Assembly: GCF_019801465.1 (NCBI RefSeq)
Contig: NZ_JAHVJA010000001.1
Location: forward strand, 248,001-312,000
Reading direction: 5' to 3'
DNA length: 64,000 nucleotides
DNA from: Leisingera daeponensis
Lineage (GTDB): Bacteria > Pseudomonadota > Alphaproteobacteria > Rhodobacterales > Rhodobacteraceae
Of this stretch, positions 1 to 64,000 are shown one piece after another. The notes below the pieces were generated by a model. It searched no databases. It worked only from the letters and a program-made list of their open reading frames with translations, and had not been told where the DNA came from. Position numbers and translations under genes: made by a program. The stretch's first letter is position 1, and the number at the start of each line of letters is the position of its first letter.

Positions 1-284
1 GTTTGGTCGAATGCCCTGCGAATACTGCCTAAGCCGGCAGCGGGATGCGATGTGTGCCGGGATGCGGGCCAAAGGGGCAAAAAGGTGTTCGCTGGTGCGG
101 GGACCGGTGCCGCAGGGCGGCGGTTCGGGATCCGGGACATGGTGATCCGGCCGCAGCCGGGGCCGGGCTGGATGAAGCCGGGCGATGCGGCAAATTTCCG
201 CAATTTTTCCCGTTTCTGTGAAAACCTATGCGGGTATCGCGCCGCAGGTGATAAGTCTGGGTTTGGGCGAAGCAAGGCAAGACG
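1..284. other. Window edge without a recognisable gene
   Basis: Short open frames exist on both strands here, but none has a recognisable product, a convincing ribosome binding site or non-random composition. The last 60 bases are more AT-rich and probably hold the promoter of the kinase-like gene that starts at 285. Nothing else is seen. Confidence 0.5.
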
Positions 285-824
285 ATGAAGACGGCCATTA
301 TCCTGACAGGCCTGCCAGCCAGCGGCAAAGCAGCGCTGGGGCATGCCCTGGCACGGCAGTTAAGCTGGCCCTGTCTGGTCCGGAACGATTTCCTGGAGGT
401 TCTGTCCGCCCGTGCCGGAGAGGCCGGGCCGGAGCAGCTCAGGCAGCTGAACCGGGACAGCGACCGGTTGTTTCAGACGGCGGCGGAGGCGCTGGATTGC
501 TGCGTGCTGGTGGCGCAGTGGCAGCCGCGCGGTGCGGGCGCTGGATCCGGGACACCGGCCGGATGGCTGCAGCGCTATGACACGGTGGTGGAGGTGCACT
601 GCGCCTGCAGCGCTTCAGATGCGGCGGAAAGGTTCTGCGCCCGCATCGAACCGCAGGAAGGGCCGGACCATGCGCGCCGCTGTGCCGGTGTCCTGCAGCG
701 GATGCGGGACCTGGAGGATGGATACCCCCTGCAGGCCGGCCGCCTGATCTCTGTGCCGTGCGGGCCGGGGTTTGATGCGGAACAGCTGGGGCGGGACGTG
801 GCTGCGGAGATAGCGGAAGGCTAA
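285..824 (+). CDS. Small P-loop kinase-like protein with a variant Walker A
   Basis: A 179-residue protein that opens with a beta strand and a P-loop (GLPASGKA, residues 9-16), followed by a helix and an ND pair at residues 34-35, the arrangement of small AAA_33 or zeta/gluconate-kinase-like phosphotransferases. The fold would bind a nucleoside triphosphate and phosphorylate a small molecule or act on RNA, but no substrate can be named. The Walker A serine/threonine that normally contacts magnesium is alanine 16, so activity may be weak or lost. A purine-rich AAGG lies upstream of the ATG. It stands alone, with no obvious operon partner. The P-loop assignment is fairly safe; the reaction is unknown. 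Confidence 0.6.
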   Translation: MKTAIILTGLPASGKAALGHALARQLSWPCLVRNDFLEVLSARAGEAGPEQLRQLNRDSDRLFQTAAEALDCCVLVAQWQPRGAGAGSGTPAGWLQRYDTVVEVHCACSASDAAERFCARIEPQEGPDHARRCAGVLQRMRDLEDGYPLQAGRLISVPCGPGFDAEQLGRDVAAEIAEG

Positions 825-933
825 TAGCCAGCCACTGCCGGTTATGTGGCCCGGATCACAGACGCTTCCGCCTGCCTCATGTTACCCTTTCTCTGCGCGG
901 CGCAGCAGGCGCTGCGGGAAAGGGGAACAGGCC

Positions 934-1086
934 ATGACGATGCGGGCTTTGCGCACAGTGGCAATCTGTGCAGTTCTTTCAACTCTTCTGGGATGCAGCG
1001 AACCGGGAACCTATCCGTTCAGCGGGCAGGCCGCCTCGGCGGATGATCCGGTCAAACGGCTGAACCTTGGCGGGGAAATACGCTGA
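934..1086 (+). CDS. Very small lipoprotein
   Basis: A 50-residue predicted lipoprotein. The ATG at 934 follows a GGGGAA ribosome binding site and gives a basic N-terminus (arginines 4 and 7), a short hydrophobic stretch and a lipobox ending LLGC with the acceptor at cysteine 21. Signal peptidase II would leave a lipid-anchored peptide of about 30 residues. The mature part has no domain. An in-frame start 90 bases upstream gives an unlikely leader and was not used. The role is unknown; such short lipoproteins are common and often act as small envelope factors or entericidin-like peptides. Confidence 0.6.
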   Translation: MTMRALRTVAICAVLSTLLGCSEPGTYPFSGQAASADDPVKRLNLGGEIR

Positions 1087-1171
1087 GTCCAGATAGGCGG
1101 CCTGATCTGACACCGGGCCGCATCTGAACATCTGGCGCCCTTGCCGGGGGAGGGCGCCAGATTGAATTCTG

Positions 1172-1447
1172 TTAGCACGGGGCGGTGTAATAGGTGCCGT
1201 CGCCGCGGGAATAGGCGCACTGCCGGGTCTGGTTGTTTTGCGCAACCAGAGTGCCTGCGGCGGCGCCGCCGAGGGCTGCAATCAGGCGCCAGTCATCGTC
1301 GGCCTTGAGTGCATCGGCAGCGATCAGACCGGCTGCGGCGCCGCCAGCAACACCGGCAACGGTGCGCTGTTCCGGGGTCAGGTTGGTGCAGGCGCCCAAA
1401 CCAAGGACAGCAGAACTTGCAAGTGCAGGGATCCAGCGGAAAGTCAT
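1172..1447 (-). CDS. Glycine-zipper lipoprotein
   Basis: A 91-residue predicted lipoprotein. The signal peptide ends in a lipobox (GLGAC, cysteine 20), and two glycine/alanine-rich segments (about residues 31-45 and 79-90, around GVAGGAAAG and LGGAAAG) form the glycine-zipper pattern seen in small outer-membrane 2TM lipoproteins of the 17-kDa antigen/SmpA type. The C-terminus carries two cysteines near an RGDGTYY segment. The protein probably sits in the outer membrane or periplasm and has a structural role. It is transcribed away from the preceding small lipoprotein gene (convergent), with no operon partner. The family resemblance is visible; a specific function is not. Confidence 0.7.
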   Translation of the reverse strand: MTFRWIPALASSAVLGLGACTNLTPEQRTVAGVAGGAAAGLIAADALKADDDWRLIAALGGAAAGTLVAQNNQTRQCAYSRGDGTYYTAPC

Positions 1448-1695
1448 GTAATTTCTCCATTTTCAGGTTCGGGGCGGCCAGTTTGCGGGCCGCAGACGGT
1501 ACTATAACGCCGGCTTCGGGGCGATGGTTCCGCATTCTTTACCCGGACCGCTGCCGCAGGCGCAGAACCGCCTGACGGGGGGGCTCGACGGCGGTCTTTT
1601 GCCGGACCTGGACCGTCTGGCGTCACCGGGCAAAAGGTGATGATTGCGTTCCGCCGGAAAAACAGCCGGGCTGCGTTAAAACCGGGGGAGGAGCG

Positions 1696-2145
1696 CTACA
1701 GGTTCTTGGACATCAGAATGTAGTTTTTGCGCGGCTGGAAGCGGGTCCGCAGATAGAGCCGCTGGGCGGTTTCGTTTTCCCGGCTCACTTCCAGGTGCAG
1801 GGCGCGCATGCCGGCAGTCGCCAGCGATTTCGGCAGCTCGGTCAGCACCTCGGTTGCGATGCCGCGTCCGCGCACGGCGGGGCGGATGTACAGCTCATCG
1901 ACAAAACCGTCCATGCCGCCGAATTCCACCGACCAGCCGAAGGTGATGACGATATAGCCGATCGGTGCCCGGGTCGGGCCGATCAGGTAGACGGCGCCGT
2001 AGGGGTGGCCGTTCAAAAGCGGCTCGATCCCTGCGCGGCGGTGCTCGTCGCTGCTGTCCAGCCCGGTTTCGGCGTGGAAGGCGGCAACCAGGGCCAGCAC
2101 GGTGTCCAGGTGTTCGGGTTTGGCCAGGTGCAGGGCAGCGCTCAT
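1696..2145 (-). CDS. GNAT family N-acetyltransferase
   Basis: A 149-residue acetyltransferase of the GNAT superfamily, which transfers acetyl from acetyl-CoA to an amine. The acetyl-CoA motif A is clear: a beta strand ending DELYI, then RGRGIA at about residues 92-97 and a helix; an LHLEVSRENETAQRLY segment with the usual motif B tyrosine follows. The length is normal for a single-domain GNAT. Its ATG overlaps the stop of the upstream nucleoside hydrolase by four bases (ATGA), so the two are translationally coupled. The substrate cannot be read from sequence; coupling to nucleoside hydrolysis may only reflect operon convenience. Confidence 0.85.
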   Translation of the reverse strand: MSAALHLAKPEHLDTVLALVAAFHAETGLDSSDEHRRAGIEPLLNGHPYGAVYLIGPTRAPIGYIVITFGWSVEFGGMDGFVDELYIRPAVRGRGIATEVLTELPKSLATAGMRALHLEVSRENETAQRLYLRTRFQPRKNYILMSKNL

Positions 2146-3083
2146 AGGCGGGCGAGCCTTTCGGTGAGGAGTTTGAAGAAGCTATCCGCGTCGGCATCGC
2201 CGATGAACAGGGCATTGGGCTTGCGGTCTGTAACGCCCCACCAGTCGGCGACGGTCATGCCGAGCGTCAGATCCGATTTGGTTTCGATCTCGACATTCAC
2301 ATGGCGGCCGGAGAACAGCTCCGGCCTGAGCAGCCAGGCGATGACGCAGGGATCATGCAGCGGGCCGCCGTCGGAGCCGTATTTCTCCACATCGAAACGC
2401 TCAAAGAAATCCAGCATCTCCGCGGTGAAATGCCCGACGCGTGTACCGAGGGCACGGATCGCCTCGACGCGCGGTTTGGTGGCCAGAACCTTGTGGGTCA
2501 CGTCCAGTGGCATCACGGTGACCGGGACACCGGACCTGAACACGGTTTCAGCGGCTTCCGGGTCGACATAGATGTTGAATTCGGCGGCCGGAGTGATGTT
2601 GCCGACCTCGAAATAGGCTCCGCCCATCATCACGATTTCCTGCACCCGTTCGATGACCGCGGGGGCCCTGCCGAAGGCGGCGGCGACGTTGGTGAGCGGA
2701 CCCAGCGTGCACAGGGTGACGGTGCCCGGCTCGTGGCTGAGCAGGGTTTCGATGATGAAATCGACGCCGCAGCCTTCGGCCAGCGGCATTTCCGGTTCCC
2801 ACAGCTGCGGTCCGTCGAGGCCGGTCTGGCCATGCACGTGTTCGGCTGTGATCAGCGGCCGGGCCAGCGGTGCCTTGCTGCCTGCGTAGACCGGCACATC
2901 CGTGCGGCCCGCCGCCTCGCAGACGATGCGGGCGTTCTTGCTGGTAAGGGAAAGCGGCACATTGCCTGCGACACAGGTGATGCCGAGCAGCTCCACCTCT
3001 TCGGGGCTGGCCAGCGCCAGCAGGATGGCGACCGCATCATCCTGTCCCGGGTCGGTGTCGATGATGATTTTTCTGGCGCTCAT
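2142..3083 (-). CDS. Inosine-uridine preferring nucleoside hydrolase
   Basis: A 313-residue enzyme of the IUNH family, which hydrolyses the N-glycosidic bond of ribonucleosides to give base plus ribose. The family hallmark DTDPGQDD occupies residues 9-16 and binds calcium and the ribose; an N-I-Y-V-D-P-E-A segment near 170 and the HDP triad at 243-245 complete the calcium site and catalytic histidine region. The length is typical. It is the first gene of a two-gene unit with the overlapping GNAT gene. Purine versus pyrimidine preference is not resolvable here, so no rihA/B/C symbol is given. The likely role is nucleoside salvage or use of exogenous nucleosides. Confidence 0.9.
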   Translation of the reverse strand: MSARKIIIDTDPGQDDAVAILLALASPEEVELLGITCVAGNVPLSLTSKNARIVCEAAGRTDVPVYAGSKAPLARPLITAEHVHGQTGLDGPQLWEPEMPLAEGCGVDFIIETLLSHEPGTVTLCTLGPLTNVAAAFGRAPAVIERVQEIVMMGGAYFEVGNITPAAEFNIYVDPEAAETVFRSGVPVTVMPLDVTHKVLATKPRVEAIRALGTRVGHFTAEMLDFFERFDVEKYGSDGGPLHDPCVIAWLLRPELFSGRHVNVEIETKSDLTLGMTVADWWGVTDRKPNALFIGDADADSFFKLLTERLARL

Positions 3084-3191
3084 GGCTGACTCCGCTGATC
3101 GTGAGCCTGGAGACTACGCGCTGTTGCGCCGGGATTGAACCGCCACCGGGCAGGTCTGCTCAAATTTCGGGGGATTTTCTGCGACGGAAGT

Positions 3192-3220
3192 TTGCTGCGC
3201 CTGCGTTTGCTTTCTATAGT
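3192..3220 (+). promoter_or_regulatory. Predicted sigma-70 type promoter of the RGS-like gene
   Basis: A TTGCTG -35 element (3192-3197) and a TATAGT -10 element (3215-3220) are separated by exactly 17 bases. They lie about 130 bases before the ATG at 3349, giving a leader of roughly 120 bases. Inferred from consensus match only. Confidence 0.5.
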
Positions 3221-3348
3221 TGTCTTACGCAGCGTCACCGGCGGGATCCCGGCGGGCGCAGGCGGTGATTTTTCTGCCCGGTAAGGGTCTTATTGGTACG
3301 GCATTGGTTGGCCGGAAACACATTGATTTTGCGCGGGGAAAGCAAGAC

Positions 3349-3903
3349 ATGCCGAAAGAGCCCAAGGTTGTTGGCGATATCCTGAAAGACAAGAAAATGA
3401 CCGCCGCCTACATGGATTACTGCAAGCGGCGCTATTGCCTGAACGAGTTCATGTTCACCCAGAACAAGGGCAACCCGGAATCGCTGTGGACCCGCTACAT
3501 GGATCAGAAGAAGGGCAAGGAGCCGGTCAACATCACCTCCAAAACCCATCTTGCCGCAAAGGCGCTGGCCGACAAGGGCGACTTCAAGAGCGGTGACTGG
3601 AAGAAGATCATCGAGACCGGGAAGAAAGAAGTCGTGCTGATGCTGAACAAGGACGTGATGGGGTTCACCGGCAGCGACGAGTACAAGAAATATGTCGCGG
3701 AGAACGGCATGGGCGATCCCCAAAAGGCGGCCAAGCTTTTGGGCATCACCGATGTGAAGAAGCTGAAGGAAGTGATGGTGAACGTCGCCGTGGACGACAG
3801 GAAAACCGCCGAGAAGCTGTGGAAAGAGCTGGCGAAGAAGGAGAAGATCCTCGAGGACTACAAGGCGATTTCATCGTCCTTGAAAAAGGCCAACCTGGTC
3901 TGA
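3349..3903 (+). CDS. Lysine-rich protein resembling an RGS domain
   Basis: A 184-residue soluble protein without signal peptide. Residues 8-117 follow the helical pattern of eukaryotic regulator of G-protein signalling (RGS) domains: an L-x-D start, aromatic helix pairs around YMDY and EFMF (residues 21-36), a W-x-x-Y helix (47-50), a PVNI turn (59-62) that matches the INI/VNL element, and a terminal helix pair with EVVLML (94-99), KDVM (101-104) and SDEYKKY (109-115). Lysine is strikingly abundant and the last 60 residues are charged helices. RGS proteins accelerate GTP hydrolysis by Galpha subunits, which bacteria lack, so the role here is unknown. The ATG at 3349 was chosen over an upstream in-frame start for its GGGGAAA ribosome binding site and compositional change. 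The RGS resemblance is inferred by eye. Confidence 0.5.
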   Translation: MPKEPKVVGDILKDKKMTAAYMDYCKRRYCLNEFMFTQNKGNPESLWTRYMDQKKGKEPVNITSKTHLAAKALADKGDFKSGDWKKIIETGKKEVVLMLNKDVMGFTGSDEYKKYVAENGMGDPQKAAKLLGITDVKKLKEVMVNVAVDDRKTAEKLWKELAKKEKILEDYKAISSSLKKANLV

Positions 3904-3918
3904 ACCGCCTGTCCGAAG

Positions 3919-3944
3919 TCCCCGGCGGCAGGGCCGCCGGGCTT
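3919..3944 (+). terminator. Rho-independent terminator
   Basis: Nine-base-pair GC stem (CCCGGCGGC at 3921-3929 with its complement at 3933-3941), three-base loop, then CTTT. It follows the RGS-like gene by about 17 bases. The T tract is short. Confidence 0.5.
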
Positions 3945-3980
3945 TGAGTGTTCGGGCAAAGAAGAAGAGGCGGCGCCCAT

Positions 3981-4796
3981 TCAGGCGCGCTCGTCTGCTT
4001 TCACTTCATCCCAGAGGGCGTCCATTTCGGCCAGATCGCTGTCTTCGGGGCGTTTGCCGCGGGCGGCGAGCTTGGCCTCCACGCCCTCGAAGCGGCGGGT
4101 GAATTTGGCGTTGGCGGCGCGCAGGGCGGCTTCGGGCTCAACCCCCAGATGGCGGCCCAGGTTGGCCATCACGAACAGCAGGTCGCCGAATTCTTCCTCG
4201 ACTTCCGCTTGGGAGAGGCTGTCGCGGGCCTCGACCAGTTCGGCGCATTCCTCGGTGATCTTGGCGATGACATTGTCTGCCGACGGCCAGTCAAAGCCGA
4301 CGCGGGCGGCACGTTTCTGCAGCTTGTAAGCGCGCAAGAGGGCGGGCAGGCCGACGGCGACCCCGTCCAGCGTGCCCTGCTGCTCCTTGCCGGCGCGCTC
4401 GGCGGCCTTGATCGCCTCCCAGTCCCGGGTCTGCTGTTCGGCGGATTTCTCACGGCTTTCGCCGCCGAACACATGCGGGTGGCGGGAGACCATCTTGTCC
4501 GACATGGTCCTGACCACGTCCTGGAAGGTGAAGTGGCCCGCCTCCTGCGCCATCCGGGCGTGGAACACGGACTGGAACAGCAGGTCGCCCAGCTCGCCCT
4601 TCAGCTCCTCCCAGGCTTCGCGTTCGATTGCGTCGGCAACTTCGTAAGCCTCTTCAATGGTGTAAGGCGCGATGCTGGCGAAATCCTGTTCGATGTCCCA
4701 GGGGCAGCCGGTTTCGGGGTCGCGCAGGCGTGCCATGATTTCCAGCAGGCGCTCGATGCCTGCGGTCTGGTCGTGGATCAGGTCTGTTTCTTGCAT
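3981..4796 (-). CDS. mazG: Nucleoside triphosphate pyrophosphohydrolase MazG
   Basis: A 271-residue MazG, close to the 263 residues of the E. coli enzyme. MazG hydrolyses NTPs and dNTPs to the monophosphate and pyrophosphate, cleaning the nucleotide pool and lowering (p)ppGpp signalling. Both tandem MazG domains are present: the N-terminal one has GCPWD, EEAYEV and GELGDLLFQ, and the C-terminal one has EECAEL and EFGDLLFV, giving the paired EExxE/ExxD magnesium sites. The ATG at 4796 is the start typical of the family; the frame stays open far upstream but only as an antisense shadow of the amidohydrolase gene. It is divergent from that gene with a 63-base gap. Confidence 0.92.
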   Translation of the reverse strand: MQETDLIHDQTAGIERLLEIMARLRDPETGCPWDIEQDFASIAPYTIEEAYEVADAIEREAWEELKGELGDLLFQSVFHARMAQEAGHFTFQDVVRTMSDKMVSRHPHVFGGESREKSAEQQTRDWEAIKAAERAGKEQQGTLDGVAVGLPALLRAYKLQKRAARVGFDWPSADNVIAKITEECAELVEARDSLSQAEVEEEFGDLLFVMANLGRHLGVEPEAALRAANAKFTRRFEGVEAKLAARGKRPEDSDLAEMDALWDEVKADERA

Positions 4797-4859
4797 TGCG
4801 GCTGCTCTTGTTCCGGTGTCAGATGCATCATCCCGAGTCTGAAGCAGGAGTCCACCCCA

Positions 4860-6026
4860 ATGCCCGTTGTGAACCGTATTGCCGATTATGCCGAGGAGAT
4901 GAAAGCCTGGCGGCGGCATCTGCACCAGATCCCGGAACTGGCGCTGGACCTGCCCAAGACGGCAGCCTTCGTGGCGGAGCGGCTGCGGGAGTTCGGGGTG
5001 GATGAGCTGCACGAGGGCATCGCGCAGACCGGCATGGTGGCGATCATCAACGGGCAGGGAGAAGGGCCGACCATCGGCCTGCGCGCTGATATGGACGCGC
5101 TGCCGATCCCGGAGGAGACCGGGGTGGAATACGTCTCCGGCCATCCGGGCAACATGCACGCTTGCGGCCATGACGGCCATACCGCGATGCTGCTGGGGGC
5201 GGCGAAATATCTGGCGGAGACCCGCAATTTCCGGGGCCGGGCTGCGCTTATCTTCCAGCCGGCGGAGGAGGCCATCGGCGGCGCCCGCATCATGGTTGAG
5301 GAAGGCATCATGGACCGCTTCGATATCGGCGAGGTCTATGCGCTGCACAATGCGCCGGGGCTGCCCGAGGGTCATTTCCTGACCACGCCGGGCGCCCTGA
5401 TGGCGGCGGTGGACACCTTCGATATCCATATCCAGGGCAAGGGCGGCCATGGCGCCATGCCGCATGAGACCCGTGATCCGGTGATGGCGGCCTGCGGCAT
5501 TGCGCAGGCGATCCAGACCATCGTCAGCCGCAATCACCACACACTGGAGGATCTGGTGGTTTCCGTCACCCAGATCCATACCGGCACCGTCGACAACGTG
5601 ATCCCCGACACCGCCTACATCAACGGCACCGTGCGCACCTTCAACCCGGAGGTGCAGAAGATGGTGATGCGGCGGATGAAGGAGATCGTTGCGGGGCAGG
5701 CCGCAAGCTATGGCGTCGAGGCGGAACTGGACTACGAGGTCGGTTACCCCGCGACCTACAACGACGCGGAAAAAACGGCCTTTGCGGTGGAGGTTGCCCA
5801 GGAAATCTCCGGCGCGGGCAAAGTAGAGGCGGACGGCAGCCGCGAGATGGGGGCGGAGGACTTTGCCTATATGCTGCAGGCGCGGCCGGGTTCCTACCTG
5901 TTTCTGGGCCAGGGTGACAGCGCCGGGCTGCACCATCCGAAGTACGACTTCAATGACGGTATCGCCCCGGTGGGCGCATCCTTCTTCGCCCGGCTGGTGG
6001 AGCGGGCGCAGCCGCTGAACGCCTAG
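4860..6026 (+). CDS. M20 family amidohydrolase (hippurate/IAA-amino acid hydrolase type)
   Basis: A 388-residue M20D metallo-amidohydrolase, which cleaves the amide of N-acyl or N-aryl amino acids. Visible signatures: DMDALP at 77-82, GNMHACGHDGHT at 97-108 with metal-binding cysteine 102 and histidine 104, FQPAEE at 132-137 with the catalytic glutamate and its metal-binding neighbour, histidine 163, a lid/dimerisation domain with GKGGHGAMPH, and a C-terminal GAEDF/HHPKYDF segment. The start at 4860 gives the normal N-terminus (NRIADYAEEMKAWRRHLHQ). It is followed after 151 bases by an agmatinase-family gene in the same direction. Hippuricase, N-acetyl-amino-acid deacylase and auxin-conjugate hydrolase cannot be told apart by sequence alone. 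Confidence 0.88.
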   Translation: MPVVNRIADYAEEMKAWRRHLHQIPELALDLPKTAAFVAERLREFGVDELHEGIAQTGMVAIINGQGEGPTIGLRADMDALPIPEETGVEYVSGHPGNMHACGHDGHTAMLLGAAKYLAETRNFRGRAALIFQPAEEAIGGARIMVEEGIMDRFDIGEVYALHNAPGLPEGHFLTTPGALMAAVDTFDIHIQGKGGHGAMPHETRDPVMAACGIAQAIQTIVSRNHHTLEDLVVSVTQIHTGTVDNVIPDTAYINGTVRTFNPEVQKMVMRRMKEIVAGQAASYGVEAELDYEVGYPATYNDAEKTAFAVEVAQEISGAGKVEADGSREMGAEDFAYMLQARPGSYLFLGQGDSAGLHHPKYDFNDGIAPVGASFFARLVERAQPLNA

Positions 6027-6177
6027 GGAGCCGCGCAGGCGCGGCGTGTCTGCACCAGTTCCGCGGCCGCTGGCGCAGCGGCCGCCTCCGCTCTTTGACA
6101 CCGGCGGCGCAGGTGTTATTGCCGGGGACATGCGGCGGCGGAACTTTTCCGCCGTCTTGGCCGAAGCGTGAGAGACA

Positions 6178-7125
6178 ATGACTGACTTCAATCAACCGAT
6201 CAGCGGTAACGACCTGGCGCGGTTCTCCGGGCCGAACACTTACATGCGGCTGCCGCAGGCAACCTCGCTGGATGGATTGGATGTCGCTGTTCTGGGGGTG
6301 CCGATGGACATCGGCACATCCTGGCGGTCGGGCACTCGGTTCGGCCCCAAGCAGATCCGGGCCGAAAGCGCGATGCTGCGGCCCTACAACATGGCGACCG
6401 GGGCGGCGCCGTTTGACAGCCTGAACATCGCCGATATCGGCGATCTGGCGATCAACACGTTTTCGCTGCCGGATTCGCTGCGCATCATCGAAGACAGCTA
6501 TGACGCGATCCTGTCCGGCGGGGTGATCCCGGTGGCGATGGGCGGCGATCATTCGATCACCCTGCCGATCCTGCGTGCGATTGCCAAGAAATACGGACCG
6601 GTGGCACTGGTGCATGTGGATGCTCATGCCGATGTGAACGACGAGATGTTCGGCGAGCGGGAGACCCATGGCACGGTGTTCCGCCGCGCCTACGAGGAAG
6701 GGCTGATCGTACCGGACAAGACCTATCAGATCGGCATCCGCGGCACCGGCTATGCCGCCACCGATTTTTCCGAGGCGCAGGGCTGGGGGTTCCAGCACTT
6801 CCCGGCGCAGGAGCTGTGGAACCGCTCGCTGCATCAGATGGGTGCGGAAATTCGCCGCGATATCGGCAATAGGCCGGTCTATGTCTCCTATGATATCGAT
6901 AGTCTTGACCCGGCCTATGCGCCGGGCACCGGCACGCCGGAAATCGGCGGGCTGACAACGCCGCAGGCGCTGGAGCTGATCCGGTCGCTGAAGGGGGTCA
7001 ACATCGTGGGCTGCGACCTGGTGGAGGTGTCGCCGCCTTATGATCCCTCGGGCAACACGGCTCTGGTGGGCGCCAACCTGCTCTATGAGCTGCTGTGCGT
7101 GCTGCCGGGCGTGGCAACGAGATAA
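6178..7125 (+). CDS. speB: Agmatinase / ureohydrolase family enzyme
   Basis: A 315-residue member of the arginase/agmatinase family, which hydrolyses a guanidino group to urea and an amine using two manganese ions. All metal ligands are visible: GGDHS with histidine 125, the DAHAD cluster with aspartate 148, histidine 150 and aspartate 152, and DIDSLDP with aspartates 239 and 241. The family ending around GCDLVEVSPPYD is also present. The length suits agmatinase (putrescine synthesis), but guanidinobutyrase and guanidinopropionase look alike, and the amidohydrolase upstream would suit a catabolic use of guanidino or acyl-amino compounds. The symbol should therefore be read as family-level. 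Confidence 0.8.
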   Translation: MTDFNQPISGNDLARFSGPNTYMRLPQATSLDGLDVAVLGVPMDIGTSWRSGTRFGPKQIRAESAMLRPYNMATGAAPFDSLNIADIGDLAINTFSLPDSLRIIEDSYDAILSGGVIPVAMGGDHSITLPILRAIAKKYGPVALVHVDAHADVNDEMFGERETHGTVFRRAYEEGLIVPDKTYQIGIRGTGYAATDFSEAQGWGFQHFPAQELWNRSLHQMGAEIRRDIGNRPVYVSYDIDSLDPAYAPGTGTPEIGGLTTPQALELIRSLKGVNIVGCDLVEVSPPYDPSGNTALVGANLLYELLCVLPGVATR

Positions 7126-7202
7126 GCGGTCCGGCCAGCGCGACAGGCCGGGGGAGGGCCGCGCGTGAGGAGGAGGAGGCAAGGTTTGACCTTGAAACCG
7201 CA

Positions 7203-7643
7203 ATGAGGCGGATGATGCTGTTCGGCTGGCTGGTGCTGGCCGCAGCCATTGCCGCGCTGGGCTTCGTCCGGCTGGCGCCGAGCGATCCGCTGGACTGGAA
7301 CACCCAGCCGGAGTTCACCGAGGACAAGGAGTTCCGCGGCGGCGTGTTCCGGGTGGTTCGGGCCGGGCCGGACGGGCTGGAGCGGTTTCACCGCATCGCC
7401 AGCACGGCGCCGCGCACCAGCGTGCTGGCGGGCGGGCCGGACGACGGGATGGTGACCTATATCACCCGCACCCAGGTGCTGGGCTTTCCCGACTACACCA
7501 CCGCAGCGCAGGACGGCGATCTGCTGAAGGTCTATGCCCGGCTGCGGTTCGGCCGGTCCGACCTGGGCGCCAACAAGGAGCGGATCAACGGCTGGCTGGC
7601 GGAGATGGAGGACGGTCCGCAGGCTGCTTCCGCGGGGGAGTAG
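7203..7643 (+). CDS. DUF1499 family membrane-anchored protein
   Basis: A 146-residue protein with a single N-terminal membrane segment (about residues 5-22) and an extracytoplasmic domain matching the DUF1499 type: a buried aromatic/charged core with GPDDGMVTYITRTQVLGFPDYTT and a terminal RSRFG-like segment (here RLRFGRSDLGANKERI), followed by a helix with W. The family is widespread in alphaproteobacteria and photosynthetic eukaryotes and is uncharacterised. The ATG at 7203 was chosen because it directly precedes the hydrophobic segment; the upstream extension reads through non-coding sequence. It follows the agmatinase-family gene by 77 bases and may be cotranscribed with it. Confidence 0.75.
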   Translation: MRRMMLFGWLVLAAAIAALGFVRLAPSDPLDWNTQPEFTEDKEFRGGVFRVVRAGPDGLERFHRIASTAPRTSVLAGGPDDGMVTYITRTQVLGFPDYTTAAQDGDLLKVYARLRFGRSDLGANKERINGWLAEMEDGPQAASAGE

Positions 7644-7701
7644 GCGGCGGCTCCCGCCTGCTCGCGGGCTTTTGAATGAAAGCCCTTCACAGTTGGGCCG
7701 G

Positions 7702-7744
7702 GCGCCGCGCGTTCGCGCGGCGCGGGCTCTTCCGCCTTTGGCGG
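7702..7744 (+). repeat. Two adjacent GC hairpins ahead of a small gene
   Basis: A perfect ten-base inverted repeat with a TT loop (7702-7723) is followed by a five-base stem with a TTT loop (7732-7744). They lie between the DUF1499 gene and the TTG-start small gene. There is no T tract, so they are more likely mRNA processing or stabilising structures than a terminator. Confidence 0.45.
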
Positions 7745-7814
7745 CAGAGCCGTGGTTTGACGGGAAGCGCTTCAGGCGCAAATTGAATTGCACCAGCCAG
7801 GGAGGAAAGGCCGG

Positions 7815-8018
7815 TTGGAAAATATTGCAGTGCTCGACCTAGGCGACGGGCGGCGGATACACTGCAAGGGTGTTGACGCGGCAAAATCCATGTGGGCCCA
7901 GCACTATTCCCGCATCGACGACGCCACCATTGATGTTTTCTATCCGATCAGCCTCGGCGGTGTAGTGGTGACCTATCGCTACGACAGTGAACTGGAAAAA
8001 TGGGTGAAGTCACAGTGA
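7815..8018 (+). CDS. Small hypothetical protein with a probable TTG start
   Basis: A 67-residue soluble protein of unknown function. The best start is the TTG at 7815: a full GGAGG lies at 7801-7805, nine bases upstream, while no ATG is available before the conserved-looking core. The protein has alternating beta-type segments (VLDLGDG, IDVFYPI, GGVVVTYRYD) and ends in a charged helix, suggesting a small beta-rich fold. No cysteine cluster, membrane segment or signal peptide is present. It lies alone between the DUF1499 gene and the convergent secreted protein gene. It is judged real because of the strong ribosome binding site and protein-like composition. Confidence 0.55.
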   Translation: MENIAVLDLGDGRRIHCKGVDAAKSMWAQHYSRIDDATIDVFYPISLGGVVVTYRYDSELEKWVKSQ

Positions 8019-8081
8019 CGGGCGTTTCCAGCAGGCCTGCTTTCCGCAGTCAAAACTGTCATGCAACTGGGATGCCGTAGA

Positions 8082-8381
8082 TCACAGCCGCGGCAGCTCT
8101 GACGGGGCGCCTGAAGTGCCTGGAAGCGAACCCAGTGACGCCGACAGGCAGCTGCTTTGCACCTCGCGCCACATCGGCACGTTCAGCGACATCTGGCATT
8201 GCGCCATGAACATGCGGCCGTCCACCTGCAGGCAGCGCAGCTCTCCTAGTTCGACCCGGGCGCCGGACTTGTCGGTGCAGTAGCAGTCGATGGTCTTGCC
8301 GCCGGGCCCGGCCACATCCGCCAGCGCCGCGGCGGGCAGACTGAAGAGGATTGTGGCAATAAGGACTCTGGCATGTCGCAT
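8082..8381 (-). CDS. Small secreted cysteine-containing protein
   Basis: A 99-residue exported protein. The first 22 residues form a standard Sec signal peptide (basic MRHAR start, hydrophobic core, cleavage after ALA). The mature part contains five cysteines, two of them as CYC near residues 33-35, and a segment reading ELRCLQVDGRMFMAQCQMSLNVPMW, the pattern of a small disulfide-bonded periplasmic protein. No known domain is recognised. It is transcribed divergently from prfA with 60 bases between the starts, so the two share a promoter region. The function is unknown. Confidence 0.7.
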   Translation of the reverse strand: MRHARVLIATILFSLPAAALADVAGPGGKTIDCYCTDKSGARVELGELRCLQVDGRMFMAQCQMSLNVPMWREVQSSCLSASLGSLPGTSGAPSELPRL

Positions 8382-8441
8382 GGCTCTAGCATATCACATG
8401 GGGGTCAATCGGCCAAAACATGAACAAGAATAGGCGCACCC

Positions 8442-9497
8442 ATGGTCCCCGAAGAACGGCTGGAACAGATCGTGCAGCGGTTTCAGTATCTTGAAGCCGC
8501 AATGGCGGATGGCGCCGGGGGCGGGGATATTGCTGCCCTGGCCAAGGAATATTCCGACCTGCGGCCGGTGGCGGAGCAGGTGACGGCCTACCGCAGGCTG
8601 CTGAGTGATCTGGAGGAGGCTGAGCTGATGCTGGCGGATCCGGACATGAAGGACCTGGCCGCGGAGGAGATCCCTGCGCTGAAGGCGGCGATCCCGGAAG
8701 CCGAGCACGCGCTGCAGCTGGCGCTGCTGCCCAGGGATGCCGCGGACAGCCGCCCGGCGATGCTGGAGATCCGCCCCGGCACCGGCGGTGATGAGGCGGC
8801 TTTGTTCGCGGGCGATCTGCTGCGCATGTACCAGCGCTATGCCGAGGGGCAGGGCTGGAAGTTCGACATCATCGAGGAGCAGGCAACCGAGCTGGGCGGC
8901 ATCAAGGAAGTGGTTGCCCATATCAAAGGCGAGAACGTCTTTGCCCGGCTGAAGTATGAATCCGGCGTGCACCGGGTGCAGCGGGTGCCCGCGACTGAAA
9001 GCGGCGGGCGCATTCATACCTCGGCAGCCACCGTGGCGGTGCTGCCGGAGGCTGAGGATGTGGACATCCACATCGATCCGAATGACATCCGCATCGATAC
9101 CATGCGGGCGTCGGGGGCCGGCGGGCAGCATGTGAACACCACCGATTCGGCGGTCAGGATCACCCACCTGCCGACGGGGCTGATCGTGACCTCGTCGGAG
9201 AAATCCCAGCACCGCAACCGCGAGATTGCGATGCAGGTGCTGAAGACCCGGCTTTATGATCTGGAGCGCCAGCGCATCGACAGCGAGCGGTCAGCCGACC
9301 GCGCGAGCCAAGTGGGCTCGGGCGACCGGTCCGAACGGATCCGCACCTACAACTTCCCGCAAGGGCGGATGACCGATCACCGCATCAACCTGACGCTTTA
9401 CAAGCTGGACCAGGTGATGGGCGGCGACCTGGACGAAATCATCGACGCGCTGACGGCGGACAATCAGGCGCGGCTGCTGGCCGAGATGGGGCAATAG
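8442..9497 (+). CDS. prfA: Peptide chain release factor 1
   Basis: A 351-residue RF1, which recognises UAA and UAG in the ribosomal A site and triggers peptidyl-tRNA hydrolysis. The anticodon-like tripeptide of RF1 is seen as PAT (residues 183-185, in VPATESGGR), which separates it from RF2 and its SPF motif. The catalytic GGQ is at 227-229 in the usual [11 protein letters not shown] context. The length is normal. It is followed by prmC with only two bases between the stop and the next ATG, and PrmC methylates the GGQ glutamine, so the operon couples the factor with its modifying enzyme. Confidence 0.97.
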
Positions 9498-9499
9498 GC

Positions 9500-10351
9500 A
9501 TGGCGGAGACCGCGGCACAGGCAATGGCGGCTGCAACGGCCAAGCTCCGGGCAGCCGGGGTGCCGGACCCGGCACGCGATGCGCGGGTGCTGCTGGCTCA
9601 TGCAGCGAGGATCGAGGCCAGCCGGGTCACCCTGATAGCGCCGGAGGAGCTGGCCGCGGAAGTGGCGGAACGCTATGAGCAGCTGATTTCGCTGCGTGCC
9701 GTGCGGGTGCCGGTTTCGCATCTGATCGGCGAGCGGGAATTCTACGGCCGCCGGTTCAAGGTCTCGCGCGATGTCCTGGATCCGCGGCCCGAGACAGAGA
9801 TCCTGATCGAGGCGGCGCTGGCGGAACCTTATGAAAGGGTGCTGGACCTCGGGGTCGGCTCCGGCTGCATTCTGGTGACTTTGCTTGCAGAGCGGCAGGA
9901 GGCCACCGGGCTGGGGGTCGACATCAGCGAGGCGGCCTGCCTGCAGGCCAGCGCCAATGCGGTGCTGCACCGGGTTCAGGCGCGTGCCGATATTCAGCAA
10001 TCCGACTGGTTTGAAAACGTCAAAGACCAATTCGACCTGATCGTGTCCAACCCGCCCTATATCGCGCTGGACGAGATGGAGGGGCTGTCGGCCGAGGTGC
10101 GCGGGCATGAGCCAGGCATCGCCTTGACCGATGGCGGCGACGGGCTGGGGGCCTACCGGCAGATTGCTGCCAGGGCCGCCGAGCATCTGGCGCCAGGCGG
10201 CCGCGTGCTGCTGGAAATCGGCCCGACCCAGGGCCGGGCGGTCGGCGCTTTGCTGGAGGCGGCGGGTCTCAGCGGCATCGCGGTGCTGCCGGACCTCGAC
10301 GGGCGCGACCGTGTGGTGCGGGCGCATTCCGTCTCAAATTGCGGATTTTGA
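9500..10351 (+). CDS. prmC: Release factor glutamine methyltransferase
   Basis: A 283-residue SAM-dependent N5-glutamine methyltransferase (HemK family) that modifies the GGQ glutamine of RF1 and RF2. It has an N-terminal helical substrate domain (residues 1-90), a SAM-binding LDLGVGSGC loop at 115-123 and the amide-binding NPPY motif at 184-187. The PRPETE motif at 95-100 is the family's conserved substrate-loop sequence. The ATG lies two bases after the prfA stop codon, so translation is likely coupled. A DUF4167 gene follows in the same direction after 213 bases. Confidence 0.95.
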   Translation: MAETAAQAMAAATAKLRAAGVPDPARDARVLLAHAARIEASRVTLIAPEELAAEVAERYEQLISLRAVRVPVSHLIGEREFYGRRFKVSRDVLDPRPETEILIEAALAEPYERVLDLGVGSGCILVTLLAERQEATGLGVDISEAACLQASANAVLHRVQARADIQQSDWFENVKDQFDLIVSNPPYIALDEMEGLSAEVRGHEPGIALTDGGDGLGAYRQIAARAAEHLAPGGRVLLEIGPTQGRAVGALLEAAGLSGIAVLPDLDGRDRVVRAHSVSNCGF

Positions 10352-10564
10352 CGCGGGAAACCGCAGATTCGACCGAAAAAACAAAGAAAATCCCATTGGC
10401 CCCCTTGTCTGGGGCTCTGGAACATGGTTACTCAAGATGAGCCGTAAGAGGTGAACGCTTTTCAAGCATTCCCGCGGCATCAAGCCCAAAAAAGCTAACG
10501 ATCCGGCGCTGAGGCGCGCTGCACAGGGTCAACGGCGCATTAACTCAAGGCTTATGATAGGCAT

Positions 10565-11245
10565 ATGAGATCGTCCAAATCACGTTCACGCTCCAAGTCG
10601 AACCGGAATCGTCCGAACGGCGCCAATGTTGTCAACCGGGTGTTCGACAGCTCCGGTCCCGAAGGCAAGGTGCGCGGAACCCCGCAGCAGATCATCGACA
10701 AGTACAATCAGCTGGCCCGCGACGCGCAGCTGAGCAATGACCGTGTCGCGGCAGAGAACTTTCAGCAGCACGCGGAGCATTACCTGCGGATGCTGAACGA
10801 GGCGCAGCGCGAGATCGAGGCGCGCCGCGAGGAGCAGGAACGCCAGAACCGCGAGCGCCAGGCTGAGCGCGACCGCGAGCGTGCCGAACGGCTGGAGCGC
10901 CAGGAGCGCGAGGCCGCGGCGTCGTCGGCGGCGGCAGAGGCCGACCCGGCCAGTGCACCGCAGCCGGAAGTGATCGACCCCCGCGGCGACAACGGCAACG
11001 GCCAGGACAGCGGCCTGGTCGAAACGCCCGAGAGCCAGAGCGCTGCTTCGGCGGAGGCAGGCGATGAGCCGGCCGCGAAAAAGGCGCCGGCCCGCAAGCC
11101 CCGCACCCGCAAGCCAGCGGCGAAAGCGGAGAGCGGCGACGCAGCAAGCGAGGGCGGTGACGCCCCGGCACCGAAGAAACCCGCCCGCGCGCGCGCCAAG
11201 CCCAAGCCGAAAGCCGAGGATGGTCCGGCAGAAGCGGCTGAGTAA
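10565..11245 (+). CDS. DUF4167 domain protein with a charged low-complexity tail
   Basis: A 226-residue protein. The first 80 or so residues match the alphaproteobacterial DUF4167 type: a basic Ser/Arg/Lys-rich start, an asparagine patch, FDSSGPEGKVRG-like sequence, then QIIDKYNQLARDAQ and an AAENFQQHAEHYLRML helix. The rest is arginine/glutamate-rich coiled coil (about 85-125) and an alanine/lysine/proline low-complexity tail. The domain is thought to be nucleic-acid associated because of its basic start, but the function is not established. Its place directly after prfA-prmC is a recurrent arrangement in this group and suggests a translation-linked role. A strong terminator follows. Confidence 0.85.
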   Translation: MRSSKSRSRSKSNRNRPNGANVVNRVFDSSGPEGKVRGTPQQIIDKYNQLARDAQLSNDRVAAENFQQHAEHYLRMLNEAQREIEARREEQERQNRERQAERDRERAERLERQEREAAASSAAAEADPASAPQPEVIDPRGDNGNGQDSGLVETPESQSAASAEAGDEPAAKKAPARKPRTRKPAAKAESGDAASEGGDAPAPKKPARARAKPKPKAEDGPAEAAE

Positions 11246-11270
11246 CGCGGCAGTCTGCATGTTATGAAGA

Positions 11271-11304
11271 AAACCCCCGGGCCAATGGCGCCGGGGGTTT
11301 TTCT
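11271..11304 (+). terminator. Rho-independent terminator of the prfA-prmC-DUF4167 unit
   Basis: A ten-base-pair stem (AAACCCCCGG with CCGGGGGTTT) closes a ten-base loop and runs into a T tract, 25 bases after the DUF4167 stop. The A tract on the other side lets it also serve the convergent GNAT gene. Confidence 0.85.
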
Positions 11305-11342
11305 TGAATGGGGGCGGAACTGGTTTGCAGGGGGCCGCGGGG

Positions 11343-11882
11343 TTACCAGTATACCGGGTTGTTCAATGCCGGGACGCAGCGCGAAGGACCGCGCAGCGGT
11401 GCAAGCTCCGCGCCAGTGAGGGATTGCGCCTGCCAGCCATGAGGGTGGCTGAGCGGCAGCGGAGCCGCTGCCTGGGATTCGGTGATCTGCCGGAAGCCCG
11501 TCTTGCCGTAATAGGACGGATCGCCATAGGTCACGGCAACATCAGCGCCATGCTGGCGCACTGCGGTCAGCCCGTGCCTGATCAGGGCCTGGCCGATGCC
11601 TTGCCCCTGCCTTTGCGTCCGGACAGCGACTGGCGACAGGAGAAACGCCGAGCGGCTGTCCTGTTCGTAGCTGAGCCTGGTGAACAGGATACAGCCTGCA
11701 ATGCTGCCGTCTTCCAACGCCGTAAAAGCGGAAAGATCCGGATCAGCCGTGGAGGCAAACATCTCCTGAACCAGGGCAGCGATGAGATCGCCTTCGCTGT
11801 CTCCTTCCGACGCGGAAAACACCGCCCGGAAATGTTCGGCGATTTCCGGCAGGCGGCCGCTGTAGTCTGCGGAAAACTGCAT
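11343..11882 (-). CDS. GNAT family N-acetyltransferase
   Basis: A 179-residue acetyltransferase. Motif A is clear (LSPVAVRTQRQGQGIGQALI, with Q-G-Q-G-I-G binding the acetyl-CoA pyrophosphate), followed by the motif B strand VTYGDPSYYGKTGF, which is typical of the YhbS-like GNAT subfamily. That subfamily is linked to acetylation of proteins or small amines, but individual substrates are mostly unknown. It lies 86 bases downstream of pdxJ in the same direction and may be the last gene of the long minus-strand run. Confidence 0.85.
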   Translation of the reverse strand: MQFSADYSGRLPEIAEHFRAVFSASEGDSEGDLIAALVQEMFASTADPDLSAFTALEDGSIAGCILFTRLSYEQDSRSAFLLSPVAVRTQRQGQGIGQALIRHGLTAVRQHGADVAVTYGDPSYYGKTGFRQITESQAAAPLPLSHPHGWQAQSLTGAELAPLRGPSRCVPALNNPVYW

Positions 11883-11968
11883 TTGCTCCTTCAGTCCCGG
11901 TGATTGAGTGGCGCATTCCGATTAGGCTGCGTGAGCCGATGGCCGTCAAGATCCAGAGCAGAGAAGGA

Positions 11969-12751
11969 TCAGAGCGCGTGGCCCAGCACCCGCAAGTAGC
12001 GCCGGACGGCTTCCGGGAAGCCCAGCATCAAGGCATCCGCGGTGAGGCCATGGCCGATCGAGACCTCGGCCAGATCGGGGATGGCCTGGCGCAGTCCGGG
12101 CAGGTTTTCCACGGTCAGATCGTGGCCTGCGTTCATCATCAGCGCGCCCTTGCCGTCCGCGGCCAGCGCGCGGGCGGCGTCGGCAGTGTCCTTAATCTTG
12201 CCAAGTTCCTGCGCAATGGCGCCGGGCGTGGTTTGTTCCGCATAGGGGCCTGTATAAAATTCGATCCGGTCGGCACCGGCCTGCCGTGCCAGCGCCGGAT
12301 CAGACGGGTTTGCATCAACGAAGTAGGAGACCCGGATGCCCGCGGCCTTGAATTCTTCCGCGATAGGCAGGAGCATGCCGCCGTCAGCCGCAAAGTCCCA
12401 GCCGTGGTCAGAGGTCGACTGTTCCGGGGTGTCGGGCACCAGTGTCACCTGGTGCGGCTTATTCTCCAGCACCAGATCGATGAACTGGCGGGTCGGGTAA
12501 CCTTCGATGTTGAATTCGGCCTGAGGGAATTCCTCTGCAATCAGGCGCGACAGGGCGGGCAGGTCGGAGAAGCGGATGTGACGTTCATCCGGCCGCGGGT
12601 GCACGGTGATGCCGTGAGCCCCGGCCTGCAGGATGGCGCGGGAGATGTCGATCAGGTCGGGCCAGGGCACCTCGCGCCGGTTGCGCAGATAGGCAACCGC
12701 ATTGACGTTTACGGACAGCAGGGGCGGGCGCGAGGCAACTGATTGGGTCAT
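11969..12751 (-). CDS. pdxJ: Pyridoxine 5'-phosphate synthase
   Basis: A 260-residue PdxJ, which condenses 1-deoxyxylulose 5-phosphate with 3-amino-2-oxopropyl phosphate (the product of PdxA) to pyridoxine 5'-phosphate. Active-site landmarks are visible: GITVHPRPDERHIR at 47-60 (His51, Arg53, His58), NIEGYP at 81-86 with the glutamate, LVPD, NAGHDLT and EVSIGHGLTADAL for phosphate binding. The N-terminal motif is odd: NVNAVAYLRN in place of the N-I-D-H-V-A-T-L-R-N of E. coli-type enzymes, and the rest looks like the PdxJ type I associate with Bacteroidota. pdxA lies two genes upstream on the same strand. Confidence 0.92.
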   Translation of the reverse strand: MTQSVASRPPLLSVNVNAVAYLRNRREVPWPDLIDISRAILQAGAHGITVHPRPDERHIRFSDLPALSRLIAEEFPQAEFNIEGYPTRQFIDLVLENKPHQVTLVPDTPEQSTSDHGWDFAADGGMLLPIAEEFKAAGIRVSYFVDANPSDPALARQAGADRIEFYTGPYAEQTTPGAIAQELGKIKDTADAARALAADGKGALMMNAGHDLTVENLPGLRQAIPDLAEVSIGHGLTADALMLGFPEAVRRYLRVLGHAL

Positions 12752-12785
12752 TGGAAATTTCAGGCTCCAGCGGAAATGAAATGGG

Positions 12786-13628
12786 TCAGGCTTTGGCGAC
12801 TTCGCGGGCCAGCGCGCAAAACGCCTCGAGGCTAACCTGTTCGGCGCGTTCGGTGGGCGGGATGCCGGCGGCGGTCAGATGCGCCTCGATTTCGGGGGAG
12901 ATGCCCTTCAGCGAGGCGCGCAGCATCTTGCGGCGCTGGTTGAAGGCGGCGGCGACCACGCGCGACAGCACCGCGGCATCTGCCGGGAACCGCGGCTCGG
13001 GCAGGGCGTCCAGATGCACCACGGCGCTGGAGACCTTGGGCGGCGGGGTGAAGGCGCCGGGCGGCAACGACAGAACGATGCGCGCCTCTGCGCGCCATTG
13101 TGCAAGAATGGCAAGGCGGCCATAGGCCTTGGAGCCGGGCTGGGCCACGATGCGCTCGGCCACCTCGCGCTGGAACATAAGCGTGAGGCTCTGCCAGAAC
13201 GGCGGCCACTCCCTGGGGGTCAGCCAGCGCACCAGAAGTTCGGTGCCGACGTTATAGGGCAGGTTGGCGGCGATGCGGATCGGCGGTGTGAGATGTGCGA
13301 GCGGGTCGATCTCAAGCGCGTCGCCGTTGATGACCTCGAAGCGGCCCGGGTAGGCGTCAGCGATCTCCTGCAGCGCGGGCAGGCAGCGCTGGTCCTTCTC
13401 CACAGCCAGCACGTGGCGGGCGCCTTCGGCCAGCAGGCCGCGCGTGAGGCCGCCGGGGCCAGGGCCGATCTCCAGCACGTCGCAGCCGGTGAGGTCGCCT
13501 GCCTGGCGCGCGATCTTGGCTGTGAGGTTCAGGTCCAGAAGGAAGTTCTGCCCCAAAGACTTGCGGGCCGACAGCTGGTGCGTCGCGATCACCTCGCGCA
13601 AGGGGGGAAGGCTGTCGATAGCGCTCAT
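12786..13628 (-). CDS. rsmA: 16S rRNA dimethyladenosine transferase
   Basis: A 280-residue RsmA (KsgA), which dimethylates the two adjacent adenosines in the 3'-terminal hairpin of 16S rRNA late in 30S assembly. The family start LGQNFL is present (residues 25-30), then the SAM loop EIGPGPGG (53-60) and the catalytic NLPY at 122-125. The C-terminal helical domain is complete. The ATG at 13628 is preferred to an in-frame alternative 45 bases upstream because it gives the usual family N-terminus. It lies 84 bases after pdxA, an rsmA-pdxA neighbourhood shared with many proteobacteria. Confidence 0.95.
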
Positions 13629-13712
13629 GTCATCTGAACCTTGCAGTAAGGCGCGGGCGGCGCGCCGGAACATTCATGCCTCCGGCGGGGATATTTGCCG
13701 CCCGGGGAAGAA

Positions 13713-14684
13713 TCAAGTGCCGGCGGCCATGGTCTGCGCCAGCTTCAGCGCCTGGATCAGGCTGGAAGGGTTGGCCTGGCCGGTCCCCGCGATGTCAAAG
13801 GCGGTGCCGTGATCGGGCGAGGTGCGGATGAACGGCAGACCCAGGGTCACGTTGACGCCGCGGTCGAAATCCAGAGTCTTGATCGGGATCAGCGCCTGGT
13901 CGTGATACATGCAGACCGCCGCGTCATAGCGTGCGCGGGCCGCGGCGTGGAACATGGTGTCAGCCGGATGCGGCCCGGTGACGTTCAGTCCCTCGCCCTG
14001 CATCTGCACGATCAGGGCGTTGATCCAGTCGAGTTCCTCGCGGCCCATGGCGCCGCCTTCGCCGGCGTGCGGGTTAAGGCCAGCAACCGCAATGCGCGGG
14101 GAAGCGATGCCGAATTGGTCCCGCAGGCCTGCTGCGGTGATCCCAATGGTTTCGCGCAGCAGTTCCGGGGTGAGTGCGGCTGGCACGTCGGACAGGGCGA
14201 TATGGATGGTGGCGGGCACGACGCGGAGCTGATCGCTGGCCAGCATCATCACCACCCGCTCACGGCCCGCCAGCGCCGCCAGAAACTCGGTATGGCCGGG
14301 ATAGGCAAATCCCGCGCCGTCGATCAGGGCTTTCTTGTGGATCGGAGCGGTGCAGACGGCAGAAGCCTTGCCTGACCGGACCAGCTGCACAGCGGTCTCA
14401 ATGGATTCAATCACCCCGGCGGCGTTGTCCGGGTCAGCCGTCCCCTTAGCTGTTCCGCCGCCGAAGGTGAGCGGCAGCACAGGGAAGCTGTCCGCGCAGG
14501 CTGCGGCTGCCGCGGCAGGGGAAGCGATTTCGGTGACCGGTGTGCCCGCGGGCAGATGCCGGGCGTCGCCGATCCAGAAGAACGGGCAGCTGTCCCGCAG
14601 CGCCTGCCAGGCCTTGACGGCGATTTCCGGGCCGATGCCTGCGGGCTCGCCGCAGCTCAGGGCGATGGGCCCGGGCTGGCTCAT
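13713..14684 (-). CDS. pdxA: 4-hydroxythreonine-4-phosphate dehydrogenase
   Basis: A 323-residue PdxA, which oxidises 4-phosphohydroxy-L-threonine with NAD+ to give, after decarboxylation, 3-amino-2-oxopropyl phosphate for PdxJ. Family features are the GEPAGIGPEIA opening (residues 12-22), TAPIHKKAL, the metal-binding GHTEFLA histidine, and the GLNPHAGEGG and YHDQALIPIK segments that provide further zinc histidines. Its ATG overlaps the surA stop codon by four bases, so it is part of the same transcript as the outer-membrane biogenesis genes upstream. The longer frame reaching to 14819 is overlap with surA only. Confidence 0.95.
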   Translation of the reverse strand: MSQPGPIALSCGEPAGIGPEIAVKAWQALRDSCPFFWIGDARHLPAGTPVTEIASPAAAAAACADSFPVLPLTFGGGTAKGTADPDNAAGVIESIETAVQLVRSGKASAVCTAPIHKKALIDGAGFAYPGHTEFLAALAGRERVVMMLASDQLRVVPATIHIALSDVPAALTPELLRETIGITAAGLRDQFGIASPRIAVAGLNPHAGEGGAMGREELDWINALIVQMQGEGLNVTGPHPADTMFHAAARARYDAAVCMYHDQALIPIKTLDFDRGVNVTLGLPFIRTSPDHGTAFDIAGTGQANPSSLIQALKLAQTMAAGT

Positions 14685-15940
14685 TTGATGTCGATCCGCG
14701 CATCCGCGCGCAGCTGCTCCAGGAAGCTGTCGGTGAGCGAGGTCATCCGCTGTGCGACAAGCGCATTGGCGACGGTTTCGCGGTTGGCGCCTTCGCCCAG
14801 GTCGGCAGTGCGGCCGCACAGCATCAGCACCATCAGGGTCTCGCCGTTGTTGCGGGTCAGCGTGGTGGAGGTTTCACCCGGGTCCAGCTTGGCCAGCTCC
14901 AGCGCGATGTCACGCGGGATATCGGCGGGCGGCAGGCTTTGCACGTCCAGCACCGAGGGATCCTGTCCCTGGGCCAGGCCGTAGAAGTCCTCGCAAGTGT
15001 CGACGCTGTTCACGACCTTCTGCGCCGCTGCCAGCCCTTCCGGTGTGCGGCCGCCGGGCACATAGTAGGTTGCGTATTCGATTGCGGCGTAGCGCGGGGC
15101 GGCGCCTTCGACTTCGCGCACGCCGCGCATCTGGAACAGGGCCACGGCGTTCTGCAGCGGCAGCGGTTCGGAAATCTCCCCCGGTTTCAGCGCCAGCACG
15201 ATTTCCTGCAGCTGCGGCGGCAGCTTGGTCAGCGGCATCCACGGCAGGCGGCCGCCCTCGTTGCGGCTGGCTGCAGCGGAGTACTGGGAGGCCGCTGCGG
15301 CAAAGCTGTCATAGCTCTTGAGCCGGCTCACCTGTTCGATCAGTTCTTCGACCTGGGCGGCGTTCTGCTCATTGATCGGCACAATGAATTCGCTCAGCAG
15401 CACCTGGACGCTGCCGGTGCCGGCGCTGCCCATCGCGCGGTCGATTTCCTCGGGTGTGGGGCGGGCGCGGGACAGGAAACGGGCGCGGGTGTATTCGCGC
15501 CAGCCCAGGCCGATCTTGGTGAAGTCGCGCAGCGTCTGCGGGTCGACGCCCTGCTGCTGCAAGGCAGTCAGGAACTCGTTCAGAGACAGGTTGGCGCGCC
15601 CGGCAAGCTCTTCCATGCCGGCGGTGACATCCTCGTCGGACAGCTCAATCCCGGCCTGCTTCAGCACTTCCAGTTTGAGCCGGTCATTGATCAGCTCCTC
15701 GCGGGCGGTCTCCAGCGGGTCGCCCGGAACCCGCAGCGCCGCCTGGAAGCGGGCCCGCTGCTCCAGTTCGTAGCGGGTGATGACCTCGTCATTCACGGTG
15801 ATTGCGGGAGCAAAAAGGTTCTGTGCCCCGGCCGGCAGGCCGGTCAGGGAAAGACCCGCGGCCAGCGCCAGTGCGGCTGCGGATTTGAGAGCACGGGAAA
15901 GGAAGGGAGCCGGGAACCGGGTATTCACGTCTTGCTGCAT
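14681..15940 (-). CDS. surA: SurA-type periplasmic peptidyl-prolyl isomerase/chaperone
   Basis: A 419-residue exported chaperone that escorts unfolded outer-membrane proteins such as LptD to the BAM complex. It has a signal peptide (about residues 1-39, ending AGA), a SurA N-terminal helical domain opening with VNDEVITRYELEQR, and one rotamase-like parvulin region around 175-275 with GGRLPWMPLTKLPPQLQEIV and LKPGEISEPL. The second parvulin domain of E. coli SurA seems degenerate. Its start lies 16 bases inside the end of lptD and its stop overlaps pdxA, so the order lptD-surA-pdxA matches the enterobacterial operon. Confidence 0.9.
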   Translation of the reverse strand: MQQDVNTRFPAPFLSRALKSAAALALAAGLSLTGLPAGAQNLFAPAITVNDEVITRYELEQRARFQAALRVPGDPLETAREELINDRLKLEVLKQAGIELSDEDVTAGMEELAGRANLSLNEFLTALQQQGVDPQTLRDFTKIGLGWREYTRARFLSRARPTPEEIDRAMGSAGTGSVQVLLSEFIVPINEQNAAQVEELIEQVSRLKSYDSFAAAASQYSAAASRNEGGRLPWMPLTKLPPQLQEIVLALKPGEISEPLPLQNAVALFQMRGVREVEGAAPRYAAIEYATYYVPGGRTPEGLAAAQKVVNSVDTCEDFYGLAQGQDPSVLDVQSLPPADIPRDIALELAKLDPGETSTTLTRNNGETLMVLMLCGRTADLGEGANRETVANALVAQRMTSLTDSFLEQLRADARIDIK

Positions 15941-18105
15941 GACCGCCTGTACTGTTTGTTGCCGCTCTTCACGGAGAAACCGCTGAGCGAGATGGTAAAG
16001 CCGAAATCCGTTGTCGGCTCAACACTTGTTGTTGAGGTATAACGGCGGTTGACCGAAAGGTCGACCGTTACGCACTCGTTCTGATAGGCCACGCCGAGGC
16101 CGGCGCGGGTGGCGCGGGCGTCGGAAATGTCGTAGCGCAGCCGGGCGCTGGCGGACCAGGTGGGGTTGATATCATAGCGTCCGTCGACCCAGATTTCCGA
16201 GCTTTCCTCGGTCCGGTCCTCGTCCGGGTCAGTGCCAAGCCACAGGTAGGTGCCGGACAGGCTGGAGCGGTCTGTGCGCCATTCACCGCGGACTTCGGCC
16301 TTGGAGAAGTTCAGCGAGCCGTTCAGCAGCCCGCGGCTGGAGATCGCCAGCCCGTCGCCGAATTTGACCTGCCCGGCCAGCAGAAGGTCCGAAGAGGTGC
16401 CGCCGAGACCGGAGCTTTTGGTGAAGCGGGTGTCGCCGTCGCTGCGCAGGACCTGGCCGATCGTGGCGTAAGCCTGCCAGCCGTCCGGCGCATAGCGGGC
16501 CCAGTTGGCGCCATAGACCAGGGTGAAGCCGTCCTCGCGCGCATCGTTCGACGGAAAGCGGGACAGCGACAGCAGGTTGCCCTGATCGAATTCCACAAAC
16601 CGGCTCTCCTCGCTGACGACCGTGCCGCCGCCTTCGTCCCGCCAGCCCAATTGCAGGATCGGCTCCAGGTACTGTGTCGCGCCGCCGGCCTCGCGCCGGG
16701 TCATCGGCAGCCGGAACGTCATGGCGCCGCGCGGCGTCAGACGGGTGACATCCTCGGTGAAAAAGGCGTCATCATAGGTCCGGAAGGCATCGGCCGCTGC
16801 GCCGAGCTCGGCCTCTGCCAGGACGCCGTAGCCAAGCGTCCAGGTGCGGGTCCAGCTGAGATCAGCCGTCAGCCGGGCCAGGTCGCGGCCGTTGCTGTCC
16901 GTGGTGGTGGCCTCGAGGCTGGAACTGCGGTGATGGCCGTGGCCCTGAAGAGTCAGACGCATTTCGCCGCCGGTCAGGGCAGGGAAGTAACGCTTCTGGT
17001 AGAAGGCTTCCGCGATGCCGGACGGGATGTCGCTCTGGCGCTCGCTGTCGCGCAGGGTCTTGTAATGGGTCAGTGACGTGCGGAACAGGCTGTCTCGGCG
17101 GGCCCGGGTCAGCTCCGCCCGCGACCGCAGGCGGTCAAGGTCCGGCAGGCCGTAGTCTTCGAGATAGGCATCATCGGAAACCGCCTTGACGTCGAAGGTG
17201 AAGCGGTAGCCGCGCGGCAGCTGGAATGCCCCCTCGCCAAAGAAATATCCGCGGTCCTGATCCGGATACAGGTCGTCCCTGGTGAAGGCGCCGTTAAGCT
17301 CGATACGGCCGCGCCGGAAGGCCTGGCGGTAGCGCAGGTCCAGTGTCCGGGTGCTGGAGGAAATGTAGGGCGCCAGCGTCAGGTCCTTGTGCGGGCCCAG
17401 GGTGAAGAAATACGGAACCTTGATCCCGGTGCCGAGGTTCGAGGTGGAGCGCACGGACGGGACCAGAAAGCCGCTGGCCCGCTCCAGCGAGGGATCCGGC
17501 AGGCGGATTGCCGGGAAATAGAAAACCGGCACGTCCAGCACCCGCAATTGGGCGCCTTCAAAATAGAGCTGGCGCTCCTGCTGATCGTGGGTCACCCGCT
17601 CCGCGCGGATTTGCCAGAGCGGCGGGCGGCCGTCCTCGCAAACATGGCAGGAGGTGACGGCAGTTTTGTAGAGCTGGGTATAGCGCCCGCCGACGCGGGT
17701 CATTTGCAGCGAAGCCAGCTGCAGCTGCTGCTGGAACACCATGCGGGCGCCGCTCAGCAGGCCGTTGCGCAAGTCCTGATCCAGTTCGGCGGCATTGGCC
17801 AGAATGGTGATGTCGCCGTTTTGGTCGATGCGGATCGGGCCTTCGATTTGCAGTGTGCCGGTGCTCTGGTCGAAGGTGATCTTTTTCGCGCGCAACCGGA
17901 TATTGCCCTGAAAGGCTTCGACATTGCCTTCCGCCACCAGGGTGCGGTCGGGGGCGATGAACACCTGGTCGGCGACCAGCATTGCAGGCTGGGCCGGATC
18001 GGGCGGAGTGGCGGTCTGGGCATGCGGGGCTGGTGCGGTCAGCGCCAGCCAGGGCAGCACGGCGGAAAGCAGCAGCGCGCGGCGCAGATTACCCGTCTTC
18101 GGCAT
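15925..18105 (-). CDS. lptD: LPS-assembly protein LptD
   Basis: A 726-residue outer-membrane protein that, with LptE, inserts lipopolysaccharide into the outer leaflet. A signal peptide (about 1-29) is followed by an LptA-like jellyroll (about 38-150: VAEGNVEAFQGNIRLRA, then KKITFDQSTG) and a large beta-barrel domain rich in alternating aromatic residues. A CHVC pair near residues 153-156 and two cysteines near the C-terminus (in NECVTV and RRSCSK) could form the long-range disulfides known from E. coli LptD. It overlaps lptG by 17 bases and surA by 16 bases. Confidence 0.95.
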   Translation of the reverse strand: MPKTGNLRRALLLSAVLPWLALTAPAPHAQTATPPDPAQPAMLVADQVFIAPDRTLVAEGNVEAFQGNIRLRAKKITFDQSTGTLQIEGPIRIDQNGDITILANAAELDQDLRNGLLSGARMVFQQQLQLASLQMTRVGGRYTQLYKTAVTSCHVCEDGRPPLWQIRAERVTHDQQERQLYFEGAQLRVLDVPVFYFPAIRLPDPSLERASGFLVPSVRSTSNLGTGIKVPYFFTLGPHKDLTLAPYISSSTRTLDLRYRQAFRRGRIELNGAFTRDDLYPDQDRGYFFGEGAFQLPRGYRFTFDVKAVSDDAYLEDYGLPDLDRLRSRAELTRARRDSLFRTSLTHYKTLRDSERQSDIPSGIAEAFYQKRYFPALTGGEMRLTLQGHGHHRSSSLEATTTDSNGRDLARLTADLSWTRTWTLGYGVLAEAELGAAADAFRTYDDAFFTEDVTRLTPRGAMTFRLPMTRREAGGATQYLEPILQLGWRDEGGGTVVSEESRFVEFDQGNLLSLSRFPSNDAREDGFTLVYGANWARYAPDGWQAYATIGQVLRSDGDTRFTKSSGLGGTSSDLLLAGQVKFGDGLAISSRGLLNGSLNFSKAEVRGEWRTDRSSLSGTYLWLGTDPDEDRTEESSEIWVDGRYDINPTWSASARLRYDISDARATRAGLGVAYQNECVTVDLSVNRRYTSTTSVEPTTDFGFTISLSGFSVKSGNKQYRRSCSKT

Positions 18106-19192
18106 GGAGAAGCAGTCCCAAGGTCAAAAGTATTGCGGCGGCGGGCGGCGCCCAGGCGGCAAGCGCCACCGGTATTTGCCCGTTCTCGCCAAGGATTTGC
18201 GCGAAATTGCGGATGAAATAAAGCCCGAATCCCAGAAGCACTGCCATTAGCACCGCCAGGCCGGTGCCGCCGAAGCGGGCGTGCCGCATTGTAAAGGAGG
18301 CACCAACCAGGACCATGGCAATCAGGAACAGCGGCCGCGCCAGCTCTGCCTGGAGCTGGACCTCGTAACGCTTGGTGGTGAAGCCCGCGGCCGACAATTC
18401 GCGGATGGTGGAGGGCAGATCGTAGATTGAGATGCCGCTGGCGGAGCCGAGCGTGTCCCGGATGCGGTCGGTGGTCAGAGTGGTGGGCAGCCGCAGCTCG
18501 TCATGCTGGGCGGCCCCGGTTTCCGGATTGATCCCGGCTGCCAGCGGCCAGGCCTTGGCATTGGCCAGAACCCAGTTGCTGCCGTCCAGCCGGGCGCTGT
18601 CAGCGGTGATGCGGCGCACCGGGCCGCCCGCGTTGGTGTAGGCATGGATCGAGACGTCGTGCAGGGTGATGTCGGCGGCGTCGCCGCTGTAGCCCTTGGC
18701 GTGAATGACCGACTGGCCGCGGACGCCGCCCTGGCGGAGCCACAGGCCCTCGCCGCTCAGCGACAGCGCCGAGGGGCCGCCGTTGTGGTAGGTTTCCGCC
18801 AGGTCCTGATAGCGGTTGGCAGTGGCAGCCGCGATGGGGTTCAGCATGGTGACCGCTAGGCCGCCGATAGCGGCTGCCACCAGCACCGGCGCTGCCAGCG
18901 CGCGGATTCCGGAACGGCCGATGGCACGGGTCACAACCAGCTCGCTGCTGCGCGCGAGGCCGACGAACAGCACGATGGTGCTGAGGATCATGATCAGCGG
19001 CAGGAACTCGCTGAGCGCTGCCGGGATGTTCAGCAGCGTCAGGCCAACCAGCTGTGCCAGGCTGAGATCGGCGGCCTCGAACCGCCGGACCTGTTCGTTC
19101 AAGTCGATCAGCACCACCAGCGTCATCAGAACCGCAACGATTATGAGGAACCACTGCAAGAAGCGGCGGGCGTAGTAGATGTCCAGCTTCAT
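18089..19192 (-). CDS. lptG: LPS export ABC transporter permease LptG
   Basis: A 367-residue inner-membrane permease of the YjgP/YjgQ family. With LptF and the ATPase LptB it extracts LPS from the inner membrane and passes it to the periplasmic bridge. The layout is that of the family: basic MKLDIYYARRFL start, three N-terminal membrane helices, a large periplasmic jellyroll (about residues 125-270) and three C-terminal helices. It is identified as LptG rather than LptF by position (second gene, next to lptD) and the shorter DIYYARRFL start. It overlaps lptF by four bases. Confidence 0.92.
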   Translation of the reverse strand: MKLDIYYARRFLQWFLIIVAVLMTLVVLIDLNEQVRRFEAADLSLAQLVGLTLLNIPAALSEFLPLIMILSTIVLFVGLARSSELVVTRAIGRSGIRALAAPVLVAAAIGGLAVTMLNPIAAATANRYQDLAETYHNGGPSALSLSGEGLWLRQGGVRGQSVIHAKGYSGDAADITLHDVSIHAYTNAGGPVRRITADSARLDGSNWVLANAKAWPLAAGINPETGAAQHDELRLPTTLTTDRIRDTLGSASGISIYDLPSTIRELSAAGFTTKRYEVQLQAELARPLFLIAMVLVGASFTMRHARFGGTGLAVLMAVLLGFGLYFIRNFAQILGENGQIPVALAAWAPPAAAILLTLGLLLHAEDG

Positions 19193-20316
19193 GCCGCCGT
19201 CTCCGCTGCCGGTGCCCGGATCCGTTTCGGACGGCCGGACAGGATCAGGAAGACCAGCGCAACCGAAAGGCCAAGCAGGGCGGGCAGGTAGATCAGCGGC
19301 CAGAGGCTGGGATTCTGCAGAACCGGCTCAGTGACCACGCCGCGCAGGCCCTCGATGAAAATAAGCACCACAAAGGCCAGGAAGGCCTGCCGCCAGACCC
19401 CGAAGCGCGAGAAGGTGCCCAGCATCAGTGCGGAAAAGCCGATCAGCGTCACAGCAACACAGACCAGAGCGCGGGCAAACCGCAGATGCAGCTCTTCGGC
19501 CTGGGCGCCCGCGGAATAGCCATCGCTTCGGGTCACTGCCTCGGTGCTGTTCAAAAGCTCGAGGCTGGGAATGGCGCGGATGTTGCGGGAAGGGTTTTCA
19601 GCTTTGCGGGCGAGGGAGCTGATATCATAGGAAAAATCTGAGAAGAAGGTGGTGGAAAGGCGCTGAGTCTTGTGGTCCAGCCGCTGTGCCATGCCTTCCA
19701 CCATGATCAGATGGGCGCTGGCGCCGTCGCGCACCAGAAAGGCGCGTGCGCCGGTATAGGTCACCGTCACCGCCGGGTCGCGGCGGTCCGACAGGAACAC
19801 GTCGTTCAGGGTGCCGTCTGCATCGATCTGACGGATGTAGAAGGTGACGCCATCGGTGGGGTGCAGGAAATCGCCCTCGCTCAGCAGCTTGGCGGTGATG
19901 TTGCGGGAGACTTCGCTTTCACGCACGTCCAGCTGGCTGATCGAGGCGGGCAGCAGGTAATGGGTCAGCGCGGACATCATCAGCGCGGTGATGATGCCGA
20001 AGGCCAGTGCCGGGCGGGCCATTTGCCAGGGGCTGGTGCCGGTGGCGCGCAGCACGGTCAGCTCGCTTTCCCCGTTCAGCCGGTTGGTGACCCAGACCGC
20101 GGCGCCAAAGGCGGCGATCGGCAGCACCATCCGGATCAGGTTCGGCAAGGTGAGCGCGGTGAATTCCAGAAACACCAGTGCGGACTGCCCGTTGCCGATC
20201 AGCGTGTCGAACAGCACAACGGCCCGGTTGACCCAGAACACGGCCACCAGAATCAGGGCAAAGAAGCCGAAGAAGAGCAGATACTGTGACAGCACATATC
20301 TGTCGTAGCGTGACAC
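19189..20316 (-). CDS. lptF: LPS export ABC transporter permease LptF
   Basis: A 375-residue partner of LptG in the LptB2FG extractor. It opens with SRYDRYVLSQYLLFFGFFA, the conserved cytoplasmic and first membrane helix, and has the same pattern of three helices, periplasmic domain and three helices. The chosen start is GTG at 20316, preceded by GGGGGGAT at five bases; the frame continues 54 codons upstream into sequence unlike the family, so the longer form is rejected. It is the first gene of an overlapping lptF-lptG-lptD-surA-pdxA unit and is divergent from pepA, with a 190-base shared promoter region. Confidence 0.93.
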   Translation of the reverse strand: MSRYDRYVLSQYLLFFGFFALILVAVFWVNRAVVLFDTLIGNGQSALVFLEFTALTLPNLIRMVLPIAAFGAAVWVTNRLNGESELTVLRATGTSPWQMARPALAFGIITALMMSALTHYLLPASISQLDVRESEVSRNITAKLLSEGDFLHPTDGVTFYIRQIDADGTLNDVFLSDRRDPAVTVTYTGARAFLVRDGASAHLIMVEGMAQRLDHKTQRLSTTFFSDFSYDISSLARKAENPSRNIRAIPSLELLNSTEAVTRSDGYSAGAQAEELHLRFARALVCVAVTLIGFSALMLGTFSRFGVWRQAFLAFVVLIFIEGLRGVVTEPVLQNPSLWPLIYLPALLGLSVALVFLILSGRPKRIRAPAAETAA

Positions 20317-20506
20317 CCGATCCCCCCAGATCTTGCCATTGTAATTTTGCCGGACCTTAGTGGATTTGATTGGCGGGGAAAACTGCATTCTCGCAAGCGC
20401 CGGCGATCGGCGGCGGTCCGCGGGCGGAAGCCGGGTCTTTCCAAGCGCTGCTGTGCAGGATACCTCTGGGGCCAACAATCAATGAAGTCAGCAGGAGCAT
20501 ATGTAA

Positions 20507-21982
20507 ATGAGCAGCCTTACCCCGATCCGTTTTGCCGAGTATGACCCCAAAGCTCTGTCAGAAATGACCGGACGCGTTGCGGTTCTGGTGACTCCGGAAG
20601 GCAGCATGGATCAGGCTGCACGCAGTGCCAACCGTCTGGCCAAGGGTGCGATTGCCCGGCTGATCGACTCGGAAGGCTTCAAGAAGGCTAAGGCAGGCGA
20701 TGTGATTTCGCTGGGCTGGCCTGCGGGCATGAAGGCTGAGGCGCTGGACGTGCTGGTGCTGCCGCGCAAGCTGACACCGGTGGAGGCACGGAAGGCCGGA
20801 GCCAGCTTGGTGAAGGGGGCCGCGGGCAAGCGGCTGACCGTCATGGCCGGCAGCATGAACAAGGCCGCGGATCTGACCCTGGGCATGGCGCTGCGGGATT
20901 ACGCCTTCGACAATCACAAGTCGCCGAAGGACGACAAGCCCGAAGCAGAAGTGGTGATCGCCTCGAAATCTCCGTCGAACCTTGAAGCGGCCTGTGCGCC
21001 GCTGCTGGCGTTGGCCGAGGGCGTGCACATGACACGCGATCTGGTTAATGAGCCGGCCAATGTGCTGACCACCACGGAATTTGCCCGCCGCATTGAGGAA
21101 ATGACGGAGATCGGCCTGGAGGTCGAAATCCTGGAAGAGGCAGAGCTGGAAAAACTGGGGATGCGCACGCTTCTCAGCGTCGGGCAAGGCTCCGACAGCC
21201 CGTCCAAAGTGGCGGTGATGCAGTGGAAGGGCGGCGCCAAGGATGCCGCACCGCTGGCGCTGGTCGGCAAGGGGGTGGTGTTCGACACTGGCGGCATCTC
21301 CCTGAAACCCGCCGCCGGCATGGAAGAGATGACCATGGACATGGGCGGCGCGGGGGTGGTGGCCGGCACCATGCGGGCGCTGGCGCTGCGCAAGGCCAAG
21401 GCCAATGTGGTCGGTCTGGTCGGTCTGGTCGAGAACATGCCCTCCGGCAATGCCACCCGTCCCGGAGATGTGGTGAAGTCCATGAAAGGCGACACGGTCG
21501 AGATCATCAACACCGACGCTGAAGGCCGCCTGGTTCTGTGCGACGTGCTCTGGTACGCGCAGGAGCGGTTCAAACCCGCGGGGGTGATTGACCTGGCAAC
21601 GCTGACCGGTGCGATTATTATCGGGCTGGGACATGATAATGCCGGCGTGTTCTCCAATGACGATGATCTGTGCAACGCATTCCTGAAGGCCGCCAAGGCA
21701 GAAGATGAAGGCGCCTGGCGGATGCCCCTGGGCAAGGCGTATGACGAGCAACTGAAGTCCCGCATCGCCGATATGAAGAACGTGGGCGGCCGTCCCGCCG
21801 GCTCGATCACCGCGGCGCAGTTTCTGCAGCGGTTCATCAAGGACGATATGCCTTGGATTCACTTGGATATCGCCGGCGTTGCTTCTGTCAGCAAAGACAC
21901 GGATTATGCGCCCAAAGGCGCCACCGGCTGGGGTGTGCTGGCGCTGAACCGGCTGGTCGCGGACAAGTTCGAGGCGGAATAA
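20507..21982 (+). CDS. pepA: Leucyl aminopeptidase
   Basis: A 491-residue M17 cytosolic aminopeptidase with two metal ions, removing N-terminal residues from peptides. The M17 signature NTDAEGRL occupies residues 335-342; catalytic and metal residues are also visible in VGKGVVFDTGG (Lys255, Asp260), MDMGGAG and NMPSGNATRPGD. The N-terminal macro-like domain is complete. An AGGAG ribosome binding site precedes the ATG by ten bases. holC follows after six bases, the pepA-holC order common in proteobacteria. In some bacteria PepA also binds DNA for XerCD recombination, which cannot be judged here. Confidence 0.95.
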   Translation: MSSLTPIRFAEYDPKALSEMTGRVAVLVTPEGSMDQAARSANRLAKGAIARLIDSEGFKKAKAGDVISLGWPAGMKAEALDVLVLPRKLTPVEARKAGASLVKGAAGKRLTVMAGSMNKAADLTLGMALRDYAFDNHKSPKDDKPEAEVVIASKSPSNLEAACAPLLALAEGVHMTRDLVNEPANVLTTTEFARRIEEMTEIGLEVEILEEAELEKLGMRTLLSVGQGSDSPSKVAVMQWKGGAKDAAPLALVGKGVVFDTGGISLKPAAGMEEMTMDMGGAGVVAGTMRALALRKAKANVVGLVGLVENMPSGNATRPGDVVKSMKGDTVEIINTDAEGRLVLCDVLWYAQERFKPAGVIDLATLTGAIIIGLGHDNAGVFSNDDDLCNAFLKAAKAEDEGAWRMPLGKAYDEQLKSRIADMKNVGGRPAGSITAAQFLQRFIKDDMPWIHLDIAGVASVSKDTDYAPKGATGWGVLALNRLVADKFEAE

Positions 21983-21988
21983 AACTTC

Positions 21989-22447
21989 ATGGGGGCTGCC
22001 TATTTCTACCACCTGACCCGCAGGCCGCTTGAGGAGACCCTGCCGGTGCTTCTGGACAAGGCGCGCGGGGCGGGCTGGCGCATCGCCGTGCGCGGGCGCG
22101 ATCCGGAACGCATGGCCTGGCTGGACGACCGGCTGTGGCAGGGGGCGGAAGAGAGCTTTCTGGCCCATGGCCTGGCGGGCGGCCCCCATGATGCGCTGCA
22201 GCCCATCCTGCTGACTACGGGGCCGGAGGCCGCCAACAACCCTGATTGCGTGATGGCGGTGGATGGTGCCGCCGTCAGCGCCGGGGAAGTGCAGGCGCTG
22301 AGCCGTGTCTGCATCCTGTTCGACGGCACCGACCCGGAAGCGGTTCAGCACGCCCGCAGCCAGTGGAAGGCGCTGACAGACGAAGGCTGTTCCGCCCAAT
22401 ACTGGTCCGAAGAAAGCGGGCGCTGGGAAAAAAAGGCCGAGAAATAG
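21989..22447 (+). CDS. holC: DNA polymerase III subunit chi
   Basis: A 152-residue chi subunit, which links the clamp loader (through psi) to single-strand binding protein during replication. The family pattern is visible: a short beta strand start AAYFYHLTRRPLEETLPVLL, an interior WLDDRLW motif and ESFLAHG, then PILLTTG and a VCILFDG strand. Alphaproteobacterial HolC is longer and more divergent than that of E. coli (147 residues), and the match to the WxDxxLW core is the main support. It starts six bases after pepA and is probably cotranscribed. Confidence 0.9.
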   Translation: MGAAYFYHLTRRPLEETLPVLLDKARGAGWRIAVRGRDPERMAWLDDRLWQGAEESFLAHGLAGGPHDALQPILLTTGPEAANNPDCVMAVDGAAVSAGEVQALSRVCILFDGTDPEAVQHARSQWKALTDEGCSAQYWSEESGRWEKKAEK

Positions 22448-22615
22448 GCGGATTTCCGGCCGAAGCCTTCTGTATTGGCGAAAAGCTGCCGATGGCTTGT
22501 GTGATTTGTTTCACAAGGGCAACAATCTCTCGATTTTTAGTCACTCCCGCTTTATCCCTGCCGCCATCAACATTCCGGAAAACCGGAAGGCGCGACCAGG
22601 ACACTGGGGGGACAG

Positions 22616-23167
22616 ATGAATTTTCGATGTGCGGTCAAGCGGCTGCGGCTGCTTCCTATTGCCGGAGCCGGTCTCCTTTTACTCGCCAATTGCGGCGAAG
22701 TTCAGAACGGCTCGGTGAGCCGGGCAGAGGTTGAGGCGGAGCGGCTGGAGTTTGCCGTTCAGGAAGTTCAGTACCTGCAATCGAACGGCCGCCGGGTCTG
22801 GTGCGTGCCCTTCGCCCGCAATGCCAGCGGCATCGAAATCTTCGGCAATGCCAAGACCTGGTGGGAGCAGGCCAAAGGCCAGTTCGCCCGCAGCCGCGAA
22901 CCGCAGCCCGGCGCCGTGATGGCGTTCAGCGCCACCCGCTCCAATCCGCTGGGCCATGTCGCCGTGGTGTCCAAGGTCGAAGACGCGCGCAGGATCCGGA
23001 TCAATCATGCCAACTGGCACCGCAACAAGATCTCGCTGGGCATGGCTGTGATTGACGTTTCCGAAAACAACGACTGGTCCGCAGTCCGCCTGGAAAGCTA
23101 TCCGGGCGCATTCGGGCGGGTCTATCCCGTCAATGGGTTCATAGCGGCCGAGCCTGGCAACGGGTAA
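22616..23167 (+). CDS. CHAP-domain lipoprotein (putative peptidoglycan amidase)
   Basis: A 183-residue predicted lipoprotein with a CHAP (NlpC/P60-like) cysteine amidase domain. A basic start and a hydrophobic run end in a lipobox (LANC, cysteine 26). The catalytic cysteine lies in WCVPFAR (about residue 62), with GHVAVV strand and an INHANW histidine segment about 80 residues later, the normal C-H-polar layout. CHAP enzymes cleave peptidoglycan cross-bridges or stem peptides, so a cell-wall remodelling role at the outer membrane is likely. A G-rich GGGGGGA ribosome binding site precedes the ATG. It stands alone. Confidence 0.8.
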   Translation: MNFRCAVKRLRLLPIAGAGLLLLANCGEVQNGSVSRAEVEAERLEFAVQEVQYLQSNGRRVWCVPFARNASGIEIFGNAKTWWEQAKGQFARSREPQPGAVMAFSATRSNPLGHVAVVSKVEDARRIRINHANWHRNKISLGMAVIDVSENNDWSAVRLESYPGAFGRVYPVNGFIAAEPGNG

Positions 23168-23187
23168 CGCCATCGCCGCGCGCCGGT

Positions 23188-23646
23188 TCAGCTGTTCGGG
23201 ATACTGCCGCGCCGGATCATTTGGCCGGCAATTTCCTTGAACGCCTTCCGCCACAGTGCTTCCAGCTCCGGTGTCATCTCCTTGCCGAGCGCGTGGTGCA
23301 GGGTGTCGATCAGGGCGTCCTCCATCGGGGCAAAATGCGGGGCCAGAACTCCCAGGCTTGCATGGGTCCTGCCCAGTTCCTGAAATTGACTGGCCACCGC
23401 GGTTTCGTCCTTCAGTTTTGCAAGAATAACGCCCAGCGTGGTCATGAACTTCATGCCCTGGCCTTCCAGATCGTCCCGGAACAGCCGCCGCAGTTCCGGT
23501 GCATGGCGGAACAGCGCGTCATAAAAGAACGCTGGCGTCTGGGCGGCATCCTCCCGGAGCCTGCTGTAACTGTCCTGCAGTTGCTTAAGTTCATCATCGG
23601 TCACGGGATTCTCGTGCTCCTTTCTGATTGGAATGGTGGTTTCCAA
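23188..23646 (-). CDS. Single-domain globin
   Basis: A 152-residue haem globin of the flavohaemoglobin-like single-domain class, with no reductase domain. The proximal histidine is His95 in ELGRTHASLGV, and the distal B10 tyrosine is Tyr42 in AFFYDALF; a LFRDDLEGQGMKFMTTLG segment matches the CD/E helices. Tyr at B10 is common in globins that bind oxygen tightly or dioxygenate nitric oxide, so NO detoxification or oxygen sensing is possible. It needs a separate reductase, which is not in the window. The gene is isolated between the CHAP and aspartic protease genes. Confidence 0.8.
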   Translation of the reverse strand: METTIPIRKEHENPVTDDELKQLQDSYSRLREDAAQTPAFFYDALFRHAPELRRLFRDDLEGQGMKFMTTLGVILAKLKDETAVASQFQELGRTHASLGVLAPHFAPMEDALIDTLHHALGKEMTPELEALWRKAFKEIAGQMIRRGSIPNS

Positions 23647-23721
23647 TCTAGGAGGCTGGCAGCCGCAAGTCCTTGATCCGGCTCAAGGTGCGGATCAGTC
23701 CGATTGCGCCCCGAGGCGGGG

Positions 23722-24303
23722 CTAGCGTGTCAGCACCAGTGCGCCGTTGCGGATTTCGATGCTGGACCAGCGCTGCAGGTAGCCCATGCCCAGAAGGGAT
23801 TGTTCCAGCTCTCCCTGGTTGACCCAGACGCGGACATTCTTGTCGGTGATGCCGCCCAGTGAAATTTCGTCAACCCAGACAGAGGCGGTCCGCACCTCGC
23901 CGTTGGCGGTGCTGGCGCGGCCGAGGTAGGCGAGGCTGCCGGTGTCGATGCCCGCGCTGGTGGCGTCGCGTTCATTCAGCACGACCTGGCTGGCACCGGT
24001 ATCGACCAGAAACTGGACCGGGGCGCCGTTCACCTCCAGCGTCAGGTAGTAATGGCCATCGGGAGAGCGGGGCACTTCAACCCGGCCCGCGTCAATGGCG
24101 ACGCTTTGCTGCGGGCGGACGGTCTGGCGGATGTCCTCCCACAGGCCGTAGGAGGCGATCACCCCAAGGAAGATGAACCCCCAGACGGCAAACATCTGCA
24201 GCGTTTTTCCAATGCTTTGGCGGTTCTGGACAAAGACCCAGGACCCGACCGCAACCAGCAGTATGATCAGATAGATAAACCGCCCGGTTTCATATTCGCC
24301 CAT
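23722..24303 (-). CDS. Membrane-anchored retropepsin-like aspartic protease
   Basis: A 193-residue protein of the clan AA aspartic protease family seen in alphaproteobacteria (TIGR02281 type). Two N-terminal membrane helices (about 9-25 and 37-54) anchor a retroviral-protease-like domain with the catalytic DTGAS at 101-105, preceded by a VNGAPVQFLV strand and followed by an LLGMGYLQRW segment. Such enzymes work as dimers. The substrate is unknown; envelope protein processing is a guess consistent with the predicted location. It is a single gene, 44 bases upstream of the MarC gene's end and in the same direction. Confidence 0.82.
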   Translation of the reverse strand: MGEYETGRFIYLIILLVAVGSWVFVQNRQSIGKTLQMFAVWGFIFLGVIASYGLWEDIRQTVRPQQSVAIDAGRVEVPRSPDGHYYLTLEVNGAPVQFLVDTGASQVVLNERDATSAGIDTGSLAYLGRASTANGEVRTASVWVDEISLGGITDKNVRVWVNQGELEQSLLGMGYLQRWSSIEIRNGALVLTR

Positions 24304-24347
24304 ACGCTCACCTCCTGATTACCATGTAGGCGGACCGGGGCGTTATA

Positions 24348-24968
24348 CTAGCCTGCGAAGCCGAAAGCGCGCAGGCCGTCCAGCACAAACTGAACCGAAA
24401 GCGCAGCCAGCAGCATGCCCAGAAGCCGGGTGACAACGGTGATCCCGGTCTTGCCCAGCATCCGTTCGAACAAGCCGGAGAACAGGCACATCACCAGCAG
24501 GATCGCCAGCACCGCGATGACCACGCCCATGACCATGACGAAGCCGGCAATGCCGGGCTGCTGACCGGTCAGCAGGATCACGGTTGCGATCGAGCCGGGC
24601 CCCGCCATCAGCGGGATCGCCAGCGGGAAGACCGAGGGGTCGTCGAATTCATCCTCCTCGCTGCGGTCCTCGCGGCGCTTGTTGCGGCGCTCAAACAGCA
24701 TGTCGAGCGCGGTCAGGAAAAGAAGCACGCCGCCGGCGACCCGGAATGCCGGCATTGAGATGCCGATGAAGCCCAGCACTGCTTCGCCAAAACCTGCAAA
24801 TATTGCCAGCAGCACCGCTGACGTGATGGTTGCCCGCAGCGCGATGGAGCGGCGGCGGGCCGGCGGCATGCCCTGGGTCAGTGCAATGAAAATCGGGGTC
24901 AGGCCGATCGGGTCGACGATGACGAAAAGGGTGACGAAGGACGTGATCAGGAATGCGGTGTCGATCAT
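24348..24968 (-). CDS. MarC family integral membrane protein
   Basis: A 206-residue protein with six predicted membrane helices, matching the MarC/UPF0056 (NAAT) family: IVDPIGLTPIFIALT near the start, the duplicate-like LAIPLMAGPGSIAT in the middle, and a charged cytosolic loop (RRNKRREDRSEEDE) between. The family was once linked to antibiotic resistance but its transport role is unproven. The ATG at 24968 overlaps the stop of the ABC-F gene by four bases, so both come from one message. The upstream in-frame extension lies inside the ABC-F gene and is not used. Confidence 0.87.
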   Translation of the reverse strand: MIDTAFLITSFVTLFVIVDPIGLTPIFIALTQGMPPARRRSIALRATITSAVLLAIFAGFGEAVLGFIGISMPAFRVAGGVLLFLTALDMLFERRNKRREDRSEEDEFDDPSVFPLAIPLMAGPGSIATVILLTGQQPGIAGFVMVMGVVIAVLAILLVMCLFSGLFERMLGKTGITVVTRLLGMLLAALSVQFVLDGLRAFGFAG

Positions 24969-26821
24969 TGCGCCTCGGCCTGCTCCAGTTTTTCCAGCGC
25001 CTCCATCCACAGGCCTTCTGCCCGTTCCAGCGCCTCGATGCACTCAGCGTGCTTTTTCTGCCAGACTGCCATGTCGGCCGCCTTGCCCGGTTCATACAGG
25101 CTAGGGTCGGCAAGCTTTTCGTCAAGCTTTTCACGCATTTCGCTGAGCTTCTCGACCCGTGTCTCGGATTTGCGGACCTCGGAACGCAGGGCGATCAGCA
25201 CCTCGCGGGAGGCGCGCTTGGGCTTGGCGGGCTTAGGCGCGTCGGCTTTGGCGGCGGGCTTTTCACGCGCCAGCAGCAGGGTGCGGTAGCTTTCCAGATC
25301 GCCGTCATAGGGTTTCACCGTGCCGTCCGAGACCAGCCACAGCCGGTCCGCCACAAGGCTCAGCAGATGCATGTCGTGGCTCACCAGGATCACCGCGCCG
25401 GAATAGGCGGTCAGCGCCTCGACCAGCGCTTCGCGGCTTTCGATGTCCAGGTGGTTGGTCGGCTCGTCGAGGATCAGCATATGGGGCGCGTCGATGGTGG
25501 CGATCAGCAGGCTGAGGCGTGCTTTTTGGCCGCCGGACAGGCGCCCGACCTCGGTTTCGGCCTGCGCGGCTCCCAGGCCAAAGCCAGCCAGCCGCGAGCG
25601 CCAGCGGGCCGGTGCCTCATCCGGGCGCAGGCGGCGCAAATGGTCCAGCGGGGTTTCATCGATATAGAGTTCATCCACCTGATGCTGTGCGAAGTAGCCG
25701 ATGCGCAGCTTGGAGGACCGGGTCAACTTGCCCGCCATCAGCGGCAGCCGGTCCGCCAGAAGTTTCGACAGCGTGGACTTGCCCTGACCATTTTTGCCCA
25801 GGAACGCAATGCGGTCGTCCTGGTCGATCCGCAGGTTCAGCCGCTTCAGGATTTCGGTTTCGCCATAGCCGGTGACGCCGCCCTCGATATGGATGATCGG
25901 CGGCGGCATTTCTTCCGGCTCGGGGAAGGTGAAGGCGCGCAGCGCGGCCTCCTGGGGGGTGGTGATCGGCTTCATCTTGGCGATCATCTTGAGCCGGGCC
26001 TGCGCCTGCACCGCCTTGGACGCCTTGGCGCGGAAGCGGTCGACGAAGCTTTGCAGGTGGGCGCGGCGGGCTTCCTGTTTCTTGGCTTCGGCCTGAGCCG
26101 CGAGGATGCGCGCAGCCCGGGTTTCGGCAAAGGTGTCATAGGGGCCCTGGTACAGGGTGAGCTTCTTGTCCTCCAGGTGCAGGATGGCGCCCACAGCCCG
26201 GTTCAGCAGCCCGCGGTCGTGGCTGACGATCAGCACCGTATGCGGGTATTTCGCCAGGTAGCTTTCCAGCCACAACGCGCCTTCGAGATCGAGGTAGTTG
26301 GTCGGCTCGTCCAGCAGCAGCAGGTCGGGCTGGGCAAACAGCACCGCAGCCAGCGCCACCCGCATCCGCCAGCCGCCGGAGAAGTCGGAGCAGGGGCGTT
26401 TCTGATCCTCGTCGTCAAAGCCCAGGCCCTTCAGGATGGAGGCGGCGCGCGCTTCGGCCGACCAGGCGTCGATATCGCTGAGCCGGGTCTGGATTTCGGC
26501 AATCCGTGCCGGGTCGGTGGCGCTGTCGGCTTCGGCCAGCAGGGCGGCGCGTTCGGTATCTGCAGCCAGAACCGTGTCGGTCAGCGACACATTGGACGAC
26601 GGCACCTCCTGCGCGACACCGCCGATGCGGGCCTTGGAGGGCAGGGTGATGCTGCCGGTTTCCAGCGCCAGCTCGCCCCGGATCAGCCGGAACAGAGTGG
26701 TTTTACCGGTGCCGTTGCGCCCGACCAGGCCGACCTTGTGGCCGGTGGGAATGGTGGCGGAAGCGCTCTCGATCAGCGGGCGGCCTTCGACCGAATAGGT
26801 GATGTCCTGAATGCGTAACAT
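24965..26821 (-). CDS. ABC-F family ATP-binding protein
   Basis: A 618-residue soluble protein with two ABC ATPase domains and no membrane part, as in the ABC-F ribosome-binding factors (Uup/YheS/EttA class). Each half has a Walker A (GRNGTGKTT and GKNGQGKST), a signature motif (FSGGW and LSGGQ) and a Walker B (LLLDEPTN and LILDEPTN). The linker between them carries the basic arm typical of the class, and a C-terminal helical, coiled-coil extension follows, closest to YheS. It probably acts on stalled or initiating ribosomes. The start at 26821 gives MLRIQDI, the family's usual opening strand. Confidence 0.9.
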   Translation of the reverse strand: MLRIQDITYSVEGRPLIESASATIPTGHKVGLVGRNGTGKTTLFRLIRGELALETGSITLPSKARIGGVAQEVPSSNVSLTDTVLAADTERAALLAEADSATDPARIAEIQTRLSDIDAWSAEARAASILKGLGFDDEDQKRPCSDFSGGWRMRVALAAVLFAQPDLLLLDEPTNYLDLEGALWLESYLAKYPHTVLIVSHDRGLLNRAVGAILHLEDKKLTLYQGPYDTFAETRAARILAAQAEAKKQEARRAHLQSFVDRFRAKASKAVQAQARLKMIAKMKPITTPQEAALRAFTFPEPEEMPPPIIHIEGGVTGYGETEILKRLNLRIDQDDRIAFLGKNGQGKSTLSKLLADRLPLMAGKLTRSSKLRIGYFAQHQVDELYIDETPLDHLRRLRPDEAPARWRSRLAGFGLGAAQAETEVGRLSGGQKARLSLLIATIDAPHMLILDEPTNHLDIESREALVEALTAYSGAVILVSHDMHLLSLVADRLWLVSDGTVKPYDGDLESYRTLLLAREKPAAKADAPKPAKPKRASREVLIALRSEVRKSETRVEKLSEMREKLDEKLADPSLYEPGKAADMAVWQKKHAECIEALERAEGLWMEALEKLEQAEAQ

Positions 26822-27021
26822 GATCAGCGGTGTGGCGCAGCAGCCGGAGGCTGTCAATCGGCCTGCCGCCTTCCTCCTGCTGAAAATAGACCCGCCGCAG
26901 GCGCGTGCGCCTGCGCGCGGTCCGAAAACGGCTTCCCAAGCGCGCCAAGCCATGTTAGGCGGCGCGCGGAGTTTCCGGCCCGGGGATACGCCCTGCGGCC
27001 CATCAATCAGGAGAATGCCAC

Positions 27022-27444
27022 ATGGCACTGGAACGCACTTTCTCGATCATCAAGCCCGATGCAACCCGCCGCAACCTGACCGGTAAGATCAACGCCAAGT
27101 TCGAAGAAGCCGGCCTGCGCATCGTGGCGCAGAAGCGCATTCACATGACCAAAGAGCAGGCAGGCAAGTTCTACGAAGTGCACGCCGAGCGCCCGTTCTA
27201 TGACGAACTGTGCGAGTTCATGTCCTCCGCTCCGGTGGTCGTGCAGGTTCTGGAAGGCGAAAACGCCATTGCCAAGAACCGTGAAGTGATGGGCGCCACC
27301 AATCCCGCTGATGCGGCCGCCGGCACCATTCGCGCCGAGTTCGCTGAATCGGTCGGCGAAAACTCCGTTCACGGTTCCGACGCGCCGGAAACCGCTGCGG
27401 TGGAAATCGCCTACTTCTTCTCCGGCATCGAGCTGGTCGGCTAA
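27022..27444 (+). CDS. ndk: Nucleoside diphosphate kinase
   Basis: A 140-residue NDK that moves the gamma phosphate from ATP to nucleoside diphosphates through a phosphohistidine. The catalytic histidine is His117 in NSVHGSD, and the IIKPDA strand at residues 9-14 and the [11 protein letters not shown] loop bind nucleotide. The length is exactly that of the bacterial family. An AGGAG sequence lies eight bases upstream of the ATG. It is monocistronic, with a strong terminator after it, and is divergent from the ABC-F gene with a 200-base intergenic region. Confidence 0.97.
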
Positions 27445-27471
27445 GCTTCAGGCTTAACTGCGCTAAGATAC

Positions 27472-27507
27472 AAAGGGGCTGCAGCTTGGCGCTGGCAGCC
27501 CCTTTTT
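27472..27507 (+). terminator. Rho-independent terminator of ndk
   Basis: A ten-base-pair stem (AAGGGGCTGC with its complement) and a run of five T follow the ndk stop by about 30 bases. The opposite strand also has an A-rich flank, so it may serve the convergent DUF4112 gene. Confidence 0.85.
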
Positions 27508-27523
27508 CATGATCAGTCCGGTT

Positions 27524-28060
27524 TCATGAATCGAGCGTCCGGTTCAGCGGATGCTGCCACGAAGCCTGTTTGTGCGGTTTCCGCCGATGGAGCGCACCGG
27601 GGTGGTGCGCGCCGACATAAGTGGGCGCCAGCCGCAGTTCGCGCGGCGCGGTCAGACTGGAAAAGCGCTTGCGACCGAGGCGTTTCGGCAGCGGCTCATC
27701 GCTGGCGGCCCGCTCCTCGAAATGGCGGCGGAGCAGGTCGGTGTTGCGGGTATTGGCCTTCCAGGCCACGTCGAACAGATCGCCGGCCAGCGGGATAGAG
27801 CCGATGAGGGCATCGACGCCGATATTGGCCGCCATCCGGGCCAGTATTGGAGCGGAAGCCCCCATGCGGTAGCCGGAATAGAGGATATACCCCGCAGGGA
27901 TCAGCGCAATGGTGTCACCAACGCCGGGAACCAGGCCCGCAATGCTGTCCCAACCGATCCGCACCCCGATCAGCGGGATGCGGAAGGCACGGTCCATGCG
28001 ATGCGCCAGGCGCTCCAGCGCCTGCAGCTGCTTGTGATGATGTTTGGCAAGATCAGGCAT
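27524..28060 (-). CDS. DUF4112 domain membrane protein
   Basis: A 178-residue protein of the DUF4112 family: an LERLAHRMDRAFRIP amphipathic helix, a GWDSIAGLVPGVGDTIALIPAGYI hydrophobic hairpin, and GSIPLAGDLFDVAWKANTRN, the family's most conserved part. The C-terminal 45 residues are basic and probably unstructured. The family is predicted to sit in the membrane and is uncharacterised. Its start overlaps the end of the YqaE/Pmp3-like gene by eight bases; both are small membrane proteins and may act together in membrane stress. The start at 28060 is chosen because it follows the normal family N-terminus. Confidence 0.85.
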   Translation of the reverse strand: MPDLAKHHHKQLQALERLAHRMDRAFRIPLIGVRIGWDSIAGLVPGVGDTIALIPAGYILYSGYRMGASAPILARMAANIGVDALIGSIPLAGDLFDVAWKANTRNTDLLRRHFEERAASDEPLPKRLGRKRFSSLTAPRELRLAPTYVGAHHPGALHRRKPHKQASWQHPLNRTLDS

Positions 28061-28223
28061 GTTCAGGCGTCCTTGCGATGATCCAGACCGCATGCACGAT
28101 GCCCGGGATGTAGCCGAGAAGCGTCAGCAGAATGTTGAGCCAGAAATGCTTGCCAAGCCCCACCTGCAGGAACACGCCCAGCGGCGGCAGAATGACGGCG
28201 AAAATAATGCGGATCAGGTCCAT
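28053..28223 (-). CDS. YqaE/Pmp3 family small membrane protein
   Basis: A 56-residue proteolipid of the YqaE/Pmp3 (UPF0057) family. It consists of two membrane helices joined by a short loop: FAVILPPLGVFLQVGLG with the family's P-P-L-G-V motif, then FWLNILLTLLGYIPGIVHAVWII with G-Y-I-P-G. Members in yeast and plants protect membrane potential under salt or cold stress; the bacterial role is less clear. The ATG at 28223 is preceded by an AGGAG. It overlaps the DUF4112 gene and is the first gene of the pair. Confidence 0.9.
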   Translation of the reverse strand: MDLIRIIFAVILPPLGVFLQVGLGKHFWLNILLTLLGYIPGIVHAVWIIARTPEHA

Positions 28224-28371
28224 GCCGGTACTCCTTGTGTCGAGCCAATCTCGGGGGCTCAACGCCTGAAGCCGGAAAATGGTTGCATCTGCGCCTGCGC
28301 TGCCGTCCGGGCGGCGGCAGCGCCCTGTGCCAAGACTCCCGGCCGGTCCGGCCGGGTCTGAAGCGGGGCGG

Positions 28372-28719
28372 TCAGAGCGCCTTGAGGTCCGCGGGGCTGG
28401 CCCGCACGCCGATCGCGTCCAGCTCTGCCAGCAGTTTGGAGCTGTGCTGCGGGCGGACCTCTGCCTTGATCGCGTCGAAACGTTTGCGCAGCTCTTCCTT
28501 TTCCTTGCCCTTGCAATCGTTCCAGGGCCGCCCCTGCAGCGCCATCACCAGCACGTAGTAGCCGATGAAATGCGGCCGGGTGCCGTGTTGCAGCAGCCTG
28601 GCATAAGCCGCATCGGCACCAATGGCGCGCAGCTCCTCGGCGGAGGCGATGCCGGCCCGGTGGCAGGCTTCCTCGTATGCGGGGCCGAGGTTGCGGATGG
28701 AGGAAATGGCAGTGTTCAT
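28372..28719 (-). CDS. TfoX C-terminal domain protein
   Basis: A 115-residue protein with the TfoX C-terminal (helix-hairpin-helix-like) fold: SSIRNLGPAYEEACHRAGIASAEELRAIGADAAY is the standard pattern, followed by a helical region with YYVLVMALQGRPWND. TfoX/Sxy proteins regulate natural competence in gammaproteobacteria, but stand-alone C-terminal domains in alphaproteobacteria have no proven role. There is no N-terminal TfoX domain. It is divergent from the P450 gene with 162 bases between the starts. In a genome that seems to make gene transfer agents, a DNA-uptake link would be attractive but is only a guess. Confidence 0.8.
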   Translation of the reverse strand: MNTAISSIRNLGPAYEEACHRAGIASAEELRAIGADAAYARLLQHGTRPHFIGYYVLVMALQGRPWNDCKGKEKEELRKRFDAIKAEVRPQHSSKLLAELDAIGVRASPADLKAL

Positions 28720-28881
28720 GGTTTGTTTCTATCCGGAGCGCCCGCATTTGTCACGCGGAAATCCGCCGTGTTCGGAACCGCGGTTCTGGGTGTCTGACGC
28801 TGTGTTCCGCGCTGGATTGGGTGATTGACAGTCGCATTTGCGGGGGAAACCCTGCTGCAAAAGCCAGCAGGAGGGCGACGG

Positions 28882-30117
28882 ATGAGCGATACGGTGCATG
28901 GGCCTGTGAATGTTGAGGGATTTGATCTGGCGGATCCGCCTGCCGGCTTTGCCGGCAATCCCTTCCCTTACTATGACGCGTTGCTGCGGGAGGCACCGGT
29001 GCTGCCGCAGCCGGACGGGTCGCTGCTGGTCTGCCGCCACGCCGACCTGGACCGGATTTACCGTGACACCGCCTTGTTTTCCTCGGACAAGAAACGGGTT
29101 TTCGGCCCCAAGTACGGCCCGGGCTCGCCGCTGTTTGAACATCACACGTCCTCTCTGGTTTTCTCTGACCCGCCGCTGCACACGCGGGTGCGCAAGATCA
29201 TGACCTCGGCCTTGACGCCGCGGGCCATTGCAAAGATGGAGCCGGGACTGATTGAAACCGTCGACCATCTGCTGGAACGGATGGCGGGCCGGACCGAGGT
29301 GGACCTGATCGGCGACTTCGCTGCCTCTATCCCGGTTCAGATCATCGGTAACCTGCTTGATGTTCCGATGGAGGAACGGGCGCCGCTGCGCGACTGGTCG
29401 CTGGCAATCCTGGGGGCGCTGGAACCCGCGCTGAGCGAGGCGGAACTGGCCGCCGGCCACCGCGCGGTGGAGGAGTTCAAGGCATATCTGCGAGACCTGA
29501 TTGCCCGGCGGCGGTCAAATCCGGGGGATATCGAAACCGACGTACTGACCCGGCTGATCAACGGCGTGGGCGCCGAGGGCACCCTCAGCGAGATCGAACT
29601 GATACAAAACTGCATCTTCATACTGAATGCGGGTCATGAGACCACCACCAATCTGATCGGAAACGGTTTGGCGCTGCTGCATGACCATCCGGAGCAAAGG
29701 CGGCGGCTGCTGGCGCAGCCGGAGCTGATCAAGCCCGCGGTGGAGGAAATGCTGCGGTTCCGCTCTCCGAACCAGCTGGGCAACCGCGAAACGACGGCAG
29801 AGGCCGAGATCGGCGGTGTCCGGGTTCCGGCAGGAACCAACCTGCATCTGGTGATCGGCGCGGCTAACCGTGATCCGGAGGTGTTCGAGAAACCCGGGGA
29901 TTTCGACATCACCAGGACGCCGAACCGGCATCTGGCCTTTGCCGGCGGCCCGCATGTCTGTGTCGGGCTGACACTGGCGCGGCTGGAGGGAAGGATCGCC
30001 ATTGAACGCCTGCTGCGCCGGTTTCCGGACTACCGTTTGCTGCAAGGGCGGCGGGTCCAGGGCGGACGGATCCGGTTCCGCGGCTATGCGGCGCTGCCTG
30101 CGAACCTTGGGGGATAA
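28882..30117 (+). CDS. Cytochrome P450
   Basis: A 411-residue soluble bacterial P450 that would hydroxylate an unknown substrate using electrons from a ferredoxin system not in the window. The I-helix AGHETT lies at 250-255, the ExxR pair at Glu289/Arg292, and the haem motif FAGGPHVCVG has its thiolate at Cys360. A distinctive NRETTAEAEIGG segment after ExxR resembles CYP groups that act on terpenoids or fatty acids. The ATG at 28882 is preceded by AGGAGG. It is convergent with the AraC gene and next to the dmdC-dmdD locus, which might share control, though P450s are not part of DMSP demethylation. Confidence 0.9.
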   Translation: MSDTVHGPVNVEGFDLADPPAGFAGNPFPYYDALLREAPVLPQPDGSLLVCRHADLDRIYRDTALFSSDKKRVFGPKYGPGSPLFEHHTSSLVFSDPPLHTRVRKIMTSALTPRAIAKMEPGLIETVDHLLERMAGRTEVDLIGDFAASIPVQIIGNLLDVPMEERAPLRDWSLAILGALEPALSEAELAAGHRAVEEFKAYLRDLIARRRSNPGDIETDVLTRLINGVGAEGTLSEIELIQNCIFILNAGHETTTNLIGNGLALLHDHPEQRRRLLAQPELIKPAVEEMLRFRSPNQLGNRETTAEAEIGGVRVPAGTNLHLVIGAANRDPEVFEKPGDFDITRTPNRHLAFAGGPHVCVGLTLARLEGRIAIERLLRRFPDYRLLQGRRVQGGRIRFRGYAALPANLGG

Positions 30118-30145
30118 GGCAGCAGCCGCTTTTCTGAAGCCTCGG

Positions 30146-31171
30146 TCAGGCTGAGGGGGACTTGTACGAACTCGGCGGGGCGCCGGTCCAGCGGCGGAAC
30201 GCCCGGTGAAAATTCGCCGCGGAGGAAAACCCGACGTCCTGCGATATTTCCTCGATGCTTTTCTTGCCGGTTTGCAGGTCTCGGATGGCAAGGTCGCGGC
30301 GCAGCCCGTCCTTGATGGCCTGAAACGAGGTTTCTTCCGCTTCCAGGCGCCGCATCAGCGTTCTGGGTGTGACGTTCAGCGCCTTCGCCGCGTCCGGCAG
30401 CTGGCAGCTCTCCCAGCTGGTCTGGAACAGGAACTCCCGCACCTTCAGCGACTGGGTGTGTTCGCGGAACCTGGTGAAGATCCAGTCGCGGGGCGCACGG
30501 GCCAGAAACGCGTTCAGTTCCGCGTTGCTGCGGAGGCCGGGGAGGCCTAGCTTCCCGGTTTCGAAGACAATAGCCGAACAGGGGGCCTCGAAGCGCACCG
30601 GGGCGGGAAAAATGGCCGCATAATCCTGCGCAAAGCCGGGCCGTTCAAAGGCAAAGTGCACCGCCCGGACCGGCACCTCATAGCCGGCCAGCCACGAGAG
30701 CAGCCCGTGTGCCAGTTTCAGGATCAGCATGTGGCCGAACCGCTGCACGGGCTGCGCGCCTTGTGGCACCAGCTGCAGGCCGGTGGTGGCATTGTCCTCA
30801 GTCAGATCGATCCGGTAGTCGTCCAGCAGCAGGTTCCAGAAAGTGGAAAAGCGGTGCAGGGCGGCGGGCAGCGTGCCGGCCTCGCGGACCGTCGTCAGCA
30901 GGTGCTGTAAGGCCCTGGGGCGTACCGGGCGGCTCCACAGGCCTGTCATCTCGTCCTTGGTTTCAACAGCGGCAATCTGATAGAGGCGGACGATCTGGTC
31001 CAAGGTGACCCGGTGCGACAGCTGCCCCGCGGACAGGTGCAGGCCAGCGCGCTGCAGGAAGGACTCCAGCTGGCCGTCCGTGCAGCAGCGCCGCAGTGCT
31101 GAGATCCAATCCCCGGCAAACTGCGGCGACACTGTTGCAAGGCTGGAAGAATCTGGTGCGGAGAGCTGCAT
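30146..31171 (-). CDS. AraC family transcriptional regulator
   Basis: A 341-residue regulator of the AraC family in the long OruR/ArgR-like class: an N-terminal ligand-sensing domain (about 1-230) and a C-terminal double helix-turn-helix with the signature SIEEISQDVGFSSAANFHRAFRRWTGAPPSSYK in the last 45 residues. The start at 31171 gives the usual length; an upstream in-frame start would run into the shared promoter. It is divergent from dmdC with 112 bases between the starts, so it is the likely activator of the dmdC-dmdD operon. The ligand is unknown, though a DMSP-pathway intermediate would be logical. Confidence 0.88.
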   Translation of the reverse strand: MQLSAPDSSSLATVSPQFAGDWISALRRCCTDGQLESFLQRAGLHLSAGQLSHRVTLDQIVRLYQIAAVETKDEMTGLWSRPVRPRALQHLLTTVREAGTLPAALHRFSTFWNLLLDDYRIDLTEDNATTGLQLVPQGAQPVQRFGHMLILKLAHGLLSWLAGYEVPVRAVHFAFERPGFAQDYAAIFPAPVRFEAPCSAIVFETGKLGLPGLRSNAELNAFLARAPRDWIFTRFREHTQSLKVREFLFQTSWESCQLPDAAKALNVTPRTLMRRLEAEETSFQAIKDGLRRDLAIRDLQTGKKSIEEISQDVGFSSAANFHRAFRRWTGAPPSSYKSPSA

Positions 31172-31283
31172 GGCGTTCGAGCGGTTTGTCACTTTCTGAT
31201 AGGATAATGTCTGTATTGAACGTGGGCCAGGCGTCTTGCAACGCGTATCTGGCATGAATGAACAATAATCCGGAGCGACGGAA

Positions 31284-33038
31284 ATGACCTATCAGGCCCC
31301 CATTCGCGATATCATGTTCAACATCGAGCACCTGCCGGCAGCGCCGGAGGCGGCTTCGGCAGGCAGCGGCATTGAGCTTGCGGATATCGAGGCGGCACTG
31401 GAGGGGCTGGGGCGTTTCTGTTCAGATGTCATCGCGCCCCTGTCCAGAACCGGGGATGAGGCCGGTGCGCGGCTCGACGGTGCAGAGGCCGTGCTGCCGG
31501 ACCCCTATGCACAGGCCTATGCGCAATTCGCAGAGATGGGATGGCAGAGCCTGCCGCACCCGGAGGAGTTCGGCGGCATGGGGCTGCCGCGGGCGGCTGC
31601 GGCGGCTGCAACGGAGATCCTGAATGCTTCCGACCTGAGCTTTGGCCTGTGCCCGCTGCTGACCGACGGCGCAGTGGAGGCGCTGCTGCTGACCGGATCG
31701 GATGCCCAGAAGCAGAAGTACCTGGAACCGATGATTTCCGGCCGCTGGTCGGGCACCATGAACCTGACAGAGCCGCAGGCCGGCAGTGATCTGGGGCGGG
31801 TGCGCTGCAAGGCGGAGCCTGCTGCGGACGGCACCTATGCAGTCAGCGGGACCAAGATTTTCATCACCTACGGAGAGCACGGGCTGACGGAAAACATCAT
31901 CCACCTGGTGCTGGCCCGCACCCCGGACGCCCCGGCGGGCCCCAAGGGGCTGAGCCTGTTCATCGTGCCGAAGTTTCTGGTGGGGGAAGACGGCACGCCG
32001 GGCCGCCGCAATGCGGTGACTTGCGTCAGCCTGGAGCACAAGCTGGGCGTTCGCGCCAGCCCGACCGCGGTGCTGGAATACGACGGGGCAACCGGGTTTC
32101 TGGTGGGCGAGGAAAACCGCGGGCTCGAGTATATGTTCGTGATGATGCGCGCCGCGCGCTTTGCCGTTGGCGTGCAGGGGGTGGCGGTGTCCGAGCGGGC
32201 CTGCCAGCACGCGCTGGAATATGCGCAGGAACGGGTGCAGAGCCGTCCGGTGGATGGCAGCAGCAAGGACGCGGCTCCGATCATCCGGCACCCGGACGTC
32301 CAGCGGATGCTGCTGCGGATGCGGGCGCTGACCGAAGGCGGCCGGGCGCTGGCGATCGCCACCGCGGGCTGGCTGGACCTGGCCAAACAGGGCGGCATTG
32401 ACGCTTTGGACATGGCCGAATTCCTGGTGCCGCTGGTCAAGGCCTTCTGCACCGAGCGCTCGCTGGAAGTCACCTCTCTCGGGGTGCAGGTCCATGGCGG
32501 CATGGGGTTCATTGAAGAAACCGGAGTTGCCCAGTTCTACCGGGATGCCCGGATCCTGCCGATCTATGAGGGCACCACTGCAATCCAGGCAAACGACCTG
32601 CTGGGCCGCAAGGTGCTGCGGGACGGCGGCGCAACCGCACGCCGCTTCGCCGGGCTGGTGCAGGAGACCGAACAGGCCCTGCTGCAGGGAAGCGAACCGG
32701 CGCAGGCCGTGGCGAAGCGCCTGGGCGATGCCCGCCAGGCGTTTGAGGACAGCCTCGCCTGGCTGCTGGACAATGCCGCGGCGGACCCGAATGCGGCCTA
32801 TGGCGGCAGTGTTCCTTTCCTCATGCTGACTGGCAATCTGGCAGTGGCCTGGCAGCTTGGCAGGTCCGTTCTGGCGGCCAGCGCCAGGCTGGAGCAGGGG
32901 GAAGACACGGCCTTTATGACTCAGAAGATCGCCACGGCGGTGTTTTACGCGCAGCACATTCTGGTGGAGTGCGGCGCCGAACGCCTGCGCATCACCGAGG
33001 GCAGCGCGAGCCTGAGCGATGCCGCGCTCCATCTTTGA
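31284..33038 (+). CDS. dmdC: 3-methylmercaptopropionyl-CoA dehydrogenase (acyl-CoA dehydrogenase family)
   Basis: A 584-residue FAD-dependent acyl-CoA dehydrogenase of the long form used in DMSP demethylation, oxidising methylmercaptopropionyl-CoA to methylthioacryloyl-CoA. Visible features are the FAD/substrate loop [13 protein letters not shown] (159-171), the [21 protein letters not shown] segment, and the base Glu429 in IYEGTT, close to the position reported for Ruegeria DmdC. The C-terminal extension is typical. A GGAG at eight bases precedes the ATG. dmdD follows 56 bases later and the AraC gene is divergent. A general fatty-acid role cannot be excluded from this protein alone, but the dmdD neighbour makes DmdC likely. 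Confidence 0.87.
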
Positions 33039-33094
33039 ACATCAAGTCACGGCGGCACGGACAAGTGCCGGAAAATAAGGGAAGGGCCAGAACC

Positions 33095-33901
33095 ATGACC
33101 CAAGCAGCAAATGCGCAATCTTTCGAAAACCTGGAGATCGAACAGCAGGACAACGGCGTCAGCATCGTCTGGCTGAACCGGCCGACCAAGCGCAACGCGC
33201 TGGATACCGCGACCATCGAGGAACTGGTCAGCTTCTTCAGCACTGCCCACCGCAACGGGGTGAAGGCCGTGGTGCTGGCGGGGAAGGGCGACCACTTCTG
33301 CGCTGGCCTCGACCTGGTCGAGCATTGGAAGGCGGACCGCAGCCCCGACGATTTCATGCATGTGTGCCTGCGCTGGCATGAAGCCTTCAACAAGATGGAA
33401 TACGGCGGCGTCCCGGTTATCGCAGCGCTGCAAGGCGCGGTTGTCGGCGGCGGTCTGGAGCTTGCAAGTGCTGCCCATATCCGGGTGATCGATCAGAGCA
33501 CCTATTTTGCGCTTCCCGAAGGCCAGCGCGGCATCTTCACCGGCGGCGGCGCCACCATCCGGGTCTCCGACATGATCGGAAAGTACCGGATGATCGACAT
33601 GATTCTGACCGGCCGCGTCTATCAGGGCCAGGAAGCGGTAGAACTGGGGCTGGCACAGTACATCACCGAAGGCTCCAGTTTCGACAAGGCGCTGGAACTG
33701 GCCGACAAGATTGCCGAAAACCTGCCGCTGACCAACTACGCGATCTGCTCGGCGATCAGCCATCTGAACAACATGTCCGGCATGGATGCGGCTTATGCCG
33801 AGGCGGTTGTGGCAGGTGTGGTGAACACCCAGCCGGCCGCGCGCGAGCGCCTGGAGGCCTTTGCCAACAAGACCGCTGCACGGGTGCGTCCCAACAGCTG
33901 A
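33095..33901 (+). CDS. dmdD: Methylthioacryloyl-CoA hydratase (crotonase family)
   Basis: A 268-residue crotonase-fold enzyme that hydrates methylthioacryloyl-CoA, leading to methanethiol, acetaldehyde and CoA release, the last step of the DMSP demethylation route. The acid/base pair is Glu122 and Glu142, one residue off the Glu121/Glu141 reported for Ruegeria pomeroyi DmdD. The oxyanion-hole segments [12 protein letters not shown] and [15 protein letters not shown] and the [15 protein letters not shown] loop match that enzyme as I recall it. The start at 33095 gives the normal length. It forms an operon with dmdC. A role in general beta-oxidation is less likely given these matches. Confidence 0.9.
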
Positions 33902-33914
33902 TCCTGCAAAGCGT

Positions 33915-33957
33915 GCCGCCAGGGGCGCAAGAAACCTGGCGGCCAGCTGCCTTTTCC
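33915..33957 (+). terminator. Probable terminator of dmdC-dmdD
   Basis: A nine-base-pair stem (GCCGCCAGG at 33915 with its complement at 33935-33943) with an eleven-base loop lies just after dmdD; a TTTT occurs a little later, at 33952-33955. Confidence 0.5.
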
Positions 33958-34002
33958 CGGGTGCCGGGCCTGAACGGCGGATGCCCGGTCCGGGCCATTG
34001 TC

Positions 34003-34041
34003 CCAAAAGAAAAGGGCTTAGCGATTATTCGCTAAGCCCTT
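34003..34041 (-). terminator. Rho-independent terminator of the first tRNA-Asn
   Basis: A perfect twelve-base-pair stem (34012-34023 with 34030-34041) is followed on the minus strand by a T-rich stretch, eight bases after the tRNA CCA end. Confidence 0.85.
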
Positions 34042-34049
34042 GAATTCTT

Positions 34050-34124
34050 TGGCTCCGGCGGTAGGGATCGAACCTACGACCAATTGATTAACAGTCAACT
34101 GCTCTACCGCTGAGCTACGCCGGA
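34050..34124 (-). tRNA. tRNA-Asn(GTT), copy 1
   Basis: A complete 75-base cloverleaf on the minus strand. The acceptor stem begins TCCGGCG and pairs with CGCCGGA, followed by G as discriminator and an encoded CCA. The D-arm carries AGCTCAGCGGTAGAGC, the anticodon loop reads CTGTTAA with GTT at the anticodon, and the T-loop is GGTTCGATC. It is identical to the second copy about 1.07 kb away. A matching promoter lies upstream and a strong terminator downstream, so this is an independently transcribed gene. Confidence 0.97.
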
Positions 34125-34135
34125 ACATGTGGCGT

Positions 34136-34164
34136 CGTATAGGGTTTCCGATCTGCGGCGTCCA
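34136..34164 (-). promoter_or_regulatory. tRNA-Asn copy 1 promoter
   Basis: On the minus strand, TGGACG (34159-34164) and TATACG (34136-34141) are separated by 17 bases, just before the tRNA. The same elements with the same spacing precede copy 2. Confidence 0.75.
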
Positions 34165-34261
34165 GAGGAAATTCTCATGCCGGAGAAATTTTTTCGAGGC
34201 GCCGAGCGGCATGCGGGCGCCGGCAGTGGAGAGAGGCAAAAATCCTCTCCTTTGCCTGCGG

Positions 34262-34966
34262 TCAAAGATGGGTCGTCATTCTGTAGCCGGGGGCAAAGAA
34301 CAGTTTCGCAAGCGTCACGGGCTGCCCGCGCAGCCATGTGATGCGCTCTGCAGTAAAGATCGGTTCTCCTGCCTGAGTGTCCAGAAACTCAGCCACGGTC
34401 TGGTCAGCCTTGGTCGCCAGGAAGCTCAGCTCCAGATTCGTGAACGGCACCTTCTGCACCAGCCAGTCGTTGGGGCCGACGCTGGAGAAATCGGCATCGA
34501 GCACCTCTGGAATGCTGTCGGGAACGATCCAGCGCACTTCGTACTGAAAAGGCGCGTTATCCGTGTAGTGCATGCACCTGAGGTGCAGCACATCCCGGCC
34601 CTGCGGAATGTTCATTCTGGCAGACAGCCAGTGCGGCGCGGGCAAGACGTTTCTTTCGACAAGGGCGTAGCGGTATTCTGACCCGGTTTCCGTGATTTCA
34701 TCGCGGACCAGAGGAATTGCGAATTGGGCCTTCCTGGCCGGGGCGTTCAGGACCCTGGTGCCTGCTTTGCGCTTGCGTTCCAGATAGCCTTCCTCAGCCA
34801 GTTCCCGCAGCGCCCGGTTCACTGTGGTGCGGGTGCTTGAAAACTCTTCGGCGAGGTCGGTTTCACTGGGAAGCAAACTGTCTGGCGCCCAGATCTTGTT
34901 GTGGATTCTGTCCAGCACCACCTGCTTGATATCGCGGTAGCTCATGTTTGCCCGGGGTGCGGCCAT
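34262..34966 (-). CDS. HutC-type GntR family transcriptional regulator
   Basis: A 234-residue GntR regulator of the HutC subfamily. The N-terminal winged helix has the typical SYRDIKQVVLDRI start, LPSETDLAEEFSSTRTTVNRALRELAEEGYLERKRKAGTRV, and the rest is a UTRA ligand-binding domain (about 80-234). A GGAGG lies just ahead of the ATG at 34966. An 18-base palindrome 30 bases upstream looks like its own operator. It is unusual for its setting: it lies alone between two identical tRNA-Asn genes with no histidine-utilisation or transporter genes nearby, so its targets are probably elsewhere or it only controls itself. Confidence 0.88.
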   Translation of the reverse strand: MAAPRANMSYRDIKQVVLDRIHNKIWAPDSLLPSETDLAEEFSSTRTTVNRALRELAEEGYLERKRKAGTRVLNAPARKAQFAIPLVRDEITETGSEYRYALVERNVLPAPHWLSARMNIPQGRDVLHLRCMHYTDNAPFQYEVRWIVPDSIPEVLDADFSSVGPNDWLVQKVPFTNLELSFLATKADQTVAEFLDTQAGEPIFTAERITWLRGQPVTLAKLFFAPGYRMTTHL

Positions 34967-34995
34967 GCTGCCTCCAATAAAATGAGTTAATGACT

Positions 34996-35013
34996 ATTTA
35001 TATAGACATAAAT
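34996..35013 (-). promoter_or_regulatory. Operator-like palindrome of the HutC-type regulator
   Basis: ATTTAT and ATAAAT form a perfect inverted repeat around a six-base centre ATAGAC. The TATAGAC core is like that recognised by several HutC/UTRA regulators (for example PhnF and DasR sites contain GTCTA-type cores). It lies 30 bases before the regulator's start, where autorepression would occur. Confidence 0.6.
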
Positions 35014-35082
35014 GCCATTGCAAAGCGCGCATTGCAGACCGGGCTCTTCGGCTCAGGGAGATGGTACGTTGGCCGAGGATGC

Positions 35083-35119
35083 AAAAAAGCCCTCAAGCGT
35101 TGCCGCTTGAGGGCTTTTT
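35083..35119 (-). terminator. Rho-independent terminator of the second tRNA-Asn
   Basis: A sixteen-base stem (35084-35099 paired with 35104-35119) with a four-base TTGC loop ends in runs of T on both strands, directly after the tRNA CCA end. Confidence 0.9.
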
Positions 35120-35120
35120 A

Positions 35121-35195
35121 TGGCTCCGGCGGTAGGGATCGAACCTACGACCAATTGATTAACAGTCAACTGCTCTACCGCTGAGCTACGCCGGA
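35121..35195 (-). tRNA. tRNA-Asn(GTT), copy 2
   Basis: A second 75-base tRNA-Asn with the same sequence as the copy at 34050, anticodon GTT in CTGTTAA, encoded CCA, and its own promoter and terminator. The identity covers the whole tRNA, while the flanks share only the promoter elements, so this looks like a duplicated transcription unit and not a simple recent tandem copy of a larger segment. Confidence 0.97.
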
Positions 35196-35206
35196 ACGGT
35201 CCGTGC

Positions 35207-35235
35207 CGTATAGCGTTCCCCAGAATGGGCGTCCA
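35207..35235 (-). promoter_or_regulatory. tRNA-Asn copy 2 promoter
   Basis: TGGACG (35230-35235) and TATACG (35207-35212) on the minus strand with a 17-base spacer, matching those of copy 1; the surrounding CCTCTGGACGCC block is shared as well. Confidence 0.75.
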
Positions 35236-35264
35236 GAGGGCAGCGGGCAATTTTTTGAAAAAAA

Positions 35265-36182
35265 TCAGCAGCCCTTCAATGCAAAGACCGAGGGTGCGGA
35301 AAGAACACCCTGAGGGGCTGCCTTGCCCCGGCCAGTGAGGTCCACCAGATGGGCGAAAACATTGCGTTCCGCGGCTTTCAGCAGCGCGGCCGGGGTGTCG
35401 GTATAGATCAGTTCGGCCAGGCTGCGGGCGGTGGCCGGGGCCTGTGCCAAGGCTTCCAGAATCGCGGCTTCGCGCGATTCCCGGTGGGCAATCAGCCAGT
35501 CGAGCCGTCCGGCCGGATCGGTAATGGGCGCGCCGTGGCCGGCATGGAAGACCCGCCAGCTGCGCTGCCGCAGGCGGCGGCAGGAGGCCATGAAATCGGT
35601 CAGGTCGCCGTCCGGCGGCGACACCAAGGAACTGGCCCAGCCCATCACGTGATCGGCGGTGAAACAGGCATCCTTCCAGGCCAGCGCAATATGGTTGCCC
35701 AAGTGGCCGGGCGTGTGGATTACCTCCAGGTCCCAGCTGTCGCCGCTGATGACTTCGCCATCGGCCACGGTGACATCGGGGGAGAACTCTTTGTCGATGC
35801 CTTCGCCGCCGCCAGCCAGCCCGCCATCGGCGAGGCGGGACATCACCTCGCTGCGGCCCGCTTGCGGCCCGCCAAAGGCATGGACCGGCGCGCCTGTGGC
35901 CTTGCTCAGGCCGCGCGCAAGCGGCGAGTGGTCCAGGTGGCTGTGGGTGACGATGATATGGGTGATCTGCTGTCCGGGCTGCACAGCCTCCAGGATCGCC
36001 GCAAGATGCGCGTCCGAGTCCGGCCCCGGGTCGATCACCGCCAGCCCGCCGGTGCCCAGAATATAGGTGTTGGTGCCCCGATAGGTCATCGGAGAGGGGT
36101 TCGGCGCCAGGATGCGGCGCAAGCCCGGTTCCAGCACCTCGGCTGTTCCCGGCTGCGGGTTGAAATCATCTGGTGCTTGCAT
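35265..36182 (-). CDS. Metallo-beta-lactamase fold hydrolase (LACTB2-like)
   Basis: A 305-residue MBL-fold protein with the zinc-binding THSHLDHSPLARGL motif (the HxHxDH core), preceded by the PNPSPMTYRGTNTYILG opening and followed by HTPGHLGNHIALAW and the C-terminal helical extension found in the LACTB2/glyoxalase-II-like group. Relatives act on RNA (LACTB2 is an endoribonuclease) or on acyl thioesters. The ATG at 36182 is used; the frame also allows a TTG four codons earlier. It is divergent from the histidine kinase gene, with 82 bases between the starts. Confidence 0.85.
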   Translation of the reverse strand: MQAPDDFNPQPGTAEVLEPGLRRILAPNPSPMTYRGTNTYILGTGGLAVIDPGPDSDAHLAAILEAVQPGQQITHIIVTHSHLDHSPLARGLSKATGAPVHAFGGPQAGRSEVMSRLADGGLAGGGEGIDKEFSPDVTVADGEVISGDSWDLEVIHTPGHLGNHIALAWKDACFTADHVMGWASSLVSPPDGDLTDFMASCRRLRQRSWRVFHAGHGAPITDPAGRLDWLIAHRESREAAILEALAQAPATARSLAELIYTDTPAALLKAAERNVFAHLVDLTGRGKAAPQGVLSAPSVFALKGC

Positions 36183-36264
36183 CGTCCTGCCCAATTGCTG
36201 TTTATCCGGCTGCCGCGGTGCGGGAAATCTTTTCTCTTTCTCCGCCGCCCTATAGGCTTACCCC

Positions 36265-37584
36265 ATGTTCTTCCAATGGCTCAAACGATATATGCCGCGC
36301 AGCCTTTATGCCCGTGCGGCCCTGATCCTGGTGGTGCCGATTGTGGCGCTGCAGATCGTGATCTCCGTGGTGTTTATCAAGCGCGATCTTGAGGACGTGA
36401 CGGTGCAGATGACGGCGACCATCCAGCGCGAAATGGAGTTGCTGCGCCAGTTCGCGGATGCCGCACCGGATCAGGAGACGGCGCTGGCGCAGATCGCGCC
36501 GTTACTGCAGCCGTTGCAGATGCAGGCCCGTTTCCTGCCGCCCGGTGCGCCGCTGCCGGAGGATGAGTTCAGCCTGATCGAGTTTTCCGGCCGGGTGGTG
36601 CGGGAGGAAATGGAAAAGACTTTCCCCGGGTTTCTGGCGGCACGGTTCCTGCCTGACAGGATGGTGCAGGTTTACTTCGGCACCGCGCATGGCTTGGTGG
36701 AACTCAGCTTTGACCGCCGCAGGCTGACTGCCGCGGCACCGCACCAGCTGATTGTCACCATGCTGCTGTTCGGTTTTCTGATGATGATGATCTCCTTCCT
36801 GTACATGCGCAACCAGCTGCGCCCGATCAAGCGGCTGGCCAATGCGGCAGAGGCCTTCGGGCGCGGGCGGGCAGTGCCCTATTCGCCTTCCGGCGCAACC
36901 GAGGTTCGGGCCGCGGGCAGCGCCTTTCTGGACATGCGCGCCCGGATTGAACGCCAGATCGAGCAGCGCACGCTGATGCTGTCGGGGGTGAGCCACGATC
37001 TGCGCACCCCGCTGACGCGGATGAAGCTGGAGCTGGCGATGCTGGACGAGGAGGACGCGGCGCCGATGCTGCGCGACGTGGATGAAATGCAGGCGCTTCT
37101 GGACGCGTTTCTCGATTTCTCCCGCGGCGCGGCGGTCAGCGAGCCTGAGCCGGTGGACCCGCAGGAACTGGTCCGCGGTATCATCAGCGACTGGCAACGT
37201 CAGGAGAAGCAGGTGGCGCTGGGCGAAATGACCGGGGCAGGGGAAGTGATGCTGCGCCGCCAGCCGATGCAGCGGGCGGTGTCGAACCTGATTTCCAATG
37301 CGGTGCGCTACGGCTCCAGGGCGCGGGTGTCGGTTGCGGTGACCGACAAATCCATGCGGATCCGGGTCGAGGATGACGGGCCGGGTATCCCGGCAGAGCA
37401 GCGCGGCGACGCCGTGCGCCCCTTCACCCGCCTGGACCCGGCCCGCAATCAGGACCGGGGGACTGGAGTGGGGCTGGGGCTGGCAATCGTGGCCGACACC
37501 GCGCGCGCCCACGGCGGCACCCTGCGGCTGGGTGAAAGTACCGATCTGGGCGGCCTGAAGGCGGATATCGTCATCGCCCGCTGA
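36265..37584 (+). CDS. Orphan sensor histidine kinase (EnvZ-like)
   Basis: A 439-residue membrane histidine kinase. Two membrane helices (about 18-37 and 161-180) frame a periplasmic domain of 120 residues; a HAMP domain follows, then the phosphoacceptor His244 in SGVSHDLRTPLTRM, an N box (NLISNAVRYG), a DDGPGIP G1 box and a GTGVGLGLAIV G2 box. Layout and H-box match the EnvZ group, which senses osmotic or envelope conditions. No response regulator is next to it in the window, so the partner (probably OmpR-like) must be elsewhere. It is monocistronic and is followed by a large hairpin. Confidence 0.88.
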   Translation: MFFQWLKRYMPRSLYARAALILVVPIVALQIVISVVFIKRDLEDVTVQMTATIQREMELLRQFADAAPDQETALAQIAPLLQPLQMQARFLPPGAPLPEDEFSLIEFSGRVVREEMEKTFPGFLAARFLPDRMVQVYFGTAHGLVELSFDRRRLTAAAPHQLIVTMLLFGFLMMMISFLYMRNQLRPIKRLANAAEAFGRGRAVPYSPSGATEVRAAGSAFLDMRARIERQIEQRTLMLSGVSHDLRTPLTRMKLELAMLDEEDAAPMLRDVDEMQALLDAFLDFSRGAAVSEPEPVDPQELVRGIISDWQRQEKQVALGEMTGAGEVMLRRQPMQRAVSNLISNAVRYGSRARVSVAVTDKSMRIRVEDDGPGIPAEQRGDAVRPFTRLDPARNQDRGTGVGLGLAIVADTARAHGGTLRLGESTDLGGLKADIVIAR

Positions 37585-37600
37585 TCCCGCCCCGGCCAAG

Positions 37601-37635
37601 TCAAACGGGCAGCCCCGAAGAGGCTGCCCGTTTGA
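37601..37635. terminator. Large hairpin between convergent genes
   Basis: A perfect 14-base-pair stem (TCAAACGGGCAGCC with its complement) and a seven-base loop lie between the convergent kinase and the helical-protein gene. No T tract of length is present, so termination is likely but not certain. Confidence 0.65.
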
Positions 37636-37667
37636 CTATCCAATGATCTGTGCCTGCTGGCCGGCTG

Positions 37668-38852
37668 TCAGGCAAATTCCTTGGACAGGGTATTGAACCC
37701 GGTTTCGATTGCCGAAGCAGCTTTGACCAGGTTCTCCCCGCCGGAGGCGATGCTGGTAACCGTGGTGCCGAGGCCCAGGCTGCCGACCCAGATCACCCAC
37801 TTGGCCCACACCGGATCCTTGTGGCGCAGGGCGTCGACGGCTTTCTGCGAGTTGTCGCGGAACTTCTCGGCGGGCTTGATGCTGACGTGATAGGCTTCGA
37901 TGCTCTTGATGAGCCGGGCGGTTTCCTTGCGGGCGGCCTCCATGGCGGTAAACAGCCCGTCCAACTTCTTGCTCTTGTAGCCCCGGTCCTTGGCCATCTT
38001 GCCCAGTTTCTTCTCGATCTCCTTGTCGAGCTTGCTCTGCTTGTCCAGAAGCTTGTTCAGCTCCTTCCCGAGGGCGGCAATTTCCAGGTCGATGTTCTTG
38101 AGCTTGGCCTTGTAGGTTTCCAGGTGCTTGTCGACCCGGTTGAAGCCTGCAGTCTCGACCATCAGGAAGTCGGCCAGGATCTCCTTGCCGATCTCCTTGG
38201 CTTTCACCTTGGCCTTGGACTGATTCTCATAGGCCGAGACCAGCTGCTTCAGCGCTTTCTCAAGTTCGCCATGGATCTTCACGATATCAGAGGTCACCTT
38301 CTGCACAGCGCGCGCGACCGAGACAATACTCTGCGCGATGCCATAGATGCTGGCGGCGATTGACGCGCCGCCGGTCACCGTACCGGCGGCCAGCGAGGCG
38401 GTGGAGCCAATGGCGCAGGCGCTGCCGAGCACAATCGCGCTGACCACCTTGATGCGGTACTTCTTGCGGTCCTTGTTGGCCTGTCTCCACTTGTCGAAAT
38501 GCTTGGTCGCGACATGTTCAATCGACTTTTCATACTTGGAAAAGATCTTCTTGATGTCGGCGTCCAGCTCTTTGCATTCCTTGTCGGTCAGCGGCAGGAC
38601 CGATCCCAGGTTGTTGGCTGCGTCCACCCGCAGGGTGCATTCGTTCAGCAGCTTTTTGTATTCCTTGGTGGCATCATCATAGAGCTTGGCGACAAAGCGG
38701 GCGTCAGTGTCGAGCTCCTTGGCAACACTCTTGTCCACCTCGACCGTGGCCGCAAAGTTCATATTGCCGAGTTGAACGAACTTCGGTTTCACCTTCTTGG
38801 TGACCTCGTTCTTCACGTCAGCCTTGATGATAGTGAGCTTTTCTGTCGCCAT
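37668..38852 (-). CDS. Uncharacterised helical protein with internal hydrophobic hairpin
   Basis: A 394-residue, lysine-rich protein with no signal peptide. Long charged helices (about 40-130 and 183-345) surround a glycine/alanine-rich hydrophobic segment at 136-182 that could form a membrane hairpin, and a second hydrophobic stretch lies near the C-terminus (348-381). The layout resembles alpha-helical pore-forming toxins of the ClyA/Hbl/MakA type, which are soluble helical bundles that insert a hydrophobic head, but no sequence identity is claimed. Its lysine-rich, arginine-poor composition differs from its neighbours and recalls the RGS-like protein at 3349, hinting at a distinct origin. 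It is divergent from the spike genes with a 358-base gap. Function unknown. Confidence 0.6.
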   Translation of the reverse strand: MATEKLTIIKADVKNEVTKKVKPKFVQLGNMNFAATVEVDKSVAKELDTDARFVAKLYDDATKEYKKLLNECTLRVDAANNLGSVLPLTDKECKELDADIKKIFSKYEKSIEHVATKHFDKWRQANKDRKKYRIKVVSAIVLGSACAIGSTASLAAGTVTGGASIAASIYGIAQSIVSVARAVQKVTSDIVKIHGELEKALKQLVSAYENQSKAKVKAKEIGKEILADFLMVETAGFNRVDKHLETYKAKLKNIDLEIAALGKELNKLLDKQSKLDKEIEKKLGKMAKDRGYKSKKLDGLFTAMEAARKETARLIKSIEAYHVSIKPAEKFRDNSQKAVDALRHKDPVWAKWVIWVGSLGLGTTVTSIASGGENLVKAASAIETGFNTLSKEFA

Positions 38853-39210
38853 GACTCATTGCCTCTGAATTGATCTTGCGGCGGGGGCAACGCCTGAAAA
38901 CAGTCTCGAAATTGCTACGGAAAAAGTGATTTGCCCTGTTCTTAGGCCACCCTACCGGACGTCGGGGATTATAAAAGCAAAATGCTTGCGGCCGGGTAAC
39001 GGCAGCAAGGGACGGCGGCATTGTACGCGCGTTGCCTGTTCGGCTTCGTCTGGTGCCGCCGCAAAGAGCTGCCCCCTTCAGCAAACTGCAATGTGTTGCG
39101 CCGCGTGCCCGGGCAGCGAACGCCGGGTTTTCCGGATTTTGGTATTTTGCCGGTATCTCTCTGGTTTCGGGGAAGCAGACCTGAAGCGCAACACATCGGG
39201 GAATTATCTC
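38853..39210. promoter_or_regulatory. 358-base region between divergent genes
   Basis: No gene is supported here. The stretch is less GC-rich than its surroundings and must hold the promoters of the helical-protein gene (minus) and of the spike genes (plus). An 11-base inverted repeat, ATGTGTTGCGC at 39091-39101 and its exact complement at 39186-39196, lies just before the ghsA start; it could be a regulator site pair or the base of a large mRNA hairpin. A smaller TTTTCCGGATTTTGG element sits between. Confidence 0.5.
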
Positions 39211-39474
39211 ATGCCACAGATCGACCCTTTCACCAGTTTCCGCCGCGGACTTGAAAGCCCGGCCACCCACCATATTGCAATTACACCGCAGGACGGCGTG
39301 GATCTGCCGGTAAGGCCGCGCGTCCTCAGGGTGCTGGCTTCTGGCGACCTCGCAATGCGCGACGAAGCCGGGACCGTGATTACCTATGCCGTCACGGCTG
39401 GCGAAACCATCGGCTTCTCAGCTGCAGGCATCGAGGCAACGGGCACCACCGCATCCGTTGCAGGGTGGTACTGA
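39211..39474 (+). CDS. ghsA: Gene transfer agent head-spike base protein (GhsA-like)
   Basis: An 87-residue protein matching the size and type of the spike base protein of the Rhodobacter capsulatus gene transfer agent (rcc01079, GhsA): PFTSFRRGLESPATHHIAITPQDGVDLP near the start, then VRPRVLRVLASGDLAMRDEAG and a TITYAVTAGETIGFSAAGIEATGTTA beta-rich end. In R. capsulatus, GhsA and GhsB form fibres on the capsid that bind the cell capsule. The ATG at 39211 has GGGGA nine bases upstream. It overlaps ghsB by one base (TGATG), the sign of coupled translation. As in R. capsulatus, the pair is away from the main GTA cluster. Assignment is from recalled family features. Confidence 0.78.
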   Translation: MPQIDPFTSFRRGLESPATHHIAITPQDGVDLPVRPRVLRVLASGDLAMRDEAGTVITYAVTAGETIGFSAAGIEATGTTASVAGWY

Positions 39475-40178
39475 TGCTGGGCCTGGGGTTTTCCGTCACG
39501 GGCGCAGGAGTGCAGGGGCCAGCCTCCCGTCCTGCCGTGAACGGCCTGATTGGATGGTACAGCGCCAAGGCAACGGGAACCATCACGCGCGGGGCGGGGG
39601 AGGAAGTCATCAGTGTCGCGAACCTGGTTCCCGGAGGCGCGGCTCTCGGCAGACTGTCGGGCGGGGGGCCAGTTTATGTGGCTTCAGCCCCCGTGGCAGG
39701 CGGGCGTCCGGCGCTGGTCTGGCCGGATGCGGCCAACGCCAGAGGTCTGACGCTTGCATCGGATGCTCTTGTCAGGGAAGTGTTTGCTGTCATGGCCTAT
39801 GCCGACGGTGCGCGCAGCGCATTTGACACCTACAACACCCTCACGACCGACCTTGCGGGCCTCGATTCCAGCAGTGCCAACCGGGTTATGGGCCATGAGA
39901 ATAACGCCGGCATCTTCACGGCTTCATTGCCGCCCGGGATGACAGTCCACCTGAACGGCGGAGGTGCCACGACCTCACTGCTGCCGATGCCATTGTCAGT
40001 GCTCCACATAAAATCCGCCTCCCCGTTTGCGCTGGCTTCAATCGGCGGGCGCAATAACGGGTCCAGCCGGGCGTGGCGCGGTCCGGTGTGCGAGGTGCTG
40101 GCCTATACTGACGCACTGGATGCAGCCGGGGTCAGCAGAAATGTCAGCTATCTGAAGGACGGCTGGGGAATCAGCTAG
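39474..40178 (+). CDS. ghsB: Gene transfer agent head-spike fibre protein (GhsB-like)
   Basis: A 234-residue protein directly coupled to GhsA. It is beta-rich with a LamG/concanavalin-like pattern (NGLIGWYSAKATGTITRG, ALVWPDAANARGLTL, RAWRGPVCEVLAYTDAL, then a C-terminal YLKDGWGI), the type found in phage head decoration and receptor-binding fibres. In Rhodobacter capsulatus the equivalent, GhsB (rcc01080), is needed for binding of GTA particles to the polysaccharide capsule of the recipient. The ATG at 39474 overlaps the ghsA stop. Residues of the likely binding face cannot be read. No other GTA or phage genes lie in the window. Confidence 0.75.
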   Translation: MLGLGFSVTGAGVQGPASRPAVNGLIGWYSAKATGTITRGAGEEVISVANLVPGGAALGRLSGGGPVYVASAPVAGGRPALVWPDAANARGLTLASDALVREVFAVMAYADGARSAFDTYNTLTTDLAGLDSSSANRVMGHENNAGIFTASLPPGMTVHLNGGGATTSLLPMPLSVLHIKSASPFALASIGGRNNGSSRAWRGPVCEVLAYTDALDAAGVSRNVSYLKDGWGIS

Positions 40179-40269
40179 GCGCTTGAGCGCGCTGAGGGCT
40201 CCGGCCACCACGGCCGGGACACTCGAAGCCTTCAGCCTGGCAACAGGCGGGGCAGGCAGTGTTGAAGAA

Positions 40270-40345
40270 TGGTAGGCCCGGCAGGATTCGAACCTGCAAC
40301 CAAAGCGTTATGAGCGCTCTGCTCTAACCGTTGAGCTACAGGCCC
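40270..40345 (-). tRNA. tRNA-Ile(CAT), lysidine type
   Basis: A 76-base cloverleaf on the minus strand with anticodon CAT in loop CTCATAA and encoded CCA. The acceptor arm has C4-G69 and C5-G68, the pairs that mark substrates of TilS in E. coli, so the CAT anticodon is read as isoleucine after lysidine modification and not as methionine. The 1-72 pair is G-U, which is weak. The T-loop is GGTTCGAAT. Elongator tRNA-Met is the alternative but fits the acceptor-stem identity less well. Confidence 0.82.
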
Positions 40346-40357
40346 GCCATGGATTTG

Positions 40358-40386
40358 TGGTTAGGAAATGAGACAGGCAAGGTCAA
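40358..40386 (-). promoter_or_regulatory. Predicted promoter of tRNA-Ile(CAT)
   Basis: TTGACC (40381-40386) and TAACCA (40358-40363) on the minus strand with a 17-base spacer, 12 bases ahead of the tRNA. The -10 box is a poor match. It overlaps the last codon of the LysR gene upstream. Confidence 0.45.
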
Positions 40387-41318
40387 GCGGTGATTGCGGA
40401 AGGGGCAGGCAATTCCGCCGTCTGGTTCCGGTGCAGGGCGTCCAGCCGCGCAGCGGTGTGCTCGATCGTCAGGTCCCGGCGCCGGTCCGGCGCGCGGCGC
40501 GAAGGGTAGACGGCAAACACATCCTTCAAGGGTGCCTCGTAGCCGGGCAGCACCTGTTCATATTCTCCGCTGGCCAGCTGCTCCTCGACCATGAAGCGCG
40601 GCGCGCGGGTATATCCGGAACCGCTGCTGACAGCGTGCATGATCAGGTCGGGATCATCGGCGGTGAACCCCACCTGCACCGGCGCGGGATATTCCAGTGG
40701 GCCGCGGCGCAGAGGGAAGAACCCGCGGGTCTGATCCTCGTGGTGCTGTATGAACTTGAGCCGCTTCAGGTCCTCGGGCGTCTCCGGGCGGCCCTCGCGG
40801 TCCAGGTAATCCGGGGTGGCAAACAGCACTGTCTCCAGGGTGGAGATCTTGCGCCCGAAGCCATCGGTATCCCCCAGTTTTCCGGTGCGGATCGCCAGAT
40901 CGTAGCCTTCGCGCACCACATCGACCAGCCGGTCCTCCAGCCGCATCACGATGTTGAGGTCCGGGTGCTCCCGGTTCAGGTCCAGCAGCATCGGCCCGAT
41001 CACGCTGCGGCCCAGAAAGGAGTTCACGCTGATGCGGAAGGTGCCGGAAACGCTGCCCTCCAGCGCGTCGACTTCGGCTGTCATGCGGTTGTAGCCTGAT
41101 AGCAGAGCTTGCGCGTGGCTGTTGACCAGAGCGCCTGCGCGGGTGGCGTGGATGCCCCTGGCGGTGCGGTGCAGCAGCTGCTGGCCCATCAGCGCCTCCA
41201 GCTGCTTGATCTGCTGGCTGACGGCCGACTGGGTGATGCCGCGGCGCTGGGCAGTGCGGTTCAGGCTGCCTTCGTCCAGAGCGATGGTGAACGTCTCCAG
41301 CAGGGTCAGCTTGTCCAT
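40383..41318 (-). CDS. LysR family transcriptional regulator
   Basis: A 311-residue LysR regulator. The N-terminal winged helix is standard (LETFTIALDEGSLNRTAQRRGITQSAVSQQIKQLEALMGQQLLHR, residues 7-51), followed by a two-lobed periplasmic-binding-protein-like effector domain to about 290. The gene is divergent from the Tat-exported metallo-hydrolase, with 119 bases between, and a perfect palindrome sits in that gap at 41341-41351, so the hydrolase is the likely target. The effector is unknown. The last codons touch the promoter of tRNA-Ile. Confidence 0.88.
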   Translation of the reverse strand: MDKLTLLETFTIALDEGSLNRTAQRRGITQSAVSQQIKQLEALMGQQLLHRTARGIHATRAGALVNSHAQALLSGYNRMTAEVDALEGSVSGTFRISVNSFLGRSVIGPMLLDLNREHPDLNIVMRLEDRLVDVVREGYDLAIRTGKLGDTDGFGRKISTLETVLFATPDYLDREGRPETPEDLKRLKFIQHHEDQTRGFFPLRRGPLEYPAPVQVGFTADDPDLIMHAVSSGSGYTRAPRFMVEEQLASGEYEQVLPGYEAPLKDVFAVYPSRRAPDRRRDLTIEHTAARLDALHRNQTAELPAPSAITA

Positions 41319-41340
41319 GGAATGCCTATAAATGTTGCTA

Positions 41341-41351
41341 ATAACCGTTAT
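41341..41351. promoter_or_regulatory. Palindrome in the LysR/hydrolase intergenic region
   Basis: ATAACCGTTAT is a perfect 11-base inverted repeat with one central base, 23 bases upstream of the LysR start and 87 bases upstream of the hydrolase start. LysR proteins often bind such sites in divergent promoters. It has no T-N11-A exact form. Confidence 0.45.
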
Positions 41352-41437
41352 CGGTGCTTCGGGGCTGCAAGGCAGGGAAATGCCGCCTTATCTCCGGTGC
41401 ACAGGAGTATTTCCTGAAACTGATATTGGAGTTTCTT

Positions 41438-42418
41438 ATGACAATCAATCGCAGGGCATTTATGGGCGGGCTGGCGGCAGCCCCGGCGGCGGCACTGGCA
41501 AGCGGGGTGGCAGGCAGCAGCTGGGCATGGGCGGCTGAAAACACGGCGCAGGCAGTCCCGGCCACTCATTCCTTTACCTTGGGAGATGCCAGGATCACCG
41601 TGCTGCTGGACGGGCATCTGCCGCTGGGAACCGAGCTGTTCAATGATTTTGACCCGGCCAAGGCTGAAACCGTGCTGGCAAAGGGGCTGCACCGGCTGAA
41701 GGAGGGTGCGCTGCAAATTCCGGTCAACGGCTACCTGGTGGAGCGCAGCGGTCAGAAATTGCTGATCGACACCGGCACGGCGCAGCTGATGGGGCCGGGG
41801 CTGGGGGCGCTGGGCGCCGGGCTGGCCGCGGCGGGCGTTGCGCCTGAGAGCATCGATACAGTTCTGCTGACACATATCCACCCGGACCACTCCGGCGGGC
41901 TGATCACAGCGGACGGCGCGGCGGCTTTTGCCAATGCTGGGCTGGTTGTGGGGCAGCGGGAATGGGATTTCTGGCATGACGATGCCATCCTGGCGGGCGT
42001 GCGGGAAGGCAGCCGCGGCTTTTTTGACATGGCCCGCCGCTCGGTCGCGCCCTATGCGGACCGGCTGCACCTGCTGCAGGGGGAGAGTGAGGCCGCGCCC
42101 GGCTTCACCGCGGTGGAACTGCCGGGCCATACGCCGGGGCATACCGGCTTCATGCTGGATGCAGGCGGCGAGGGGCTGCTGTTCTGGGGCGACCTGATCC
42201 ACAGCGCCGCGCTGCAGTTTGCGCTGCCGGAATGGACCATCGCCTTTGACACCGATCCGGCGCAGACCGCGCAGACCCGGCGCAAGATGATGGACAGGGC
42301 GGAGGCGGACAACCTGCTGGTCACCGGCGCGCATGTGGACTTTCCGGCGCTGGGCCGGGTGCTGCGGCAGGGCGGCGCCTATGCCTATCAGGCGGCCCCT
42401 TGGCAGTTTGGTATCTGA
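41438..42418 (+). CDS. Tat-exported metallo-beta-lactamase fold hydrolase
   Basis: A 326-residue periplasmic MBL-fold enzyme. It opens with a twin-arginine signal (NRRAFMGG, followed by a hydrophobic stretch and AWA cleavage near residue 32), and carries the zinc motif THIHPDHSGGL, GHTPGHTGF and a GDLIHS metal aspartate, the layout of the quorum-quenching lactonase/alkylsulfatase-like group. Tat export fits metal-cofactor folding in the cytoplasm. The substrate is unknown; a lactonase is possible but not shown. The ATG at 41438 is chosen because it begins the signal peptide. It is divergent from the LysR gene, which probably controls it. Confidence 0.85.
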   Translation: MTINRRAFMGGLAAAPAAALASGVAGSSWAWAAENTAQAVPATHSFTLGDARITVLLDGHLPLGTELFNDFDPAKAETVLAKGLHRLKEGALQIPVNGYLVERSGQKLLIDTGTAQLMGPGLGALGAGLAAAGVAPESIDTVLLTHIHPDHSGGLITADGAAAFANAGLVVGQREWDFWHDDAILAGVREGSRGFFDMARRSVAPYADRLHLLQGESEAAPGFTAVELPGHTPGHTGFMLDAGGEGLLFWGDLIHSAALQFALPEWTIAFDTDPAQTAQTRRKMMDRAEADNLLVTGAHVDFPALGRVLRQGGAYAYQAAPWQFGI

Positions 42419-42529
42419 GGCCGCAGATATCCCCTGCTGCGCTGTCAGAGACGGCGCAGCGGATTCCCTAGTTCCCTTCTGATGCGCCTTGCGCTAAAGG
42501 CTGCGCAACCGATTTGAAGGAGCCATGTG

Positions 42530-43576
42530 ATGACCAGCGGCAAGAACGGCCTGACCTATGCGGATGCAGGTGTGGACATTGATGCGGGCAACGCCCTGGT
42601 TGACCGGATCAAGCCGGCCGCCAAGCGCACCAACCGCCCCGGCGTGGCCAGCGGGCTGGGCGGTTTCGGCGCCTTGTTCGACCTGAAGGCCGCCGGCTAC
42701 AACGATCCGATCCTGGTCGGCGCCACCGACGGCGTCGGCACCAAGCTGCGGATTGCCATCGACACCGGCGTGGTCGACGGTGTCGGCATCGACCTGGTGG
42801 CGATGTGCGTGAACGATTTGGTCTGCCAGGGCGCCGAGCCGCTGTTCTTCCTCGACTATTTCGCCACCGGGAAGCTGGAAACCGACATTGCCGCCCGCAT
42901 CATCGAAGGCATCGCCGAGGGCTGCGTGCGCTCCGGCTGCGCGCTGATCGGCGGCGAGACCGCGGAGATGCCGGGTATGTACCCTGAGGGCGACTTTGAT
43001 CTCGCAGGTTTTGCAGTGGGCGCGATGGAGCGCGGCTCGGCGCTGCCCGAAGGCGTGGCGGAAGGCGATGTGTTGCTGGGACTGGCCTCTGACGGTGTGC
43101 ACTCCAACGGCTACTCTCTGGTGCGCAAGCTGGTGGAAGTCTCGGGCCTGGGCTGGGATGCGGATTGCCCGTTCGGCGAGGGCTCCCTGGGCGAGGCGCT
43201 GCTGACCCCGACCCGCTTGTACGTCAAACAGTGCCTGGCTGCGGTGCGGGCAGGGGGCGTGCACGCACTGGCCCATATCACCGGCGGCGGGCTGACCGAG
43301 AACCTGCCGCGGGTGCTGCCCGACGATCTGGGCGCCGACATCGACCTGAACGCCTGGGAGCTGCCGCCCGTGTTCAAATGGATGGCCGAAACCGGCGGTA
43401 TCGCCGAAGCCGAAATGCTGAAGACCTTCAACTGCGGCATCGGCATGATCCTGTCGGTCTCCGCCGACCGCGCCGATGAGCTGGTGAAGGTGCTGGAAGG
43501 TGAAGGCGAAACCGTGGCCCGTCTGGGCACCGTCACCGCAGGCGCCGGCATGCGCTATTCGGGCAAGCTGCTGTGA
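42530..43576 (+). CDS. purM: Phosphoribosylformylglycinamidine cyclo-ligase
   Basis: A 348-residue PurM (AIR synthetase), the fifth step of purine synthesis: ATP-dependent ring closure of FGAM to AIR. Family landmarks are [13 protein letters not shown] near the start, the nucleotide-binding [42 protein letters not shown] and [16 protein letters not shown]. The ATG at 42530 has AAGGAG seven bases upstream; a GTG three bases earlier was not used. purN follows, overlapping by four bases, so AIR synthesis and the formyl transfer enzyme are coupled. Confidence 0.96.
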
Positions 43577-44169
43577 GCCACAAGAAGGTCGCGATCCTGA
43601 TTTCCGGCGGCGGCTCCAATATGGTGTCGCTGCTGGAAAGCATGACCGGCGACCACCCGGCACGCGCCTGCCTTGTGCTGTCCAATAATGCGGATGCCGG
43701 CGGGTTGGCCAAGGCCGCTGCGGCTGGTGTGGCAACCGCCGTGGTGGACCACCGCCCGTTCAAGGGCGACCGGGAAGCATTTGAGACTGAGCTGGTGAAA
43801 CCCATCTTTGAAGCGGGGGCCGATATCGTCTGCCTGGCGGGGTTCATGCGGGTGCTGACAGCCGGGTTCGTCTCGCAGTTCGAGGGGCGGATGCTGAACA
43901 TCCACCCCTCGCTGCTGCCGAAATACAAGGGGCTGCACACCCACGCCCGTGCGCTGGAAGCCGGCGACGCCGAGCATGGCTGCACTGTGCATGAGGTGAC
44001 GCCGCTTCTGGATGATGGGCCGGTTCTGGGGCAGGCGCGGGTGCCGGTGCTGGCGGATGATACCCCGGATGCGCTGGCTGCGCGGGTGCTGGTGCAGGAG
44101 CACAAACTGTATCCCGCCGTGCTGCGCCGCTTTGCCGCGGGCGACAAGACGCCGGTGCAGCTGCCCTAG
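43573..44169 (+). CDS. purN: Phosphoribosylglycinamide formyltransferase
   Basis: A 198-residue folate-dependent GAR transformylase, the third step of purine synthesis. Signatures: [12 protein letters not shown] at 6-17 binds the phosphate of GAR, the catalytic [12 protein letters not shown] contains the histidine, and [19 protein letters not shown] carries the conserved aspartate. The start is GTG at 43573, overlapping the purM stop by four bases (GTGA), the only start that fits the family N-terminus. Its end overlaps by four bases the end of a convergent small membrane protein gene. Confidence 0.95.
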
Positions 44170-44351
44170 CGCGACGCCTGCGAGGCCGCGCTGTTTCCGC
44201 GCCAATCCAGCAGCTCTGATTGCGGCGCCGGTGCCATCAAAGCGGGCAGGCCGACCAGCGCCAGCAGCAATGCCGCCGCCAGGAGCGGAATCAGCCCGCG
44301 GGACAGGGTGAAACCACCGGTTTTCGCGGGGAAAAGATCAAGAACGGTCAT
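44166..44351 (-). CDS. Small single-span membrane protein
   Basis: A 61-residue protein with one hydrophobic helix (about residues 20-42) and a short polar tail. Its reality is supported by a consensus AGGAGG at seven bases before the ATG at 44351 and the clear membrane segment. No cysteines or known domain are present. It lies antisense and tail to tail with purN, sharing four bases of coding sequence, and opposite in direction to rnd. The role is unknown; the position next to the purMN operon may be accidental. Confidence 0.6.
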   Translation of the reverse strand: MTVLDLFPAKTGGFTLSRGLIPLLAAALLLALVGLPALMAPAPQSELLDWRGNSAASQASR

Positions 44352-44582
44352 CGTCTATCCTCCTGTGAAGGGTGTGCCCGCAATCTACGACTGCGGCGGG
44401 TATTATGAAAATGAATGTTTGCGGTAGGACACATCACGGAATGTGAACTGATGGGAGGCCCGTGTGCCGGGAGCCACAGCAGGGCCGTCAGAATGCCCGG
44501 CCCGGTCTGGCACCTGTTTGCATTGGCTGAAACAAGCGCGTATCACGGGCCGGTCATACCGATAAACAAAAAGCCGTAATTG

Positions 44583-45740
44583 ATGAAAACTCTGACCTCT
44601 ACCGAAGAACTGCAGGCCTTCTGCGAAGCTGCAGCGCAGCACGACTATGTCACGGTGGATACCGAGTTTCTGCGGGAACGGACCTATTACTCCAAGCTGT
44701 GCCTGATCCAGCTGGCCTTTGCCGGGGACGGCGAGGACGACGCGGTCCTGGTCGATCCGCTGGCCGACGGCATCTCATTGGAGCCGCTTTATGAGCTGTT
44801 CCGCAACGAGAATGTGGTCAAGGTGTTCCATGCCGCGCGCCAGGATCTGGAGATCTTCTGGGTCGACGCGCAGGTCTTTCCGAAGCCGCTGTTCGACACC
44901 CAGGTCGCGGCGATGGTCTGTGGCTTTGGCGAGCAGGCGGGCTATGAGACGCTGGTGCGCAAGATCGTCAAGCAGGGGCTGGACAAGACTTCCCGTTTCA
45001 CAGATTGGTCGCGCCGCCCGCTGAGCGAGGCGCAGAAAACCTATGCGCTGGCGGATGTGACCCACCTGCGCAAGATCTATGAGTTCCTGGCGGCGGAACT
45101 GGACAAGAGCGGCCGTGCCCATTGGGTAACCGAGGAGCTGCAGGTGCTGACCGATCCGGCGACCTATGATATCCGGCCGGAGGATGCCTGGAAGCGGGTG
45201 AAAACCCGGACCAGCTCTGGCAAGTTCCTGGCGGTGGTCCGCGAACTGGCGGCCTTCCGCGAGACCTATGCGCAGACCAACAATGTGCCGCGCAACCGGG
45301 TGTTCAAGGATGACGCGCTGGTCGAGCTGGCCTCGACCAAGCCGCGAAATCCGGGTGATCTGGGCGGGTCCCGCCTTCTTTTGCGCGAGGCGCGCAAGGG
45401 GGCGATTGCCGAAGGCATCCTGGAGGCCGTGGCCAAGGGCGTTGCCTGTCCTCCCGAAAAGCATCCGAAGATGGATCGCAGCAAGGAGAAGCTGCAGGTG
45501 AATCCGGCGCTGGCCGACCTGCTGCGGGTGCTGCTGAAAGCCAAGACCGAGGCCGAAGGGGTCGCAGCGAAACTGATCGCGCCGAGCGCGGACCTGGACG
45601 CGATTGCGGCGGGCCTGCGCGATGTGCCGGCCCTCAGCGGCTGGCGCCGCGAGGTGTTCGGGGCCGATGCGCTGCGCCTGTGCGAAGGCAAGATCGGTCT
45701 TGCGGCCAAGGGGCAGGACGTGAAGGTTGTGGAATTGTAA
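44583..45740 (+). CDS. rnd: Ribonuclease D
   Basis: A 385-residue RNase D, a 3'-to-5' exoribonuclease that trims tRNA and other stable RNA precursors. The DEDDy catalytic domain begins with VTVDTEFLRE (the D-x-E of ExoI), continues with KVFHAARQDLEIFW (ExoII) and YALADVTHLRKIY (ExoIII with tyrosine and aspartate), and two HRDC-type helical domains follow. The ATG at 44583 is used; a TTG directly before it in frame was not. The gene has a strong terminator and stands alone after the purMN region. Confidence 0.94.
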   Translation: MKTLTSTEELQAFCEAAAQHDYVTVDTEFLRERTYYSKLCLIQLAFAGDGEDDAVLVDPLADGISLEPLYELFRNENVVKVFHAARQDLEIFWVDAQVFPKPLFDTQVAAMVCGFGEQAGYETLVRKIVKQGLDKTSRFTDWSRRPLSEAQKTYALADVTHLRKIYEFLAAELDKSGRAHWVTEELQVLTDPATYDIRPEDAWKRVKTRTSSGKFLAVVRELAAFRETYAQTNNVPRNRVFKDDALVELASTKPRNPGDLGGSRLLLREARKGAIAEGILEAVAKGVACPPEKHPKMDRSKEKLQVNPALADLLRVLLKAKTEAEGVAAKLIAPSADLDAIAAGLRDVPALSGWRREVFGADALRLCEGKIGLAAKGQDVKVVEL

Positions 45741-45777
45741 CTGCCGGAACGCTGCGGCAGCTGCCAGGATGCGAAAA

Positions 45778-45807
45778 GAAAAACGCCCGCGGAAGCGGGC
45801 GTTTTTT
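45778..45807 (+). terminator. Rho-independent terminator of rnd
   Basis: A ten-base-pair stem (AAACGCCCGC with GCGGGCGTTT) with a GGAA tetraloop and six T, 40 bases after the rnd stop. The A-rich left side allows use in both directions for the convergent lipoprotein gene. Confidence 0.9.
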
Positions 45808-45826
45808 CCTTTTCGCTGCCGAGGGC

Positions 45827-46336
45827 TCAGCGGCGGCGGCTTTCCCGTGCGTTGGTCTCGCCGTTCACCCGCACGATGCGGACGTCCTGCAGGTCCTGGT
45901 TCGACAGGGTGCGGGCGGCGTGCAGTGTGCGGCTGAACTCGCTGCCGGTGATCGTCGGCTCCTCCGGATACACGATCCGGAAATCATAGGTCAGAACACC
46001 ATCCTCAGTGCCCTCGGCCCGGCGCAGCTCCACGTCGAAGGCGCCCTGGCGCGCCGCAATGCCGGTTGCGTGGATGATGGCGCCGGTGCTGGTCCGCTCG
46101 ATCTCGAGGCTGTCGATCCGGCTGATCAGGACGCTTTTGTCCTTGGGCGGCTTCTTGGCGAAGATGCCGCGGGCGTTGGTTTCCTGCGGCAGCAGAGGGT
46201 TGACGTTTCCGGCCACTTCAACCTCTGCCGGTTCGGAGCTGCCGAACCAGTTGGTCGGGTTCAGCCGTGAATCCCGCCAGCCGCACGCTGATAGCACCAG
46301 CGCGCAGGCCAATGTGAGAGCCAATGGTTTATGCAT
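45827..46336 (-). CDS. Conserved hypothetical lipoprotein
   Basis: A 169-residue predicted lipoprotein. The ATG at 46336 begins a signal peptide (MHKPLALTLACALVL) with lipobox LSAC at cysteine 18; two upstream methionines in frame would extend the peptide without reason. The mature part has SRLNPTNWFG near its start and beta-type strands with TSTGAIIHATGIAARQGAFDVELRRAEG, which resembles immunoglobulin-like or lipocalin-like small envelope domains. No enzyme motif is seen. It is convergent with rnd, across a shared terminator, and divergent from sufE with 134 bases between starts. Confidence 0.7.
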   Translation of the reverse strand: MHKPLALTLACALVLSACGWRDSRLNPTNWFGSSEPAEVEVAGNVNPLLPQETNARGIFAKKPPKDKSVLISRIDSLEIERTSTGAIIHATGIAARQGAFDVELRRAEGTEDGVLTYDFRIVYPEEPTITGSEFSRTLHAARTLSNQDLQDVRIVRVNGETNARESRRR

Positions 46337-46470
46337 CCGTCCCCGCCCATTCAAAATGTCTTTGCAACGGATTACCCGATTGGCTGCGGCTTGAAAAGCG
46401 GTTGAAAAGCGGCGGGCAGGGGCTTAGGTGCTGATCTGCACCGGATGCGGTTTTTGAGGATAGACGGACA

Positions 46471-46881
46471 ATGGCCACTGCCGCCTTTGAAGAGATCGTG
46501 GAAGACTTCGAGTTCATGGAGGACTGGGAGGACCGCTACCGGCATGTGATCGACCTGGGCAGGGCGATGGAGCCGCTGGACGATGCGCTGAAAGTACCCG
46601 CAACCAAAGTCGACGGCTGCGCCAGCCAGGTCTGGCTGCACGCCACCGTCGAGGGCGGTGCGTTCCGTTTTGACGGCGACAGCGACGCGATGATCGTGCG
46701 CGGCCTGATTGCGGTGCTGCGCTGCCTTTACAACGGGCTGCCGCTGGCCGAGGTGACAGCGGTGGATGCCAGGGCGGAATTGGGCAGGCTGGGCCTGAAC
46801 GAGCATTTGTCCTCGCAGCGCTCGAACGGGCTGCGGGCGATGATCGAGCGGATCCGCGATACCGCGATGGCGCAGGCCTGA
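46471..46881 (+). CDS. sufE: Cysteine desulfuration protein SufE
   Basis: A 136-residue SufE, which accepts persulfide sulfur from the desulfurase SufS and boosts iron-sulfur cluster assembly. The fold and the acceptor cysteine are visible in KVDGCASQVWL (about residue 51), and the family start FEEIVEDFEFMEDWEDRYRHVIDLGR and the ARAELGRLGLNEHLSSQRSNGL tail are present. The length is normal. In this group sufE is often separate from the suf operon, as here; no other iron-sulfur genes are in the window. Confidence 0.95.
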   Translation: MATAAFEEIVEDFEFMEDWEDRYRHVIDLGRAMEPLDDALKVPATKVDGCASQVWLHATVEGGAFRFDGDSDAMIVRGLIAVLRCLYNGLPLAEVTAVDARAELGRLGLNEHLSSQRSNGLRAMIERIRDTAMAQA

Positions 46882-46943
46882 GGAGAGCGGGCGAGGGGCC
46901 GGTCCCTCGCGCTGCCTGGAGTATTTCCGAAACGATGAACGGC

Positions 46944-47654
46944 CTATTTGGCCCAACGCGAAATGGCGGTTTCCAGATCGCCGTAGCCGGTGTGGCGGTG
47001 CTCGAACGCCAGCCCCATGCGGTCCGCGCATTCGCGGGCCTTTTCCACCAGCCTGGGGTCGCTGACCTGAGACTGGTAGACCAGCTTGGTGTAATTGCCG
47101 AACACCATGTCCCGCAGCTCCGGGTTCTTGTCCAGGCCCATCGGGCGCCAGACAAAGGCGTCGAACTGCTTGACCAGGAAGTCGGTCAGGTAGAAGGCGG
47201 TGATTTCGCCCTCATCGGCATGTTTGGCAAAGGTGTCGTTGCCCTCGAAGAAGGAATAGCAATGCGGGCCCGCCACCATCTCGACGCCCAGCTCTGCGCA
47301 TTTGCGCTCCAGCGCGCCGCCGGTGCCGCAGTCGGCGTAAACCACGTAGATCTTGTCATAGACCGCTGAATGCTTGGCCACGGCACCTTCAATGGCGTCG
47401 GTGATCTGCTCCGGGTAGAGGTGCAGCTTGGCAGGCAGGCAGGTGAGGTCGATGTGATCCAGGCCGTTTGTCTCCTTGATATCAAGGATTTCGCGCGCAA
47501 GCGCGCCGCAGGCGATCAGCAGGATGCGGCCGGTTTTTTTCTCAGGGGCAGCCAGACCCTGTTCGGTGAGGGAGTTTTCCTCAAGCGTCCGCCCGGTCGG
47601 CGGGCGGAAGGCAGCCCGCTCGGTCAAGCGGGCTGCACGTCCTTTGCGTGCCAA
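46944..47654 (-). CDS. DUF1638 domain protein
   Basis: A 236-residue protein of the DUF1638 type: GRILLIACGALAREILDI, LTCLPAKLHLYPEQI, VVYADCGTGGALERKC and GPHCYSFFEG are its recognisable conserved blocks, with cysteines that may bind metal or substrate. DUF1638 genes lie next to corrinoid methyltransferase genes in roseobacters and methanogens, which suggests a role in methyl transfer or cobalamin handling, but the activity is not established. No ATG fits; a TTG at 47654 right after the corrinoid gene's stop codon is the longest start, and TTG codons further in are alternatives, so the first 40 residues are uncertain. Confidence 0.8.
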   Translation of the reverse strand: MARKGRAARLTERAAFRPPTGRTLEENSLTEQGLAAPEKKTGRILLIACGALAREILDIKETNGLDHIDLTCLPAKLHLYPEQITDAIEGAVAKHSAVYDKIYVVYADCGTGGALERKCAELGVEMVAGPHCYSFFEGNDTFAKHADEGEITAFYLTDFLVKQFDAFVWRPMGLDKNPELRDMVFGNYTKLVYQSQVSDPRLVEKARECADRMGLAFEHRHTGYGDLETAISRWAK

Positions 47655-47655
47655 A

Positions 47656-48354
47656 TCAGGCGCTCATCGAGTTGTGCTTGCGCGCAACGAAGTCCTTGGC
47701 CATTTCCACGGCCACGGCTGCGTCACGGCAATAGCCGTCAGCGCCGATGGCCTTGCCGAACTCTTCGTTCAGCGGCGCGCCGCCGACCAGCACGATGTAG
47801 TCGTCGCGCAGGCCCTGCTCGACCATGGTGTCGATGACCACCTTCATGTAGGGCATGGTGGTGGTCAGCAGAGCGGACATGCCGAGGATGTCGGGCTTGT
47901 GCTCTTCCATAGCTTCCAGGTAGTTCTCGACCGGGTTGTTGATGCCGATGTCGTAAACTTCGAAGCCTGCGCCTTCCATCATCATGGAAACCAGGTTCTT
48001 GCCGATGTCGTGGATGTCGCCCTTGACGGTGCCGATCACCATGGAGCCGACGCGCGGTGCGCCGGTTTCGGCCAGCAGCGGCTTCAGGATGGCCATGCCG
48101 CCCTTCATTGCGTTGGCTGCCAGCAGCACTTCCGGAACGAACAGGATGCCGTCGCGGAAATCGGCGCCGACGATGGTCATGCCGCCCACCAGAGCCTTGG
48201 TCAGGATGTCGTAGGGAACCCAGCCGCGCTCGAGAAGGATGTTCACCCCTTCTTCGATTTCTTCTTTGAGACCATCATAAAGGTCGTCAAACATCTGCTG
48301 AACAAGTTCCTCGTCATCGAGTTCCGAGAGGATGATGTCTTCTTCGTCCGACAT
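47656..48354 (-). CDS. Corrinoid (B12-binding) methyl-carrier protein
   Basis: A 232-residue cobalamin-binding protein of the MtbC/MtmC/MetH type. A helical cap domain with LFVPEVLLAANAMKGG (about 71-86) precedes a Rossmann-like B12 domain whose DxHxxG motif is GDIHDIGKN, with Asp113, His115 (the cobalt ligand) and Gly118; GGAPLNEEFGKAIGADGY closes the domain. It carries a methyl group on cobalt between methyltransferases. The acidic start is typical. DUF1638 follows immediately. With the homocysteine methyltransferase 1.8 kb away it may form part of a split methionine synthase, as described for related roseobacters, or of a methylamine/betaine route. Confidence 0.9.
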   Translation of the reverse strand: MSDEEDIILSELDDEELVQQMFDDLYDGLKEEIEEGVNILLERGWVPYDILTKALVGGMTIVGADFRDGILFVPEVLLAANAMKGGMAILKPLLAETGAPRVGSMVIGTVKGDIHDIGKNLVSMMMEGAGFEVYDIGINNPVENYLEAMEEHKPDILGMSALLTTTMPYMKVVIDTMVEQGLRDDYIVLVGGAPLNEEFGKAIGADGYCRDAAVAVEMAKDFVARKHNSMSA

Positions 48355-48576
48355 GCGCCTAATCCTTGCTGACGGGGGAATCCCCGGTGTTGGCCTGTTT
48401 CAGAGGCTTTTGTGACAGAATGCTGCCCGCGGACTGCATTATTTGCGACATTGCCGCTGTTCTAACCGACGTATAGAGACAATTCCGGCGCAAGAATAAT
48501 GAAGATTCCACATGGAAATCTTCGAAATTGCCCATTTGTTCTTTATTTGTTCCGCTGTGGCCGCTAGTTTGCGTCC

Positions 48577-49656
48577 ATGCCGACGGAAAACACGCCACTT
48601 CCATTGCGCCGCAAAACGCGCGCCAGCCTCAGCAATGCGGCAGGCCGGTATGACATGGCGCGGGAGGCCGTGGACGACGGCTGGTTCCAGGAGATGCCGC
48701 AAGCGGTGATTCCCACCGAGGTGCGGCAGGAGACGGCGCGCACCTTGATCACGTACAACCGGTCTCCCGATCTGCCGTTCGACCGGTCCATCAACCCGTA
48801 CCGGGGCTGCGAGCATGGCTGCATCTACTGCTTCGCACGGCCGACCCATGCCTATCTGGGGCTGTCGCCGGGGCTGGATTTCGAGACCCGGCTGGTGGCG
48901 CGTCCCAATGCCGCCGAAGTGCTGCGCAAGGAACTGGCGGCGCCGCGTTACAAGGCGGGCACGATTGCGCTTGGCACCAATACCGACCCGTACCAGCCCT
49001 GCGAGCGGGACCTGCGCATCACCCGCGGCTGCCTGGAGGTGATGAGCGAATTCAACCACCCTGTGGCAATCGTGACCAAGGGAGCAATGGTGGAGCGGGA
49101 CCTGGACCTCCTCGCGCCGATGGCGGCCAGGGGGCTGGTGCGGGTGGGGGTTTCGGTGACCACGCTGGACCCGGATCTGTCCCGCCGGATGGAGCCGAGG
49201 GCGCCGCTGCCGGCCCGGCGCCTGGCCGCGATCCGGCGGCTGGCAGATGCCGGGGTGCCGGTGCGGGTGATGACCTCGCCGGTTGTTCCGGGGCTGACGG
49301 ATCATGAACTGGAGGCGCTGCTCGCCGCCGGGGCGGAGGCCGGGGCGGATGCCGCCAGCTGGATCATGCTGCGGCTGCCGCGGGAGGTGTCGGAACTGTG
49401 GCAGGAGTGGCTGGCGGAACATGAACCTGGCCGCGCTGCCAAGGTGATGACGCGGCTGCGGGAAATGCATGGCGGACGCGACTATGACCCGCGATGGGGC
49501 CACCGGATGCGGGGCGAGGGGCGGTATGCCGAAATGATCGCGCAGCGGTTCAAGGCGGCGTGCAGGCGGCTGGGCCTGAAGGAGCGGACGGCGGCGCTGC
49601 GCTGCGATCTGTTTGCAAGACCGCCGCAGCCGGGCGACCAGATGGCCCTGTTCTGA
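48577..49656 (+). CDS. PA0069-type radical SAM protein
   Basis: A 359-residue radical SAM protein. The three cysteines that hold the 4Fe-4S cluster are Cys78, Cys82 and Cys85 in GCEHGCIYCFARPT, in the CxxxCxxC spacing. The family around the Pseudomonas PA0069 protein (related to spore photoproduct lyase-like DNA-repair enzymes) has the same layout: NRSPDLPFDRSINPYRGCEHGC, then GTNTDPYQPCERDLRITRGCLEV, VTKGAMVERDLDLL and a C-terminal WGHRMRGEGRYAEMIAQRF. The substrate is unknown. It is divergent from the corrinoid gene with a 222-base gap. Confidence 0.87.
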   Translation: MPTENTPLPLRRKTRASLSNAAGRYDMAREAVDDGWFQEMPQAVIPTEVRQETARTLITYNRSPDLPFDRSINPYRGCEHGCIYCFARPTHAYLGLSPGLDFETRLVARPNAAEVLRKELAAPRYKAGTIALGTNTDPYQPCERDLRITRGCLEVMSEFNHPVAIVTKGAMVERDLDLLAPMAARGLVRVGVSVTTLDPDLSRRMEPRAPLPARRLAAIRRLADAGVPVRVMTSPVVPGLTDHELEALLAAGAEAGADAASWIMLRLPREVSELWQEWLAEHEPGRAAKVMTRLREMHGGRDYDPRWGHRMRGEGRYAEMIAQRFKAACRRLGLKERTAALRCDLFARPPQPGDQMALF

Positions 49657-49728
49657 CTCTTTCTTGATCAGCGGCGGTGGCAATATGTGCTATGCTGGGG
49701 CCCTTCATGACGGAAAGGAAGGTGTCCA

Positions 49729-50007
49729 ATGACTTCTGTTGCTGTAAAGGCGCGTGTCACGGGACGCGTGCAAGGCGTGGCCTTCCGCACCTGGGCGCGG
49801 GCGGAAGCGCTGCGCCACGGGCTGTCGGGCTGGGTGCGCAATGAGCCGGACGGTTCGGTCCGGGCTTTGCTGATGGGGCCGGCCGCCAGCGTTGCGGATA
49901 TGGTGCGCAGGATGGGGCGCGGCCCGGGCGCTGCTTCAGTCAAGGATGTCCTCACCGAAAGGACCGAACCTGACCCCGCAATCCACGGTTTCAGCATCGT
50001 CGGTTAG
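49729..50007 (+). CDS. acyP: Acylphosphatase
   Basis: A 92-residue acylphosphatase, which hydrolyses the carboxyl-phosphate bond of acyl phosphates such as acetyl phosphate. The active-site loop VTGRVQGVAFRTWARAEA contains the phosphate-binding glycines and catalytic arginine 23, and GWVRNEPDGSV contains the catalytic asparagine. The length matches the family. It stands alone with a 72-base gap after the radical SAM gene and is convergent with the homocysteine methyltransferase gene, across a strong hairpin. Confidence 0.95.
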   Translation: MTSVAVKARVTGRVQGVAFRTWARAEALRHGLSGWVRNEPDGSVRALLMGPAASVADMVRRMGRGPGAASVKDVLTERTEPDPAIHGFSIVG

Positions 50008-50049
50008 CCTGGCTGAAGGACGCCGGGACGGCCGCCAGCGCGGCGGCTA

Positions 50050-50093
50050 ATGAAACAGAAAATGGCGCCGCGTGTTCACCTGCGGCGCCATTT
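50050..50093 (-). terminator. Rho-independent terminator of the homocysteine methyltransferase gene
   Basis: A perfect twelve-base-pair stem (50060-50071 with 50082-50093) and ten-base loop, followed on the minus strand by TTTTCTGTTTC. It lies between convergent genes and may also stop acylphosphatase transcription. Confidence 0.8.
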
Positions 50094-50124
50094 CGTGTGG
50101 ATCAGTGCTTGCCTGCTGCGGCTG

Positions 50125-51147
50125 TCAGGCGCGGCGCCGTCCGCGACGTCCGCGGCGCTCTGCGCCGGCTCCGGCATCTTCTCCGGTGCCATCGCTGTCG
50201 GAGGTGAAGGGGCCGAGCACTTCAACGATTTTTTCCAGTGCCGGGCGGTCGCCGCGCGGGCGGCTGTCCAATGCGGCGCGCATGTGGCGCAGGTGATCGG
50301 GCATGGTGCCGCAGCAGCCGCCGATGATTTTGGCACCGGCGTCGCGGGCCATCACGGCGTATTCGCCCATCAGTTCCGGGGTGCCGTCATAATGGATGTG
50401 GCCGTCGACATATTTGGGAATGCCGGCATTGCCCTTGGAGATGATGGGGCGCTCGGTGCCTTGGGCGGCAAAGCCGAGGACGGTGCGCAGGATGTCTGAG
50501 GCGCCGGTGCCGCAGTTGGCGCCAAAGGCCAGCGGCGCATTTTCAAACTCTTCCACCAGCTGGGCCAGGTCCGAGGAGGTCACGCCCATCATGGTGCGGC
50601 CAGCGGTGTCAAAGCTCATGGTGCCGCACCAGGGCATGTCCGCCAGCTTGAAGGCCTCGGCTGCCGCGCGGAATTCCTCCGGCGCGGAAATGGTTTCCAG
50701 CCACAGCACGTCGGCGCCGCCCTCCTTCAGGGCATCGGCCTGCTCATGGAACATCTCGACTGCCAGCGCATGGGACATTTCGCCGACGGGCTCGAAAATC
50801 TCCCCGGTGGGGCCGACCGATCCTGCCACGGCAACTTTGCGGTCCGCCTTGTCCGCCACCTCGCGGCCGAGTTCGGCGGCGATGCGGTTCAGTTCCCGCA
50901 CCCGTCCCTGCGCGTCGTGCAGCTTGAGCCGTGCGGCGGTGCCGCCGAAGCTGTTGGTCAGAAACAGGTCGCTGCCTGCATCAACGGACCCCTGGTACAG
51001 TGCCAGGATTTTCTTGGGCTCGTCGACGTTCCACAGCTCCGGCGCGTCGCCGGACTGCAGGCCCATGGCGAACAGGTTGGTTCCGGTCGCGCCATCCGCC
51101 AGAAGCACGTCCTTGGTTTCCAGCAGACGAGTGAAAGTGTTTGTCAT
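50125..51147 (-). CDS. bmt: Homocysteine S-methyltransferase (Bmt-type)
   Basis: A 340-residue enzyme of the homocysteine S-methyltransferase family (Pfam S-methyl_trans), which moves a methyl group from betaine, S-methylmethionine or a corrinoid protein onto homocysteine to make methionine. The zinc-binding cysteines are Cys212 (in ANCGTG) and the pair Cys278-Cys279 (in GGCCGT), exactly as in BHMT and MetH. The TIM-barrel blocks GATGTNLF and GGADVLWLETISAPEEF are present. The last 30 residues form an arginine-rich tail. It lies near the corrinoid and DUF1638 genes, so the methyl donor may be methylcobalamin; roseobacters use either. Confidence 0.88.
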   Translation of the reverse strand: MTNTFTRLLETKDVLLADGATGTNLFAMGLQSGDAPELWNVDEPKKILALYQGSVDAGSDLFLTNSFGGTAARLKLHDAQGRVRELNRIAAELGREVADKADRKVAVAGSVGPTGEIFEPVGEMSHALAVEMFHEQADALKEGGADVLWLETISAPEEFRAAAEAFKLADMPWCGTMSFDTAGRTMMGVTSSDLAQLVEEFENAPLAFGANCGTGASDILRTVLGFAAQGTERPIISKGNAGIPKYVDGHIHYDGTPELMGEYAVMARDAGAKIIGGCCGTMPDHLRHMRAALDSRPRGDRPALEKIVEVLGPFTSDSDGTGEDAGAGAERRGRRGRRRA

Positions 51148-51407
51148 CGATAAAGTTCCGTGTCAGCAGGCCGCCCCGGCGGGCCGGGCGGCAAATTGGT
51201 CTGCTTCCCCTGTCTCACGCCGGGCGCGCAAGGGCAATTTCATTTTCTTCATCTTCATTATGAGAGCGCCTCCCGGCTGCCGCAAAACGGGCGGCCTAGG
51301 GGAAATTGCGCCAGCGCGCGGAACTTATGCGGCCTAGATCGGCAGCGGCTGCTGCGGCCGCAGCAATCAGAAGGTGGAGCCCGCGCGCGGATGCGGGACG
51401 GCGGGCG

Positions 51408-51725
51408 TCAGCCGGCCTCCGTCAGGATTTGTGCTTTGGCCTGCGGCAGCAGTTCTGCACGCTTCATCCGGATGTCTTCGGCAGAGGTCCTGCCGTGCAG
51501 TTCCTTTTCCAGCTTGCGCACCACGTCTTCGTGGCCGGCTTCTTCCAGGTCCGCTGCGACGATCGTTCTGGCAAATGCTTCGGCGTCGCTGCCGCTCAAT
51601 CCCAGCAGCCCGGCCGCCCACAGGCCCAGCAACTTGTTGCAGCGCGCCTCCGCATTGAACTGCATTTCCTCGTCATGCGCGAACTTTGCTTCGAAGGCCT
51701 GTTCGCGTTCGTCAAATGTTGTCAT
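51408..51725 (-). CDS. ATPase inhibitor subunit zeta (DUF1476)
   Basis: A 105-residue protein of the DUF1476 type: FDEREQAFEAKFAHDEEMQFNAEARCNKLLGLWAAGLLGLSGSDAEAFART matches the family core, and DLEEAGHEDVVRKLEKELHG follows. Members are the zeta subunit of alphaproteobacterial F1Fo-ATP synthase, first described in Paracoccus denitrificans, whose N-terminal inhibitory helix blocks reverse (ATP-hydrolysing) rotation. The length is right. It is separate from the atp operon, as usual, and is divergent from purC with 272 bases between the starts. Confidence 0.92.
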   Translation of the reverse strand: MTTFDEREQAFEAKFAHDEEMQFNAEARCNKLLGLWAAGLLGLSGSDAEAFARTIVAADLEEAGHEDVVRKLEKELHGRTSAEDIRMKRAELLPQAKAQILTEAG

Positions 51726-51997
51726 GTCGCGTCCTCATTAAACCTATTGTACCCCTTGTATGATAGGAGCATGATACCGGCTCAGGGCAAGAAAAAACTC
51801 TGTCTGGAAAGGCCTTTGAGCAATCATGCGAACGGGGCGGGCGGGTCTGCCCGGAGCGGCGGGCGCAGACAGGGGCGGTTGCGGCCGGGGATGCCGTTCA
51901 CCCGGTCAGTGCAGCAAGCTTGCGGCTGAAGCCCCCTTGCACTATGAGAGCGGCACATCGCAGGCCGGATTCCCGGCATTGACCCGAAAGGTTCCCA

Positions 51998-52759
51998 ATG
52001 GCGCGTCGCAAGAAGATTTATGAAGGCAAGGCCAAGACTCTGTACGAGGGCCCCGAGCCCGGCACCATCGTCCAGTATTTCAAGGACGACGCCACTGCTT
52101 TCAACGCCGAAAAACACGACGTGATCGAGGGCAAGGGTGTCCTGAACAACATCCTGAGCGAGTTCTTCATGCTGGGTCTGGCGCAGATCGGCGTACCGAC
52201 CCACTTCCTGAAACGCCTGAACATGCGCGAACAGCTGGTGCGCAGCTGCGAGATCATTCCGCTGGAAGTGATCGTGCGCAACTACGCGGCCGGTTCGATC
52301 TCCAAGCGCCTGGGTATCGACGAGGGCACCCAGTTGCCGCGGCCGGTGGTGGAATACTGCTACAAGGATGATGCCCTGGGCGATCCGCTGGTCACTGAGG
52401 AACACATCGCAGCCTTCGGCTGGGCCAGCCAGCAGGACATGGACGACATCCTGAGCCTGGCGCTGCGGGTGAACGACTTCCTGTCGGGCGTGTTCCTGGC
52501 TGTCGGCATCCGCCTTGTCGACTTCAAAATCGAGATCGGCCGCATCTACGAGGGCGATTTCCAGCGCCTGGTGATCGCTGATGAGATCAGCCCGGACAGC
52601 TGCCGCCTGTGGGACATCAATACCGGTCAGAAGCTGGACAAGGACGTGTTCCGCCGCGATCTGGGCAGCCTGACCGACGCCTACAGCGAAGTGGCGCGCC
52701 GCCTGGGCGTGATGCCGAACAATCCGCCTGCGCCGGGCAAGCCGACGCTGGTCAACTGA
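51998..52759 (+). CDS. purC: Phosphoribosylaminoimidazole-succinocarboxamide synthase
   Basis: A 253-residue SAICAR synthetase, which joins aspartate to CAIR in an ATP-dependent step of purine synthesis. Family blocks: [19 protein letters not shown] at the start binds [49 protein letters not shown] carries phosphate and aspartate contacts, and [11 protein letters not shown] ends the core. The ATG at 51998 has GAAAGG seven bases upstream. The purS-purQ pair follows after 104 bases, so these genes probably share control. Confidence 0.96.
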
Positions 52760-52863
52760 GACAGGGACCCGCTGCGCCTGACCGCGCCGCGGGTCTTTGA
52801 GTATTTTTTGCAAAGAAGAAGCCCGCTTGGGGCTTCGCCATCGAAAACCTGAGGGATGACGCG

Positions 52864-53094
52864 ATGAAGGCACGGGTGCATGTGATGCTGAAGAACGGGG
52901 TTCTGGATCCGCAGGGCGAGGCCGTGCGCCACGCGCTTGGCGCTCTGGGCTTTGACAAGGTCGAGGGCGTGCGTCAGGGCAAGGTGATCGACCTGGATCT
53001 GGCCGAAGGCGCAACCGAAGCCGACGTGACCGCGATGTGCGAGAAGCTGCTGGCCAACACCGTGATCGAATCCTACAGCATCGAGATGGCCTGA
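52864..53094 (+). CDS. purS: Phosphoribosylformylglycinamidine synthase subunit PurS
   Basis: A 76-residue PurS, the small dimeric subunit that bridges PurQ and small-type PurL in the FGAM synthase complex. It has the expected [29 protein letters not shown] start and [12 protein letters not shown] strand. The ATG follows a GAGGGATGACGCG leader. It is coupled to purQ by a one-base overlap (TGATG). PurL itself is not in the window, so the complex is completed from another locus. Confidence 0.96.
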
Positions 53095-53762
53095 TGAAAG
53101 CGGCGGTTGTTGTTTTCCCGGGTTCGAACTGCGACCGCGACCTTGCGGTGGCGTTCGAGCAGGCCGGTTTTGATGTGTCGATGGTCTGGCACAAGGACAG
53201 CGCGCTGCCCGAAGGCATCGACATCGTCGGGGTTCCGGGCGGGTTCTCCTATGGCGATTATCTGCGCTGCGGGGCCATCGCGGCCCAGTCTCCGATCTGC
53301 AAGGCTGTGATCGAACATGCCGACCGCGGCGGCTATGCCATCGGCGTCTGCAACGGATTCCAGATCCTGACCGAAACCGGCGTGCTGCCGGGGGCGCTGC
53401 TGCGCAATGCCGGCCTCAAGTACATCTGCCGCACTGTCGACCTGAAGGTCGCGACCTCTGACAGCGTGTTCACTCAGGGCTATGGCGCAGGCGACGTGAT
53501 CGGGGTGCCGATTGCCCACCACGACGGCAACTATTTTGCCGATGCGGACACCGTCAAGGCGCTGCAGGATCAGGACCGGGTGGCCTTCACCTATGAGGAG
53601 AACCCCAACGGTTCGGTTGCGGACATCGCCGGCATCTTGTCGGAAAACCGCCGTGTTCTCGGGATGATGCCGCATCCGGAGCGGGCTGCTGACCAGGGCC
53701 ATGGCGGCACCGATGGTGCGGCAGTGTTCCGCGCATTGGCCGGGATGGTCACCGCTGCGTGA
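53094..53762 (+). CDS. purQ: Phosphoribosylformylglycinamidine synthase subunit PurQ
   Basis: A 222-residue class I glutamine amidotransferase that supplies ammonia to PurL in FGAM synthesis. The nucleophile cysteine lies in [11 protein letters not shown], and the catalytic histidine/glutamate pair near the end is [35 protein letters not shown] is the family opening. The ATG at 53094 overlaps the purS stop by one base, and the longer frame upstream lies inside purS. A dctB gene follows after 36 bases but is functionally unrelated. Confidence 0.96.
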
Positions 53763-53798
53763 CTTGAGCAAGCGGAGCGGCCGCAATAGGTTTAGGGC

Positions 53799-55571
53799 AT
53801 GACCGCCCCGCGCACCGATCCGAGCAAAAAAACACCCAAGGCGCGCTCGCGCACGATTTCGTGGCGGGCGCGTCTGGCGCTGGTTCTTTTTATGGCTGTG
53901 GCCGCGGTTACTGTCTGGACCACCAACCGGGCGCTGACCCACCGGTTCACCGAAAGCACCCGCAACCGCGCTGAACTGCGTCTGGCGCTTTATTCCGGCA
54001 ACCTGCTGAGCGAGCTGCGCCAGCACGCCATCGTGCCGCAGCTGCTGGCGCGCGACCAGACGCTTATTTCGGCGCTGCAGTCGAGCGACTTTTCCCTCTC
54101 CACCCAGCGGCTGATCTCCTTTGTCGACGAGATCGGCGCAGCCTCTATCATGCTCCTGGCGCAGGACGGGCGCACGGTGGCGGCAACCGACCGCAACCGG
54201 CTGGGCGAGAGCCACCGCAACGCCGCCTATTTCGTCGATGCCGTGCGTGCGAAATCGACGGTGTTCTCCGTTATCCCGCGGGAGGTCGGCGGCTACCGGT
54301 TCACCTATTCGCGGCGCATAGTGGACGCGACCGGTGTGCTGGGCGCTATTGTTGTCGAGGTCGACCTGCAGAAGTTTGAACGCGCCTGGGCCGGCATTTC
54401 GGATGCCGTTCTGGTCACGGACAGCACCGGAAACATCATCCTGGCCACGGAAGCGCGCTGGCGCGGGCTGAAGGAGGCAGAGGCGCTGACGCTGCAGACG
54501 CCGGAAGGGGCCATTCAGCGCGCGATCCGTGCCACCACAGACTGGACGGCGCTGCCGCCGGATGCCTACCTGCAGGGTGAGGCGGTGATGCGGCTGGAAA
54601 CCCGGGTGCCGTTCCAGGGCTGGCGGATGGCGACCTTCACCACCTATTCCTCGGTCCGCGAGCGTGTAAATGCTGTTCTGGCTCTGGAGATCATGGGATT
54701 CGCCATCCTTCTGGCGCTGGCTTTCTATTTTCTCAGCCGCAAGACGGCGCTTCGGATGGCGCTGTTCCAGCGCGAGTCGGCAGAGCTTCGCGTATTGAAC
54801 GCTCGCCTTCAGCGGGAAATTGCCGAACGCGAGCGCATGCAAAAGACCCTTGCGGTGGCCGAGCAGAGCTTGGCGCAGAGCTCGAAACTGGCAGCCTTGG
54901 GCGAGATGTCTGCCGCCGTCAGCCATGAGCTGAACCAGCCGCTGGCGGCGATGAAAACCTATCTGGCCGGCGCCCGGCTGCTGCTGAACCGGAACCGTCC
55001 GGACGAGGCGCTGGCCTCCTTCGGGCGCATCGATGATCTGATTGAGCGGATGGGGGCGATCACCCGCCAGCTCAAATCCTACGCGCGCAAGGGCGGCGAT
55101 GCGTTCAGCCCAGTAAATCTTGGCGATGCGCTGGCCTCAAGCCTGTCGATGATGGAGCCGCAACTGCGTCAGCGGCATGTGAAAATAACCCGCATCCTGC
55201 CGGAAGAACCTGTTATGGTGATGGGCGACCGGATGCGGCTGGAGCAGGTGATGGTCAACCTCTTGCGCAATGCGCTGGACGCCACCAAATCTGTGGACGA
55301 CCCTGAGGTGGAAATCCTGCTGGCGGCCGGCGAGACTGCGACCCTGTCGGTGCGCGACAATGGGATGGGTATCAAGGACTTCGACAACCTGTTCGAGCCT
55401 TTTTACACCACCAAGCAGCCCGGTGACGGGGTTGGATTGGGGCTTGCCATCTCCTCGGGGATCGTCAACGACCTCGGGGGACGGCTGACCGCCCGCAACG
55501 GCCAGAACGGCGGCGCGGTCTTTGAGATGCAATTGCCGGTCCTGGTGGACGGTATCGAAGCTGCCGAATAG
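53799..55571 (+). CDS. dctB: C4-dicarboxylate sensor histidine kinase DctB
   Basis: A 590-residue membrane kinase of the DctB family. Membrane helices at about 24-40 and 293-313 frame a large periplasmic double-PAS sensor for C4-dicarboxylates such as succinate. A coiled coil follows, then the phosphoacceptor His376 in AAVSHELNQPLAAMKTYL, N box MVNLLRNALDAT, and ATP-binding DNGMGI and GVGLGLAISSGIV. It is followed after 31 bases by dctD, the usual pair. Classical DctBD switches on DctA or DctPQM transport genes, but none lie in the window. DctB here is full length and looks functional. Confidence 0.9.
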   Translation: MTAPRTDPSKKTPKARSRTISWRARLALVLFMAVAAVTVWTTNRALTHRFTESTRNRAELRLALYSGNLLSELRQHAIVPQLLARDQTLISALQSSDFSLSTQRLISFVDEIGAASIMLLAQDGRTVAATDRNRLGESHRNAAYFVDAVRAKSTVFSVIPREVGGYRFTYSRRIVDATGVLGAIVVEVDLQKFERAWAGISDAVLVTDSTGNIILATEARWRGLKEAEALTLQTPEGAIQRAIRATTDWTALPPDAYLQGEAVMRLETRVPFQGWRMATFTTYSSVRERVNAVLALEIMGFAILLALAFYFLSRKTALRMALFQRESAELRVLNARLQREIAERERMQKTLAVAEQSLAQSSKLAALGEMSAAVSHELNQPLAAMKTYLAGARLLLNRNRPDEALASFGRIDDLIERMGAITRQLKSYARKGGDAFSPVNLGDALASSLSMMEPQLRQRHVKITRILPEEPVMVMGDRMRLEQVMVNLLRNALDATKSVDDPEVEILLAAGETATLSVRDNGMGIKDFDNLFEPFYTTKQPGDGVGLGLAISSGIVNDLGGRLTARNGQNGGAVFEMQLPVLVDGIEAAE

Positions 55572-55602
55572 GGCAGCCAGGAGTGATTAGGAGAGAACGC
55601 GC

Positions 55603-56940
55603 ATGGCCCAGGCTATGAAAATCGCGATCGTGGACGACGAACAGGATATGCGGCAGTCGATCAGCCAATGGCTGGCGCTGTCGGGGTATGACACGGAGAC
55701 CTTCTCCAGCGCGGAAGAGGCGCTGAAGGTTCTGGGGCCGGATTATCCGGGCATTGTGATCTCCGACATCAAGATGCCGGGCATGGATGGCATGCAGTTC
55801 CTGAAGAAGCTGATGGGCAGCGACAGCGCATTGCCGGTGATCATGATCACCGGCCACGGCGATGTGCCGATGGCGGTTGAGGCGATGCGCGTGGGGGCCT
55901 TCGACTTCCTGGAGAAACCCTTCAACCCGGACCGGATGTCGGAGCTGGCCAAGCGCGCCACCGGCGCCCGCCGCCTGACGCTGGACAACCGGGCCCTGCG
56001 GCGCGAACTGTCTGACGGCGGCCAGATTATGAAAAAGCTGATCGGCCAGAGCCCGGTGATGGAGCGCCTGCGTGAGGATATCCTCGACCTTGGCCAGGCT
56101 GACGGTCATGTGCTGATCGACGGCGAGACCGGCACAGGCAAGACGCTGGTCGCGCATGCTCTGCACGCGGTCGGCAGCCGCGCGGGCAAGAAATTCGTGC
56201 TGATTTCCTGCGCTGCGCTGGAAGAGGAAGCGCTGGCAAAACGGCTGTTCGGCCCGATGCTGCCGGAAGACAGCATGCTGCCCGCGGTTGAAGAAGCCCG
56301 CGGCGGCACCCTGGTGCTGGAAGACATCGACGCGCTGTCGGAAACCTTGCAGGCGAAGCTGCTGAGCGTGATCAATGAGCAGGGCACGCCGGCAGAAACC
56401 CGGATCATCGCGATCTCCAACCTGCAGGAAGCGGGCAAGACCTGCGAGGACGCCCTGCGGCCGGACCTGTTCTACCGCTTGGCGGCCCTGCGCATTACCG
56501 TGCCGCCGCTGCGCCAGCGCGGCGAGGACATCCTGACCCTGTTCACCCGTCTTTCCGAACAGTTCTCCGAGGAATACGGTTGCGACGCGCCGCAAGTGAG
56601 CGCTCAGGAAGCCGCGCAACTGCTGCAGGCGCCATGGCCGGGCAACGTGCGTCAGCTGATCAATATTGCAGAACGCGCGGTGCTGCAGTCGCGCCGCGGC
56701 TCGGGCACCATTGCCTCGCTCTTGATGTCGGATCACGAGGAAATGCAGCCGGTGATGACCACCGAAGGCAAGCCGCTGAAGGAATACGTGGAAGCCTTTG
56801 AGCGGATGCTGATCGACAACACCATGCGCCGTCATAAGGGCTCGATCGCCAGCGTGATGGACGAGCTGTGCCTGCCGCGCCGGACTCTGAACGAGAAAAT
56901 GGCGAAGTACGGCCTGCAACGCTCGGATTACCTGAGCTGA
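55603..56940 (+). CDS. dctD: DctD-type response regulator lacking the GAFTGA motif
   Basis: A 445-residue NtrC-family regulator paired with DctB. The receiver domain has Asp11/Asp12, phosphoacceptor Asp55 and Lys105; the AAA+ domain has Walker A GETGTGKT (174-181) and an altered Walker B LVLEDID (237-243) in place of the usual LFLDEIG; the C-terminal Fis-type helix-turn-helix ends TLNEKMAKYGLQ. The stretch after LFG (215-217) is short and carries no GAFTGA loop, which contacts sigma-54, so it probably does not activate sigma-54 promoters in the normal way, as known for Rhodobacter capsulatus NtrC. It may work with sigma-70 or as a repressor. Confidence 0.85.
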   Translation: MAQAMKIAIVDDEQDMRQSISQWLALSGYDTETFSSAEEALKVLGPDYPGIVISDIKMPGMDGMQFLKKLMGSDSALPVIMITGHGDVPMAVEAMRVGAFDFLEKPFNPDRMSELAKRATGARRLTLDNRALRRELSDGGQIMKKLIGQSPVMERLREDILDLGQADGHVLIDGETGTGKTLVAHALHAVGSRAGKKFVLISCAALEEEALAKRLFGPMLPEDSMLPAVEEARGGTLVLEDIDALSETLQAKLLSVINEQGTPAETRIIAISNLQEAGKTCEDALRPDLFYRLAALRITVPPLRQRGEDILTLFTRLSEQFSEEYGCDAPQVSAQEAAQLLQAPWPGNVRQLINIAERAVLQSRRGSGTIASLLMSDHEEMQPVMTTEGKPLKEYVEAFERMLIDNTMRRHKGSIASVMDELCLPRRTLNEKMAKYGLQRSDYLS

Positions 56941-57524
56941 GCTTTCGGCAGACTGCTGCCGCCACGGCAAACGGTCCGGAAAATGAGTGAATTGCCCGGT
57001 TGTCTGTGCCGGGAACCGCTGTCCGGTGGGAAAGTCACCTGAAATGAACGGCTTGCCTGACAGGGGCGGGCCGTTTGCATTTTCAGGCCGGGCGGTGACG
57101 AATGTCCATTGTCATTACCTATCCACAGGCCTTATGCTGGCCCAACGGGCCGGAAACCGGCAAGTGGTTTCGCCCGTTCTGATGAGTTTCGCTGGCTCTG
57201 GCTTTTGTCCGGCATGATCCGAGAAAGCTGCAGCCAGACCGATTGGCCCTCTTGAAACAAGGGGGCAGTTTAGCGCCCGAACCGGACAGTAAACCGGTGA
57301 AGGGATAACAAGGCAGTGCCGGGCAGTCCCGGCTGCCGGAGAAGAACCGCGATGACGCGCGCGAGAGCGAAGAGCACTGAGGCAGGAAGGCCGGGCATCG
57401 AACCCGGGACCACCTGCTGCACCGCGCCGTCCGAGATCGCCCTGACAAGACACCACCCGAAACGCGCGCGGCCGCCTGGAAGCAGGAGGCTTGCGGGCGC
57501 ACAGGGCAGGTGCACCAAGGACCC
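56941..57524 (+). promoter_or_regulatory. 584-base leader region of rne with hairpins
   Basis: No protein-coding gene is supported between dctD and rne. Two strong structures are visible: a large stem at 57038-57087 (CCTGAAA and AACGGC pairing with GCCGTT and TTTCAGG), which may end dctD transcription, and a two-step stem at 57382-57417 (GCAGG and CCGGG pairing with CCCGG and CCTGC around loop CATCGAA). Long structured 5' leaders are a known route for RNase E to control its own mRNA, so this region probably holds a regulatory UTR. The transcription start is not known. Confidence 0.5.
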
Positions 57525-60524
57525 ATGGCAAAGAAGATGCTTATTGACGCCACCCACGCGGAAGAGACCCGCGTTGTGGTGGTCGATGGAAACAAGGTTG
57601 AGGAATTTGACTTTGAATCCGAAAACAAACGCCAGCTTGCTGGCAACATTTACCTCGCAAAAGTAACCCGGGTTGAGCCCTCCCTGCAGGCGGCGTTTGT
57701 AGACTATGGCGGCAACCGCCATGGTTTCCTGGCGTTTTCGGAAATCCACCCGGATTATTACCAGATCCCCGTCGCGGACCGTGAGGCCCTGATGGAGGAA
57801 GAGCGCGCTTATGCCGAGGCAATGCGCGCCCGCGATGAGGACGAGGAAGAGAAACCGGCCAAGCCGAAGCGCTCGCGCCGCTCCAAGTCCTCTGCCAAGG
57901 CGGCCAAGGCATCGTCCAAAGATGCCGTGGAAACCAAGGAGGTTGAGACCTCCGACGCCGCCGGCGGCGAAATCGCCGGTATGGAAACGATCGACCTGAC
58001 AGACAGCTCCGCGGCTGCGGACGTCCCGGCGGAACTGGCCGAGGTGCCGGAAGGCTCCTCGCCGATGGAGCGTGTTGCCGAGACCCCGGTGGAAGAGCCG
58101 GAAGAAACCGGCGCTTCGGAGGCAGGTGAAACTGCCTCTGCAGAAGCACTGGAGGCTGAGGAAGTTCCGGCTGAGGAAGCCGTGGCGGAAGTCTCCGGAG
58201 AGAGCGAAGCCGAGGCCGAGGCGGAAGCAGCATCTGCTGAGGCCGCGACTGAGGCTGAAGAAGCTAAAGCCGAAGTCGACGCTGAAGACGGTGACGAAGA
58301 AGGTGGCGACGAGCGCAAGGCCGGTCGGGCTGACGCCGCCACCAAGGACGAAAGCATCGAGTCGGTTGCCGACGAGGATGACAGCGAGGACATCCGTCCG
58401 CCGCGCAAACCGCGCCCGCGCCGCTACAAGATTCAGGAAGTGATCAAGGTGCGCCAGGTGCTGCTGGTGCAGGTCGTCAAGGAAGAGCGCGGCAACAAGG
58501 GCGCGGCGCTGACCACCTACCTGTCGCTGGCCGGGCGCTACTGCGTGCTGATGCCCAACACCGCCCGCGGCGGCGGCATCTCCCGCAAGATCACCAATGC
58601 AGCCGACCGCAAGAAACTGAAGGACATCGCAACCGAACTGGACGTGCCGACCGGCGCAGGCCTGATCGTGCGCACCGCCGGTGCCAAACGCACCAAGTCC
58701 GAGATCAAGCGCGACTATGAATACCTGCAGCGCCTGTGGGAGCAGATCCGCGAGCTGACGCTGAAATCCATCGCGCCCGCCAAGATCTATGAAGAGGGCG
58801 ACCTGATCAAACGCTCGATCCGCGACCTTTACAGCCGCGAGATCGACGAGGTTCTGGTGGAAGGCGACCGCGGCTACCGCATCGCCAAGGACTTCATGAA
58901 GATGATCATGCCGTCCCACGCCAAGAACGTGAAGCACTACCAGGACGGGCTGCCGCTGTTCGCCCGCTTCCAGGTCGAAAGCTACCTGGGGGGCATGTTC
59001 AACCCGACCGTGCAGCTGAAGTCCGGCGGTTATATCGTCATCGGCGTGACCGAGGCTCTGGTGGCCATCGACGTGAACTCCGGCCGGGCGACCAAGGAAG
59101 GCTCGATCGAGGAAACCGCGCTTAAGACCAACCTGGAGGCTGCTGAAGAGGTGGCGCGCCAGCTGCGTCTGCGCGACCTGGCAGGTCTGATCGTCATCGA
59201 CTTCATTGACATGGACGAGCGCAAGAACAACGCCGCCGTCGAAAAGCGCATGAAGGACAAGCTGAAGACCGACCGCGCCCGCATCCAGGTGGGCCGGATC
59301 TCGGGCTTCGGCCTGATGGAAATGTCGCGCCAGCGGCTGCGCCCCGGCATGATCGAGGCGACCACCGCGCCGTGCCCGCATTGCCACGGCACCGGGCTGA
59401 TCCGCTCCGACGATTCCATGGCGCTGTCGATTCTGCGCCAGATCGAGGAAGAGGGCACCCGCCGCCGCTCCCGCGAGGTTCTGGTGCGCTGCCCGGTCTC
59501 CATCGCCAACTTCCTGATGAACCAGAAGCGCGAGCACATCGCCCAAATCGAGGCGCGTTACGGCCTGTCGGTGCGGATCGAAGGCGACGCGCATCTGGTG
59601 AGCCCGGACTTTGTTCTTGAGAAGTTCAAGACCGCGTCCCGCAACGTGCCTGCGGCCAGCGCGCCTGTGGTTTCGGTGGACACCTCGATCATGGATCAGG
59701 TGGACGCTGACGAGGCCATGCAGGACGAGGAAGAGGCTCCGGCGGCACCCGAGACCGCGGAAGAGGCGTCGGTGGATGATAAGCCCAAGCGCAAGCGCCG
59801 CCGCCGCCGCCGCCGCAAGTCCGGCAATGGCGAGCTGTCGCAGAACGGCGAGGCAGGCGATAACGGTGAAGAGGGCGGCGACGACCAGGAGCAGCCCAAG
59901 GAAGAGGCCGCTGAGCCTGCAGAACCCGCTGCGGAAGGTGAAGAGCCCGCTGTAGAAGAGGTGAAAGAGAAGAAACGCACCCGTACCCGCACCCGTTCGC
60001 GCAAGCCGAAGACCAAGTCGGCCGAGGCGGAAGCTGCGGTCGCTGAGGAAGCTGCAGCGGAGAAGGAAGGCGCAGAGGCGGCGGAGGTTGCGGCTGAATC
60101 TGCGGGCGAGTCCGTGCAGGCGTCGGAAGCGGAAGTTGCGGCGGAACAGCCGGATGCGGAAACCGAAGCTGAAGCCGCGGCCGTCCTGGCCGAAGCGCAG
60201 GCCGCAGACCCTGCAGAAGAAGGCCCGGCACAGGCAGACGCGGCAGAGGCTGACGCCGCAGCAGCTGCAGAATCCAAAGCGGTGGCAGAGGCCCCCGCAG
60301 CCGATGAGGAAACCGAAGCGGCAGAGCCTGAAGCTGTGGCAGAAGCTGTGGCGGAAGAGCCTGTCGCAGAGGAGGCGGCTGAAGAAGAAGCCTCAGATCC
60401 CGAGCTTGCGCCTGAAAGTGAAGAGAAGCAGCCGGAACCTGCCATGGCTGGAGCGGAAGCTGAGCCGGAACCGGCGGCCTCGCCGAAACCCAAGCGCCGC
60501 GGCTGGTGGTCAATGGGCAGCTGA
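57525..60524 (+). CDS. rne: Ribonuclease E
   Basis: A 999-residue RNase E, the main endonuclease of mRNA decay and rRNA/tRNA processing. The S1 domain (from about residue 35) is split by an acidic, Ala/Glu-rich insertion of about 210 residues (roughly 85-298) before it resumes at YKIQEVIKVRQVLLVQVVKEERGNKGAALTTYLS. The DNase-I-like catalytic aspartates are Asp517 (VAIDVNSGR) and Asp560 (IVIDFIDM), with the same 43-residue spacing as in E. coli; the zinc-link CPHCHGTG has Cys618 and Cys621. After residue 740 a low-complexity, arginine and acidic-rich scaffold continues to the end. The ATG at 57525 gives MAKKMLIDA, the family start. Confidence 0.96.
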   Translation: MAKKMLIDATHAEETRVVVVDGNKVEEFDFESENKRQLAGNIYLAKVTRVEPSLQAAFVDYGGNRHGFLAFSEIHPDYYQIPVADREALMEEERAYAEAMRARDEDEEEKPAKPKRSRRSKSSAKAAKASSKDAVETKEVETSDAAGGEIAGMETIDLTDSSAAADVPAELAEVPEGSSPMERVAETPVEEPEETGASEAGETASAEALEAEEVPAEEAVAEVSGESEAEAEAEAASAEAATEAEEAKAEVDAEDGDEEGGDERKAGRADAATKDESIESVADEDDSEDIRPPRKPRPRRYKIQEVIKVRQVLLVQVVKEERGNKGAALTTYLSLAGRYCVLMPNTARGGGISRKITNAADRKKLKDIATELDVPTGAGLIVRTAGAKRTKSEIKRDYEYLQRLWEQIRELTLKSIAPAKIYEEGDLIKRSIRDLYSREIDEVLVEGDRGYRIAKDFMKMIMPSHAKNVKHYQDGLPLFARFQVESYLGGMFNPTVQLKSGGYIVIGVTEALVAIDVNSGRATKEGSIEETALKTNLEAAEEVARQLRLRDLAGLIVIDFIDMDERKNNAAVEKRMKDKLKTDRARIQVGRISGFGLMEMSRQRLRPGMIEATTAPCPHCHGTGLIRSDDSMALSILRQIEEEGTRRRSREVLVRCPVSIANFLMNQKREHIAQIEARYGLSVRIEGDAHLVSPDFVLEKFKTASRNVPAASAPVVSVDTSIMDQVDADEAMQDEEEAPAAPETAEEASVDDKPKRKRRRRRRRKSGNGELSQNGEAGDNGEEGGDDQEQPKEEAAEPAEPAAEGEEPAVEEVKEKKRTRTRTRSRKPKTKSAEAEAAVAEEAAAEKEGAEAAEVAAESAGESVQASEAEVAAEQPDAETEAEAAAVLAEAQAADPAEEGPAQADAAEADAAAAAESKAVAEAPAADEETEAAEPEAVAEAVAEEPVAEEAAEEEASDPELAPESEEKQPEPAMAGAEAEPEPAASPKPKRRGWWSMGS

Positions 60525-60538
60525 GGCCGGAAAAACTC

Positions 60539-60576
60539 AAAAGAAAGGCAGGCCGGTTGGCCTGCCTTTCTTTTTT
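60539..60576 (+). terminator. Rho-independent terminator of rne
   Basis: A sixteen-base stem (60539-60554) with a GGTT loop and a long T run, 15 bases after the rne stop codon. Confidence 0.92.
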
Positions 60577-60632
60577 GCACTGGAATTTTCTGACGCTATG
60601 CGCGCCGATCGGCCGGTAAGGGCCGCAGGAAG

Positions 60633-60866
60633 TCAGCCGCCCTTGCGGATCAAGTAGATCTGATGGCCTGCGCCGGCACTGTGCCCCAGAAACTCGTGGC
60701 CAGATTCATTGCAGAAATGCGGCACGTCGATGACGGCTGCAGGGTCATCCGCCAGCAGTTCCAGAACCTGGCCGGGCTGCAGCGATTTCAGCCGCTTGCG
60801 TGCCTTTAGGACGGGCAGGGGACACAGCAGCCCGATGGCGTCCAATTTTTCATTGATCTCGGTCAT
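60633..60866 (-). CDS. TusA-family sulfur carrier protein
   Basis: A 77-residue TusA/SirA fold protein. The sulfur-carrying cysteine lies in GLLCPLPVLKARK (the CPxP motif), followed by LQPGQVLELLADDPAA and DVPHFCNESGHEFL. TusA proteins pass persulfide sulfur for tRNA thiolation, molybdenum cofactor or sulfur oxidation. The ATG at 60866 (MTEINEKLD) gives the typical length; a second ATG 27 bases upstream is possible. Neither has a strong ribosome binding site. It is divergent from ccdA with about 90 bases between starts. Confidence 0.87.
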   Translation of the reverse strand: MTEINEKLDAIGLLCPLPVLKARKRLKSLQPGQVLELLADDPAAVIDVPHFCNESGHEFLGHSAGAGHQIYLIRKGG

Positions 60867-60959
60867 GGTGTGCAGATAAGCGCGATGTTTCATGCTGTCC
60901 ACAAGGATGTGACCAGCCGTCCCCGTGACCTTGGAGAAATGCTGGCATAAGTGTTGGGC

Positions 60960-61712
60960 ATGTTTGGAATCGAGATCATCGACGCAGGGCTGCTCCCTGC
61001 CATGCTGGTGGCGCTGCTGGGCGGCGTGATCAGTTTCCTGTCGCCCTGCGTGCTGCCGATCGTGCCGCCTTATCTGGCCTACATGAGCGGAGTGACGATC
61101 GGCGAGATGCAAGGCACGGTTGCCGCGCGGCGCAAGGCCATCATTGCAGCGCTGTTCTTTGTTCTCGGGCTGTCCACCGTGTTTCTGCTGCTGGGTTTCA
61201 CGGCCTCGGCCTTTGGCGCCTTTGTGCTGAAGAATCAGGAGCTTTTCGCGCAGATCTCAGGTGTGGTGGTGATCGTCTTCGGTCTCCATTTCCTGTCGGT
61301 CTTCCGGATACCGCTGCTGGACCGCGAAGCGCGGATGGAGGCCGGGGAATCCGGGGGCTCGGCGCTGGGGGCCTATGTGCTGGGGCTGGCCTTTGCCTTC
61401 GGCTGGACCCCCTGCATCGGGCCGCAGCTGGGGGCGATCCTGTCGCTGGCGGCGTCGGAGGCTTCAGTCAGCCGCGGCACCATCCTGCTGGGCGTTTATG
61501 CCGCGGGGCTGGGCGTGCCCTTCCTGCTGGCCGCGATGTTCCTCAACCGGTCGATGACGCTGATGAACAAGATGAAGCGGCACATGGGGCTGATCGAAAA
61601 GATTATGGGCGGCCTCCTGCTGTTCGTCGGCGTCATGCTGGTCACCGGGCTGTTCACCACTTTTTCGTGGTGGTTGCTGGAGACCTTTCCGGCCCTGGCA
61701 GCTCTGGGCTGA
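60960..61712 (+). CDS. ccdA: CcdA-type cytochrome c biogenesis / thiol-disulfide reductant transporter
   Basis: A 250-residue membrane protein of the CcdA/DsbD-beta family that carries reducing equivalents from thioredoxin across the inner membrane to keep apocytochrome c cysteines reduced. It has six predicted helices and the two redox cysteines in FLSPCVLPIVPPY (Cys30) and GWTPCIGPQLG (about Cys146). Three possible starts lie within nine bases (GTG, TTG, ATG); ATG at 60960 is used. A terminator follows. The neighbouring TusA-like gene is divergent; a shared thiol theme may be accidental. Confidence 0.93.
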   Translation: MFGIEIIDAGLLPAMLVALLGGVISFLSPCVLPIVPPYLAYMSGVTIGEMQGTVAARRKAIIAALFFVLGLSTVFLLLGFTASAFGAFVLKNQELFAQISGVVVIVFGLHFLSVFRIPLLDREARMEAGESGGSALGAYVLGLAFAFGWTPCIGPQLGAILSLAASEASVSRGTILLGVYAAGLGVPFLLAAMFLNRSMTLMNKMKRHMGLIEKIMGGLLLFVGVMLVTGLFTTFSWWLLETFPALAALG

Positions 61713-61726
61713 ACCTGGATGGATCG

Positions 61727-61749
61727 AGGGGGCTGCCAGCCCCCTTTTT
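61727..61749 (+). terminator. Rho-independent terminator of ccdA
   Basis: An eight-base-pair stem (AGGGGGCT with AGCCCCCT) and a T run lie 15 bases after the ccdA stop. Confidence 0.85.
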
Positions 61750-61822
61750 CTTGAACCATCCGGGCCTTACTCTCGCCGGATTGCACTGCTAACCTGCCTT
61801 CGGAAAGACAGAGCAGGTCAGC

Positions 61823-63073
61823 GTGGATCAATCCGTTTCCAAATCCCAGCAGGTGCACCGGCGGCGGGTGTTTTACATCCCCGGATATGACCCGATTCAC
61901 CCACGCCGCTACCGTGAGCTTTACCGCAAGGAAGGCGCTGCACAGGCGGAGATTTCCGGCTACAGCCTGGCGCTTGCGCCGAAACGGACCCGAGGCCCCT
62001 ATGGCTGGCACGCCGCTGCGGAAATGGACGGGCTGCGGAGCGAGGCCGATATCGAAGTTCTTGTCTGGTCCGACATTGTGCGCGGCAGCATGGAGGCGAC
62101 GATTCCCGGCACTTACTGGCTGCTCCTGAAGACCGCCTGGGTTTATATTGCCACCGGAGCGCTGAGACGCCTGATGCGGTTGCGCAAAGGGCCGGTGATC
62201 GCTGCGCTTTATCCGGTGGGAATGCTGCTTTTGCAGGCGCTTCTGGCGCTTCTGCTGGCCTGGGGGCTGGCCCGTGCATTTGGCGTGCTGGCCGGGTTCG
62301 CAGGGGTGGGCGGCACGTTGGCCGCGAGCATCGGATGGGTCCTGGGCCTTGCTGCGGGCTACGCGCTGCTGCGGTGGTTCAAAAGGCGTGACGGCAAGTT
62401 TTTTGCCTATTACCTGATGCATGACTATGCCCATTCGGCAGCTTCGCGAGGCGCCATTCCACCGGAGATGGATGCCCGCATGGCGGAGTTTCGCACCCTG
62501 ATCCGTGCGGCGATGGCGGACAACAGCCTGGATGAGGTGCTGGTTGTCGGCCATTCCTCCGGCGCGCATCTGGGGGTGTCCGTGCTGGCAGACCTGCTCC
62601 GCGAGGGGCTGCCTGCACAGCGTCCGGCGCTGGGGTTTCTTACATTGGGGCAGGTGGTGCCAATGGTCTCCTTCCTGCCGCGGGCCGGGCGCCTGCGGGC
62701 GGATTTGCGCTACCTGTCTCAGCAGGGGGAACTCGCCTGGGTGGATGTGACCGCGCCGGGTGACGGCTGCGCCTTCGCGCTGTGCGATCCGGTGGCGGTC
62801 AGCGGCGTCGCGCCGGAAGGCAAGCGCTGGCCGCTGGTGTTCTCCGCCGCTTTCACGCAGACGCTCAGTCCGGAACGATGGAAGCAGCTGCGCTGGCGGT
62901 TCTTCCGGCTGCATTTCCAGTATCTCTGCGCTTTCGACCGGCCCGGCGACTATGACTATTTCCGCATTACGGCCGGGCCGCTGACGCTGGAAGAACGCTA
63001 CCGCGGCCGCAAACCCTCGCAGTCGCGGATTGACGTGCCTGTATCCAAGTTCACTTCGGTGGCGGCTGAATGA
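61823..63073 (+). CDS. Membrane-embedded alpha/beta-hydrolase-like protein
   Basis: A 416-residue protein of unknown function. The N-terminal part has VFYIPGYDP (residues 16-24) resembling a hydrolase oxyanion strand; two or more hydrophobic helices lie at about 125-185; and a nucleophile elbow GHSSG (Gly243-Gly247, Ser245) follows, the hallmark of lipases and esterases. A late histidine in the C-terminal half could complete the triad. It starts with GTG at 61823 after AGG, and its stop overlaps the start of the P450 gene (ATGA), so the two are cotranslated. Together they may modify a membrane lipid or sterol-like molecule, which is a guess. Confidence 0.7.
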   Translation: MDQSVSKSQQVHRRRVFYIPGYDPIHPRRYRELYRKEGAAQAEISGYSLALAPKRTRGPYGWHAAAEMDGLRSEADIEVLVWSDIVRGSMEATIPGTYWLLLKTAWVYIATGALRRLMRLRKGPVIAALYPVGMLLLQALLALLLAWGLARAFGVLAGFAGVGGTLAASIGWVLGLAAGYALLRWFKRRDGKFFAYYLMHDYAHSAASRGAIPPEMDARMAEFRTLIRAAMADNSLDEVLVVGHSSGAHLGVSVLADLLREGLPAQRPALGFLTLGQVVPMVSFLPRAGRLRADLRYLSQQGELAWVDVTAPGDGCAFALCDPVAVSGVAPEGKRWPLVFSAAFTQTLSPERWKQLRWRFFRLHFQYLCAFDRPGDYDYFRITAGPLTLEERYRGRKPSQSRIDVPVSKFTSVAAE

Positions 63074-64000
63074 CTCTGACTATTCCGCCAAAACCGCCTG
63101 CGCGGGCCAGCCGCGTGTCGCTGTGGCGCTATCTGCGGCTGTTCCGCCAGGACATTCTCTCGGCCCAGCCCGCAAAGCTGTACCGCGCCTGGATGGCAGA
63201 GTTCCGCACGCCGTTCTTCCGCTCCTTCCTGGTGAACCAGCCGGACCTGGTGAAGCTGCTGCTGAAGGACCGGCCGGATGATTTTCCAAAGTCGGACCGC
63301 ATTGGAGAGGGGCTGAAGCCCTTGCTGGGCAATTCCGTGTTTCTGACCAATGGCGAAACCTGGAAGCGGCAGCGCCGGATCATTGATCCGGCTTTTGAGG
63401 GCGGGCGGCTGAAGGATACCTACCCGGCGATGCGAGCCGCAGCAGAGGCGGCAGTCAAGCGGCTGGAGGGCAGGCAGGGGCCGGTGGAGATTGAGGAAGA
63501 GACCTCGCACGCGGCAGCGGATGTGATCTTCCGCACGCTGTTTTCGATCCCGATCGAGCATGAGGTAGCGGGCCAAGTGTTCACCCGCTTCCGCGACTAC
63601 CAGCGCAGCCAGCCGCTGCTGAACCTGGCTGCCTTCGTGCCGCTGCCGGGCTGGATGCCGCGGTTCTTCCGCCGCGGAACCCGCCGGAACGCAGCGGAAA
63701 TCCGGGCGCTGATCGCAGAGCTGACCACGGAGCGGATGGCGGCGATCGGGGCGGGGACCGCGCCGGATGACCTGGCGACCAAGATCATGACAACACGGGA
63801 CCCGCAGACCGGCAGCACGTTTGATACCGCCGAGATGGTGGATCAGGTGGCGATCTTCTTTCTCGCGGGCCATGAAACCAGCGCCTCCGCTTTGGCTTGG
63901 GCGCTTTATCTGATGGCGCTTTACCCGGAATGGCAGGAGAAGGTTGCGGCTGAAGCGGCTGCGCTGGAGGATGAGAGCTTTGCCTCGGTGTCCAAACTGA
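63070..64000 (+). CDS. Cytochrome P450, cut off by the window end
   Basis: The first 310 codons of a P450 that runs off the end of the window. The ATG at 63070 overlaps the stop of the upstream hydrolase-like gene. The C-helix motif WKRQRR (about residues 98-103), the I-helix FFLAGHETSASAL (residues 266-278) and an ETS pair mark a class E, CYP102/CYP4-like bacterial P450. The haem-binding cysteine and ExxR lie beyond the window, so completeness cannot be checked. The substrate is unknown, but coupling with the membrane hydrolase-like protein suggests a fatty acid or lipid. Confidence 0.88.
   Translation, partial: MTLTIPPKPPARASRVSLWRYLRLFRQDILSAQPAKLYRAWMAEFRTPFFRSFLVNQPDLVKLLLKDRPDDFPKSDRIGEGLKPLLGNSVFLTNGETWKRQRRIIDPAFEGGRLKDTYPAMRAAAEAAVKRLEGRQGPVEIEEETSHAAADVIFRTLFSIPIEHEVAGQVFTRFRDYQRSQPLLNLAAFVPLPGWMPRFFRRGTRRNAAEIRALIAELTTERMAAIGAGTAPDDLATKIMTTRDPQTGSTFDTAEMVDQVAIFFLAGHETSASALAWALYLMALYPEWQEKVAAEAAALEDESFASVSKL

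What the first reader, a model, noticed from the sequence alone, without database searches (positions are those of the whole stretch)
39211..40178. Stand-alone gene transfer agent head-spike module (ghsA-ghsB)
Two translationally coupled genes (TGATG overlap) resemble rcc01079 and rcc01080 of Rhodobacter capsulatus, which encode capsid spikes that bind the recipient's capsule. They lie far from any other phage-like gene, as in R. capsulatus, so this chromosome probably also carries a main GTA cluster elsewhere and shares its regulation. The spike's binding domain may be specific for this group's capsule.
Basis: partly seen in the sequence, partly recalled or inferred. Interest (0 to 1): 0.78.

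Follow-up and report, generated by a model that had tools for sequence, protein, structure and literature searches.

The report
Gene-transfer particle's variable-tip head spike
Two overlapping genes in a marine bacterium look like the capsid spike of its gene transfer agent, a particle that carries DNA between cells; close relatives keep the same spike mount at the same place but carry a different sugar-binding tip, which may let the particle follow changes in the recipients' sugar coat.

Summary
Confirmed: 39211-40178 holds two intact genes overlapping by one base. The first is a GTA head-spike base (NCBIfam spike_base, Rcc01079 family, 87.5 bits against a cut-off of 28). The same contig carries an RcGTA-type main cluster about 413 kb away, and GTA_TIM is found in 21 of 21 Leisingera genomes searched. 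The second protein is not a sequence relative of the part of R. capsulatus GhsB I could test. It keeps only an N-terminal 'plug' like the one that docks RcGTA's fibre into the base; its body is a predicted concanavalin-A-like lectin jelly roll.

At this chromosomal site congeners with 78-90% identical bases carry a fibre with no detectable similarity. Sixteen intact Leisingera pairs hold four fibre classes; 56 fibres from named genomes form 20 BLAST clusters. Elsewhere in Leisingera the module lies in prophages or exopolysaccharide clusters, and ghsA loci of 30 other genera are enriched for polysaccharide genes (13 of 30 against 6 of 40). I read it as a fixed mount with exchangeable, capsule-tracking tips. 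Shared regulation is not shown, and no polysaccharide gene was detected beside this locus.

The parts
39211..39474 (+). ghsA: head-spike base protein, 87 aa, Rcc01079 family; L14-E15-S16-P17 aligns with RcGTA LESP (its E12 is the capsid-docking glutamate)
   Evidence: docking role of E12 from PMC7296036 passages
39474..40178 (+). ghsB: head-spike fibre, 234 aa, class I (phrog_11772); body predicted as a concanavalin-A-like lectin jelly roll
   Evidence: (pTM 0.75, mean pLDDT 69.5)
39474..39500 (+). plug: first 9 codons (MLGLGFSVT), hydrophobic at residues 2, 4, 6, 8; nucleotide identity to three congeners with another fibre class collapses after it
   Evidence: [quoted passage not shown]
39472..39476 (+). 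TGATG stop/start overlap (translational coupling)
39095..39124 (+). upstream motif GTTGCG-N19-ACGCC, shared by the intact ghsA upstream regions at sites A and B in Leisingera; function unknown, not GTA-specific
40270..40345 (-). tRNA-Met, right-hand boundary of the syntenic site A
36265..37584 (+). histidine-kinase-like gene (name from reading the sequence; one PHROGs hit is named kinase), left-hand boundary of site A

Best explanation
This is the head-spike module of a Leisingera RcGTA-type gene transfer agent. GhsA pentamers sit on the capsid's five-fold vertices (inferred from RcGTA). The GhsB N-terminus, with hydrophobic residues at every second position, plugs into the five pockets of the base ring (inferred from RcGTA; the sequence pattern is shown here). 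The rest of GhsB is a lectin-like domain that binds a surface polysaccharide of recipient cells (inferred from the predicted fold and RcGTA biology). Because only the plug has to fit, the tip is modular: in relatives at this same site what follows about codon 9 has no detectable similarity (shown), best explained by replacement (inferred). A body of the same class, 66% identical and with base and plug, sits in a prophage of Leisingera sp. ANG1, so prophages are a plausible source (inferred). Likely consequence: the particle's target can change when the population's capsule changes.
For: Base identity and main GTA cluster. Same site in 11 of 21 Leisingera genomes, this one included (6 intact pairs, 1 base without fibre, 4 decayed bases): upstream synteny in all 10 others, downstream in 7 of the 10; downstream synteny also in a Pseudophaeobacter MAG. 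Swap: fibres of G000/G155 and of G165/G151/G161/G157 share no blastp hit at E 1e-3. Against G165/G151/G161, nucleotide identity is 70-78% in ghsA, 81% in ghsB nt 1-27 and 53-60% after, while same-class G155 stays at 73-77%. Plug: in 51 fibres positions 2,4,6,8 are hydrophobic in 73,61,80,71% and 3,5,7 in 12,10,4%; 1170 control ORF starts are flat at 22-29%. Fold: 54 viral models match at E<=1e-3, several named concanavalin-A-like lectin. Prophage copies.
Against: No experiment shows that these particles exist or carry this spike. PDB Foldseek found nothing at E<=1e-3. Residues 1-16 and 112-152 of the model are low confidence, so the plug was not modelled. For G157 at this site identity already drops in the last third of ghsA (64%) and in the plug (63%), so its junction is less sharp. 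Classes I and II could be remote relatives of one fold: a profile comparison aligned residues 1-41 at 63% probability, and no class II model was made, so deep divergence instead of replacement is not excluded. Of 21 Leisingera genomes, four have no detectable ghsA, two only broken copies and one only a distant one, yet all have GTA_TIM, so the module is dispensable. A jelly roll of this kind is also found in glycosidases.
Confidence: 0.77

Rival explanations
1. The pair is a stranded or borrowed prophage spike that decorates phage capsids, not GTA particles.
For: The same base-fibre pair occurs among phage genes (tape measure, endolysin, central tail fibre) in three Leisingera genomes (L111, L119, L117); phage RcapNL has the base with a coupled 144-aa ORF; 79 IMG/VR loci encode a relative of the base (fibres not checked). 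The class I fibre is 66% identical to that of the ANG1 prophage.
Against: No phage structural gene detected around it; the site is shared by 11 Leisingera genomes and, downstream, a Pseudophaeobacter MAG; all 21 genomes have GTA_TIM; in R. capsulatus the homologous base is on GTA particles (PMC7296036 passages).
Confidence: 0.13
2. The fibre is an enzyme that cuts the polysaccharide rather than a pure binder.
Confidence: 0.15
3. The module is decaying and no longer used in this lineage.
For: 4 of 11 site-A copies are broken and 1 has lost the fibre; G159, whose flanks are 84-88% identical to the window on both sides, is among the broken.
Against: Both genes are intact here and in Leisingera sp. 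ANG1, with 95% (base) and 79% (fibre) protein identity.
Confidence: 0.07

Closest known systems
RcGTA head spike GhsA-GhsB (rcc01079-rcc01080), Rhodobacter capsulatus
   Same: Base family (48% identity to strain SP108), coupled gene pair, plug peptide, location away from the GTA cluster
   Different: Fibre body unrelated by sequence to the part tested; 234 aa instead of 325 aa (PMC7296036 passage); no capsule genes detected beside it, whereas capsule genes adjoin the RcGTA spike genes (PMC10218006 passage)
Prophage-borne ghsA-ghsB pair (Leisingera sp. ANG1, contig position 629 kb)
   Same: 79% identical base, same fibre class at 66% identity, plug, 1-bp overlap
   Different: Lies among phage tail and lysis genes; lacks the upstream motif (L144)
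ghsA-ghsB in a polysaccharide cluster, plasmid NZ_CP083559.1 of Leisingera sp. S132
   Same: 79% identical base, plug-like N-terminus, 1-bp overlap, shared upstream motif
   Different: Class III fibre of 545 aa, inside an exopolysaccharide cluster on a 115-kb plasmid

Membership tests
GhsA / spike base (Rcc01079 family, NF048002) | score over the curated cut-off over the whole length | tested here: met
   87.5 bits against 28, residues 5-87
GhsA / spike base (Rcc01079 family, NF048002) | capsid-docking glutamate (RcGTA E12) | tested here: met
   E15 in LESP, nearly invariant in 12 aligned bases
GhsA / spike base (Rcc01079 family, NF048002) | pentamer on capsid vertices | not testable with these tools
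   needs particles
GhsB / head-spike fibre (Rcc01080) | N-terminal plug of alternating hydrophobic residues, coupled to ghsA | tested here: met
   MLGLGFSVT, hydrophobic at 2, 4, 6, 8; RcGTA has a fifth at residue 10, here Gly
GhsB / head-spike fibre (Rcc01080) | sequence similarity of the body to Rcc01080 | tested here: not met
   blastp best E 3.7 against 187 residues of R. capsulatus SP108 GhsB; the C-terminal part was not available
GhsB / head-spike fibre (Rcc01080) | binds capsular polysaccharide | not testable with these tools
   needs a binding assay; the predicted fold is lectin-like
RcGTA-type gene transfer agent | main structural cluster with megatron and RcGTA-type tape measure | tested here: met
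   NF048004 1907 bits, NF058675 350 bits, TIGR02217, TIGR02218, HK97 portal and capsid; capsid 595 bits to Rcc01687; the large-terminase candidate had no NCBIfam hit
RcGTA-type gene transfer agent | spike locus co-regulated with the cluster (GafA/CtrA) | tested here: inconclusive
   shared half-sites with different spacing, not GTA-exclusive; gafA itself was not searched
prophage tail fibre module | lies in a phage gene cluster | tested here: not met
   no family named as structural in 7 neighbouring proteins, no bait hit in the window

The most novel reading that the evidence does not exclude
Across Alphaproteobacteria the GTA head spike is a standard socket (GhsA plus a nine-residue plug) into which unrelated sugar-binding tips are exchanged between GTAs, prophages and capsule-synthesis clusters. 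Because the tip gene is often linked to the genes that make the capsule it binds, key and lock travel together and direct gene transfer to capsule-matched kin.
Probability: 0.4. Interest if true: 0.8.

Novelty: new variant of a known kind. Interest (0 to 1): 0.56.

Why it matters
Who receives DNA from a gene transfer agent is an open question. A variable tip on a fixed socket would explain how recipient choice can change when capsules change, and it makes a concrete prediction: which cells a GhsB protein binds should follow the fibre class and the cells' polysaccharide type. Linkage of the spike to capsule genes, in print for R. capsulatus (PMC10218006 passage), appears here as a wider tendency in the family and would bear on why GTAs persist.

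Tried and rejected
Shared regulation with the GTA. The GTA operon of Leisingera has a conserved element (the template used is matched in 12 of 19 operon promoters) and ghsA has GTTGCG-N19-ACGC. The operon element occurs 5 times in this genome at up to 2 mismatches (reversed-pattern control 1), including near pilus-like and transporter-like genes (my reading of the sequence). The ghsA form occurs 9 times here at up to 1 mismatch (control 3). Of up to 102 ghsA upstream regions scanned with the operon matrix, one (L153, 20.8) exceeds the best of 765 control stretches (15.8). Kept as a lead only. My first pattern for the ghsA form had the spacing wrong by one base.

One site per genome. No genome has intact copies at both site A (6 genomes) and site B (6 genomes), but with 21 genomes chance gives this about 9% of the time (own arithmetic, no call), so I do not claim exclusion.

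Co-occurrence of ghsA with the GTA. 30 of 31 ghsA-bearing family genomes and 99 of 118 others have GTA_TIM (one-sided p 0.047). Weak, because the GTA is present in 129 of 149.

Direction of the swap. A Pseudophaeobacter fibre next to the same downstream genes (L155) resembles class II over its first ~90 residues (best E 4e-11), but in the same call it clusters apart from class II at E 1e-5 over 60 or more residues, so I do not claim that class II is ancestral.

Profile comparison of classes I and II aligned only residues 1-41 (63%). A close-relative scan found no class III fibre in viral contigs. Pfam gave no domain over its cut-off for P0002 and none at 0.01 for six other fibres. A protein-level phage search with P0002 found nothing. 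PDB sequence searches with P0002 and its profile found nothing. In the structure look-up no meaning is drawn from individual chains.

Counts to read with care: the ghsA loci were chosen by similarity of the base, so 'bases form one cluster' is by construction. Control proteins are 110 of the 118 picked (8 from L392 and L393 left out to equal 110). Polysaccharide baits came from Leisingera loci after I had seen site B and were then tested on other genera; 4 of the 6 control hits include the broad epimerase bait. The 1170 control ORF starts are all ATG-started frames of 150 aa or more in the same loci, false ORFs and the fibres themselves included. Fibre statistics use 51, 56 and 63 of 80 named loci; loci without a coupled, complete or long enough ORF were dropped, and near-identical relatives were not thinned. 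Gene calls around the loci are from my own codon-score script.

Full report
What is there. Two genes at 39211-39474 and 39474-40178 overlap as TGATG. The first, 87 aa, is a head-spike base: NF048002 'spike base protein, RCAP_Rcc01079 family' 87.5 bits against a cut-off of 28, PDB chain Rcc01079 at 2e-19, 48% identity to R. capsulatus SP108. The second, 234 aa, matches phrog_11772 of unknown function (1.6e-49) and no PDB chain.

The organism and its GTA. Its genus-mates' contigs match, by length and position, records titled Leisingera for most of those named (one is titled only Rhodobacteraceae). GTA_TIM lies at C1:702160-703047 in an RcGTA-type gene run with megatron, RcGTA-type tape measure, distal tail and hub proteins, portal and HK97 capsid; the capsid scores 595 bits to Rcc01687. 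The near end of that run, about 700.5 kb, is about 413 kb from ghsA. All 21 genus genomes searched have GTA_TIM, and 129 of 149 in the family sample.

The plug. [quoted passage not shown] Here the fibre starts MLGLGFSVT. In 51 of 80 named loci with the same 1-bp overlap and a fibre of at least 150 aa, positions 2, 4, 6, 8 are hydrophobic in 73, 61, 80 and 71% and positions 3, 5, 7 in 12, 10 and 4%, with Gly at 67, 65 and 45%; 1170 control ORF starts from the same loci are flat. A stricter pattern is met by 43 of 63 fibres and 51 of 1170 controls. This is the strongest evidence that these fibres dock the RcGTA way; no structure of the complex was made.

The swap. In the genus, ghsA is found in 17 of 21 genomes at E 0.01: 14 with a full-length base at least 67% identical, two broken only (G149, G159) and one distant (G160). 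The class I fibre of this window is in 2 of 21. Sixteen intact pairs, three of them in prophages, hold four fibre classes with no blastp hit between classes at 1e-3: I (3 loci), II (6), III (6), IV (1). Eleven genomes share this site, which lies here between a kinase-like gene and tRNA-Met; the other ten share the upstream side and seven of them the downstream side too. G000 and G155 have class I; G165, G151, G161 and G157 class II; G156 has the base but no fibre; G152, G159, G158 and G149 have decayed bases. Bases of the class II carriers are 90, 89, 86 and 78% identical to this one. Nucleotide identity of G000 to G165/G151/G161 is 70-78% through ghsA and 81% in the first 27 nt of ghsB, then 53-60%; upstream regions at five unlinked sites (L111, L117-L120) give 45-57% in the same kind of alignment. 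Same-class G155 stays at 73-77% after the plug. G157 is less sharp. Replacement is the simplest reading, but classes I and II might be remote relatives. Fifty-six fibre bodies from named genomes, mostly alphaproteobacterial by title, fall into 20 BLAST clusters.

Where the module lives. Three further copies in the genus lie among phage genes (tape measure, endolysin, central tail fibre); ANG1's is class I, 66% identical, with a 79% identical base. Six genomes carry class III at another site with shared upstream flank. In Leisingera sp. S132 it is on a 115-kb plasmid inside an exopolysaccharide cluster with tyrosine autokinase, sugar transferase, YjbH, exosortase and glycosyltransferases; in G152 it is on a 3.5-Mb contig. 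G168's class IV copy lies beside UDP-glucose-dehydrogenase-like and epimerase-like genes (my reading) and a Pfam-confirmed polysaccharide flippase. In 30 other genera, polysaccharide baits hit 13 of 30 ghsA loci and 6 of 40 control stretches of the same contigs (one-sided p 0.009); phage baits hit 0 of 30 and 1 of 40. A Pfam tally of 110 near neighbours at these loci shows glycosyltransferase-1 6, sulfotransferase 5, polysaccharide flippase 4, glycosyltransferase-2 4, UDP-glucose dehydrogenase 3. Among 110 control proteins glycosyltransferase-2 and epimerase have 2 each, and the other named polysaccharide families at most 1. One protein may hit several families. None of the 25 listed of 57 PHROGs families of these neighbours is named as structural; many are unnamed and one is an integrase. 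In the window itself no polysaccharide bait hits at 1e-5, so this locus does not itself show the linkage.

Regulation. Intact ghsA upstream regions at sites A and B share GTTGCG-N19-ACGC; the copies in the ANG1 and ANG-M1 prophages (L144, L154) lack it. The GTA operon promoters have a related element with other spacing. Both kinds of element recur elsewhere in the genome. This is a lead, not evidence for co-regulation.

What is known. In R. [quoted passage not shown] A 2026 preprint says the scattered GTA loci may let some genes evolve faster (PMC13420450, passages). Homologues of rcc01079 and rcc01080 in R. capsulatus phages are in print (PMC8601537, passages). Head-spike genes respond to CtrA and GafA in R. 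capsulatus (PMC9638019, passages). Eight searches of the held library (some lists capped; titles and abstract starts seen) showed no paper that by title or abstract start describes fibre exchange at a fixed ghs locus or a general link of ghs loci with polysaccharide clusters. The main comparative paper (PMC5026251) is not held and may contain part of this, so I make no claim that it is unpublished.

Verdict. The base gene and the GTA are ordinary members of a known family. The fibre is a different tip on the same socket. The in-place change after the plug and the spread among stand-alone, prophage and polysaccharide contexts are the interesting part. Function, particle incorporation and regulation are inferred.

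Noticed in passing
37668-38852 (-): 394-aa lysine-rich, coiled-coil-like protein with a hydrophobic segment (my reading); no Pfam hit over its cut-off and no PHROGs family. It lies upstream of ghsA here but downstream of ghsB in G165, G151 and G161, as if it had changed sides of the spike module; GC 57.4% against 63.9% for the window.
   Followed up: partly
L112 12307-14667 and 14950-16137: Beside the class III spike in the exopolysaccharide cluster sit a gene with RTX calcium-binding repeats and one with DUF2793 plus Peptidase_G2 domains, possibly another particle fibre; a calcium-binding RTX-like protein represses RcGTA expression in R. capsulatus (PMC10218006 passage).
   Followed up: no
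L240 and other Leisingera GTA operon promoters: A CGTTGCG..CACCGTACGC-like element stands upstream of a TTGACTTTT..GTATAGGTTG promoter-like stretch in most of 19 Leisingera GTA operons; the same string recurs at a few other places in this genome. A candidate regulator site.
   Followed up: partly
L109 (G156): Base gene intact but fibre gene missing at the same site: a natural fibre deletion.
   Followed up: partly
34050-34124 and 35121-35195 (-): Two tRNA-Asn(GTT) genes about 1 kb apart with similar flanks, left of site A.
   Followed up: no
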